Source: a virus. From it: a DNA stretch of 37,347 nucleotides. The position numbers and the translations under genes were made by a program. Under the pieces are notes generated by a model, which saw nothing but the letters and a program-made list of their open reading frames with translations, was not told where the DNA came from and did no database searches. The stretch is from positions 1 through 37,347 of IMG/VR virus record IMGVR_UViG_3300035670_000655, one strand, 5' to 3'. Below are positions 1 through 37,347 of the stretch, in pieces. Position 1 is the stretch's first letter, and every line of letters starts with the position of its first letter.

Positions 1-127
1 ATGTGATGTTTTGGAACGTATCGACCGCGAGCTGGATTTGATATTGCTGTTCTTCTAGCTTCTTATCCCGCTCCTGCTTCAGGGCTTCCCGCTCTGCTTC
101 TTCTTTCCCGGCGTTAATATCAACCAT
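1..127. repeat. Terminal direct repeat, left copy (circular overlap)
   Basis: These 127 bases are identical to 37221-37347. Both copies lie inside the tape measure gene, and the reading frame stays open through the join. The simplest reading is a circular assembly graph printed with one k-mer overlap, giving a 37,220-bp unit genome. A real 127-bp terminal redundancy is possible but less likely. Confidence 0.95.
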
Positions 128-1705
128 CGCAAAGGCGGCTTTCGCCTCGGCTGCGGCCAGATAGCTGTCAATGAGCTTTTGCGCCTGGGCGTCGAGCTTT
201 CCTTGTGCGGCAAGTTCAAACTCTGTCAGCGCCGCCATCTCTCGCGCCCTGTCGAGTTCGATCTGGATGAGGTCTTCGGCGCTCTTTCCGCGCTCGTTGA
301 TTTCTTTTCTTACGGCCTGTTCTGCTTTGACCAAATCCTCTAGCGGGTAAAGGATGCGTCGTGCCGCCTCTTGTTGTCCCTTTGCCGACGCCTTAGCTGC
401 GTTTTGCAAATCCGCGTAGGACTTTTGCGCCGAGGTCGATGCGTCTGCGTTGGCTTTCGTTCCCTTGGAGAACGTGCCGAAAAAATCCTTGATCGAATCT
501 AGCGCCTTCCCGCCGAATCCGGTGTCGATTACCTCTCCCGCCTCTGCCGCCGTCGCCGCCAGATTGTCGATCTTTGCAGCGATGTTATTGGCAAACGATT
601 CCATCCCGGCGAGTCTCGCCAGCGACTCAGCTATGATGCCAAGCCCACCGGCGACATATGAAATCATCGCCGTGAACAACTCTTTCAGATTTCCGACGTT
701 CCTGATGACGAGTTCGACCGACCATGCCGTTACGGCAAAACCAGCCGCTACGGCTCCGATCTGGGCCGCCAGGGCGCCGACTGAGATCGCCGCCGCGCCA
801 AAGGCCGTAGCCATCGCCCAAACGTTTGCAAGCATTGCGCTGAAGGATGCAGCCGTTAGTGTGTTTAGTGCTACTGACGCCGCTATGATCGTTCCAGTAA
901 GGCCGATCAATATCGGATCGAGTTTTGAAAACGCCTCGATCATCGTTTTTAGAAACTTGATTACGTCTGAGATGGCTTGCGCTGATCCGTTGATGACCTC
1001 GATAAATGTTCTGTTTTCGATGATGACCTTGCCAAGTTCCTCGAAAACATCGCCATAGACGTTTTTCAATTGCTCCATTGCACCGGCGAAAGTCTTTGTT
1101 TTTGCTTCAGCCGCGCCTTGGAACTTCTCCAGGGCTTGCATTACGTTCGCAAAGGTTTGCGATTCAGTAGCGCCTTTTGAAACGGCCACGCCATACCGCG
1201 AAAGAGCGCCCGTATTTCCTGCGAGAGCCTTCCCGACCATCGAAAACGCTGTATTGAGGTCGATATTAAGCGCAGCGGCAAGGTTTGTTGCGCCGATTAC
1301 CGCCCGCTGCAACCCCTGCGAGTCAAGCCGTGCAATGTTCTGGAGTAGCGCCGTCGCGGACGTGATGGCATCATCGCTATAGATTGTCGTATCCTGCAAT
1401 GATGACGCTAAATCCTGCAACCCTTTGCTGGTGTCTTCGGAGTAAATTCCGGTTAACTGCAAGGCCGTGTTGAGATCATTTACTGCAACCTCGGCCTCTG
1501 CTGCCGCCTCTATCGCCGCTCCGAAAAATTCACCGATCTTTTTTACCGAAAAAGCAGCAACGGCTGCGAGGGCGACTTTGCCAAGGCCGCCGAATGCCTT
1601 CTCAATCTTTGAAAGACTCTTGCTGCTTTCATCTGCAAAGCGGCTTGTTTCTTTGATCGCTTGGCTTACATCGGCTTCTATTTTAAGAAGGGCATCGTCG
1701 GCCAT
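1..1705 (-). CDS. Tape measure protein, N-terminal part (continues at 37220)
   Basis: This is the start of the tail length-determining protein, which fills the tail tube during assembly. Translation from the ATG at 1705 begins MADDALLKIEADVSQAIKET and runs without a stop to base 1, then continues in frame at 37220 down to 35995. The whole protein is 976 residues. This part holds an N-terminal helical segment, an alanine-rich region typical of tape measures, hydrophobic stretches near the middle, and a charged helix rich in Lys, Glu and Gln near the window edge. It lies directly after the G/GT chaperone pair, which is the usual order in lambda-type tails. GGAG lies about 5 bases before the ATG. 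Confidence 0.93.
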   Translation of the reverse strand, partial: MADDALLKIEADVSQAIKETSRFADESSKSLSKIEKAFGGLGKVALAAVAAFSVKKIGEFFGAAIEAAAEAEVAVNDLNTALQLTGIYSEDTSKGLQDLASSLQDTTIYSDDAITSATALLQNIARLDSQGLQRAVIGATNLAAALNIDLNTAFSMVGKALAGNTGALSRYGVAVSKGATESQTFANVMQALEKFQGAAEAKTKTFAGAMEQLKNVYGDVFEELGKVIIENRTFIEVINGSAQAISDVIKFLKTMIEAFSKLDPILIGLTGTIIAASVALNTLTAASFSAMLANVWAMATAFGAAAISVGALAAQIGAVAAGFAVTAWSVELVIRNVGNLKELFTAMISYVAGGLGIIAESLARLAGMESFANNIAAKIDNLAATAAEAGEVIDTGFGGKALDSIKDFFGTFSKGTKANADASTSAQKSYADLQNAAKASAKGQQEAARRILYPLEDLVKAEQAVRKEINERGKSAEDLIQIELDRAREMAALTEFELAAQGKLDAQAQKLIDSYLAAAEAKAAFAMVDINAGKEEAEREALKQERDKKLEEQQYQIQLAVDTFQNIT

Positions 1706-1709
1706 GTGT

Positions 1710-2302
1710 TCATCTCCTGCGCTTCTTTGCTAGGCGTTCTTGCTCGTCAGCCTTTGCCTTGTCGATCTCATCGGCGACGATTACAAACGCCTCGGCCTTA
1801 TCGCAATCTAACAAACCAGAATCGAACCGATAGCCGAGCTTGGTCAACTTCATCCGGTCAAGATATTCCGCTACGACCGGCGCCGCTTCCGTCTGCAAGT
1901 GATGGCCTCTGATCGCTGCCCGCACTTGCTGGCGGATCGCGGCCTTTATGCGTTTCCCACTTTGAAGCCGCCCATCACCTGCATCCCTACTTCGATCAAC
2001 AGTTCGTCGCAGTCGCCGTTGAACTCAATGTCGTCGAACGATGCGAGCTTTTCGCCCGTCGCATCCACCGTCAAATCAACCTCGACGTAATGCTCCTTGG
2101 AAAGCGCGACGACGCGCCGAATAAACTCGATACGTTCTTTCGCGCCTTTGACTTCTTGCGGCTGGCCGCTGTCGTCAAGCTGCAATCCGCTCTCCGCGAG
2201 ATACAAATATTTTTCATCGAAGGTTGGTTTTCTGATGATGAGATGACCGGACAAGCCAAGTTTCGGAAGACACTTCGGAACAAATTTGATCTTAGACGCC
2301 AT
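1710..2302 (-). CDS. Tail assembly chaperone GT-type fusion, made by -1 frameshift
   Basis: Predicted 197-residue product: 117 residues of the upstream chaperone frame, then a -1 slip at GGGAAAC (1958-1952), then 80 residues of the next frame ending at 1710. The downstream frame continues ..VGN-RIKAAIRQQVRAAI and ends in a basic KKRRR tail. No start with a good ribosome binding site lies in the downstream frame; its first possible start is a GTG at 1925. In lambda the same arrangement makes gpG and gpGT, which hold the tape measure protein and recruit tube subunits. Position between tail tube and tape measure fits exactly. The frameshift itself is inferred. Confidence 0.85.
1946..2302 (-). 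CDS. Tail assembly chaperone, gpG-like
   Basis: A 118-residue protein ending in frame at a TAA just past the slippery site. It starts MASKIKFVPKCLPKLG and carries an acidic C-terminal half (SFDDIEFNGDCDELLIE). No database family is recognised from sequence alone. The call rests on order (tail tube, this gene, frameshifted extension, tape measure) and on the slippery heptamer inside its last codons. In lambda-like tails the unshifted form is made in large excess and coats the tape measure protein before tube polymerisation. Confidence 0.8.
   Translation of the reverse strand: MASKIKFVPKCLPKLGLSGHLIIRKPTFDEKYLYLAESGLQLDDSGQPQEVKGAKERIEFIRRVVALSKEHYVEVDLTVDATGEKLASFDDIEFNGDCDELLIEVGMQVMGGFKVGNA
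1952..1958 (-). promoter_or_regulatory. Programmed -1 ribosomal frameshift site GGGAAAC
   Basis: On the minus strand the sequence is GTG GGA AAC GCA TAA, so G GGA AAC fits the X XXY YYZ slippery pattern in the correct phase. The zero-frame stop lies one codon later. A -1 slip opens 80 codons of the next frame up to the stop at 1710. Lambda uses GGGAAAG at the same place in its G-T region. No clear stimulatory hairpin was resolved by eye. Confidence 0.85.
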
Positions 2303-2372
2303 CGGTTTCGATCTCCAAAGAGTTGGGACTGGCCGGTGCGGTGTTGTCCCGTCACCGGCAACTCATAAAACA

Positions 2373-3884
2373 TCAAACGAACGAGAGGAAAACTTCGCCA
2401 ACACCAGCGGTTTCGACGTAGGCTTTGAGTTCCATTTCCACGGCAACCAGGCCATCGGCGTCGGTAGCTGAAAGGCTGCTAATCGTCGCGTTCGGGATAT
2501 AGAGACAACCGCATTTTCCGGGCGTCCAGTTCGATCCGGTCTTCGTTCCGAAGACGTAGGCAAACCTGGTATCGGTGTTTTCGCGGAAGCGGCGGAACTT
2601 GTCGGCGTCATACTGCGCCAGGAGGGCCGTGATCGACACCGTGACCTCACGAGACTGGATGACCGAGCCGGATTTCCCGGTTTCAGCGCAGGTGGAAAGG
2701 ATGTCCGTCTTCGGCGTCGAGAGCGTGAACGACACATTAGACGCTGCAAAGCACGTCGAGTCGTCCTGGTCGCCAATCATGACGCGGTTATCTTTTGCTG
2801 CCAGAGGATCGGCGCTATCGAGCGTCGGGGTATAGGGCGACGCGAAGGAAACGGCGTTATCGCTCGTGTAGCTAGTGGCGGAAGAGTCGTCGGCGGCAAC
2901 CGCGAATCCGATTTTGTCACCGATAGTGTTTGCCGTGTTCGTTCCGGTGTTCCAATTGAGCGTCAGAACCGAGCTTGTTGACGTGGCGATGGTGAACTTG
3001 CCAGTAGAATCGCTGTAAACGCAGGTATATGTTTCGGCGCTGTCGGCGGCCATCATCGCGGTGGCGATGGCGTCGGCAAGCTGATGCGGGTCTTTGTAGA
3101 CCTTGGCAGAGACTACAGCCGCAAACGTCCCATTGTCGGACGTGAAATCGAGGTAGCGATCAGCCGACGCGATCTCGATGGGGTTGAAATAGTAGCCGGT
3201 TCCCTCGAGGCTGAACGAGCAGTTGATCAGTTCGCCAGCCGGGAACTCGATTCCCAGTTCCGTAACCCGCGATCCGGTCATCATCTGGATGGCGCCGCCG
3301 TTGCCGAGATAATGAGCAATCGTGAGCGTCTGATGCCCGCTATCTGCCGGGACGTAGGTGACGGCCTTGCCAAGATCCACGCCAGAGGCGGGAGCGTTGG
3401 ACAGGTTGAAGCCGAGAGTCAGGTCGTCAGAACTGATCGAATGAACCGGCCTGATTTCCCAATCGTTGGTCGCGTGCTGCACCAGCAGCGCCTGACCGCG
3501 CCGGAAGGTCGCGCCTTCGCCCGTATCGACCTTGACCAGCGAAACGGTGGAGGACGACACCGTATTATATTCTGTCGATTCCACGTCCTCGGTGCCGAAT
3601 GCCGCCTTCAGGAGGTCATTGTAATCCGGCGCTTGGCCTTCGGTGCCGCTATGGCGCAGGTAATGGGAGAGGCTGGCCGTGGGGTTTTCCATGCCGATGA
3701 TGGATTTGCTCATGCCGATGGAGTTCTTGAGTTCGGCATTCTCAAGGACATCCTTTGCCGGTTCCATCGTAAAGTCGTCCTGGAGCGCGGTATATTCGGT
3801 CGCCGCGCTGGGCATCTTGGGTGTGCCTTCAGTCGTTTCCGGCACGATTGCCAGAACACTCGCCCTCGTGTTGATGTATGCCAT
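2373..3884 (-). CDS. Major tail tube protein
   Basis: A 503-residue protein forming the tail tube. It begins MAYINTRASVLAIVPETTEG, followed by TEYTALQDDFTMEPAKDVLE, a pattern common at the N-terminus of siphovirus tail tube proteins. The C-terminus (..LVAVEMELKAYVETAGVGEV) also fits tube proteins that end in a conserved beta strand. It is long for a tube subunit; residues about 240-350 (rich in Ser, Thr, Ala and Asp) look like an inserted domain that could project from the tube. It sits between the tail terminator candidate and the chaperone genes. A GGAG ribosome binding site precedes the ATG. Confidence 0.82.
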   Translation of the reverse strand: MAYINTRASVLAIVPETTEGTPKMPSAATEYTALQDDFTMEPAKDVLENAELKNSIGMSKSIIGMENPTASLSHYLRHSGTEGQAPDYNDLLKAAFGTEDVESTEYNTVSSSTVSLVKVDTGEGATFRRGQALLVQHATNDWEIRPVHSISSDDLTLGFNLSNAPASGVDLGKAVTYVPADSGHQTLTIAHYLGNGGAIQMMTGSRVTELGIEFPAGELINCSFSLEGTGYYFNPIEIASADRYLDFTSDNGTFAAVVSAKVYKDPHQLADAIATAMMAADSAETYTCVYSDSTGKFTIATSTSSVLTLNWNTGTNTANTIGDKIGFAVAADDSSATSYTSDNAVSFASPYTPTLDSADPLAAKDNRVMIGDQDDSTCFAASNVSFTLSTPKTDILSTCAETGKSGSVIQSREVTVSITALLAQYDADKFRRFRENTDTRFAYVFGTKTGSNWTPGKCGCLYIPNATISSLSATDADGLVAVEMELKAYVETAGVGEVFLSFV

Positions 3885-3895
3885 TGCGGTTCTCC

Positions 3896-4348
3896 TTAGT
3901 TGTTCTCAATGTACTCGACGTTAAACGTCAAGCTGATGCGGTAGAAGCGGTAACGATCACCCTCTAAATACTCGATCCCAGAGTCGTCGGCCCATGTGGC
4001 TATCGCCACGGTTGTCGCAAGGTCGGGATCGGATTCGATTGCTTTCCTCAGTTTATAGGCATCCTCTAGGATTGACAACTCTTCAGACTTCCGCCCCGTG
4101 AGATTATGCTCTGCCGCCGATGCCTGATTGGTTAGGGTAATGATAAACTGCCGCGCCGTGCTATGCTTGCATCCGGCAAATCGGTTCGAATTCTGCCCAG
4201 GGCCAACGGTCAGCGCCCATCCCTTTGTTAGAATCAACTCCGAATTGTCTTCGATGGCGTAGCCGTTTGGAATCCTCCGATAAGCGGTCAACTGCCCGCT
4301 AACGAAAGTCTCCAATGCCCCATAGACGTTGGAAATCGCGCTTGTCAT
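3896..4348 (-). CDS. Probable tail terminator / tail completion protein
   Basis: A 150-residue protein upstream of the tail tube gene and overlapping the end of the preceding neck gene (4345-4348). It starts with a helix (SAISNVYGALETFVSGQ), continues with beta-rich sequence, and ends FYRISLTFNVEYIENN, a strand pattern like gpU-type tail terminators. Such proteins cap the finished tube and make the surface that docks to the head. I recognise this from position and general form only, not from a firm family motif. Confidence 0.5.
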   Translation of the reverse strand: MTSAISNVYGALETFVSGQLTAYRRIPNGYAIEDNSELILTKGWALTVGPGQNSNRFAGCKHSTARQFIITLTNQASAAEHNLTGRKSEELSILEDAYKLRKAIESDPDLATTVAIATWADDSGIEYLEGDRYRFYRISLTFNVEYIENN

Positions 4349-5190
4349 CTACGCATCCACCCCGTCGTCTGAATGAATTTTTCGGCAGTCGAAAGCTGTC
4401 CGTCGCCGTCGAGATCCAGGCCGTTATGCTTTCGATTCATGGCTGCATCGTATTGCTCGCGGGCGATCTTCCTATTTTCATCGAATGCCCGCCCCAAGCC
4501 AATGTAGACCATCTCAGCGACCTTGTGGCATGACGCCTCAATATAGTCTTGCCATTGGAGGATCTGATTGGCGTTGGCAATCGCTTGTCTTGCCTGGAGA
4601 TCGCGCACGATGATTTCCGCCGCTGCATAATGCTGCTCGTCCCACGTCGTCTTTCCAGTTTCAAACGACGTGAGCAATGACGAGCTGGCCATGTCTGGAT
4701 AATAGGCCACAAGGTCGTCGTCTTTTGAAAACTTGTGCCCGATGAATCCAAACGCCGTTGTAGACTTGAGATTGGCCGACCATGAAAGTCTGATCCAATA
4801 CATGTCATAAATGCCAGCCTTTGATATTCCGCTAACGTCGTTCGAATCTTGCTCGATGTCCCATCCCTTCAAACGATTTGGCGACCACGACACAATACCG
4901 GAACCAGACAACGATTTGCCTGACGTTGATTCTGTTCCGTCGATCACATCGAGCGCCTCGTGCCATGCGTTCGCAAACCAAATTTCGACTTTGATCGCCG
5001 AGGTGGTGTCGTTCGCCGTTGTGACATCGAAATAGCGATGGTTGAACGGAAGCGTCGATCCGATATAAATGTAATCGGTCGCAGTAAGATATGGAACTAC
5101 GCTTACGCCAGCACGGAAGTCGTTCAATGCCGTCGAGAGGTCTTTTTCCGTCCCAGACGAATCGAAGATGATTCTTTGCCCTGTGAACAT
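4345..5190 (-). CDS. Putative neck / head-tail joining protein with EF-hand loop
   Basis: A 281-residue protein. Residues 40-150 are beta-rich with many aromatics (YIYIGSTLPFNHRYF, KVEIWFANAW), like a jelly-roll fold. Residues 185-255 are helical. Near the C-terminus residues 259-270, DLDGDGQLSTAE, match a canonical EF-hand calcium loop: acidic residues at positions 1, 3 and 5, Gly at 6, Leu at 8 and Glu at 12. Placed between capsid and tail genes, so a connector or neck role is inferred. The ATG at 5190 follows a GGGGGG ribosome binding site. The exact connector type is unknown. Confidence 0.5.
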   Translation of the reverse strand: MFTGQRIIFDSSGTEKDLSTALNDFRAGVSVVPYLTATDYIYIGSTLPFNHRYFDVTTANDTTSAIKVEIWFANAWHEALDVIDGTESTSGKSLSGSGIVSWSPNRLKGWDIEQDSNDVSGISKAGIYDMYWIRLSWSANLKSTTAFGFIGHKFSKDDDLVAYYPDMASSSLLTSFETGKTTWDEQHYAAAEIIVRDLQARQAIANANQILQWQDYIEASCHKVAEMVYIGLGRAFDENRKIAREQYDAAMNRKHNGLDLDGDGQLSTAEKFIQTTGWMRR

Positions 5191-5198
5191 TTTCCCCC

Positions 5199-5471
5199 CT
5201 ATGGCACGACGACTGTGTTTTTAATCTGCTCGACGATGGCCAACGCCTCTTCGCTGGCCTTTTTCATTGCGTACCGCTCGACCTGCGACTCCACCCATTT
5301 GCGGATCATCCAGGAAAAGAACCTCGGGCGCGTCACTCCCGTTTCTTCGCTCCATGAGTAGGCGTCACAAACGGCATCAATCGACCAGGCAAGCGCCTCG
5401 TCGCTCATCTCTGCCACGGCGCAATCTACCGTTTCGTTGTTTTGCTCTATCAAAAAAGTGATCTTTGCCAT
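5199..5471 (-). CDS. Hypothetical protein in the neck region
   Basis: A 90-residue acidic, mostly helical protein (MAKITFLIEQNNETVDCAVA, then a helix with WSIDAVCDAYSW and a C-terminal helix with MKKASEEALAIVEQIKN). No family is recognised. It lies between the fibre-like gene and the neck candidate with 8-9 bases on either side, so it belongs to the virion morphogenesis transcript. A small connector or a chaperone for the fibre are both possible. Confidence 0.6.
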   Translation of the reverse strand: MAKITFLIEQNNETVDCAVAEMSDEALAWSIDAVCDAYSWSEETGVTRPRFFSWMIRKWVESQVERYAMKKASEEALAIVEQIKNTVVVP

Positions 5472-5480
5472 CGTATTACC

Positions 5481-7949
5481 TCATGTGTAGAAATCTGGCG
5501 CCTTGTTCTTTGTCGCAAGCTGCGTTGACTGGTAGTGGATGTCAACGAAATGAAGGAAAGGTTCCGGCGTACCGTTCATGGTGTTTGCAGATAGAAACGT
5601 TCTAACCAAAATCAACCCATCCACTTCGAGTACACCGCTGTTTAGTTGTGACGCATTAGGAAGACCATCAGACAATTTTACTTCGGCAATCATGTGGCGA
5701 TATTGGGTGGTCGAAGCCGTTTGGGCGACTGATGTTGTGATGGTAGCCGGGAATGCCGCCTGGTCGTGGCCTTTTGCATATGTGACTTCAAATCCCCAGG
5801 TCACATCGCCTGATGTCACAGATGCGGAAGCGTGCGACCAATGAACGTGGATATATATATCTGATGCTTGGCAATAATCATGAGGAAGATGGAATACCGA
5901 CCATACCTCGTCGTTGACCGTGAACTGATATTGGTAGATGCCGTTTCTATAAGACGAGAATGTCGGAGTAGTAGCGCCAGCCGTTCCCCTCACTACAATG
6001 TCGGATGTCAAATCCTTCCAGCCGAAACTAGGCGATGATGGGTCAATTTGGATTCCGATTCCCGATGTTTTTTGCAGAACGAAATTTCCCGCGCTCGTAA
6101 TCCTCGCTCTCTCAGCAAGAGACCCGCCGCTAATTCGCGTAAAAAACGCCATATACGATGCCGTGTTCCCGCTCGTGGCGTTTTCCTTCAACCCGGCAAC
6201 GCATCCGAAACCGTAGCTTGTAGAGCTTCCTGTCACGGCGCGACCGGAAAGAAGCAGACCACCGCCGATACCTGCCGCGATTGTTGCCGTCGAGTCGGAG
6301 AAGACTGCTGAGTAGCGAGCCGATCCTAGCGTCGAAGACTGGCCCGACAAGTCGAGCCAAATTCCGGGGCTAGCGTTGTTAATGCCGACGCGTGAATTGG
6401 TTGCGTCAACGTAGAGCGTGTTGGTGTTGACAGCGAAGTTGCAGCTATTGAGCAGCGAGAACGTGTTGGTGCTTCCGACAAGCTGCATTCGCAGGTTGCC
6501 AGAGACACCGTTGTTCTCGTCGTAGGCGGATGCCGCATAGAAGTTTATCGTGTTTGCGTCTGGCATCGACCATTGCCCGCCTCCGATGTAGATCGTTCTG
6601 GCGGTGCCTTGATCCCAATTTCCCAGAACAACAAACGGCGCGTTTGCGATTGTCTTTCGAGGGCCGATGAGAACAGCCGCGCCTTTATTGGTGTTGTCAG
6701 TATTGACGTTGGCAAACGCCAATCCTCGGAAATTACTTGTCCCTGTGCCTTTGACGTTTAGCCTGGCGCCGTATCCCCAATCGGCTGTATCGCCAAGCGT
6801 GAGCGATCCCAACACGCCATCAAATGCCGCTTGGCTACAGATGATTACTTTGCCTTTTGTTGCGTTTGAGGTCGAACAAATGGTGAGGTCATTTCCTGCC
6901 GCCGTTCCGCCGTAGACGGTTTGCCCGCCCGTCCTTCCATCAAGAAGAAGATATTGCGTATGGTCGTCGTCGGACAACCCGACAAGCGATCCGTGATCTG
7001 TGCTAAGAGCTTTGTTTTTCCAAAGAGTCGTGGACGCCTCATATTGGAGAACGTGGCCGTCCGATAGGGAGTCGATTAGAACGTCGTGGAGTGATCCGAG
7101 GTCTCCAGCGTTTTTTACTGTCACGAGAATTTTACCGTTGTTGGTGGCGTTGAGTGCATAGCCGACAAGCACGTCGTGCTTTGGATGCACCGGCGCTACG
7201 TTAGTAAGCGCTCCTGCCGTACTGGAGACATAAAGCGCATCTCCAGCAGTATAGCCGCTAGTGTCGATGCCGTTCACCACACCTGCGACTGTGATATATC
7301 CTTCTTCGTTGTCTGGAATGTCATGGGTCGCAACGCCGATGGTTTTGTCGGCCGTCGTGTTGTCGGCGTCGGCGAGAGCGGCTGTTGGCCTGTTTCCCTG
7401 CGCTCCTGAGATATAGACGACCTGGCCGTTAGTGATGGTCACGCCAGTCTTGTTGACACAGCGAACGTACTGCTCATGACCAAGCTGCAGCGTCACGCCG
7501 GTCTTGTCGGTGTAGACGGAAAGTGTTCCTTCGGTTTCTTCCCAATATATCCGGCCCGCCTGTTGCGCTGGAGCCGAAAGCCCCGTCGTGAAATCGACAT
7601 AATCTACATTGACGTGGCCGAAGGTGCCGTCGCCTGTCGTCACTAGGTTAGATGTCGTATTCGTCCAGTCGATATGTTCGTTGGCAACGAACCCAGAGAG
7701 CGAATCATGGTCAACTCCACCAGGAATCACCGCTGCTGAAATCTGGCCGCTGGAATAGGTTAGGTCAATGCTGGCCGTATCAACGACGCTGATGGTGTCT
7801 AGTGTCGTATTTGTCCAAGCAAGCGCCGTCGCGTTATATGCAAGCACCTGCCCGTTCGTAAGAGGCGTTAGCGTAACGTCGGTGAGGTCGTCAAGCGCGA
7901 CGGATGATGTGCCGAGAGCGCCGAGCGTACTTGAACTAATAGCGGGCAT
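5481..7949 (-). CDS. Fibre-like structural protein encoded in the head module (head fibre candidate)
   Basis: An 822-residue protein rich in Ser, Thr, Gly, Asn and Asp, as in phage fibres. Visible motifs include LDDLTDVTLTPLTNGQVLAY near residue 20, a second LSDGHVLQYEASTTLW near 295, and DDDHTQYLLLDGRTGG near 330, all common in trimeric fibre shafts. The C-terminal 200 residues look like a globular beta domain. It lies between the decoration-type and neck genes rather than with the baseplate, so a fibre on the capsid or collar is a plausible inference. Its first codon overlaps the end of the upstream gene. Confidence 0.65.
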   Translation of the reverse strand: MPAISSSTLGALGTSSVALDDLTDVTLTPLTNGQVLAYNATALAWTNTTLDTISVVDTASIDLTYSSGQISAAVIPGGVDHDSLSGFVANEHIDWTNTTSNLVTTGDGTFGHVNVDYVDFTTGLSAPAQQAGRIYWEETEGTLSVYTDKTGVTLQLGHEQYVRCVNKTGVTITNGQVVYISGAQGNRPTAALADADNTTADKTIGVATHDIPDNEEGYITVAGVVNGIDTSGYTAGDALYVSSTAGALTNVAPVHPKHDVLVGYALNATNNGKILVTVKNAGDLGSLHDVLIDSLSDGHVLQYEASTTLWKNKALSTDHGSLVGLSDDDHTQYLLLDGRTGGQTVYGGTAAGNDLTICSTSNATKGKVIICSQAAFDGVLGSLTLGDTADWGYGARLNVKGTGTSNFRGLAFANVNTDNTNKGAAVLIGPRKTIANAPFVVLGNWDQGTARTIYIGGGQWSMPDANTINFYAASAYDENNGVSGNLRMQLVGSTNTFSLLNSCNFAVNTNTLYVDATNSRVGINNASPGIWLDLSGQSSTLGSARYSAVFSDSTATIAAGIGGGLLLSGRAVTGSSTSYGFGCVAGLKENATSGNTASYMAFFTRISGGSLAERARITSAGNFVLQKTSGIGIQIDPSSPSFGWKDLTSDIVVRGTAGATTPTFSSYRNGIYQYQFTVNDEVWSVFHLPHDYCQASDIYIHVHWSHASASVTSGDVTWGFEVTYAKGHDQAAFPATITTSVAQTASTTQYRHMIAEVKLSDGLPNASQLNSGVLEVDGLILVRTFLSANTMNGTPEPFLHFVDIHYQSTQLATKNKAPDFYT

Positions 7950-8335
7950 TAGCCTAGTTCCTCCACGTTTACGGTGATGCTTCCGGTTTCACATTTACCG
8001 TAAACGACGATTGTTTCCGCGATCTCGTAATACCGCTCGTTGTTCGGGCGTACCAACATGCCGACGAATCCGACAACGGTGTTGTCCCAATTCGTTTTGA
8101 CGTTGATGGCCGACGTGTTTTGAATACCAACGGCATTCCGCGGATCTAGTGCCGTTGCCGGCAAAGGTGTCCAGGTCGTGTCGTTTAGTGTTACTTCTGT
8201 GATTCTGCCGCCGGTGGATTGCCCGACGACTCTGGCGCCGTTTGCCAGTTTTTGAATGACCCGGACGACCGTTTCGCCGTTCAGTTCCTCGAATTTATCA
8301 AACTCTCGGTCGCTGATATGGCTTGCGAGCGTCAT
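7949..8335 (-). CDS. Hypothetical virion-region protein
   Basis: A 128-residue protein. The N-terminus is helical (HISDREFDKFEELNGETVVR); the rest is predicted beta-rich (RITEVTLNDTTWTPLPATAL.., ETIVVYGKCETGSITVNVEE). The GTG TGG-like strand pattern and the repeated aromatic positions resemble small head- or fibre-associated beta-sandwich proteins, but no family is recognised. It overlaps the fibre-like gene by one base and could be its head-side adaptor. A GGGGG motif precedes the ATG, and a strong hairpin lies upstream in its leader. Confidence 0.6.
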   Translation of the reverse strand: MTLASHISDREFDKFEELNGETVVRVIQKLANGARVVGQSTGGRITEVTLNDTTWTPLPATALDPRNAVGIQNTSAINVKTNWDNTVVGFVGMLVRPNNERYYEIAETIVVYGKCETGSITVNVEELG

Positions 8336-8358
8336 TTTTGGCCCCCACTTTGGAGCGA

Positions 8359-8390
8359 GCCTAGCCGATCCATCGCTGAACCGGCTAGGC
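8359..8390 (-). promoter_or_regulatory. 9-bp perfect hairpin in the leader between decoration-type and fibre-region genes
   Basis: Arms gcctagccg (8359-8367) and cggctaggc (8382-8390) pair perfectly around a 14-base loop. No T-run follows on the minus strand, so it is not a classic terminator. It lies in the 99-bp gap 8336-8434 and could be a processing, stability or attenuation element that separates high capsid expression from lower fibre expression. Confidence 0.5.
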
Positions 8391-8434
8391 CAAACAATCG
8401 AAGTCCGTCCCTAGACTACGACCGTTTATCGAAC

Positions 8435-8845
8435 TCAGGCGATATTCATGTACTCGACGATCAGGTTGATTTTGCCAGCCGTGAGGGCTGCCGTACCAAT
8501 AACGAGATCAAGCACGCCATCGGCGGGACACACAATAGCCTGTCCAGCAGTTTCCTGGAACGTCGCGTCGTCGGTCAGGTTGGCGACGGCGCCAGAAGTC
8601 ACATCGAGGAAACAATCGTCATCAGTCGTATTGATACCGATTTTCACGGTAGCCGATCCGCCAGACGTGCAAGCGGTTTCGACGTGAACCCAACCGCCCG
8701 TGATCAGAACTTTGTCGTCGAACTTGCCGAGGACGATGGTGCCGGTGCCGCCGCCGTCGTTGGCAAAGTTGTAGGTGAACTTGGCGAATTTCTTCTCATT
8801 CGAGAAGCATTTGCCGACGAGTTTATACGCAGCCGCGTTAGCCAT
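8435..8845 (-). CDS. Putative capsid decoration protein
   Basis: A 136-residue, Gly/Thr/Ala-rich, beta-dominated protein (FTYNFANDGGGTGTIVLGKF, then VKIGINTTDDDCFLDVTSGA, ending GKINLIVEYMNIA). The size, composition and position shortly downstream of the major capsid gene fit head-decoration or stabilisation proteins. No firm family motif is seen. It overlaps the upstream 71-residue gene by eight bases, which suggests coupled translation and therefore related dose. Confidence 0.5.
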   Translation of the reverse strand: MANAAAYKLVGKCFSNEKKFAKFTYNFANDGGGTGTIVLGKFDDKVLITGGWVHVETACTSGGSATVKIGINTTDDDCFLDVTSGAVANLTDDATFQETAGQAIVCPADGVLDLVIGTAALTAGKINLIVEYMNIA

Positions 8846-9053
8846 TGGTCATCTCCCTTTTGATTTTTTTCTGCCGCCGCACGTCACCCATGACGTAGGC
8901 GACTTGTTTGATTCCGTAGCTAGTAATCGCAACGATCTTGATGGGCGTTTTGATTTGCGAGAGCAATTCGACGAGTTCGTCGGGATCTCTACCGACGATC
9001 GGCGTAAGCCTGTCGTACAAATTGAACGACTCAAACGAAATGCCCTCGGCCAT
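8838..9053 (-). CDS. Small hypothetical protein after the major capsid gene
   Basis: A 71-residue basic protein (MAEGISFESFNLYDRLTPIV..) with a hydrophobic central part (IKIVAITSYGIKQVAYVMG) and a Lys/Arg-rich end (RRQKKIKREMTNG). A GAGGGAG ribosome binding site precedes the ATG. It lies 20 bases after the capsid gene stop and overlaps the decoration candidate. No family is recognised. Confidence 0.6.
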   Translation of the reverse strand: MAEGISFESFNLYDRLTPIVGRDPDELVELLSQIKTPIKIVAITSYGIKQVAYVMGDVRRQKKIKREMTNG

Positions 9054-9073
9054 CTTAACTCCCTCGTTGGAGA

Positions 9074-9922
9074 TTAGTTCGCAACCGTGATAACGCGCTT
9101 GCTGTCGATCTGGGTGGCGCCAAAGATCACGTCCACCGAAATCACATAGCCAAACGTGTTCTGGCTGTGGAGGTCGCTGATCTTGACCTGCACGTCGCGC
9201 TGCATGACCATCGCCATGAAGTCCGGGTGGAAGGCAACGGCGGTGTCGGTAGATTTCGAGTCGTCCTCATAAATATTGAATCCGAAACGCTGGAGCGCGA
9301 TGTTGCCGCCGATGGTCGGAACGTCGGTCGCGCCGTACTCGGTCGAGGCCAGCGTGGCGGCGTTCAGAAGATCGCTATAATAGGACGGGTCGGCCAAGAT
9401 GATCCACGGCTTGGTCTTGTCCCACTTCGCCGTCGCCGCGAGTTTGCGGAGGTTGGCGACCTGCGAGGCGTTGAAGTCGGTCACGGACGCCACGGTATGA
9501 TCCGGCGCCGACGTGGAGGGCGAGATCAACGACGCGAGGTAGGTATTGATCTGGGCGTTCATGGCATACAACAGACTTTCGCGGACGGCAGAGCCTTCCA
9601 TATCCAGCTGGCTTTGCAGACTGATCAAATCTTCAAATTCGAAGCTGGCAACCGCACGTCGGTTAGCGGTGACAGAATAGCGGGTCGTCGAGATCGCTTC
9701 CGGGGAGAACGAATCGGCGTCCGTTCCAACGGTGAGAAGCTGGCCAGACGGTGCATTCAGTTGCGAGATATAAACGGTATCGCCGCCCCTCTTGATCTCG
9801 CCCTCATAATCCCGGCTAACGAGCGAGCCGAGCATGAGTTTAGAGCGGAGTTCTTTGTAGAAGACGGGCGCCCAGTATTTCTGAACTTGATTGGTGACAT
9901 CTGCGAGCATGCTAGTGGTCAT
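9074..9922 (-). CDS. Major capsid protein
   Basis: A 282-residue protein forming the head shell. It begins MTTSMLADVTNQVQKYWAPV and contains RGGDTVYISQLNAP, SPEAISTTRYSVTANRR and a helix with INTYLASLI, then IILADPSYYSDLLN and a C-terminal segment (FGYVISVDVIFGATQIDSKR) resembling the A-domain end of HK97-fold capsid proteins of the P22 coat / T7-like kind. It follows a coiled-coil scaffold gene, so head assembly uses a separate scaffold. The ATG at 9922 is preceded by GGAGGG at seven bases. The family is clear from order and pattern; the exact subfamily is not. Confidence 0.87.
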   Translation of the reverse strand: MTTSMLADVTNQVQKYWAPVFYKELRSKLMLGSLVSRDYEGEIKRGGDTVYISQLNAPSGQLLTVGTDADSFSPEAISTTRYSVTANRRAVASFEFEDLISLQSQLDMEGSAVRESLLYAMNAQINTYLASLISPSTSAPDHTVASVTDFNASQVANLRKLAATAKWDKTKPWIILADPSYYSDLLNAATLASTEYGATDVPTIGGNIALQRFGFNIYEDDSKSTDTAVAFHPDFMAMVMQRDVQVKISDLHSQNTFGYVISVDVIFGATQIDSKRVITVAN

Positions 9923-9951
9923 CGGTCATCCCTCCTTGGATGAAGTAGCTC

Positions 9952-9970
9952 AACCGGAACCACTCCGGTT
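9952..9970 (-). promoter_or_regulatory. Hairpin between scaffold stop and capsid start
   Basis: Arms aaccgga (9952-9958) and tccggtt (9964-9970) form a perfect 7-bp stem with a 5-base loop. It overlaps the scaffold TAA and sits just before the capsid ribosome binding site. No T-run follows. Such a stem could stabilise the capsid message or mark a processing site, letting capsid be made in excess over scaffold. Confidence 0.45.
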
Positions 9971-10625
9971 ATCGCTGGTCAGTAGAGCGCACATCCTTCA
10001 TGCGCTTTTTCATTTCCGCGACCGGAAGCTGCAACCATTCCTCGTAGGAAATTGATCCGCTACCGCCTCGCGGCGCCCCTTGCGGCATTCCAAGCGATCC
10101 GCCCTTGGTCATGACGACCTCGGGGAAGTTCGCCCTAAACGCCTCTGCCGCCTTCGTCACACTAATCTGATCGACTTTCCCAGTCGTCGGGTCGATCACG
10201 ATCTGGTCGGTGTCGATCAGGTTCCAATAACGATCCGGCACGGTGCCATTGACGGCCTTCAAAAAGGCGTCAATCTTTTGCGCCTCTGCCATCCGGCGCC
10301 TATGCGCTTCGGCTTCGGCTCGAGCGTCGGTAAGTTCTTTTTCGCGCAATTCGAGGAGTTTTTTGTAGTCCTCTTTTTGCCGAAGTTCGCTTTCCTCGCG
10401 CTCTTTCGCCTCGCGTTCATGCTTGGCGATCATCTCCCTGGCCAATGCCAGTTCCTCATCGCGGCGCTTTTTCTCGGCAAGAAGTTTACGGTGTGTTTCG
10501 TAGGAAACTTGACCGCCACTATCGCCGCCGCCGTTCTCAGACGAGTTCGAGTTCGTGGTCGAATCAGTTCCACCGGAATGATTCGCGGCGCCACCGGCGC
10601 CACCTTGGGACGTGTTACCTGTCAT
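9969..10625 (-). CDS. Head scaffolding protein
   Basis: A 218-residue protein with the typical scaffold layout. Residues 1-40 are a Gly/Ser/Asn-rich disordered tail. Residues 45-115 are a long charged coiled coil rich in Glu, Lys and Arg (KLLAEKKRRDEELALAREMI). Residues 120-165 are a more ordered region with FLKAVNGTVPDRYWNLID. The C-terminus is short, basic and probably helical (EMKKRMKDVRSTDQR), as in scaffolds that bind capsid subunits. It lies immediately upstream of the capsid gene. GGAG lies six bases before the ATG. Confidence 0.87.
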   Translation of the reverse strand: MTGNTSQGGAGGAANHSGGTDSTTNSNSSENGGGDSGGQVSYETHRKLLAEKKRRDEELALAREMIAKHEREAKEREESELRQKEDYKKLLELREKELTDARAEAEAHRRRMAEAQKIDAFLKAVNGTVPDRYWNLIDTDQIVIDPTTGKVDQISVTKAAEAFRANFPEVVMTKGGSLGMPQGAPRGGSGSISYEEWLQLPVAEMKKRMKDVRSTDQR

Positions 10626-10649
10626 TATGCGCTCCAGATTAATGGTTTG

Positions 10650-11162
10650 TCAACGAAAGCGGCCTTTCAGGTCGCCGAACGTCTTTCGCCAAAAGCGGAA
10701 AACCTGGGCAATCTCTTTGTCGGACAACCAGTTGAAGGGGCGCGGTTTGCCGCCCTTGTAGGCTCCCTTTGAAACCCACCGCGCAATGTCTGCGTTGTCC
10801 TTCCCGTCAAATCTTCTTCCAAGACTACCAATCCATACGGTCTTGGCAATGGCTTTTATGACCTGCATTCCCTCGAGCATCTGGCCGGTAAACGTATTAC
10901 TTCGCCTTGACGGCCTCGCCGTCCAATGGAGATGTCGCTTGTCGCGCTTTCGCGCTGCAAGGTAGGCCGGAACAAACGGAGGGAACTTCTCCTTTGTGGC
11001 GCCCATTTTTGACACCATGCCGCCGAGCCTGGTGCGCTTGACGATCTGATCCTTAGCGAAGTTACCGAGCTTTTCCATTTGTGCCGCTGAGACAGATTTT
11101 TCCAAATTGATTTTCAGCCGCGTGGCCCATTTGCGTATCTGTTCTCGGATTGGTTTAGCCAT
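10650..11162 (-). CDS. Putative virion morphogenesis protein (gpS / HK97 gp10-like), copy B
   Basis: A 170-residue, strongly basic protein (MAKPIREQIRKWATRLKINL..). It has RRSNTFTGQMLEGMQVI and GGKPRPFNWLSDKEI, which parallel the 'GxML' and 'xRxFLGxS' landmarks of gpS-type tail-completion and gp10-like connector proteins. It overlaps the end of the upstream gene by eight bases. The neighbour (11155-11592) has the same landmarks, so the two look like diverged relatives. Its place between portal and scaffold is less usual for a tail-completion protein, so a minor head role is also possible. Confidence 0.45.
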   Translation of the reverse strand: MAKPIREQIRKWATRLKINLEKSVSAAQMEKLGNFAKDQIVKRTRLGGMVSKMGATKEKFPPFVPAYLAARKRDKRHLHWTARPSRRSNTFTGQMLEGMQVIKAIAKTVWIGSLGRRFDGKDNADIARWVSKGAYKGGKPRPFNWLSDKEIAQVFRFWRKTFGDLKGRFR

Positions 11163-11592
11163 CTCCTACGACCTCTTGGATGATCTTTCGCAGCTCAACC
11201 TCTGAGATCCCGAGGAAGTCCCGAGCGCGCTTTTCATTCGGTTCGCCGCCATACGATCCGAGAATGTTGCCTTCGGCCCTGGCGTTCTCGTCTGGATCTG
11301 ACTTCTTGAATCCGATCTCCAAGCGATCCCTTCGGTCTTTCAATAGTGAGATCGCCGCCAGCATATCTCCCGACAACTGCAAATCGACCTTGTTTTTCGA
11401 CTTCCCGGCGATCTCAAAATCGAGGCTCTTGATATAGCCTTTCGAGTATGGCGGGAATTTTTTCCCGAACTTGTCGCGGCCCTTTTGCGTCCGGTCAACG
11501 ATATGTTCGATGATCAGGTCAGCGATGATTAGGCGTTCCTCCCTGCTGATGCCTTCAGGGAGATCGACCGTAAATTTCTGTTGCTCTGCCAT
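11155..11592 (-). CDS. Putative virion morphogenesis protein (gpS / HK97 gp10-like), copy A
   Basis: A 145-residue protein. It has FPPYSKGYIKSLDFEIA, then LQLSGDMLAAISLL in the middle, and near the end EKRARDFLGISEVELRKIIQ. This order (basic start, GDML helix, beta strands, RxFLGIS helix) matches the phage virion morphogenesis / tail-completion S family. It sits ten bases downstream of the portal gene. Because a second similar gene follows, one may serve the head connector and the other the tail end. Confidence 0.55.
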   Translation of the reverse strand: MAEQQKFTVDLPEGISREERLIIADLIIEHIVDRTQKGRDKFGKKFPPYSKGYIKSLDFEIAGKSKNKVDLQLSGDMLAAISLLKDRRDRLEIGFKKSDPDENARAEGNILGSYGGEPNEKRARDFLGISEVELRKIIQEVVGDG

Positions 11593-11602
11593 GCGTCACA
11601 CG

Positions 11603-13036
11603 CTATTCTTTGTCGTCTTCGATATCTTCTTCCATTCCCGCCTCATTTTCTCCTTGTCCCGCCCGCCGGTCTAGCCAACCGTGGGACACCTCTTTTTCGA
11701 TTTCTTGCATCAGCTCATCGACTCCGTTGTCGTCGAGCGACGGGTTGAGTTTGGCGATGGCGCGTCGCCGCGTGGTAAATCCTGCGGCAACCTCATCTCG
11801 GAGCGTCGTCACCATCGTCGATCTATCGACTAGAGGGATCTGTTCAGGGAAGATGACTTCGACCATCGCCGTTGGAGTAAACAGATAGCGTTGTTCTACG
11901 AGGCCGCGCTGCGCCCAAACCGGGTGCATGGTCTTTAGGATCAAATCCCATAACTGCTTTTCGGCGTCGGCGAAATGGTTGACCTGCTTTTTCCGGTCGT
12001 CGGTTGTATCCATCTCATCGACGATTTTAGAGATGCCGCTTGCGGCGTTGTCTTGTGTCAGTTGTCCCACCGCACCTGGCCTGATCCCTCGCGTCTGGAG
12101 CCAAAAGGCAAGCTGCGATTGGATCAGCCCGAGAACCTTGTCGATGTCTACTTGCGGTTTAACGACGCCGATTTCAGGCTTGCGCTCGCCGTCGCCGAGG
12201 CTGCGGAACGTCCAGAATGAGTTGGGCGCCATCGTGATGTTGCTGTCGTCCACATCCACGCCGTAGATAATCGAGAAACATTGATACATGGCCGCATAGT
12301 TTAGGTCGCTCAAGATGATGGGGATCACCTTGGTCATCGTCAGCGTATCGGAGTCAGGAAGCGGCATAACGAGATTGTCGGAGCGGTTGATATAGACGAA
12401 CGGCAGGACGCCAAACGGGTTGACGCCATCGGCGGATTCTCCCATTAGGTCGCGGCGCTCGTCTCCGTTGGAGTCGAACATGAGCCATTCATCTGCCGTA
12501 TAGGCCGCATAAACCTGAGCGGTGCCGTGAGATTTTGTGTCCCGCGCCTTGCCTTCGAGAGTAATCACGCCAGTCGGATTTGTCGGCTCAATTTGATCGT
12601 CCGACCAGACGATGAAGCGGTCGGAAGGGATGGCCCGAAGAACGGGCTTTCCTGTATTGGTATTGATTGCTGGCTGAATCAAGGCATTCTTGAAGAGGTT
12701 GAAAAACTCATTTCCAGACGCCATGCGGCGGTTTGCTCGCATGATGGCAACGAACCAGTCGAGCAGCGCCGCATCCTTGTCGTTCCCGCCGATGACGCGC
12801 CTTACTGGCGGCTCGTTGTAGATGCGCGACAATTTATCGACGATGCGCTTCAGGACGTTGATCGGAGCCAGCCGCGTCTTGATTTGCTCATAGGAGTTGG
12901 CGGACATCGACGCCTTGAGTTCCTGAAGCAGAAACTCCTTTAGCTGTCCCTCGAAGATCGAAAATAGCGCCTTGTTGTGCGTCAAGGTCGGGCTTGCATT
13001 ACGGACGATGGCGCTCAATTTGTTTACGTCGATCAT
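11603..13036 (-). CDS. Portal protein
   Basis: A 477-residue protein forming the dodecameric DNA gate of the head. It starts with helical sequence, then LAPINVLKRIVDKLSRIYNE, a pattern typical of portal N-terminal regions, followed by RAIPSDRFIVWSDDQIEPTN and a stem/crown region with QLTQDNAASGISKIVDEMDT. The C-terminus is acidic and disordered (EEDIEDDKE). It directly follows TerL (stop at 13039, start at 13036) and precedes scaffold and capsid genes, the standard order. Confidence 0.87.
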   Translation of the reverse strand: MIDVNKLSAIVRNASPTLTHNKALFSIFEGQLKEFLLQELKASMSANSYEQIKTRLAPINVLKRIVDKLSRIYNEPPVRRVIGGNDKDAALLDWFVAIMRANRRMASGNEFFNLFKNALIQPAINTNTGKPVLRAIPSDRFIVWSDDQIEPTNPTGVITLEGKARDTKSHGTAQVYAAYTADEWLMFDSNGDERRDLMGESADGVNPFGVLPFVYINRSDNLVMPLPDSDTLTMTKVIPIILSDLNYAAMYQCFSIIYGVDVDDSNITMAPNSFWTFRSLGDGERKPEIGVVKPQVDIDKVLGLIQSQLAFWLQTRGIRPGAVGQLTQDNAASGISKIVDEMDTTDDRKKQVNHFADAEKQLWDLILKTMHPVWAQRGLVEQRYLFTPTAMVEVIFPEQIPLVDRSTMVTTLRDEVAAGFTTRRRAIAKLNPSLDDNGVDELMQEIEKEVSHGWLDRRAGQGENEAGMEEDIEDDKE

Positions 13037-13038
13037 GG

Positions 13039-14433
13039 TTATAATCTCCTGGTGCCTTGCGACGGCATGGTGGCCCGCTTGATTGTTTCAACGACTAGGT
13101 ATCCGAGCGCGGTCGTTATGTGCTGGTATCGTTTGGAGTCGTCTTCAATATATTGCCCGCCTTTCTTTAGCGCCGTCAATCGCAAGCCCTCGTCGCAGGT
13201 TGGCGCGTCCTTGTAGACAAACAACCTACGCTGCCCAGATTCGTTGAGGCAGTAGGCGTTTACTAGGTTGTGCCGCTTTCGGATTGGAGGATTAGCAAGC
13301 GGCACCTGAATTTCAAAACTAGGCTGTTTCCCATCCGGCGTCCGGTAGTTGGCCAGGAATGTACGGATGATCTCGTAATCTGATTTGATGTTGCGCGTGT
13401 CGCGGTGTTTTCCGCTGGCGTCACCGTGGACGATGATGTGATTGCCGTGGTCTAGTAACCCCTTCCCTGCCGCTTCCTCGCATGATTCCTCGGTTCTCAT
13501 GCCGTCGATGACCACCTCGTTGAAGATGTGGAAGGTATCGGCGGCCCTGTCATACTGCGCGGCCACGAGGCTCAACGGTTTCCCGTCGCCGATGTTGAAG
13601 TCCCAGGAAAGAAGAATCGGCAAGTCTTTGCGTATCTGGTAGCCGTCGCGCCTATTCTTCTCTTTGTCGTAGGAATAATAGATGACTTCCGATTCGATCT
13701 CTATCCATTCCCCAAAGATCATGCGGCGAGCCATCTGCGGATCAAGGTCGCGCTGGAGTTGCTCGACGTATTGCGCGGGCAGGAATGGGTTGTCTGTCGT
13801 AACAGAATAGTAGACGTGCTTGGTCTTTGCCCGATCTTTGTCCTTCCGCCCTAGCTGGAAATGTTTGTACGCCCAATGGTGCGGTGCGTCCGGGTTTGTA
13901 GCCGATATGATCAAGTTCTGTTTGATGTGCGGAAGGCGCCCAACCCTCATCTTGATTTCGTTGTAGGCGGCGGCATCGGCGTCGTTGTTCTCTGTCAATT
14001 CCTCGATGACGGCCATCGAAAGTTCTAGGGAGCGCATTTTCTTATAGGCTTTGTCTGCCCATGACCGGCTGATGATCTCAGAGCCGTTCCTGAACTTGAT
14101 GCCAGCCTGGGTGCTGTTTGTGCTGTAGTGGACGCCCTCGATGAAACATCCCTCGAGATGTTCGATGATCTTCCGGTAGATCGTTTCTTTTAGATCTGGG
14201 AGAGCCTTTCGACCGAGAAGCACTTTGGCGCCGTGGTTTTCGATGCAATGACGGACGGCCATGTGAGCCATCAGCAGCGACTTGGCGCTTCCGACGCTGC
14301 CGGAAAGGAGGATCTCGTGGACGCCGAGGCCGTAGTCGAACTTCCACCAGGCATCGTCCAATACGCGGGCCTGGTATGGGACGTGCGGAAAGAACTCGGC
14401 GAAAGAAGGCGTGCTACTGCTTTGCTGGAGCAT
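13039..14433 (-). CDS. terL: Terminase large subunit
   Basis: A 464-residue packaging motor. The ATPase domain has Walker A GSVGSAKS (residues 45-52), a Walker B with catalytic glutamates at MAVIEE (140-145) and the coupling motif SATNP (177-181). The RuvC-like nuclease domain has the first aspartate in LLSWDFNIGDG (D278) and another acidic site at VHGDASGKHRDT (D338). The length fits family norms. It overlaps TerS by 20 bases, so the two are translated together. It cuts concatemeric DNA and pumps it through the portal. Confidence 0.95.
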   Translation of the reverse strand: MLQQSSSTPSFAEFFPHVPYQARVLDDAWWKFDYGLGVHEILLSGSVGSAKSLLMAHMAVRHCIENHGAKVLLGRKALPDLKETIYRKIIEHLEGCFIEGVHYSTNSTQAGIKFRNGSEIISRSWADKAYKKMRSLELSMAVIEELTENNDADAAAYNEIKMRVGRLPHIKQNLIISATNPDAPHHWAYKHFQLGRKDKDRAKTKHVYYSVTTDNPFLPAQYVEQLQRDLDPQMARRMIFGEWIEIESEVIYYSYDKEKNRRDGYQIRKDLPILLSWDFNIGDGKPLSLVAAQYDRAADTFHIFNEVVIDGMRTEESCEEAAGKGLLDHGNHIIVHGDASGKHRDTRNIKSDYEIIRTFLANYRTPDGKQPSFEIQVPLANPPIRKRHNLVNAYCLNESGQRRLFVYKDAPTCDEGLRLTALKKGGQYIEDDSKRYQHITTALGYLVVETIKRATMPSQGTRRL

Positions 14434-14803
14434 CTTCTGCCAGCGGTTTGCGGTGATCGTATGCCGTAAGAATAGCGATGTCCTGATCGGAACTAATGGC
14501 GAGATTATCCTTCCAACCGAAGCGGTTCTTCATTGTGAAGATCCACGATCCGACGTTGAATCCTCTAACGCGCCCCTCTGATCCGCGTTTGCCGAGGTCT
14601 TCCCACCACGCCTCACAGGCTGTTTCGGCTCTCTTTTTAGCTTCCATAAAATCAATATGAGCATTGGCCCACGTTTGAATTACGCTTTTAGATTGGCCGA
14701 TTGAAGCGGCAAAAGCCGTCGCGCTGAATCCTTGGGACATGAATTCGACGATGGCTTGGCAGTATTCTGGTTTGTAATTGGTTGGTCTTCCCAAATCGGG
14801 CAT
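14414..14803 (-). CDS. terS: Terminase small subunit
   Basis: A 129-residue DNA-recognition subunit of the packaging motor. It starts MPDLGRPTNYKPEYCQAIVE, then has a helix-turn-helix-like segment (ATAFAASIGQSKSVIQTWAN) and ends with a short acidic/charged tail that probably docks TerL. I chose the ATG at 14803 because GGGAGGAGG lies seven bases upstream; the frame is open to 14851 but those extra codons have no ribosome binding site. Position before TerL and the HTH support the call. Confidence 0.85.
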   Translation of the reverse strand: MPDLGRPTNYKPEYCQAIVEFMSQGFSATAFAASIGQSKSVIQTWANAHIDFMEAKKRAETACEAWWEDLGKRGSEGRVRGFNVGSWIFTMKNRFGWKDNLAISSDQDIAILTAYDHRKPLAEDAPAKQ

Positions 14804-14879
14804 TATCGCTCCTCCTCCCTGAGTGGTGCGGTGCATCCCCACCGGGGACACTAATTTAGTTTACCATTTTGTTTTGTGG

Positions 14880-14914
14880 AAAAAAAGAAGATGCCGCGAT
14901 AGTGACCTCGCGGC
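14880..14914 (-). terminator. Terminator-like hairpin after the helicase-methyltransferase gene
   Basis: On the minus strand GCCGCGA (14914-14908) pairs with TCGCGGC (14899-14893) in a perfect 7-bp stem with an 8-base loop. Six pyrimidine-rich bases later comes a run of seven T. The gap before the T-run is longer than ideal, so it may be leaky. It would end early transcription before terS. Confidence 0.55.
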
Positions 14915-14932
14915 GCGGTCGTGTAGATTTTA

Positions 14933-15009
14933 CTCGGCCTATGTTCTCTCCAGGTATTTCATTTTTTCAGACAATAAAAATTGTTTTAAAAATGAATTCA
15001 TAGGCCGAG
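14933..15009. repeat. 11-bp inverted repeat flanking an AT-rich core
   Basis: ctcggcctatg (14933-14943) is the exact reverse complement of cataggccgag (14999-15009). The 55 bases between are AT-rich and contain a smaller palindrome (acaat-aaaa-attgt). The arms could be a protein-binding pair, and the core an easily melted segment as found at origins, or a late promoter region. Confidence 0.7.
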
Positions 15010-15021
15010 ACATACCCTAAA

Positions 15022-17223
15022 TCAAAACAGCCTCTTTTTAGATAGTTCTGCTTCCTCGAATGAAAGGTTATCTACGGCTTGTTTCCAATAGGATTCTTTA
15101 AGTTCCATACCAAGAAACCTGCGCTCCATTTGCAGAGAAACAACCCCTTCTGACCCGATGCCTCCGAATGGCGAAAGCACGATATCACCTTTGTTTGACC
15201 AGAGGCGCAACGCCCGCTCGATTACTTCTAGTTGAAGTGGGCAGATGTGGCGCTCGTCCTCGTCAGCTCTCGCCGAGCGATGTTGAAGCGTCTTGGATGG
15301 TTTGATATCCATCCAAACAGGCGAAGCGTATTCCTGCCACTCCTGAACCGGGAACGATTCATTTGTGTTCACGACAGGATTGGGATTATTTCCCGGCTTC
15401 CTCATCGTTACTAGGTAATCTGGTATTCCTTGGCGCGACATACAGGCGTCCTTTTTGAGTTGCTTGTGTAGAAGTCCGAGCGCCTTGGTGCGCTGCATGG
15501 CGGTAACTGGATCTTTCCAAATGGTTACTTCGCTGTGGTAAATGAATCCAGCGGCTTGAAATATTCTGATAAGATCGCCGCGGAAGTCGGTAATTCCGAT
15601 GAAGCCATCGCGGCACTTGGACGTTGGAAGATTCATGCAATGGAATGAAAGGTTGCGTCCTGGCTTTGTAACCCTGAACAAGTCAGCCGCGAGGAACTTC
15701 ATGTGATCGTAAAATTGCTGATGCGTGACGCAATTTCCCATGTCACGTTCGCTCGATGAGTAGGTATAAAGCGAAGCGAATGGAGGAGAGAAGATGCTAA
15801 AGTCGATTGATTCTGAATCGACATCTTTTATTAGCTCGCAACAATCTCCCAAGCGCATCACCCATGATTTACCTGATTCACTTTTCTCTTTGTAATCGAC
15901 TCGAGATTGAACGGCGTGTTCGATGTTAGCACGGCAAAGCTCGTGTGTTTGTGAGATCATGTTTTCCTGCATTGATTTGAACTCCGACTCTTTACGTTTG
16001 ATGTTTTCGACGATCATATCTTCGCGTGATCCCGTGATGACATGAACGACGACTCTCCTAGTCTGCCCGAATCTCCAGCATCGCCTGACTGCCTGGTAGT
16101 ACTGTTCAAACGAATCAGACAGTCCAACAAAGATCATTCTGGCGCAATGCTGCCAGTTCATTCCGAACCCTGCGATTGATGGCTTTGTTACTAGGATCTT
16201 GTAGCGCCCTTCCGAGAATCCTGTCAGCCGATCTTCCTTCTCGTCCGGTAAGTCCGAGCCTTTAATCTCGGTTGATCCTTCGATCAGTTTTCTGAGCATA
16301 TCGCTTTCCGAATTGAGATCACACCAAACTAGCCATGGTTCATCTGGATCGGCGCTGATTATTTCCGCTGCCTTGGCGCATCGAGCTTCTAGCGACGCCG
16401 ATCTAGCTTCTCGTCTTTCCTCTAATCCTCCGACTACTGGTGATCCGCTCAATGCTAGTGTTTTCTTCCCGCCGACAACGTGTTCTTTGATTTCAAGTGA
16501 TGGCAGATCAAATCCGCTGTCGTCGAATCCTAGATCAGACGGCTTTGTTATCATGACTGCCCATGATGAAACCCATCTCCAGAACGGTTCAACTGCGTGG
16601 CCTTTCAACCGCCAATCGGAGGTAGATCCGCCGTCATGAACAAAATACATGGAAAGCATCTCATGACGCTTCATCACGCCAAGAAACTCGGAATGTGTTC
16701 CTAGCTCGATGTGATCGTTCGGCGCTGGCGTTGCCGTGCAGCAAAGACGATATGGCGTTTGCGAAAACATCTCTGTTAGCATCTGGCGAAATTTTCCTTC
16801 ATGATGCTTGATGATGCTTGACTCGTCCAATACTACAGCTTGGTAATCGTCTGGGTTGAAATGCTCGATCATCTGGTAGTTTGTTATAGTAATCGGCAAA
16901 TCACTTGGCTTCCTCGAATATCCAACTTCTTCGATTCCGAACTTTATCGCTTCTCTTACTGTCTGCTGTGCAACGGCCAGCGGCGCTACGATTAACACCT
17001 TCCCGCCTGTTTTAAGATGAACCTGACGACACCACTCGAGTTGCATCGCGGTCTTGCCCATACCTGTTCCGGCGAAGACAGCGCAGCGGCCTTGTTTTAC
17101 CGCCCATTTGACGATTGCTTTTTGGAACGGAAAAAGGATTTGATTCAATTCAGCATCGTGAACATCGAATCCGCTAGGAAAGATCGCCGGAATTTTTTCC
17201 GAAAGAAACTGCTGGTAATTCAT
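15022..17223 (-). CDS. SF2 helicase - DNA methyltransferase fusion
   Basis: A 733-residue two-domain enzyme. Residues about 1-420 are a superfamily 2 (SNF2/DEAD-type) helicase: Walker A GTGMGKT (about 52-58), motif II DESS (133-136), motif III TATP (163-166) and motif VI QAVRRCWRFGQ (377-387). Residues about 455-733 are a DNA methyltransferase with catalytic SPPF (479-482) and, near the C-terminus, the SAM-binding FGGIG (about 686-690), so a permuted amino-methyltransferase of N4-cytosine or N6-adenine type. It may protect phage DNA from host restriction or act in replication. I chose the ATG at 17223, which has GGGAG five bases upstream; an ATG at 17235 has none. Confidence 0.85.
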   Translation of the reverse strand: MNYQQFLSEKIPAIFPSGFDVHDAELNQILFPFQKAIVKWAVKQGRCAVFAGTGMGKTAMQLEWCRQVHLKTGGKVLIVAPLAVAQQTVREAIKFGIEEVGYSRKPSDLPITITNYQMIEHFNPDDYQAVVLDESSIIKHHEGKFRQMLTEMFSQTPYRLCCTATPAPNDHIELGTHSEFLGVMKRHEMLSMYFVHDGGSTSDWRLKGHAVEPFWRWVSSWAVMITKPSDLGFDDSGFDLPSLEIKEHVVGGKKTLALSGSPVVGGLEERREARSASLEARCAKAAEIISADPDEPWLVWCDLNSESDMLRKLIEGSTEIKGSDLPDEKEDRLTGFSEGRYKILVTKPSIAGFGMNWQHCARMIFVGLSDSFEQYYQAVRRCWRFGQTRRVVVHVITGSREDMIVENIKRKESEFKSMQENMISQTHELCRANIEHAVQSRVDYKEKSESGKSWVMRLGDCCELIKDVDSESIDFSIFSPPFASLYTYSSSERDMGNCVTHQQFYDHMKFLAADLFRVTKPGRNLSFHCMNLPTSKCRDGFIGITDFRGDLIRIFQAAGFIYHSEVTIWKDPVTAMQRTKALGLLHKQLKKDACMSRQGIPDYLVTMRKPGNNPNPVVNTNESFPVQEWQEYASPVWMDIKPSKTLQHRSARADEDERHICPLQLEVIERALRLWSNKGDIVLSPFGGIGSEGVVSLQMERRFLGMELKESYWKQAVDNLSFEEAELSKKRLF

Positions 17224-17250
17224 TTTCACTCCCATTTTTTTGAGTGAAAA
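17223..17250 (-). promoter_or_regulatory. Palindrome covering the ribosome binding site of the helicase-methyltransferase
   Basis: TTTTCACTC (17250-17242) and GAGTGAAAA (17231-17223) are perfect 9-bp complements around a 10-base loop. As RNA, the stem would hide part of the GGGAG ribosome binding site and the A of the ATG. As DNA it is a symmetric operator-like site. Either form suggests control of this gene, possibly by its own product. Confidence 0.6.
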
Positions 17251-17280
17251 ACGATTACTCGAAGCAATCTAATTAGTCAA

Positions 17281-17637
17281 TCAGTAATCTCGCGGCCTAT
17301 TGCCTGGTGCGTATTTGTCGGCGACTGCTTTACCGAAATACTCGAAAAGCAACTTGCGATAGGATCGTTTGTGCGCTTTTTTGTCTCGGATTAGGATGAC
17401 GGCGTCGGAGCCGTTGTTGGTGACGATCTTGAGTTTGTAGCCGCGACGGTAATCCGTCCAGTTGTCACGTTTGAGCGAGATCACCCAACCGTTTGAGCCG
17501 ATTTTGTATCCGGGGAAATCAACTATGTCGAGCCATACCACCGGCGCACGTTTGGCGCGTCCGCCGGTAGAGATTTGCCGCAGGAGTTCTGCGGCGTCCT
17601 TGTCGTCATCGCTAACGAGATCGTCGGTGGCGGTCAT
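17281..17637 (-). CDS. NUMOD4-like domain protein without HNH
   Basis: A 118-residue protein. Residues about 35-65 (VVWLDIVDFPGYKIGSNGWV) match the NUMOD4 pattern 'W..I.gF.gYeVSn.GrV' found next to HNH nuclease domains of homing enzymes. The second half is basic (KAHKRSYRKLLFEYFG) but lacks the HNH cysteines, histidines and asparagine. It may be a DNA-binding remnant or a stand-alone binding protein. The ATG at 17637 overlaps the upstream stop as ATGA, so translation is coupled; codons further upstream are open but are not needed. Confidence 0.6.
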   Translation of the reverse strand: MTATDDLVSDDDKDAAELLRQISTGGRAKRAPVVWLDIVDFPGYKIGSNGWVISLKRDNWTDYRRGYKLKIVTNNGSDAVILIRDKKAHKRSYRKLLFEYFGKAVADKYAPGNRPRDY

Positions 17638-17888
17638 TTGGAGCCGTCCAATTCGGCGATGAACTGGCCGACGAGTTCCGAGCGACGGATCATTTTTTTG
17701 AGCGCCCGGCGACACCGCACCTTGAGCCAGAGATTAGATCCGCTGATGGCGAGTTGATCGACGATGCGCTCCGGCTGGCCGTCGGTTTCGGGAATGAAGA
17801 TTTGGACGACGTTTTTGCGTTTTCCGTCAATCATGGCCGGTGAAACTCTTACCTGCGGGGATGCTTTCGTTGTGACTTTTTTTGACAT
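17634..17888 (-). CDS. Small basic hypothetical protein
   Basis: An 84-residue basic protein (MSKKVTTKASPQVRVSPAMI..), with a hydrophobic strand NVVQIFIPE and a basic helix (LKVRCRRALKKMIRRSELVG). No family is recognised; the basic helix suggests nucleic acid binding. I chose the ATG at 17888 because CAGGAG lies six bases upstream. It is coupled to the next gene by an ATGA overlap. Confidence 0.65.
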   Translation of the reverse strand: MSKKVTTKASPQVRVSPAMIDGKRKNVVQIFIPETDGQPERIVDQLAISGSNLWLKVRCRRALKKMIRRSELVGQFIAELDGSK

Positions 17889-17924
17889 GAATTGCTCCTG
17901 TAAATTAGAGCAATCATCACCCAA

Positions 17925-18146
17925 CTATTTTGACTCCGCAATCCATTTCTTTGCCGCTTCTACGGCGGCAGCGCATTTTACGCAACCGCCGTTGGACGAT
18001 TCAGGCGAGCAGTTTTTTGCTAGGCGCAATTCAATGCGTCCGTAGAGAACGAACCGGATATTGGCCGCCTTATGGGCGTTCGCTCCCGTGACGACCTCGC
18101 ATTCGATACGGCGCAAAAGTTCTGGCATTTCTAGGCATCGGCACAT
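17925..18146 (-). CDS. Small cysteine-containing hypothetical protein
   Basis: A 73-residue protein with CRCLE at the start and NC..GGCVKCAAAVEAAKKW in the second half, so it has two close cysteine pairs and could bind a metal ion. A strong GGGGAGGTG ribosome binding site precedes the ATG. It lies between the DnaC-like loader and small basic genes in the replication block. No family is recognised. Confidence 0.65.
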   Translation of the reverse strand: MCRCLEMPELLRRIECEVVTGANAHKAANIRFVLYGRIELRLAKNCSPESSNGGCVKCAAAVEAAKKWIAESK

Positions 18147-18236
18147 GATTGCACCTCCCCTTTTGATCTTAGAAGATTATCGTCCTTTTCTGGCTGATAC
18201 CTTACGCGCCATGTTTTGCATAGAAATAACGCTTAA

Positions 18237-18944
18237 TTATCGGCGCTTAATCCTTGCGTCTGGCCCGACGATCTTAAAATACTCCAGCGATGCTAGACGG
18301 CTGCATAGGCGCCCGCCCCAATGCAGCGTGAGGTTTTTCGGATCGACGTTTGACGTGACGCCCGTGAATTTTTGGTGCGATAGCCTCGCGCCGATGATGT
18401 CCTCGAGTTGGCTCTCGGCCCATTCAGAGAGTTTTTCGGCACCTAGGTCGTCGATAAAAAGCGCCTGGATTGATGACAGTCGTTCGATGCGGCGCAGCCT
18501 GGTTTGCAAATCCATCAGCGAGTCGATCAATCGCTTTGACGACCAAACCTCAGTTTCACGTTTTGCATCGACCAGCCTACGGGCGAGGGCCGCCGCTAGA
18601 TGGGTTTTACCGGTTCCGGGCGTTCCCCACAAATAGATACCAACACCGTCGCCGTCATGCTCTCTGAGCCGGTTTGCCGCCGCCTGATTTCCCGGCGCCA
18701 GCTTAAAGCCGTCGAAAGAATACGCCCTCCAATCGAGGCCGCTTCCGGCGAAGACGATATCCAACACCGCCGCAGCCGATCCGAGTTTCGCTTTCGCGTC
18801 TTCGGCCTCGCGGCGCTGCAACATGAGTTCCTCGCACGCCTCGTGGCCCTCCCATGATGGGTAGCGGCGGATTATCCCGCCTAACTGGAACTCCCGATAT
18901 GGTCGCGGGAAGCCGCAAAAGGCGCATTCCATCTCGTGGTTCAT
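18237..18944 (-). CDS. DnaC/IstB-like AAA+ helicase loader
   Basis: A 235-residue ATPase that probably loads the host replicative helicase onto the phage origin. The N-terminus has a small metal-binding pattern (C7, C10, H34, C37). The AAA+ core has Walker A GTPGTGKT (107-114), Walker B ALFIDDLG (161-168), and further on LSHQKFTGVTSNVD with the expected sensor-1 region. It overlaps the upstream initiator gene as ATGA, the common initiator-loader pairing. No replicative helicase gene is present, so the host helicase is probably used. Confidence 0.87.
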   Translation of the reverse strand: MNHEMECAFCGFPRPYREFQLGGIIRRYPSWEGHEACEELMLQRREAEDAKAKLGSAAAVLDIVFAGSGLDWRAYSFDGFKLAPGNQAAANRLREHDGDGVGIYLWGTPGTGKTHLAAALARRLVDAKRETEVWSSKRLIDSLMDLQTRLRRIERLSSIQALFIDDLGAEKLSEWAESQLEDIIGARLSHQKFTGVTSNVDPKNLTLHWGGRLCSRLASLEYFKIVGPDARIKRR

Positions 18945-19894
18945 ATTTTCTCCCCAGCAGCGCGACGACGCGCTATAGCCTCATCCGTCCAATGTTCGTT
19001 CTGGTCTTGTGGCACAACGAATTCGTACTCGACAAGCGAGTTCCTGTGGTCGGTTACTTTTTTCTGAGCTGGCGCCCGCTGGTTGAAAGCCCCAGCCTCG
19101 AACTTGTCGAGGATTCCAGCCGAGGTCGCATAATCGAACGTGGCCTTCCAACCTGACGGGTTGTCTCCAAGCCCCCAGGGCCACGCAGAAACGCTTTTGA
19201 ACACAGACCGCCACTTCTCCATGTCCGGCTCCTCTCGGAGCCTAGCGTTGATCCTGCCGGCTCGTGGGACGGATATTTTTGACGGGTTGACTGCGGGCAG
19301 TCTCCCGCGCTCCTGGTTCCATATTTCCATTAGCGCCCGAAGATCCTCTATTGGACGACCGTCTTTTTTTGACCTCCCATTTTTGGCCCCATCGTCCCCG
19401 GCGCCAGCCGGGTGAGAAACGGCAGTTTCGACGAGAGATACGTTAGTATCTCTAATTTCTTCTTTAGGTGTAGGTGTAGGTGTAGGTGTAGGGGTTGACA
19501 TTTTGTTAACGGCATGTGGACGTGTCGTTGACGCCTCCCTCGATCTAGCCGAAGCCAAACCTGCGGCTCTATTCCTTGCCGAAATGCTATCTTTGCTTGC
19601 GATTCGCTTGGCATTTCCAGAAATTTCAAACCTTTCTTCCCCTACCTCTTTTAGCAGACCAGCGGCCTCTAATGCGCGGACAAAAAGAACATCCTTTTTT
19701 TTTGAATTGCGTGTTCGATCCGACGCGGTAAACTGGATGAATTCCGAAAAAGTGACCGTTAGCAATCTTGCTTTTTGCGTCGTCTGCCAAAGCAATATCA
19801 ACGCGCCAACGATCTCGCGCTTACTCATCCCCGTCGCCGCCATTATGATCTCAACGTGACCCTCGAGAAGAAATTCATCTGCCAGGTATGCCAT
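18941..19894 (-). CDS. Replication initiator / replisome organiser
   Basis: A 317-residue protein. Residues 1-110 look like a winged-helix domain (GMSKREIVGALILLWQTTQK). Residues about 112-145 are a basic, then Pro-Thr repeat linker. The C-terminal domain (LMEIWNQERGRLPAVNPSKI .. DNPSGWKATFDYATSAGILD) matches the C-terminal region common in phage replication proteins that recruit the helicase loader. It precedes the DnaC-like gene and overlaps it by four bases. Origin binding by the N-terminal domain is inferred. Confidence 0.75.
   Translation of the reverse strand: MAYLADEFLLEGHVEIIMAATGMSKREIVGALILLWQTTQKARLLTVTFSEFIQFTASDRTRNSKKKDVLFVRALEAAGLLKEVGEERFEISGNAKRIASKDSISARNRAAGLASARSREASTTRPHAVNKMSTPTPTPTPTPKEEIRDTNVSLVETAVSHPAGAGDDGAKNGRSKKDGRPIEDLRALMEIWNQERGRLPAVNPSKISVPRAGRINARLREEPDMEKWRSVFKSVSAWPWGLGDNPSGWKATFDYATSAGILDKFEAGAFNQRAPAQKKVTDHRNSLVEYEFVVPQDQNEHWTDEAIARRRAAGEKI
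19465..19493 (-). repeat. Hexanucleotide repeat coding Pro-Thr linker
   Basis: Plus strand shows tandem taggtg units; on the coding strand they read CCTACA and give a Pro-Thr dipeptide run in the replication initiator linker. Because the unit is six bases, copy number can change without breaking the frame, so the linker length may vary between relatives. Confidence 0.85.
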
Positions 19895-20139
19895 TAGGCC
19901 ATACCTCGCGCTTTAAGGGCGTCACGATAACGCTGGCACTTTGCCTCAGACTCGGCAAGAATCGCGTTGTTTTGTTCGCGGCAATATGCTTCGAAATCGT
20001 TCGGGTGGATTACCCAGGCTCTTGAGATTTGCCGCGCCGCCAGCGACTTTGACCAAATCGCGTTGTAGATCCGCATGGGATTGCAGTTGATCAATTTGGC
20101 GCAGTCGTAGACCGAAAGCATTTCCCGTTCTGTGATCAT
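19894..20139 (-). CDS. Excisionase/MerR-type helix-turn-helix protein
   Basis: An 81-residue DNA-binding protein. Residues 8-55 (LSVYDCAKLINCNPMRIYNA, then AWVIHPNDFEAYC) follow the HTH_17/excisionase pattern: helix-turn-helix, short wing, then 'V...DLe.y'. With no integrase in the genome it is more likely a transcription or replication regulator than a true excisionase. It is the first gene of the replication block; its stop and the next start overlap as TAATG. GGAGGTGAT precedes the ATG. Confidence 0.75.
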   Translation of the reverse strand: MITEREMLSVYDCAKLINCNPMRIYNAIWSKSLAARQISRAWVIHPNDFEAYCREQNNAILAESEAKCQRYRDALKARGMA

Positions 20140-20283
20140 TTTATCACCTCCAAAGTGGTTGAGTTTATCGAGCCTATAGCGGCCTTTTTGGAAAAAAAAG
20201 CGGATTGTGACGCTTGCTAAAAATACTCTTCATTTTTTCTCGTTGACGACTATGATCGAATAACACATCAACGGAGGGCCATT
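20140..20283. promoter_or_regulatory. Divergent intergenic region between the replication block and the protease unit
   Basis: A 144-bp AT-rich gap with genes leaving on both sides. On the plus strand tatgat (20251-20256) could be a -10 box, about 12 bases before a likely transcript start, with GGAGGG (20273-20278) placed well for the protease ATG. No good -35 box at the usual spacing is clear; ttgacg at 20242-20247 is too close. On the minus strand a promoter is expected but I cannot point to one with confidence. Confidence 0.4.
20143..20156 (-). repeat. Shared 14-bp leader element, copy 1
   Basis: ACTTTGGAGGTGAT just before the HTH gene start is identical to the sequence before the YqaJ gene start (27093-27080). 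It contains the ribosome binding site. The identity extends past the Shine-Dalgarno core, so the two early blocks may share a leader that is controlled in the same way. Confidence 0.6.
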
Positions 20284-21243
20284 ATGTCAAAGATCGCGTT
20301 TGTGCTTCTGTTTGTCCCGGCTATCGCTATGGCGGCTGATTGGATCGGCGCCGATGGGCCGACCTACAAAACCAAGGAGGGCTTTCGCGGCGACGAATAC
20401 GCGACTGGCCTCGTGATCCCCAGCGATTGGGAATCCCGCCGCGCCCCGGCTCCGAAGGACGCCTATTTCTACCGCGGCGAGCTTCCGAAAAAATGGGATT
20501 GGCGCGAGCATAACGGCGGCATCGGGCCGATCCGAAACCAGGGCAATTGCGGGTCGTGCTGGGCGTTCTCAGCCTATGCCACGATGTCGGACGTGCTGGC
20601 GCTCCACGGCAAAGGCGTCCAGGATCTCAGCGAACAGCATCTCGTGTCCTGCGACAAAAAGAGCTACGGTTGCCAAGGCGGCTGGTTTCATACGGGGTTC
20701 GAGTTGGTGAAAGCCGAAGGCGATGTTCAAGAGTCTGTCTTCCCCTACAAGGCGCAGGATCTTAGCTGCCCTGCATCTCTTCCCCACGGAGACAAGATCG
20801 TTTCTTACCGAGAACTCGCCAACGGTGTCGCCGGCGTCGAAGACATCAAACGGGCCATCTACACCTACGGCCCCGTGTCGGTAGCAGTCAGCGCGACCGG
20901 CGACTTTGGCAGCTACTCGAGCGGTATCTACAATTCGGCGACAAGCGGCGCCATCAATCACGCCGTCAACCTCGTCGGATGGGACGACACGGCGCAGCCC
21001 CCGCATTGGATCATGCGTAACTCGTGGAGCGCATCGTGGGGCGAATCAGGCTATATGCGGATCGCCTACGGATCGAAAAAGATCGGCTACGCGGCGACCT
21101 ATATCGACGTGTTCGGCCCGATCCCGCACGACAACCAGCCCGATCCGACTCCGACGCCAGATCCGACACCTGGCCCCGGCCCAAACCCGGAGCCGTGTGA
21201 ACCTTGTACCTTTTGGCGCTGGATCAAAAACCTGTTCGACTAA
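20284..21243 (+). CDS. Secreted C1A papain-like cysteine protease
   Basis: A 319-residue enzyme. Residues 1-17 form a Sec signal peptide with likely cleavage after AMA. Residues 18-69 are a short pro-region, shorter than in papain. The peptidase domain has oxyanion Gln86, catalytic Cys92 in GNCGSCWAFS, His226 in AINHAVNLVGW and Asn246 in RNSWSASWGESGYM, plus the LSEQHLVSCD and GCQGGW landmarks of family C1A. So the catalytic set is complete. Residues 285-306 are a Pro-rich linker ending CEPC, then a short WRWIKNLF tail. It is one of only two plus-strand genes and begins after GGAGGG. Targets are unknown: export from the host or action in the envelope are both possible. Such proteases are rare in phages. 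Confidence 0.92.
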   Translation: MSKIAFVLLFVPAIAMAADWIGADGPTYKTKEGFRGDEYATGLVIPSDWESRRAPAPKDAYFYRGELPKKWDWREHNGGIGPIRNQGNCGSCWAFSAYATMSDVLALHGKGVQDLSEQHLVSCDKKSYGCQGGWFHTGFELVKAEGDVQESVFPYKAQDLSCPASLPHGDKIVSYRELANGVAGVEDIKRAIYTYGPVSVAVSATGDFGSYSSGIYNSATSGAINHAVNLVGWDDTAQPPHWIMRNSWSASWGESGYMRIAYGSKKIGYAATYIDVFGPIPHDNQPDPTPTPDPTPGPGPNPEPCEPCTFWRWIKNLFD

Positions 21244-21256
21244 ACCAGGAGGAACG

Positions 21257-21493
21257 ATGAAAGCCATGATGCTCGCAATGTTCGTTGCTATGTCTCCGAT
21301 GACCGCCGCCGCGTTTACCTCTGATTGCGATTGCGACTGCGATTGCGATTGCGATTGTGGTGACTGCGATGGCTGCGACGGCGGCTGCGATTGTGGCGGC
21401 TGCGACGGCGGCTGCGATTGTGGCGGCTGCGACGGCGGCTGCGACGGCGGCTGCGACGGCGGCTGCGATGGCGGCGGATGTAATCCTGGCTGA
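21257..21493 (+). CDS. Secreted Cys-Asp-Gly repeat peptide
   Basis: A 78-residue peptide starting 13 bases after the protease stop, with AGGAGG before the ATG. Residues 1-19 are a Met/Ala-rich signal peptide with likely cleavage after TAAA. The mature part (about 59 residues) is almost only Cys, Asp and Gly: six Asp-Cys pairs in a row, then CDGG and CDCGG units, ending CNPG. I count 18 Cys and 16 Asp. It has no aromatic or basic residue after the signal apart from one Phe. High thiol and carboxylate content suggests metal binding or heavy disulphide formation. I know no family for it. The repeats (tgcgacggcggc-type units) may vary in number. Confidence 0.85.
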   Translation: MKAMMLAMFVAMSPMTAAAFTSDCDCDCDCDCDCGDCDGCDGGCDCGGCDGGCDCGGCDGGCDGGCDGGCDGGGCNPG

Positions 21494-21509
21494 TTCCTTT
21501 AAGCGGAAG

Positions 21510-21538
21510 AAAAAAGCCGGGAGCGACCCGGCTTTTTT
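21510..21538. terminator. Strong bidirectional intrinsic terminator
   Basis: Six A, then gccggg (21516-21521), loop agcga, cccggc (21527-21532), then six T. The 6-bp GC stem is perfect and extends with A-T pairs. It works on the plus strand for the protease unit and, because of the A-run, also on the minus strand for the accessory block that ends at 21548. Confidence 0.93.
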
Positions 21539-21547
21539 AATTCAGAC

Positions 21548-21925
21548 TTACGCACGCAGCCTAGTATTCCAGGCGAGAATCGCATTTTCGTTCGTATCTG
21601 ATGACGGCCCCTCCGCATCACACGCCGTACAGCAAACAGAAAACACGCATCGTAATTCGTTCACCATCACGGACGACGATGCACAAAACGGGCATTTGTG
21701 CGGCGTTAACTCGTCTGACATCGAATACTCGTAAATTCCGTTCGTAGCTGAATCGAATCGGCGCCTGTAAATTGATACGTTGCGCTCCTTTTTCAGCGTC
21801 GTTAGCATCGAGGAAACATAATGAGTATCGCGCACGCCGATGCCTGTTGCGATTTGCGCCAGCGTTCTCCACTTGCCGTCAATCATCAGATTGTAAATTT
21901 GCTCGACGGTCTTTTTAATCGACAC
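21548..21925 (-). CDS. Winged-helix plus Lar-like zinc ribbon protein
   Basis: A 125-residue protein. Residues 1-65 look like a winged helix (TVEQIYNLMIDGKWRTLAQI, then VSSMLTTLKKERNV). The C-terminal part has CPFCASSSV .. CCTACDAEGPSS .. ILAWNTR, the pattern of Lar (restriction alleviation) zinc ribbons. Lar proteins can modify host type I restriction, but most phage copies are untested. I chose the GTG at 21925, which overlaps the upstream gene end; the frame is open to a TTG at 21961. It is the last gene before the two-way terminator. Confidence 0.7.
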   Translation of the reverse strand: MSIKKTVEQIYNLMIDGKWRTLAQIATGIGVRDTHYVSSMLTTLKKERNVSIYRRRFDSATNGIYEYSMSDELTPHKCPFCASSSVMVNELRCVFSVCCTACDAEGPSSDTNENAILAWNTRLRA

Positions 21926-22184
21926 CTTCGACCTCGCTTGGACGCAGGTTGATAAATCCAAGGTCGATCAGAGTCAATACAAGATTCGGCTGGCGGCCCG
22001 GATCGTAGGCAACTTCAATTGCGGCCTCGATGACTTCCCGCATCTTATCGACTTCGCGCTTCGATGCAGCCTTTCCCCACCAGTAGGCGTCCGCCTCTGA
22101 TGTGCATTCCGCGCATTGGCGGCGTCCGTATTGATCTTTGAGAATCAGGATAACTTTTCCTCCACAAAATGGACATGAATTCAT
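21915..22184 (-). CDS. Zinc-ribbon protein
   Basis: An 89-residue protein with an N-terminal zinc ribbon (CPFCGGKVILI .. CAECTSEADAYWWGKA) and a helical C-terminal half (KREVDKMREVIEAAIEVAYD). The ribbon is Lar-like but the usual 'WNtR' end is replaced by YWWGKA. The ATG at 22184 has a GAGGGAAG ribosome binding site; a short open extension upstream lacks one. Role unknown; its neighbours are similar small Cys proteins. Confidence 0.7.
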   Translation of the reverse strand: MNSCPFCGGKVILILKDQYGRRQCAECTSEADAYWWGKAASKREVDKMREVIEAAIEVAYDPGRQPNLVLTLIDLGFINLRPSEVEGVD

Positions 22185-22215
22185 TCTTCCCTCTCGCCTG
22201 ATTTCCATTTGATCC

Positions 22216-22506
22216 TCAACCTTTCCTCGTCTTATCAGAGGTTATCAGATGGGTTTGGACGAAACAGTAGTCACCAAGCGCGTCTAATGCAGATGAGAGT
22301 CTGTCAATATTCGTCATGAAGTCTACGCTGCTTAAGCAGGCGTCAGCAGCCCGCGCTACGGCGATGAGTTTGAGGATCACGCTTGGTTTCACCGCAAAAT
22401 GGAAAGCGTCTAAAGCCTCGTAAAATTCCCTTGTGCGTGGATTTGGTGCTGGAAGATTTTTCGCCAACCTTTCTGCTCTGCTTTGTAGATCCGAAAGTGA
22501 GATCAT
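22216..22506 (-). CDS. Helical hypothetical protein
   Basis: A 96-residue, mainly helical protein (MISLSDLQSRAERLAKNLPA, then KPSVILKLIAVARAADACLS). No family is recognised. The ATG at 22506 has GGGAGGGGGAGGG upstream and overlaps the stop of the 53-residue gene as ATGA. Confidence 0.65.
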   Translation of the reverse strand: MISLSDLQSRAERLAKNLPAPNPRTREFYEALDAFHFAVKPSVILKLIAVARAADACLSSVDFMTNIDRLSSALDALGDYCFVQTHLITSDKTRKG

Positions 22507-22664
22507 CCCTCCCCCTCCCACTCATGCACCGGGCAATCTGAAAACGGGCAGATACACTCGTCGCGCTCCACAAGCTGGAGCAGGAGGTAGTACATCCCCT
22601 GCTCAATGCCCATGTGCTTTGTCCAGTATGATGCTTGCTCAAGATCGTCGTCGGTGAAGGTCAT
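22503..22664 (-). CDS. Small 53-residue protein with a Cys-His cluster
   Basis: A short gene filling the gap between two others. It reads MTFTDDDLEQASYWTKHMGI.., ends CICPFSDCPVHEWEGEG, and has C-x-C, C and H close together, so it may hold a metal. Both ends overlap neighbours by ATGA (start in the 22661 stop, stop in the 22506 start), which strongly supports real, coupled translation. Confidence 0.7.
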   Translation of the reverse strand: MTFTDDDLEQASYWTKHMGIEQGMYYLLLQLVERDECICPFSDCPVHEWEGEG

Positions 22665-22924
22665 TTCCTAGTCTCCACAAACGCAATTGATTCACCAAAA
22701 TTTTCTGCCATGATAACCAGACTCCTACGCAGAAACGACCCAAGTTTTTGCATCGCTAACGAGTCGTTTATGACTACCTCCACGATTCGTGTTTTTCTTG
22801 GCTGCGCTATCAGCAGAGTGACGCCAGTTGAATCCGAGTAAACCTTTACAGCGTAATTCATAGAATCGGCACCCCACTCACAGTCGAAATCATCGAATGA
22901 ATCAAATATCGGTGAATCGCCCAT
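22661..22924 (-). CDS. Hypothetical small protein
   Basis: An 87-residue protein with an acidic start (MGDSPIFDSFDDFDCEWGAD) and a beta-helix-like remainder (VKVYSDSTGVTLLIA .. RIVEVVINDSLAMQKLGSFL). No family is recognised. The ATG at 22924 has GGGGAGGGG just upstream and overlaps the preceding stop as TGATG; the longer open frame to 22963 is less likely. Confidence 0.65.
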   Translation of the reverse strand: MGDSPIFDSFDDFDCEWGADSMNYAVKVYSDSTGVTLLIAQPRKTRIVEVVINDSLAMQKLGSFLRRSLVIMAENFGESIAFVETRK

Positions 22925-23274
22925 CACCCCTCCCCTCTCGACGCGGCGATTTTCATCAACCAATCGCGAACAACAAAAACGTGGGGTACGTCCTCGGCGT
23001 GGGATCCAGCTAGATATTCCTCCCAGATCTCATAAACAGATTGCTCAATGTCATTCTTGTGTGGCATTCCCTCCTCAAACACCGCCAGCCGCGCCTTGAG
23101 CGTGGCGATTTCGGCGCGCAAGGAGTCCTCGATTGGGCGAAAGTTCCACGTTTCAAGGTCCACGATTTCACCGCAGTTTTCACAGACAACTTGATCTGAA
23201 GGCTCGTGGATTGTGGCGACCATTCTGACCACGGTTCCGGGATAGCAAAACGGGCATGGTTTTAAGTCATTCAT
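22924..23274 (-). CDS. Lar-like zinc ribbon protein
   Basis: A 116-residue protein. The N-terminal 47 residues form a zinc ribbon (LKPCPFCYPGTVVRMV .. VVCENCGEIVDLETWNFRP) of the Lar-type layout. Residues 50-70 are a short coiled coil (SLRAEIATLKARLAVFEE), and the rest is helical. Lar-type proteins are linked with restriction alleviation, but this copy's function is unproven. It overlaps the upstream gene by eight bases. Confidence 0.7.
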   Translation of the reverse strand: MNDLKPCPFCYPGTVVRMVATIHEPSDQVVCENCGEIVDLETWNFRPIEDSLRAEIATLKARLAVFEEGMPHKNDIEQSVYEIWEEYLAGSHAEDVPHVFVVRDWLMKIAASRGEG

Positions 23275-23590
23275 CTACTTCCACCTCTATCTCAGCCCAC
23301 CCAAGATGGGGCGCTATTCCCTGTCCGACAGTCTTCTGCGAGCTGAAGATTCCAGCGATATAATAAACTCCATCCTGCTTGCGAACGCTGCCGTACAACG
23401 TCACCTTCCGCTTTTGCTTCGGAGGTTCGACTTGTTCCCATTCTCCAGCCATCATCGAGCTATTGATGTAGTTTGGATTTGACCCGCTCACAAATCCTCC
23501 ATCTAACCACCTGTAGGTTGGTTGATAACCTACCAACCTACACTCCCACCCATCTTCCTGCATATGCTTCAGGGCTTCGTGGAATTTCAT
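23267..23590 (-). CDS. DUF2829/Tad2-like candidate
   Basis: A 107-residue protein. It starts [20 protein letters not shown], then a tryptophan strand (TYRWLDGGFVSGSN) and MMAGEWEQVEPP. This order recalls the phage family that begins 'FxeALkal+eGkkvrR' and ends its core with 'DWEv', which includes Tad2 anti-Thoeris proteins. The resemblance is partial, so the anti-defence idea is only a lead. Residues 65-107 form a separate beta-rich part. The ATG at 23590 overlaps the previous stop as ATGA. Confidence 0.5.
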   Translation of the reverse strand: MKFHEALKHMQEDGWECRLVGYQPTYRWLDGGFVSGSNPNYINSSMMAGEWEQVEPPKQKRKVTLYGSVRKQDGVYYIAGIFSSQKTVGQGIAPHLGWAEIEVEVDE

Positions 23591-24396
23591 TCGTATTTCT
23601 CCCAATCAATATCGTGAAATGTCGCTGCGTCGAAAAACATCTGCTCAAGAAGATTGTTTTGTGCGTCCCAAGCTGCGGCCCCAGCTGCGTCCCTAGCTGC
23701 GGCCCCAGCTGCGTCCCAAGCTGCGGCCCTAGCTGCGGCCCCAGCTGCGTCCCAAGCTGCGTCCCCAGCTGCGGCCCCAGCTGCGGCCCCAGCTGCGTCC
23801 CCAGCTGCGGCCCCAGCTGCGGCCCAAGCTGCGGCCCAAGCTGCGGCCCCAGCTGCGTCCCTAGCTGCGGCCCCAGCTGCGTCCCAAGCTGCGTCCCTAG
23901 CTGCGGCCCCAGCTGCGTCCCAAGCTGCGTCCCTAGCTGCGTCCCTAGCTGCGGCCCTAGCTGCGTCCCTAGCTGCGGCCATAGCTGCGGACAATTCATC
24001 GGACGTAATCGCTCCTATTTGGAAGCGCCGCATAGCTTCAACTGCTGCGTTCGATCTCTTATCGTCTGCCAAATGCAAAACATCTTCCGCACAGCAGCAA
24101 GCGAACTCGCGAAGTATATCATCAGCAGGAGCCATCCAAAGAACAGTTCGCTCCGATGCAACTAGTTTGTCCGATCCATGAACGATCTCCCCCGACAACT
24201 TAACTCGGCAGATAATCGCGTCTGGCCAACTCACAAATGAAAGCGCGTCAATTGGTTTAATAGAGGCGTGAAGACCACTACGGTATAGCGATAGTTCTCC
24301 GGTATGCGTGAGCGTTTCACCAACCTTTATTTCCGAAAACGGTTCAAAGCGAAGTTTCTTGTTAGCACTAATAAAGTGCCATGCGAGTATTGTCAT
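23587..24396 (-). CDS. DUF7666-like domain with alanine-rich tandem repeat
   Basis: A 269-residue protein. Residues 1-100 ([16 protein letters not shown] .. [15 protein letters not shown] .. [20 protein letters not shown]) match the DUF7666 pattern seen in many phages. Residues about 136-245 are a four-residue repeat of Ala with Asp/Gly/Arg/Trp ([12 protein letters not shown] and variants), probably a long helix. A short aromatic end ([16 protein letters not shown]) follows. GAGG lies five bases before the ATG. Function is unknown. Confidence 0.75.
23662..23990. repeat. 12-bp tandem repeat, about 27 units
   Basis: Units of the type agctgcgtccca / agctgcggcccc repeat through this stretch. They code the alanine-rich tetrapeptides of the minus-strand gene. 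The unit lacks stop codons in several frames, so other frames (Pro-Ser-Cys-Gly on plus, Gly-Thr-Gln-Leu on minus) are open by chance. Unit number is likely to vary between relatives. Confidence 0.93.
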
Positions 24397-24414
24397 TTTT
24401 CCTCATTTCATTTT

Positions 24415-24579
24415 TCAAAATGGGATTTCTTCTATCATCTGATCTTTGAACTGCTCGAAACATCGAGCTAAAAAGCAGTCTTCGCATACGTCGGAAAACC
24501 GATCAATCCCATGCGGGCAAAGCAGCTCACTTTGATTTGGTGAGTTCTCTAACGACTCGTTCGTATTGGTGCAGTCCAT
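24415..24579 (-). CDS. Small 54-residue zinc-knuckle protein
   Basis: This gene starts inside the 3' end of the small membrane protein gene in another frame and fills the gap after it. It begins MDCTNTNESLENSPNQ, has LLCPHGIDRFSDVCEDCFLARC and ends EEIPF. CPHG and CEDC spaced by nine residues fit a small zinc-binding site. GAGG lies six bases before the ATG at 24579. The position explains a gap of 130 bases that would otherwise be odd in this compact block. Confidence 0.65.
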   Translation of the reverse strand: MDCTNTNESLENSPNQSELLCPHGIDRFSDVCEDCFLARCFEQFKDQMIEEIPF

Positions 24580-24724
24580 TGATTGCCTCGTCTAGCGTGG
24601 TTTTGCAAATTTGTAGTTTGGTGAATGTACCTGATTCGAATTGCCGTTGTGTTTTGGCAAACGTCACAGATACAAGCATCGCCCCAATGACGGCACCGCA
24701 AATGGTGCCTAGCAAGAAATTCAT
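24527..24724 (-). CDS. Small single-pass membrane protein
   Basis: A 65-residue protein. Residues 1-22 (MNFLLGTICGAVIGAMLVSV) are a glycine-rich membrane segment. The remainder is a soluble helix with ICKTTLDEAINGLHQYERVV. Start overlaps the stop of the resolvase gene as ATGA. Its place in the early block argues against a holin role; an envelope-associated accessory role is possible. Confidence 0.65.
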   Translation of the reverse strand: MNFLLGTICGAVIGAMLVSVTFAKTQRQFESGTFTKLQICKTTLDEAINGLHQYERVVRELTKSK

Positions 24725-25215
24725 TTGTTGCCCCCAAAATACTGCCGCCTAGCAAACTCAGCGATCAGCGCAGCGTCCGTAAGGCCGGAATGAATGACTG
24801 AGCATCGTTTCGATTTGCGAAAGTCCCAATCTGGCCATAATTGAGTGGCGGCGGTGGCGCTCTTTGTCTTCGGCCCGTCGTCGGTGCCAGGAGCGAACAT
24901 TTCTTTCTGCCACGTCCTCGGCCCGACCTCGGAATAATCTCCGATGAGCAAATCAACAACGGCTAAGATCGCGCCGTAGGTCTTTCCGTAGTTGAACATT
25001 GACACAACGCCCTGCCCCGGCATCGCTTGGGCGCGTTCGACTACGGCGTAAATGCGACTAACTCCCAGGGCCGAGATCATCTTGTAGAGCTTTGTCGAAT
25101 CAAGCTCCCGGTTCCATACCGGCAGCATGGTGAGTTCGATGAGTTCCCCATGCACATCTACGGCGGCCATGCCGCCAGTAATGCCTGGGTCGATTCCGAC
25201 AAAAACAGTAGCCAT
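24721..25215 (-). CDS. RuvC-like Holliday junction resolvase
   Basis: A 164-residue nuclease of the RNase H fold. Acidic sites are D9 in VGIDPGITGG, E60 in YAVVERAQAMPGQG, and H142/D147 in IHSGLTDAALIAEFA. The layout and length fit phage RuvC/poxvirus-type resolvases that cut branched DNA before packaging. It follows the exonuclease and annealing protein, completing a recombination set. Confidence 0.88.
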   Translation of the reverse strand: MATVFVGIDPGITGGMAAVDVHGELIELTMLPVWNRELDSTKLYKMISALGVSRIYAVVERAQAMPGQGVVSMFNYGKTYGAILAVVDLLIGDYSEVGPRTWQKEMFAPGTDDGPKTKSATAATQLWPDWDFRKSKRCSVIHSGLTDAALIAEFARRQYFGGNK

Positions 25216-25272
25216 GAACCGCTCCTTTGCGATGAAAAGGAGGGCCTTCCCTGGCCCCGTCTTTGGGAGAAA

Positions 25273-26112
25273 TTAGGGTTGATTGTCTCCGAATGCTTGG
25301 CGGATTGTCAACTTCCCGCCAGCGATCTCTTCATAAATTTGTCGCAACCGAGCAAAGTCATCCTCGGTAAACGATTCGATTTCACATCCTACCGACGATT
25401 CGATTGTGCCTTTTGTGACGCCGAGCTTGGTGAAGGCAGTCAACATCTGCACATGGCGATCAGTAATCGCCTTTTTTTCTGGCGCTGGCTTGGCGATAGG
25501 CGTGCAATCTCTCATCACCTCGACGTTAACGGACTGCGCCATTTCCTCGCCAGTATAAAGGCCGGAAAGCTCCTGCGGGAATCCCCGGCGCAGCGCGAGG
25601 CTTTCGGCAACCTTGCCGATCATGAGGTCAGGCATCGAAGCCCAGAACCGCGTCAGTTCTCCGCTTTTCATCCGCTGGGCGTAGGAGTCGAATCGAGCCA
25701 CGGCAAACAACGGCTCTTTGAAGTCGGTGCGAATCACGCCGACCTTTGCCGCGACCGGCGGAACCTTCGCCAGCCAAACGTCAACCCATTTCCCGTCTTC
25801 ACCGCACCAAAACGGGCCAATCTGGCCAGCGTATTTCCCGGTGCGTTCCGCGATCAGGCGGAAGCCGTCGATGGAAGTTTGGATCGACATGACCTCTCTG
25901 TTTTCTTTCGAGTCCAACCGCTTCACGGCGTAGACTTGGCGGGCTTCCGGCGATAGTCCGGTGCGCTTGCAGACGGCGGCGAACAACTGGAACTCGTCGT
26001 CCGTCGCCCCCTTGCAGAACGTGCGCTTGATCAGATCCAGACGCTCCCTGCTGAACTCATCGGCTTTGGAAATCCCGGTTGCCGCATCACGAATCATCAA
26101 ACTGTTATCCAT
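25273..26112 (-). CDS. Bet/RecT-family single-strand annealing protein
   Basis: A 279-residue recombinase. It has EFQLFAAVCKRTGLSPEARQ, VYAVKRLDSKENREVMSIQT and IDGFRLIAERTGKYAGQIGP, the standard core of lambda Bet-type proteins, followed by MPDLMIGKVAESLALRRGFP and a variable C-terminus. The ATG at 26112 follows GGGGGAG and comes just after the exonuclease stop. With YqaJ it forms a two-part single-strand annealing system, often used in phage replication and recombination. Confidence 0.92.
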   Translation of the reverse strand: MDNSLMIRDAATGISKADEFSRERLDLIKRTFCKGATDDEFQLFAAVCKRTGLSPEARQVYAVKRLDSKENREVMSIQTSIDGFRLIAERTGKYAGQIGPFWCGEDGKWVDVWLAKVPPVAAKVGVIRTDFKEPLFAVARFDSYAQRMKSGELTRFWASMPDLMIGKVAESLALRRGFPQELSGLYTGEEMAQSVNVEVMRDCTPIAKPAPEKKAITDRHVQMLTAFTKLGVTKGTIESSVGCEIESFTEDDFARLRQIYEEIAGGKLTIRQAFGDNQP

Positions 26113-26113
26113 T

Positions 26114-27076
26114 TCACTCCCCCTTGTTGTTGTTAGCCATCTTAAACACTCGGTAGCCGCTACCGGCGCTGATGTAAGACTTATATACCTCTGGCTGGTC
26201 GCGTTGAAAACGCTTTTGATCAAAGACCTCTCGGCCCCTGACGTTGCCCCATGTGCAGACCTTTTCTCCGTCAACCGTCGCCGCGACACAATCTCCCATA
26301 AGAGCCTTGATTTGTGTCTTGAGTTCTTCCACGCGCCCCGATGCCATATCCTCCAGTTTGAGGGCATCGCGCAGCGAACTTATGATTGATGCCGGTATTT
26401 CGACCGATGATTCATTAGCGACCTTGTGCGTTTGTTCGACCAGCCCCTTGTCGGCTGCCGATGGCGTAGGCTCTCTTTTTCCTACCACCGCCGCCCAGAA
26501 CCATGCTCCCTCGCGCTCGATCTTCTCGATAGCCTCTTCATCCCTGGCGATGCGCCAGCTATGAATGCTGTCACCGCCGCGCATTACAACAAACCAGGCT
26601 GTTTTGTAGCCGGTGACAAATAGCTGGTGCTGAACCTGAAGATAATAATGACGCGGGATCATTCCGCGCCACGAATCGAACGACGCTTCCCGCACGTTCT
26701 TCATCTCAATCACTTCTGGTTCCTGCAATGGCTGTCTAACTACTCCATCCAGGTTAGCAAGCGCCCATGCGTGGCGCGGGTGCTGGAGGATGAAGTTTAC
26801 TCGCTCGAACGTCATTTCTGGAAAGTCCTTGATGAACTCCGCAGCGATGATCGGTTCCATCGCCTTACCAAGATCCATCCGGCGCCGCACGTCCTCGGAG
26901 AACTCTGGCTCCCAAAGTCCTAGCTTTTCCTTCCAGAGAGACAAACGCCCGCGCCAGGGATTTTCTCCAAGGGCCGCTGCAATATCGCTACTGCCGACGC
27001 CCTTCTTTCGCCATGCCAGCCAATCGACATGATCGAGGTTGCCCGTTGACACCAGTTTTACCGCTTTATGACGCAT
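26114..27076 (-). CDS. YqaJ-family recombination exonuclease
   Basis: A 320-residue nuclease of the PD-(D/E)XK type. It has WRKKGVGSSDIAAALGENPW (family start), LGKAMEPIIAAEF (E74), LANLDGVV (D110), EVIEMKNV (E124, K126) and LQVQHQLFVTGY (Q147/Q151), so the active site is intact. It resects double-strand ends to make single strands for the annealing protein encoded just downstream. The C-terminal 100 residues are helical and of unclear role. It is the first gene of the early block. Confidence 0.92.
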   Translation of the reverse strand: MRHKAVKLVSTGNLDHVDWLAWRKKGVGSSDIAAALGENPWRGRLSLWKEKLGLWEPEFSEDVRRRMDLGKAMEPIIAAEFIKDFPEMTFERVNFILQHPRHAWALANLDGVVRQPLQEPEVIEMKNVREASFDSWRGMIPRHYYLQVQHQLFVTGYKTAWFVVMRGGDSIHSWRIARDEEAIEKIEREGAWFWAAVVGKREPTPSAADKGLVEQTHKVANESSVEIPASIISSLRDALKLEDMASGRVEELKTQIKALMGDCVAATVDGEKVCTWGNVRGREVFDQKRFQRDQPEVYKSYISAGSGYRVFKMANNNKGE

Positions 27077-27079
27077 GTC

Positions 27080-27093
27080 ATCACCTCCAAAGT
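27080..27093 (-). repeat. Shared 14-bp leader element, copy 2
   Basis: ACTTTGGAGGTGAT, identical to the copy at 20156-20143, here before the exonuclease ATG at 27076. The gap 27077-27142 holds no clear terminator; a promoter for the early block is expected here but none stands out. Confidence 0.6.
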
Positions 27094-27142
27094 ATGTTGT
27101 GGAGGAACCATATAACGGTCGTCTGGCGTAGTCTAGCTGAAT

Positions 27143-27559
27143 TTATAAAGGATAAATTACTGCCACCAAGTCTTTGCGGTGCGCCGCTTTCCGGCATCGG
27201 ATATATGCATTCTTGAGGATTGCCGCCTCGAGATCCGAGACATCTGGCCCGCCGCCCCCGGCTTCGATTATCGTGTCCCGATCAATGAGCATGGCGACGT
27301 GTGTAATGTCGGCATCGGATCTGCCGTAGAAGACCAGCGCTCCCGGCTCTGCATGGTCGCGCCATCCGCGAAGCGAGTCGCTGAAATACTCAAACAACTG
27401 CTGCGCCGTCTGATCACCAGGAGGGTCTTTCCCCATCGCCGCCAACAACTCCTGCACAAGGCCGCTGCAATCCCAACCGGCCATTGGATCATCGCCGCCC
27501 CATTTGTATCGCTGACCGACAAATGACATCGCGTAGAGTTTAAGCATCTCATTATTCAC
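27143..27559 (-). CDS. NlpC/P60 peptidase, probable endolysin
   Basis: A 138-residue enzyme cutting peptide stems of the cell wall. It has YKWGGDDPMAGWDCSGLVQE with catalytic Cys31, and DITHVAMLIDRDTIIEAGGG with His87. No signal peptide is visible, so a holin would be needed for release. I chose the GTG at 27559 because AGGGGG lies five bases upstream; other starts are a TTG at 27574 and an ATG at 27547. It lies just after a terminator at the end of the lysis block. Confidence 0.82.
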   Translation of the reverse strand: MNNEMLKLYAMSFVGQRYKWGGDDPMAGWDCSGLVQELLAAMGKDPPGDQTAQQLFEYFSDSLRGWRDHAEPGALVFYGRSDADITHVAMLIDRDTIIEAGGGGPDVSDLEAAILKNAYIRCRKAAHRKDLVAVIYPL

Positions 27560-27575
27560 GGCGCCCCCTGACAAG

Positions 27576-27607
27576 AAAAATGCCGCCTAGTACATAACTA
27601 AGCGGCA
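27576..27607 (-). terminator. Intrinsic terminator upstream of the NlpC/P60 gene
   Basis: On the minus strand TGCCGC (27607-27602) pairs with GCGGCA (27586-27581), with a further TAGT/ACTA pairing inside, followed by TTTTTC. It lies between the small membrane protein gene and the endolysin gene, so the endolysin may depend on read-through or its own start. A second small palindrome (tcactt-ggg-aagtga, 27622-27636) precedes it. Confidence 0.75.
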
Positions 27608-27637
27608 GCGTGCTGAGGCTCTCACTTGGGAAGTGAA

Positions 27638-27889
27638 TCACAAACGAGCATAGCCCTTTTTTTTGGCCCGCGCAATCTCGTCCTTCATGGCGCGGTAGCG
27701 TTGTTCACGCTTTGCCTCGTTAGACAAGATGCGCCTAATGGCTCTGGCCGCCCTCGGCTCCGACCTGACTTCACTTGGGACATCTCCGCTAACGGTGCCG
27801 GTGATCTCGCCCCAAATCCAGTCGATGATCTTCTCGATCACCCATGGGCCGATGACTTTCAAAAGCCACCAAAAAACGACCTGCCACAT
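27638..27889 (-). CDS. Small membrane protein, holin candidate
   Basis: An 83-residue protein. Residues 1-28 (MWQVVFWWLLKVIGPWVIEK..) are very rich in Trp, Val and Ile, forming one membrane segment. The C-terminal half is strongly basic (RAARAIRRILSNEAKREQRY). A one-segment protein with a charged tail next to the endolysin fits a holin or related lysis factor, but no family is recognised. It overlaps the upstream stop as TAATG. Confidence 0.5.
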   Translation of the reverse strand: MWQVVFWWLLKVIGPWVIEKIIDWIWGEITGTVSGDVPSEVRSEPRAARAIRRILSNEAKREQRYRAMKDEIARAKKKGYARL

Positions 27890-28149
27890 TATTTCGTCAC
27901 CAACGAGATGATGGCGTCAACGACTTCAGTAATCTTGGCAAACAGCGCCTCGATCTCCTGGTCATCGAGTTCCTTGAGTTCGGAGGGAATCAGCGAGCCG
28001 CCCTCGACGGCGCTGCGGATCGCCTTCATGACGGGGACGAGCTTCGGGATGTCGAAAACGTCAATCTGTCCGTTGGCCATCGCCGCTTTATACTGTTCCA
28101 CCAACACCAGGGCCGAGTCGAGAACTTCCATCGTGTTCTTGGTATCCAT
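27889..28149 (-). CDS. Helical hypothetical protein near lysis genes
   Basis: An 86-residue acidic helical protein (MDTKNTMEVLDSALVLVEQY, then FDIPKLVPVMKAIRSAVEGG). Similar short helical proteins sit near holin or tail genes in other phages but have no firm function. The ATG at 28149 has GGAGG seven bases upstream; the longer open frame lacks this. Confidence 0.65.
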   Translation of the reverse strand: MDTKNTMEVLDSALVLVEQYKAAMANGQIDVFDIPKLVPVMKAIRSAVEGGSLIPSELKELDDQEIEALFAKITEVVDAIISLVTK

Positions 28150-28177
28150 CGCATAACCTCCTTGCAAGGGTTTGGGA

Positions 28178-28813
28178 TTAGTATATCTCATCGAACATGA
28201 CGCGACCAGCGTAATAAAGATCATCTGGCGTGAAGGCCGTGATGCCGTGCGTCTTCGACGGGCGAAGATCGTCAACCGTCAAGCCAGAGGCCAATACATA
28301 GAGCAGTTCGCTGCAATAAAGATCGGTCTTTTTTCCGTTCAAATCTAGTTGATAATCGTATTCGATCTCGTCCCGTCGCGCTTTGATCTCGGCCACTCTA
28401 ACCCAAAACGAGGCGTAGGCTTCGGCGTTTCTCAACGGAAACCACAACAACGCCATGCCATCATTCTCGCGCATGACGTTTACTAAGTAGTCATCCTCGA
28501 GGCCGCTATTTTGCATATGGAGAACCTGAAGTTCTCCAGAGGCTCCGACATAGACTAGGCCCGCATGACCCCAACGGCATCCCGTCAACGCATGGTTTAG
28601 CCTGTAGTTCAAAACGTGTTTATCCACAGAGACAAACGCCAGGAAACCATACTCGCCGGCCTTTTCGGCGGCCATTCGCCGCATCAAAAAATAGCGGCTC
28701 ATTGGCAGCTTCGGCCAACCCCAAACCCTCGTAGAAAAATAGGCTAGGTATTTTCTCGCAAACGCCCGCCAGATCGCACTACGAACTAAGAGCGACATGA
28801 TAAAGCGAAGCAT
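28178..28813 (-). CDS. YiiX-like permuted NlpC/P60 protein
   Basis: A 211-residue protein. H83 lies in CRWGHAGLVYVG, and Cys167 in DLYCSELLYVLASG with E169, the order (His before Cys) of YiiX/YebB-type permuted papain-fold proteins. Residues 1-30 are hydrophobic and basic, and could anchor it to the membrane. Such proteins may cut cell wall peptides or amide or ester bonds; the substrate is unknown. It is encoded among lysis and envelope genes. Confidence 0.7.
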   Translation of the reverse strand: MLRFIMSLLVRSAIWRAFARKYLAYFSTRVWGWPKLPMSRYFLMRRMAAEKAGEYGFLAFVSVDKHVLNYRLNHALTGCRWGHAGLVYVGASGELQVLHMQNSGLEDDYLVNVMRENDGMALLWFPLRNAEAYASFWVRVAEIKARRDEIEYDYQLDLNGKKTDLYCSELLYVLASGLTVDDLRPSKTHGITAFTPDDLYYAGRVMFDEIY

Positions 28814-28820
28814 ACGCCAC

Positions 28821-29084
28821 CTATCTCGGGCGCGTCAAATGCGCCCTAATCTCGATGGTATTGTCGGCAATCTTCTGGAGTAATTCGACCTGGCGCTCCT
28901 GATCGTGCTGGCACCTGCGGCAGGATTCAAAATGATCGGACATGGCTCTCGTTTCTTCCTGGGAAAGTCCCGAGCTGTCTTTGCCGAGCATTCGGGCGAC
29001 GATTGCCTCGGCGGCGCCCGTGACCTTGAGGGCTTCCCAGGCGCCCCAAATCGCTACCGCCGCCGTAATCTCTACCGCCATCAT
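28821..29084 (-). CDS. Small membrane protein with a C-terminal Cys pair
   Basis: An 87-residue protein. Residues 1-30 (MMAVEITAAVAIWGAWEALK) form a hydrophobic segment. Later there is SDHFESCRRCQHDQERQVEL, then a helix to the end. This could be a holin, antiholin or membrane-attached partner of the next genes. The ATG at 29084 overlaps the upstream stop as ATGATG, with GGAAGG upstream. Confidence 0.6.
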   Translation of the reverse strand: MMAVEITAAVAIWGAWEALKVTGAAEAIVARMLGKDSSGLSQEETRAMSDHFESCRRCQHDQERQVELLQKIADNTIEIRAHLTRPR

Positions 29085-29902
29085 CGACCTTCCATGATCG
29101 CCACCGTCGCGGCGATATATGCTGCATTTGGCGCTGATCCCCACCAATCACTAGCATCGTCCATTTCGGCCAACAACGTCAAGGCGCGGTCGTATTCCTG
29201 GCGGTGGAACCTCTGATAGAGCGCTTCATAGAGCGGCGACTCTGGGAGTTCTCGCCGAAGCCTGTTGACTAAATACTGATCCACCATAGTTTGAGCATTT
29301 CCTGCTTTGACATCCGCCCAAAGGTACATTGCCAGAAGATGACCACGGAAGTTCTCTAGGACGCTATCAAGCGCCGCCCCATCTGATCCGCTGACGACCA
29401 AAAGCGAATCCGCCGCGTTTGCGATCAGATTTTTGAAGGCGAAAACGCTGGTCACGCCAGACGGCCCCGGCCCACACTTCCAGTTTCTCGGCGCGAGATC
29501 GTCGTGCATTTGCTCCAAGATAGATGGTTTTTTCTTTTCGAGCGCGTAATGAATGACTGACAGGTAGCTATCGCGTGAACACTCCGATTTCGATTCGTTC
29601 GGATAGCACGCCTTCAAGTCTCGATGCCACATCCCATCTCTGTAGTAGGCGGCAATCGACCGCTTCTCTGGGCAATAAGCCGCTACGATGGCAGCAAATG
29701 TGAGCCGGTCGCATCGTGGTGTTTTATTGATGTCAAATGTAGCGCATGATTTGTCCCGAATCTCTTGGGCTTCTGAAATATCATCCCTTTCCCGTTCTTT
29801 TTGTCGGTGCCCACAACCGAATGCCAAGATGAGAATGTAAATTAAAGACACAACACGCGCTGTGAACATCGTCCCGCCGATCTTTTGGTCAAAGGAGGTC
29901 AT
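29081..29902 (-). CDS. Exported or lipoprotein-like hypothetical protein
   Basis: A 273-residue protein. Residues 12-30 (FTARVVSLIYILILAFGC) form a signal-like segment ending in Cys30; the lipobox is imperfect (A-F-G-C). The mature part has further cysteines (SCATFDINKTPRC, YCPEKRS, ACYPNESKSEC, WKCGPG) that could pair in an oxidising space, and helical repeats toward the end. The ATG at 29902 overlaps the fibre gene stop as ATGA; an internal ATG at 29869 also fits. Superinfection exclusion is one possible role. Confidence 0.6.
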   Translation of the reverse strand: MTSFDQKIGGTMFTARVVSLIYILILAFGCGHRQKERERDDISEAQEIRDKSCATFDINKTPRCDRLTFAAIVAAYCPEKRSIAAYYRDGMWHRDLKACYPNESKSECSRDSYLSVIHYALEKKKPSILEQMHDDLAPRNWKCGPGPSGVTSVFAFKNLIANAADSLLVVSGSDGAALDSVLENFRGHLLAMYLWADVKAGNAQTMVDQYLVNRLRRELPESPLYEALYQRFHRQEYDRALTLLAEMDDASDWWGSAPNAAYIAATVAIMEGR

Positions 29903-32154
29903 GCAATTCTCACCGCCCACAACTCGTGATTTGATCCTGAAGATGATCCGCTCAATGACGCAATTCTTCCGTAAAGCGACACCGCAGTCGAGTCAGAAGT
30001 AATCACAACCGGAATAGATACTGTCCACATTCCAAATTGACCTTGCTCAAGATCCGGCGCCGAAATCGTTGCTATAACAGATGTTCCGCCAACGTGAAAA
30101 TCAACCTGCCACGCTCTAAGAGCTGCATCAGAATGGTAAACAGATGTTTTTGCCGAAACCAAATAGATGCCTTTGTTAAGTGATAGGCTTACTAAAGTCT
30201 GGTTAGAAGAAGTGTATGCGGTAGTTGATCTAGTTGAGTATGTCAGCCCGTCCGTTCCACTTCGCAGCGTTCCAAACAACTCCCCAATATACCCGGAGCT
30301 AGAGACACCGCCATCCGTCCTTCCCTTAATCGGAGTCCCACCAGTATTGCTAGAGTCGTTGTTGACCAACCCGCTGCGGCCTACGCCAGCAGTAGCGAAG
30401 CCTGTCAACATCTTCCCAAGGTAGTCTTGGGCTGTCCAACCGGAGACAGGAAACTTCATGAAAATGTTTAGCTCGTCACTCGCAGTCCAATCAAACGGGA
30501 CGGTAGCACCAGCAGAAGCCGATGTACCATGAATCCTAACCCGAAAATCAGTCGCGCCCTGATAGCTGACTGTGCCGGTAAAATACCCCGTTCCTTGGTC
30601 ATTGCACTCAACAAATCCAATGATCTGTTCATCGCCGACTTTAGATGTGTCAATCGCAATTCCAGAAGGAAGAAGATCGCTAGGATCAATCGTATCAGTA
30701 ATGTTTCCGGTGCTGGTTCCAAGCTGGATATGAATTCTGACTTCGACCGAATCACCAACTCGTCTATAGTGGCTGGTCTGAATCGGCGATGTTCCTAGAG
30801 TAAGCCAACTTGGAGTTGAATAGGTGTAACTCGTCCAATCCAGCACACTCGTCGAATCCGCGCCGGAACCGAGGTAGATGTTGGATGACCATTCGTTCAC
30901 GGGGACGGTGAATGAAATGTTCAAGCCTTGGTTAGCTGTTGAACCCGTCCAAGTCGCCGGATGCGTGCTGTCCCAACCAGCTTGAGCCGTTCCGGCCTCA
31001 CTTGTGGCGATGCTAATCGTATTCGATGAGGCGTAATAGCAAAGACCGTGATAAGTGTTTCCTGATCCTGTAACAATCGCTCCAGCACTTCCAAACTTAC
31101 CATTGGTAGAATCAAGTTTAGAAGTGTTGATCGTCAATCCGGTGGGGATCGAAAACTGCCAGTTAGTAGAATCTCCCCAAGTCGTGGAGGTTCCGCTGTT
31201 TAGAGTGATCTCAACTTCTACGGAGTCTCCGACCCTGCGATATTTTCCCGCAAGAGTTCCGTTACCGATAGCAGGACTGCCGCCAGACCATGTAGGCGTA
31301 TAGCTAGTCCAATCCCCAACCGCAACGCCTTGAATCAACTGTCCGGGGCCGACGATCACGTTCGAGATGCAGATGCCGTCGCCAGTCGTCATATCTCCTG
31401 TTGCTCTGATAACGAGAGAAAGCGCTGCCGTCGAATCAGTCATGAACGTAGCGCCAAATGTCCCGTCAGATGCAGGGATCGCCGTAACTGAAGGCGTTGC
31501 AACAGCCGTCGTGCGGTCAGCCTGGGTTGTAATTACGACAGCAAGTTGTCCTGCCGTATAGGTTCCAATTACCTTCTGATCAAATTCAATCTTCAGAAGT
31601 CGGTTGAGGTCAACATCATCAAGAGTAAAATCATAATAAACGTAATCCGCAACGCTCTGAGTATTTGCATCGGCTGTGATCAAAATACCAGTAGCCGTTG
31701 TGTTTTCCCTCGGAAGTTGGGCCGCGGTAGTCGTCCTTGCTACATCAAGATCACCAACATTAGCCCATCCGGTGATCGAACTAGCTGCGCTGGGGTTTTC
31801 GACGTAATTCAGTTCGCCGCTTCCTGACCCCGTTGACGCCGACGACAATTTATACCATCGACCAGTACCAGCCGACGGCTGAACGATCAAATCATCATCC
31901 CCGGATTCAGATGAATCGGCGTCGAATGAGTATAGTTGTCTAACGGATTCGACTAAACACACCATGCCGTCCGTGCGGTCTGCAGCAGCTACGGCCTTCA
32001 AAGCTGTAACGTCAGCAACAGACAATCGCCCTTCCATATAGTGCTTGTCTGCATATCCCTTGCTGACAAGATCAGAATCGGAGCTGGGATCGGTTGTAGA
32101 TGGAAGTTCAGAAGTTTCAACGCCGACATTAAACGCATATTCTCTGATAGCCAT
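29899..32154 (-). CDS. Tail fibre / receptor-binding protein candidate
   Basis: A 751-residue Ser/Thr/Gly-rich protein. The N-terminal region has DLVSKGYADKHYMEGRLSVA and LKAVAAADRTDGMVCLVESV, as in fibre attachment regions. Two tandem beta domains share DWTSYT.. followed by YRRVGDSVEVxI (near residues 280-310 and 440-480). The C-terminal 110 residues (LVSLSLNKGIYLVSAKTSVY .. HELWAVRIA) resemble a jelly-roll, C1q-like head that could bind the receptor. It lies at the end of the tail block. Confidence 0.75.
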   Translation of the reverse strand: MAIREYAFNVGVETSELPSTTDPSSDSDLVSKGYADKHYMEGRLSVADVTALKAVAAADRTDGMVCLVESVRQLYSFDADSSESGDDDLIVQPSAGTGRWYKLSSASTGSGSGELNYVENPSAASSITGWANVGDLDVARTTTAAQLPRENTTATGILITADANTQSVADYVYYDFTLDDVDLNRLLKIEFDQKVIGTYTAGQLAVVITTQADRTTAVATPSVTAIPASDGTFGATFMTDSTAALSLVIRATGDMTTGDGICISNVIVGPGQLIQGVAVGDWTSYTPTWSGGSPAIGNGTLAGKYRRVGDSVEVEITLNSGTSTTWGDSTNWQFSIPTGLTINTSKLDSTNGKFGSAGAIVTGSGNTYHGLCYYASSNTISIATSEAGTAQAGWDSTHPATWTGSTANQGLNISFTVPVNEWSSNIYLGSGADSTSVLDWTSYTYSTPSWLTLGTSPIQTSHYRRVGDSVEVRIHIQLGTSTGNITDTIDPSDLLPSGIAIDTSKVGDEQIIGFVECNDQGTGYFTGTVSYQGATDFRVRIHGTSASAGATVPFDWTASDELNIFMKFPVSGWTAQDYLGKMLTGFATAGVGRSGLVNNDSSNTGGTPIKGRTDGGVSSSGYIGELFGTLRSGTDGLTYSTRSTTAYTSSNQTLVSLSLNKGIYLVSAKTSVYHSDAALRAWQVDFHVGGTSVIATISAPDLEQGQFGMWTVSIPVVITSDSTAVSLYGRIASLSGSSSGSNHELWAVRIA

Positions 32155-32155
32155 T

Positions 32156-34372
32156 CTACCAATCCCCCTCGTTGTCTTCGATTCCTTTTTGATCGTCCAA
32201 AACCAAATCGACGCCGCCGATGGTCTTCGAAATTCCTACGATAACCATGTCTCTGGTGCGCTCTGTTCCTGGGACGTATTCATACCCAGGCAATTTATCT
32301 CGCGTCACCCGCACTACGTCGCCGATCTCTGCTTGCATCAGCTCGTTATGGACGCCTACGGACATCAACGCCCGTCGCTCACCGAATTGAAAGGCCAAAT
32401 GCTCTGCAAGCGCCGAGGCGTCATCCCAATTCTTTAACGCAGAATTTGCGCTCATTTGCGACTGCACGCGATTCAGCCCCTTGGTCGTATTGTATGACTT
32501 TTGCGCGTACCTGTAATTTCGATCCTCGAAGCCGTCAATGCCAATCTCACGGCCATCGTATCCAACCGCGACGACGTTCTTCACGTCTCCGTAGTCGTAC
32601 CTAATCGACACCGATCCGTTCATGATGTCTTTGTCTGTGATGACATAATCAGGCGTTCCTGTCGGCGCGATCTTCTTGAGCGTCCAAAGGCCGTTGGAAT
32701 CAATCAACATCCGTAGGCCGAGGCTCTTCAGAAGGCGACCGATCAAGTCCCTATAGGTCGGGAATCCCTCGCCCGTCTTCTCTGGGATCAGTAGCCCACA
32801 CGGTTGCTCGAGGTCGCTGATGAGGTCGTTGAATGTATCAACGTCAATATCGCTTTCAGAATATCCGGCCTTGATCAATAGGTCGTAGATCATGGCCACG
32901 CCATTCTCCAACGATCCGTTGTCAGCGGTCGGCACCGCTACGCCGTCGATTGAAAAATCCGGCTGCATTCCATAGACGGTACACCATATTTTGTCGGACG
33001 GTGCCAGCGCCACGCGCACGCCGATTGAGCCATAAATGTCGGTTTCAAAGTCGGCGTTGAGCTTGAATCCGATCATTTTGTAAATCTGCCCGCTCGACGT
33101 ATAAATCAAGTCGGTATCTTCGGCGTATGAGTAGTGTTTCCCGTCTATCAACTCATTCACCGCACCGTCCGGGCCAATCCACGATACGGAAGCCACGGCG
33201 CTACGCCGAGCTTTTACCGTGCCACCAGGAAGCGAGAGCGTCGTGCCGGCGTGTCCAAGCTGGTTTGTCGCCGGGTAGAGCGCCGTCACTTTGAACCCAT
33301 ATCCCGGCACAAGCGCGGGCGGATAATCGCCAGACGTATGAAGGCAGATGGTGTCGCCTACCTCAATGCCGGTGATATCATCTAGCGTCACCTTGCCGGT
33401 AGTCTGGCTGACGTATGAGCGCGTGATGTTCGCGTCCGGCTCGTCGCCAACACAAACCGCCCAATAGCGATTATCGCTTGTTGTAGGGCTTGATTGGACA
33501 TACTCGAGGTTTACTGGAACGACGCCGTTGCGCTTGCCGTAGACGTGACGAAGCGGCGTGTTTAGTTTCATCGGATCGAGCGAGATGCCGGAGATCATGT
33601 CATCGTTCCAAAATGCCACCAACTCTGGATCCGTCCAATAGGGCGGCGTCATGATTGACTTGAGGCCAACAGAAACGTCATAGTTTCTGAACTCGTTTCC
33701 GAGGATCTCGTTTCGATCTCGTAAGGTGAAATCAATGGTCGATTGCTCCCACGTCACCTCGGAAATATAGCCTTTGAAGATGCACGTCGTCTTTGCATCG
33801 GTTCCTTTTCCGGCCTGGTGGTAGATGTCAATATCGGCCTTTGAAAACGACCCCTCATGCATCCAGGGATTTAGCCATCCATCGCTATTATCGAGCGAGA
33901 TGGATGTAGCCGTCGTGTTGACGATGCCTAGTTCGCTATCCTCCACGTCGGCCTTGACCGTTGGCGCGTTTCGCAATCTTCCCTCAAACAACTTCTTGTC
34001 ACTCGAAGCGTCGGTCGGGATTCGCCCCGCTACTATGTCGGACGTGGCTGCGTAAAACTCGATGGTCGTCGTGGCTGCGGCGTCGTTGATGTCATATGAA
34101 AGTGCGCTGAATGGCGTAATCCAGTAAATGTGCTGAGTCGATGAGTCGTAATACCACTCGCCGCCGGTATTCCAATCAGCGGGGGCGACCTCGGTGGCAA
34201 ATGTCCTGCTTTGCTCGTCGAAGATCGAGCGCGGAATGCCATCGGTGAATGAATGGTAGTGCTTGTTTGCCGTGATTAGAACCCAATCAGTAAGCAAGTA
34301 TCGGCGTTTGATGACAACGAGGAAATTGCTTTCGCAGTTTTCCCGTTTGATGAGATCGGCATAGGTCGGCAT
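32156..34372 (-). CDS. Baseplate / tail tip hub-like protein
   Basis: A 738-residue protein starting MPTYADLIKRENCESNFLVV. It has KKLFEGRLRNAPTVKADVED, ISLDNSDGWLNPWMHEGSF, YISEVTWEQSTIDFTLRDRN and GLLIPEKTGEGFPTYRDLIG, which fit phage tail tip or central hub proteins that open the tube. The C-terminus has AEIGDVVRVTRDKLPGYEY, a beta domain. The ATG at 34372 overlaps the upstream stop as TGATG. The exact equivalent in lambda (gpL or gpJ part) is not clear. Confidence 0.65.
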   Translation of the reverse strand: MPTYADLIKRENCESNFLVVIKRRYLLTDWVLITANKHYHSFTDGIPRSIFDEQSRTFATEVAPADWNTGGEWYYDSSTQHIYWITPFSALSYDINDAAATTTIEFYAATSDIVAGRIPTDASSDKKLFEGRLRNAPTVKADVEDSELGIVNTTATSISLDNSDGWLNPWMHEGSFSKADIDIYHQAGKGTDAKTTCIFKGYISEVTWEQSTIDFTLRDRNEILGNEFRNYDVSVGLKSIMTPPYWTDPELVAFWNDDMISGISLDPMKLNTPLRHVYGKRNGVVPVNLEYVQSSPTTSDNRYWAVCVGDEPDANITRSYVSQTTGKVTLDDITGIEVGDTICLHTSGDYPPALVPGYGFKVTALYPATNQLGHAGTTLSLPGGTVKARRSAVASVSWIGPDGAVNELIDGKHYSYAEDTDLIYTSSGQIYKMIGFKLNADFETDIYGSIGVRVALAPSDKIWCTVYGMQPDFSIDGVAVPTADNGSLENGVAMIYDLLIKAGYSESDIDVDTFNDLISDLEQPCGLLIPEKTGEGFPTYRDLIGRLLKSLGLRMLIDSNGLWTLKKIAPTGTPDYVITDKDIMNGSVSIRYDYGDVKNVVAVGYDGREIGIDGFEDRNYRYAQKSYNTTKGLNRVQSQMSANSALKNWDDASALAEHLAFQFGERRALMSVGVHNELMQAEIGDVVRVTRDKLPGYEYVPGTERTRDMVIVGISKTIGGVDLVLDDQKGIEDNEGDW

Positions 34373-34857
34373 CAATACAACTCCGTCGTGAAAAACTCTA
34401 CCGCATACGGACAAACGCCTATGGTGATCATATCCGGCGTATATCCCTCTGGGTTGATAGGCTGCGGGAAATCCTTTGCCCAGGCAACATGAGAATCATC
34501 GGCAAACGTATAGGCTCCCGTCCAGTTCAAGACGACATGATAGGTGTCGCCAGCGCGGATTGATACCTCTGGAGAAAAATCAAACCAGATTTGCTTAAAG
34601 GCGTTGTCCTCTGATGTGATGTCGGCCTTCAACTGTGTGTTGTCCGACGTGGCGAGCAACACACCTGGTGCATTTGTCTGCACGTCATTCGCATAAATCT
34701 TGGCGCTCATGGCCGTGAGCGTAGGGCTTCCGATCAAAATGATCGACGGCTTTACCGCTTTCAAGAGCAGGTTTTTTTGAAAGACGAACGGCTGGAAAAC
34801 TGCCGTCGTCGAGTTCTCGCCCGTAGCGTAGCTATTTCCCCAAACCCGCAACGTCAT
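34372..34857 (-). CDS. Minor tail / baseplate protein
   Basis: A 161-residue beta-rich protein (GENSTTAVFQPFVFQKNLLL, then VSIRAGDTYHVVLNWTGAYT). The pattern is like a single carbohydrate-binding-type beta sandwich. No exact family is recognised. The start at 34857 overlaps the upstream stop as ATGA; it is translated together with its baseplate neighbours. Confidence 0.65.
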   Translation of the reverse strand: MTLRVWGNSYATGENSTTAVFQPFVFQKNLLLKAVKPSIILIGSPTLTAMSAKIYANDVQTNAPGVLLATSDNTQLKADITSEDNAFKQIWFDFSPEVSIRAGDTYHVVLNWTGAYTFADDSHVAWAKDFPQPINPEGYTPDMITIGVCPYAVEFFTTELY

Positions 34858-35993
34858 AAATCCTCGCGCAACGTCATATCCATTGAGAACACGCCAGGGG
34901 CAACCAGCGTATAACCGGGCGCCGACGTGAACTTGACATATCGAGTGTAGATGCCTTGGCTTGTCGAGTAGACCAAATCCGGGTCTAGCTGGATAAACCA
35001 CGGCCTACCGATGCCAACTTCCTCGAAATGATCGTCGATGGTTTCTTTTTCTGCAATCGTCAAGCCGAACCATTCAGGCGCAAGATCCATCGTCTTTGCC
35101 TTGATGTCGGCGAATGTCTGGCCGCCCTCTGATCTCGACATTTCCGTATGGTCAACATAATCGGCGCCGAACGGAAATTGAACGGCCCCCCTCGTAGGCT
35201 CGAAGTATGCGCCAAGGTAAACCACGCCGATCTCGACATAGCCGAGCGGATTACTGGCATCGGTAATTTCCAGACGCCAGTAGCGGAGCGCCGACGAGTG
35301 AAGGCCGCTCGTCGATGTTTCGATAATCGCCCTGTCGTCGAGCGTTAGCGTCTTTTCATAGGCTGGACTAGCCCACGAGTCGCTGCTGTTTCCCTGGAGC
35401 TTTACCACCGCACCGGATGTCAGCGTAATGGCTTTGTCTCGAGGGCCGATCAAAACGAAGGCGTTAGGATTTCCGCTAGTGCCTAAATCCCATCGCAGCC
35501 ATTCCGACGTGTGAATTTTCAACGTGTCGGCGGTATATGTCAGGGCGCCCGTGTCGTCCGCCGCCGTGGAAAACCCAAGCGTCGTGGCCGCCGTCGAGTT
35601 TGCATCCGTCCACATGAGATCGAGTTTAGACGCCCCGCCACCAAGAACAGCGGTGATCTTGATTTTGAGCGTCGTCGTGTCTTGTGCGACGGTATAGGTA
35701 GACGCCCCGGCAGCATCAAGCGCCGTCTTGATTGCTGCGAGAAACGACGCCGTAGTGGTGTACTCGGCCACGGCAATCGTTGCCGTGAGGTCGGTCGTCC
35801 CCGCTTCCCTGAAAACGATCTTGTTGTTTGATGCGGTGATATTCCAATAACCGGCAGACCGCCAAACCTTCGACCGGCGTTCGTAGTTGTAAATGTTTGT
35901 CGCCGGAAAGTCGGTCAACTCCGAGCTTTTGGTGTAGCTAGTGAGCGTTTCGGTGTCGATCCAATTATTGTTGAGGATTCTTGCCTTGCTCAT
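34854..35993 (-). CDS. Distal tail / baseplate protein
   Basis: A 379-residue protein right after the tape measure gene. It begins MSKARILNNNWIDTETLTSY, with LTDFPATNIYNYERRSKVWR, and later EWLRWDLG and LRYWRLEITDASNPLGYVEI, the layout of discoidin-like beta sandwiches. The C-terminus (RPWFIQLDPDLVYST .. YTLVAPGVFSMDMTLREDL) is a conserved type of ending in baseplate proteins. A Dit-like role at the tube end is inferred from order. The ATG at 35993 lies two bases after the tape measure stop. Confidence 0.65.
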   Translation of the reverse strand: MSKARILNNNWIDTETLTSYTKSSELTDFPATNIYNYERRSKVWRSAGYWNITASNNKIVFREAGTTDLTATIAVAEYTTTASFLAAIKTALDAAGASTYTVAQDTTTLKIKITAVLGGGASKLDLMWTDANSTAATTLGFSTAADDTGALTYTADTLKIHTSEWLRWDLGTSGNPNAFVLIGPRDKAITLTSGAVVKLQGNSSDSWASPAYEKTLTLDDRAIIETSTSGLHSSALRYWRLEITDASNPLGYVEIGVVYLGAYFEPTRGAVQFPFGADYVDHTEMSRSEGGQTFADIKAKTMDLAPEWFGLTIAEKETIDDHFEEVGIGRPWFIQLDPDLVYSTSQGIYTRYVKFTSAPGYTLVAPGVFSMDMTLREDL

Positions 35994-35994
35994 G

Positions 35995-37347
35995 TCAAGC
36001 CGTCCTATAGCCGAGGCGGTTGAGGTCAATCAACACGCGGGACAATTCGCGTTCGCCGACTTTCAAAACGACGTTGATCGGCCCGTTATTCCCCGGCTGG
36101 CTTGGCTGGACGCTTACCCCTCGTTCGCGTTCAGCCTTGTCGAGAAATGCAGACAGCCGATCAACGTCACCTCTGGGAATGATCATTTCGCCAGAGGTCA
36201 ATCTGGCAGGGAAAGAGTCGTTAGCAAATCCGCCCGGAACGACGCCGCCCGTCGCATATCCTCCGACGACCGGAACCCAATCGGGAACAATGCCGCCGCC
36301 GGATGCAGCGTTGGTCAACACTCCACCGGGCGAGAAGTTTACAAACTCCCTGATGGCCTTGATAAATGGATCCATCCACTCTGGCGTCGGAATCCGCAGG
36401 GCGTTAAGCCACTCTGGGTTGACGATTCGCGCCGGAATCCACCAATCCTTCATCGCCTCGCGGAATCCCCTGGCAATGCCATCTCCCACCGCACCAACGA
36501 TCGTCAACATGGCGTGGTACATCCCGACGACGAGCGCCTGGGCGATGCGTGGCATCGCTAAAATCAACGCCTTGATGATCCGCTCTAGCCCGCCCTCGAT
36601 CAGAAGGCTGTCGATCAGGGCTTCGATGATGACAGACGAGGCCGCGGCAAATCCTTCGACGAGGGCGAGAATTATCTCGTCCAAGTTATCAAGGATGCTA
36701 ACCAACACGTCGGGAAGTACCTTGACGATTTCCGCGATCACTTCGCCGATCATCAACAAGCCCGAGCGGATGATGTCGGGAAGGTTTTTCAAAATCGCCC
36801 ATACGATTGCGGGAATCGCTTTGATGAGCGGTTTTAGGATCTTCGGGATCTGAGCGAAAATTTTCGGAACCATTTTTAAGAGGGAATCCACCAGCCCCGG
36901 CAGGACGCGGGCGAGCGTCTTTGCCATTTTTGGCAACACGGTGCCGAAAATTTTTGAAATCAAAATAGGCAACCGCTGCAAGACGGACGAGAGCAATTCA
37001 GGGATGCGATCTACGACCCTAAACAGCCCCTTGTCGAGGTCTTCGAGCATCTGGCCGAGCATCCCATCGAGGTTTGACAACGCTTCGATGAATGCCTTCG
37101 GCGCGTTCAGTACGGCAAACAATCCATCTGCCAACTGATTGATAAATGCCCCGCTAAAGAAATCAACGAACACGGCTGACATAATATCGACGCCAGCGGA
37201 AACGCCGTCGCTGATCGCCGATGTGATGTTTTGGAACGTATCGACCGCGAGCTGGATTTGATATTGCTGTTCTTCTAGCTTCTTATCCCGCTCCTGCTTC
37301 AGGGCTTCCCGCTCTGCTTCTTCTTTCCCGGCGTTAATATCAACCAT
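35995..37347 (-). CDS. Tape measure protein, C-terminal part (begins at 1705)
   Basis: This is the rest of the 976-residue tape measure protein; bases 37221-37347 are the duplicate of 1-127. The part has long hydrophobic helical stretches (VLPKMAKTLARVLPGLVDSL, IPAIVWAILKNLPDIIRSGL) and near the end GGYATGGVVPGGFANDSFPA followed by RLTSGEMIIPRGDV, the conserved signature of many siphovirus tape measures. The apparent start at 37347 is not the gene start; the frame continues through the join to the ATG at 1705. The hydrophobic helices may help DNA cross the host membrane. Confidence 0.93.
   Translation of the reverse strand: MVDINAGKEEAEREALKQERDKKLEEQQYQIQLAVDTFQNITSAISDGVSAGVDIMSAVFVDFFSGAFINQLADGLFAVLNAPKAFIEALSNLDGMLGQMLEDLDKGLFRVVDRIPELLSSVLQRLPILISKIFGTVLPKMAKTLARVLPGLVDSLLKMVPKIFAQIPKILKPLIKAIPAIVWAILKNLPDIIRSGLLMIGEVIAEIVKVLPDVLVSILDNLDEIILALVEGFAAASSVIIEALIDSLLIEGGLERIIKALILAMPRIAQALVVGMYHAMLTIVGAVGDGIARGFREAMKDWWIPARIVNPEWLNALRIPTPEWMDPFIKAIREFVNFSPGGVLTNAASGGGIVPDWVPVVGGYATGGVVPGGFANDSFPARLTSGEMIIPRGDVDRLSAFLDKAERERGVSVQPSQPGNNGPINVVLKVGERELSRVLIDLNRLGYRTA
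37221..37347. repeat. Terminal direct repeat, right copy (circular overlap)
   Basis: Exact duplicate of 1-127. Remove one copy to obtain the circular unit genome. Confidence 0.95.

Follow-up and report, generated by a model that had tools for sequence, protein, structure and literature searches.

A complete phage genome was found to carry, on the strand opposite to its other genes, a two-gene unit encoding an exported papain-family (C1A) cysteine protease and an exported repeat peptide rich in Cys, Asp and Gly. The protease lies within a phage-dominated lineage of C1A enzymes whose members are often found beside endolysin genes, and it is tentatively proposed, as a reading possible if still short of probable, that it cuts proteins of the host envelope, most likely aiding lysis or virion release, with the peptide serving as an optional thiol or metal buffer. 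The window, that is, the whole stretch of 37,347 nucleotides analysed, begins and ends with an exact 127-bp terminal repeat (positions 1-127 and 37221-37347), and its 976-aa tape-measure gene is open across the junction after trimming one repeat copy. It is a complete phage genome, with a circular form of 37,220 bp. Terminase, portal, tail, RecE/RecT and replication genes were also identified, no integrase or repressor was found among the genes scanned, and the window holds no RNA families or tRNAs.

The original prediction had described the protease and peptide genes as adjacent, as the only plus-strand genes, and as provided with strong ribosome binding sites and a strong terminator, and this layout was confirmed throughout. 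The protease stop codon is separated from the peptide ATG by 13 bases, strong Shine-Dalgarno sequences (ACGGAGGGCC and CAGGAGGAAC) precede the two genes, and the remaining long plus-strand ORFs are all antisense to minus-strand genes. The terminator after the peptide gene has A/T tracts on its flanks and a stability of about -18 kcal/mol on either strand and, being about equally stable on both, probably also serves the converging minus-strand genes. A consensus scan returned only the minus-strand form of this hairpin, and terminator-type sites in the window were no more numerous in that scan than expected from shuffled sequence. Since no sigma-70 consensus promoter was found upstream of the protease by a consensus scan, the promoters of the intergenic region shared with the divergent neighbour are presumed. 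That neighbour encodes a small HTH_17-type protein which could possibly regulate the unit.

Table 1. Position and description of the features of the two-gene unit and of related genes in the window
Feature	Position	Strand	Description
Small HTH_17-type DNA-binding protein, divergent neighbour	19894-20139	-	PF12728, E=2.6e-5, below gathering cut-off
Presumed divergent promoter region, HTH gene (-) / protease (+)	20140-20283	.	Intergenic, gene-free, 144 bp
Protease ORF	20284-21243	+	319 aa, exported C1A (papain family)
Protease signal peptide	20284-20337	+	MSKIAFVLLFVPAIAMA-A; Lys, hydrophobic core, AMA/AAD cleavage site; read from sequence
(Y)xTGLxxPxxW segment, aa 38-66, probable mini-propeptide	20395-20481	+	Motif common to viral and bacterial relatives
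Catalytic domain, aa 67-275	20482-21108	+	Pfam envelope 67-269
Pro/Asp-rich linker, CEPC and amphipathic Trp-rich C-terminal helix, aa 276-319	21109-21240	+	Helix CTFWRWIKNLFD
Cys/Asp/Gly peptide ORF	21257-21493	+	78 aa, exported; AGGAGG ribosome binding site, signal peptide
Tandem-repeat core of peptide gene	21323-21477	+	6-bp unit, then 12/27-bp units; Tandem Repeats Finder
Bidirectional intrinsic terminator between converging genes	21510-21538	.	12-bp stem, 5-nt loop
NlpC/P60 endolysin of the window phage	27143-27574	-	PF00877, E=9.4e-14

Some further genes of this phage deserve mention in their own right. A helicase fused to an N6/N4 DNA methylase (15022-17235, minus strand) is 59.6% identical to a protein of BK063673, a phage assigned to Methanosarcinales, and 54% identical to one of Synechococcus phage S-CBS3. 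A 12-bp tandem repeat of 27 copies (23662-23990) lies within the minus-strand gene 23587-24396, where it codes for Ala/Asp/Trp/Arg repeats. Near the endolysin, the minus-strand gene 28178-28813 gave a weak match to a permuted papain-like amidase (C92, E=0.0036, below cut-off).

The unit had been interpreted as moron-type cargo working outside the cytoplasm, and the idea of cargo stands in part, considering that both products are exported, that the unit is oppositely oriented and that its protease gene passes between phages that are not related, whereas the lysogenic conversion that defines the classical prophage moron found no support among the genes scanned, which include no integrase or repressor. 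As for the transcription unit of its own that a moron would have, the pair lies on the opposite strand with its own terminator and shows no sigma-70 consensus promoter.

The protease is a C1A member by every feature tested except the I29 propeptide, and its structure and export are well supported. It matched the Pfam family PF00112 (Peptidase_C1) with E=2.5e-61 and 208 bits, against a cut-off of 20.7, as well as 179 PDB sequences at E<=0.001, the best of which are plant papains and cathepsins. The catalytic residues Q86, C92, H226 and N246 were correctly numbered at the outset and are invariant in an alignment of 33 sequences, and the signal peptides claimed for both products are likewise recognisable. 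An AlphaFold model built with 33 relatives reached a mean pLDDT of 83 and a pTM of 0.77, with the catalytic domain above 90, and Foldseek superposed it on cruzain, papain-like enzymes and cathepsins with a TMt of about 0.9. No Inhibitor_I29 (ERFNIN-type) propeptide was matched by Pfam, and only about 48 residues separate the signal peptide from the catalytic domain; this does not exclude the protein from C1A, because such absence is common among bacterial members. The (Y)xTGLxxPxxW segment, modelled at a pLDDT of about 80-89, suggests a short propeptide, and so does the observation that alignments to procathepsins cover about 30 columns more than those to mature enzymes. At the C-terminus, the Pro-rich linker is followed by CEPCTFWRWIKNLFD, the final part of which was modelled as a low-confidence helix (residues 308-318, pLDDT 53-65), and this amphipathic, Trp-rich tail could hold the protease at a membrane. 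A distant phage C1 protease with no recognised signal peptide (L004:4713-5576) ends in RRKKSFFEWLISLFK, a tail resembling the FWRWIKNLF of the window protein.

C1A peptidases had been described as uncommon in bacteria and phages, which holds for annotated phage records, with four weak matches among 50,697, but not for environmental sequence. A single alignment-based scan of IMG/VR contigs yielded 66 viral metagenome loci, and at least 512 loci were obtained in a genome collection queried with an alignment, of which the best 80 were retained; a single-protein query of the same collection returned no close homologues. The closest relative, the protease of the viral locus L143, is 56% identical over protease residues 4-318 and 67% identical over 206 aligned residues of the catalytic domain, and it retains the C-terminal end as CECTFWGWLATVFKI. 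In a FastTree phylogeny of 140 catalytic domains, unevenly sampled and built by a quick method, the window and L143 sequences paired with a support of 100 and fell inside a branch of 50 sequences (support 99), 46 of them viral and four bacterial, the latter from Oligoflexales, Bdellovibrionaceae and two MAGs labelled Proteobacteria. Fifteen viral sequences, several of them long-branched, fell outside this branch. The predominance of viral members does not result from omitting near bacterial sequences, because the 80 bacterial sequences included were those most like the window protease.

The gene is also mobile among phages, since the L143 phage has a backbone different from that of the window phage and TerL relatives of the latter are without the protease, one of them being G001, which measures 38.7 kb and bears an end repeat of 123 bp. 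These TerL relatives share structural genes only and not the early region, so that no clean comparison of an empty with a filled site could be made, and a helicase-loader scan returned one distant locus. Novelty seems to lie in the phage-dominated C1A branch, its location next to lysis genes and its association with Cys-rich proteins. A search of open-access papers, which represent only part of the literature, gave nothing relevant on phage-encoded C1A proteases that are exported; no such protease appears in the passages of PMC10318531 consulted, and the text of a 2025 survey of viral lytic proteins makes no mention of papain or cysteine proteases (PMC12596118).

At least 15 viral loci of the phage-dominated branch have an endolysin gene no more than about 2 kb from that of the protease. 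Amidase_2 endolysins occur upstream of it in ten loci, mostly directly, and other types within the same distance include M15 (L188, L195 and L177), GH108 (L181) and CHAP (L194) enzymes; L143 has a tail-lysozyme/endolysin-like gene, divergent from the protease, within about 2 kb. A role in lysis or release is favoured: it agrees with the signals for export and with the endolysins near the relatives. It agrees less well with the layout of the window, because the endolysin of this phage lies 6 kb from the unit, on the other strand, and the position of the L144 protease in a replication region also speaks against it. About a dozen viral loci (for example L181:5094-5786, L163:7998-8681 and L189:6735-7490) also encode, near the protease, an exported protein of some 230 aa that matched neither Pfam nor PHROG families and starts 18 bp after the protease in L189. 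A family of small proteins (about 100 aa) is found near endolysins or C1A proteases (window 27889-28275, minus strand; L143:6947-7270; L194:269-553; L180), its mutual similarity being weak; the members scanned matched nothing in Pfam or PHROG.

The best-surviving alternative, though an unlikely one, is that the unit is cargo for extracellular digestion or host fitness, in which a released protease would digest outside proteins such as nutrients, matrix or, if the host is predatory, prey remnants, while the peptide would be secreted alongside without any connection to it. It draws on a related lineage in which an exported metalloprotease follows the protease in eleven loci, with a nuclease-like gene after it; the order endolysin, C1A protease, exported HExxH metalloprotease and small nuclease-like (SNase) gene was recorded in ten phage loci (L005, L006, L008, L009, L147, L149, L151, L153, L155 and L159). 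Relatives of this metalloprotease are present in 195 of 291 sampled Bdellovibrionota genomes, in a search that covered this phylum alone and had no control phylum, a hint that the ordered loci belong to phages of predatory bacteria. The bacterial members of the protease branch include Oligoflexales and Bdellovibrionaceae. However, the TerL of the window phage has a single distant match in the 291 Bdellovibrionota genomes, close chromosomal homologues of its protease are rare in them (1 of 291), and lysis accounts no less well for the endolysins so often encoded nearby. A Bdellovibrionota host is suggested for one related phage lineage and was not borne out for the window phage by the TerL and protease searches.

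The second gene of the unit encodes a peptide whose predicted 18 Cys and 16 Asp were verified, together with 20 Gly, in 78 aa. After the signal peptide MKAMMLAMFVAMSPMTAAA, the sequence consists from D23 onwards of Cys, Asp and Gly only, until the last four residues, CNPG. The repeat codons vary synonymously (Asp GAT 9/GAC 7; Cys TGC 14/TGT 4), with 13 third-position differences, none of which gives a residue other than Cys, Asp or Gly; this variation is weaker as proof of selection than it would otherwise be, because repeat units are copied. No family match was obtained, and searches elsewhere did not find the peptide: viral contigs, scanned three times with DNA patterns, gave unrelated tandem repeats or nothing, the CDCDCDC tracts of other viral contigs being unrelated repeats without export signals. 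It is absent from L143 and from nearly all viral and bacterial protease loci, and none of the best 80 of the at least 512 genome-collection loci has it beside the protease.

Conserved pairing of the protease with a Cys/Asp/Gly-rich signal-peptide gene had been named as support for a two-part system, and the outcome was divided, since the same peptide did not recur, whereas 6 of 57 viral loci encode a different Cys-dense exported small protein no farther than 1.5 kb from the protease; most loci, L143 included, have none. When every locus retrieved was screened for Cys-dense ORFs that are small and exported, five came up, all of them at viral C1A loci (L163, L188, L194, L193 and L181); in L188 a Cys-rich lipoprotein gene starts 12 bp after the protease, and in L163 one ends 28 bp before it. 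With a threshold of at least 7 Cys in 40 aa, set partly post hoc after a first look at the candidates and combined with a crude signal-peptide rule, 6 of the 105 small ORFs with export signals located up to 1.5 kb from the protease qualified, versus 0 of 319 at greater distances or from viral control loci (Fisher p = 2e-4; p = 9e-4 at 8 Cys in 40 aa and a weak p = 0.03 at 6). The independent cases are fewer than six, because L188 and L194 carry sister proteases. The evidence for an association between phage C1A proteases and Cys-rich exported neighbours is therefore good but not final, given the threshold, the signal-peptide rule and this sister pair. Homology of these neighbouring proteins to the window peptide is not demonstrable. 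The C1A protease and Cys-rich lipoprotein of L163, L188 and L194 are accompanied by exported AhpC/TSA/thioredoxin-like proteins, 43-53% identical (L163:7278-7751, L188:7340-7813 and L194:2452-2958); no thioredoxin-like gene was recognised in the window.

The lipoproteins bear on a further, somewhat less likely explanation, superinfection exclusion or receptor removal, in which the protease would clip receptors at the surface or proteins of incoming virions. Neither the infected cell nor the debris it leaves would then bind phage any longer, while the peptide would act as a surface blocker. An exported protease suits this, the Cys-rich lipoproteins of the relatives (L163, L188 and L194) could sit in the outer membrane, and the opposite orientation of the unit permits expression timed apart from that of the other genes. 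However, the window peptide has no lipobox, and no precedent was found in the open-access literature searched. An obligate two-part system of protease and peptide is refuted, under the criterion set at the outset, because the peptide was found in the window only and is absent from the nearest relative. In a weaker form, closer to the original idea, the peptide could be a pro-form regulator, an inhibitor or a decoy substrate of the protease; this possibility, slimmer still, accords with the tight 13-bp coupling, the export of both products and the recurrence of Cys-rich neighbours beside related proteases, but most of the proteases, including that of L143, are without such a partner, and the window protease has a short pro-segment of its own. 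Finally, it is improbable that the peptide is a functionless product of recent tandem-repeat expansion behind a chance signal sequence, the protease alone being important. Its short DNA repeat units (6, 12 and 27 bp), three open plus-strand frames, the failure to find it elsewhere and the 27-copy repeat in another gene of the same phage speak for this. Against it are the intact signals of a gene (an AGGAGG ribosome binding site, a signal peptide, a stop codon and a terminator), the retention of Cys, Asp and Gly despite third-position differences (weakened by unit copying) and the recurrence of Cys-rich exported neighbours at related proteases.

According to the favoured reading, in which envelope proteolysis aids lysis or release, the unit would yield two Sec-exported products. 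A structured pro-segment of about 30 aa would replace the usual I29 propeptide, and the protease would mature in the periplasm or at the cell surface and then cut host envelope proteins, most likely helping lysis or virion release alongside the peptidoglycan-cutting endolysin. It is from genes, export signals, fold, catalytic residues, lineage and neighbours that we infer the activity, compartment, timing and substrates of the protease and what the peptide does. Oxidation or heavy metals acting on the catalytic thiol inactivate papain-type enzymes, and the Cys/Asp/Gly peptide, predicted to be in the same compartment, may act as a thiol or metal buffer that prevents oxidation and metal binding of the catalytic cysteine once the enzyme has left the cytoplasm. 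In other phages its place seems to be taken by Cys-rich lipoproteins unrelated to it and by a thioredoxin-like protein that is exported, and such a buffer would be the simplest single role to cover the peptide, the lipoproteins and the thioredoxin-like proteins.

A broader reading, itself rather doubtful, is that many environmental phages possess an undescribed envelope-proteolysis module, in which a C1A protease beside an endolysin would cut envelope proteins during lysis or release, aided by interchangeable thiol-protecting partners, whether lipoproteins rich in Cys, thioredoxin-like proteins with export signals or a peptide of pure Cys/Asp/Gly repeats. Holins, endolysins and spanins are the usual explanation for how Gram-negative hosts are lysed, and, to our knowledge, envelope-acting proteases have no settled place in it. 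With a phage C1A branch often encoded next to endolysins, the picture would gain a step of proteolysis, or else a weapon used outside the cell, that has been missed by the annotation of cultured phages, and the Cys-rich and thioredoxin-like neighbours raise the question of how a cysteine protease stays active in an oxidising compartment. The peptide, as a compact natural Cys/Asp/Gly repeat, is also of interest for metal binding.

Compared with known systems, the window protease resembles C1A enzymes (papain, cathepsins K/S/L and cruzain; PF00112) in its fold, in the Q-C-H-N set, in the Cys residues of the first two papain disulfides (C89, C130, C123 and C162) and in export as a probable zymogen, but it is phage-encoded, lacks I29 and has a short TGLxxP pro-segment, a Pro-rich linker and a Trp-rich tail. 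Secreted C1 proteases of Oligoflexia/Bdellovibrionota, Zixibacteria and Planctomycetota MAGs share with it the signal peptide, the xGLxxPxxW segment and 41-48% identity; however, they are chromosomal, usually have longer C-terminal domains and, except for four sequences, lie outside the phage-dominated branch. The phage 'peptidase' family phrog_16701 matches the catalytic region (E=2.4e-11), although it covers residues 81-263 only and has no known partner or context. By analogy, phage lysis accessory proteins such as spanins and LysB-type enzymes may offer a functional parallel, being exported or envelope-acting near endolysins and attacking a layer other than peptidoglycan, whereas the window protein is a protease rather than a membrane fusogen or lipolytic enzyme and is encoded outside the lysis cluster. 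The peptide, in turn, resembles metallothionein-like peptides by composition, with about 30% Cys, CxC and CxxC spacing and a repeat without aromatic residues, but differs from them in being exported, strongly acidic through Asp, Gly-rich and a pure tandem repeat with no family match, its metal binding being putative.
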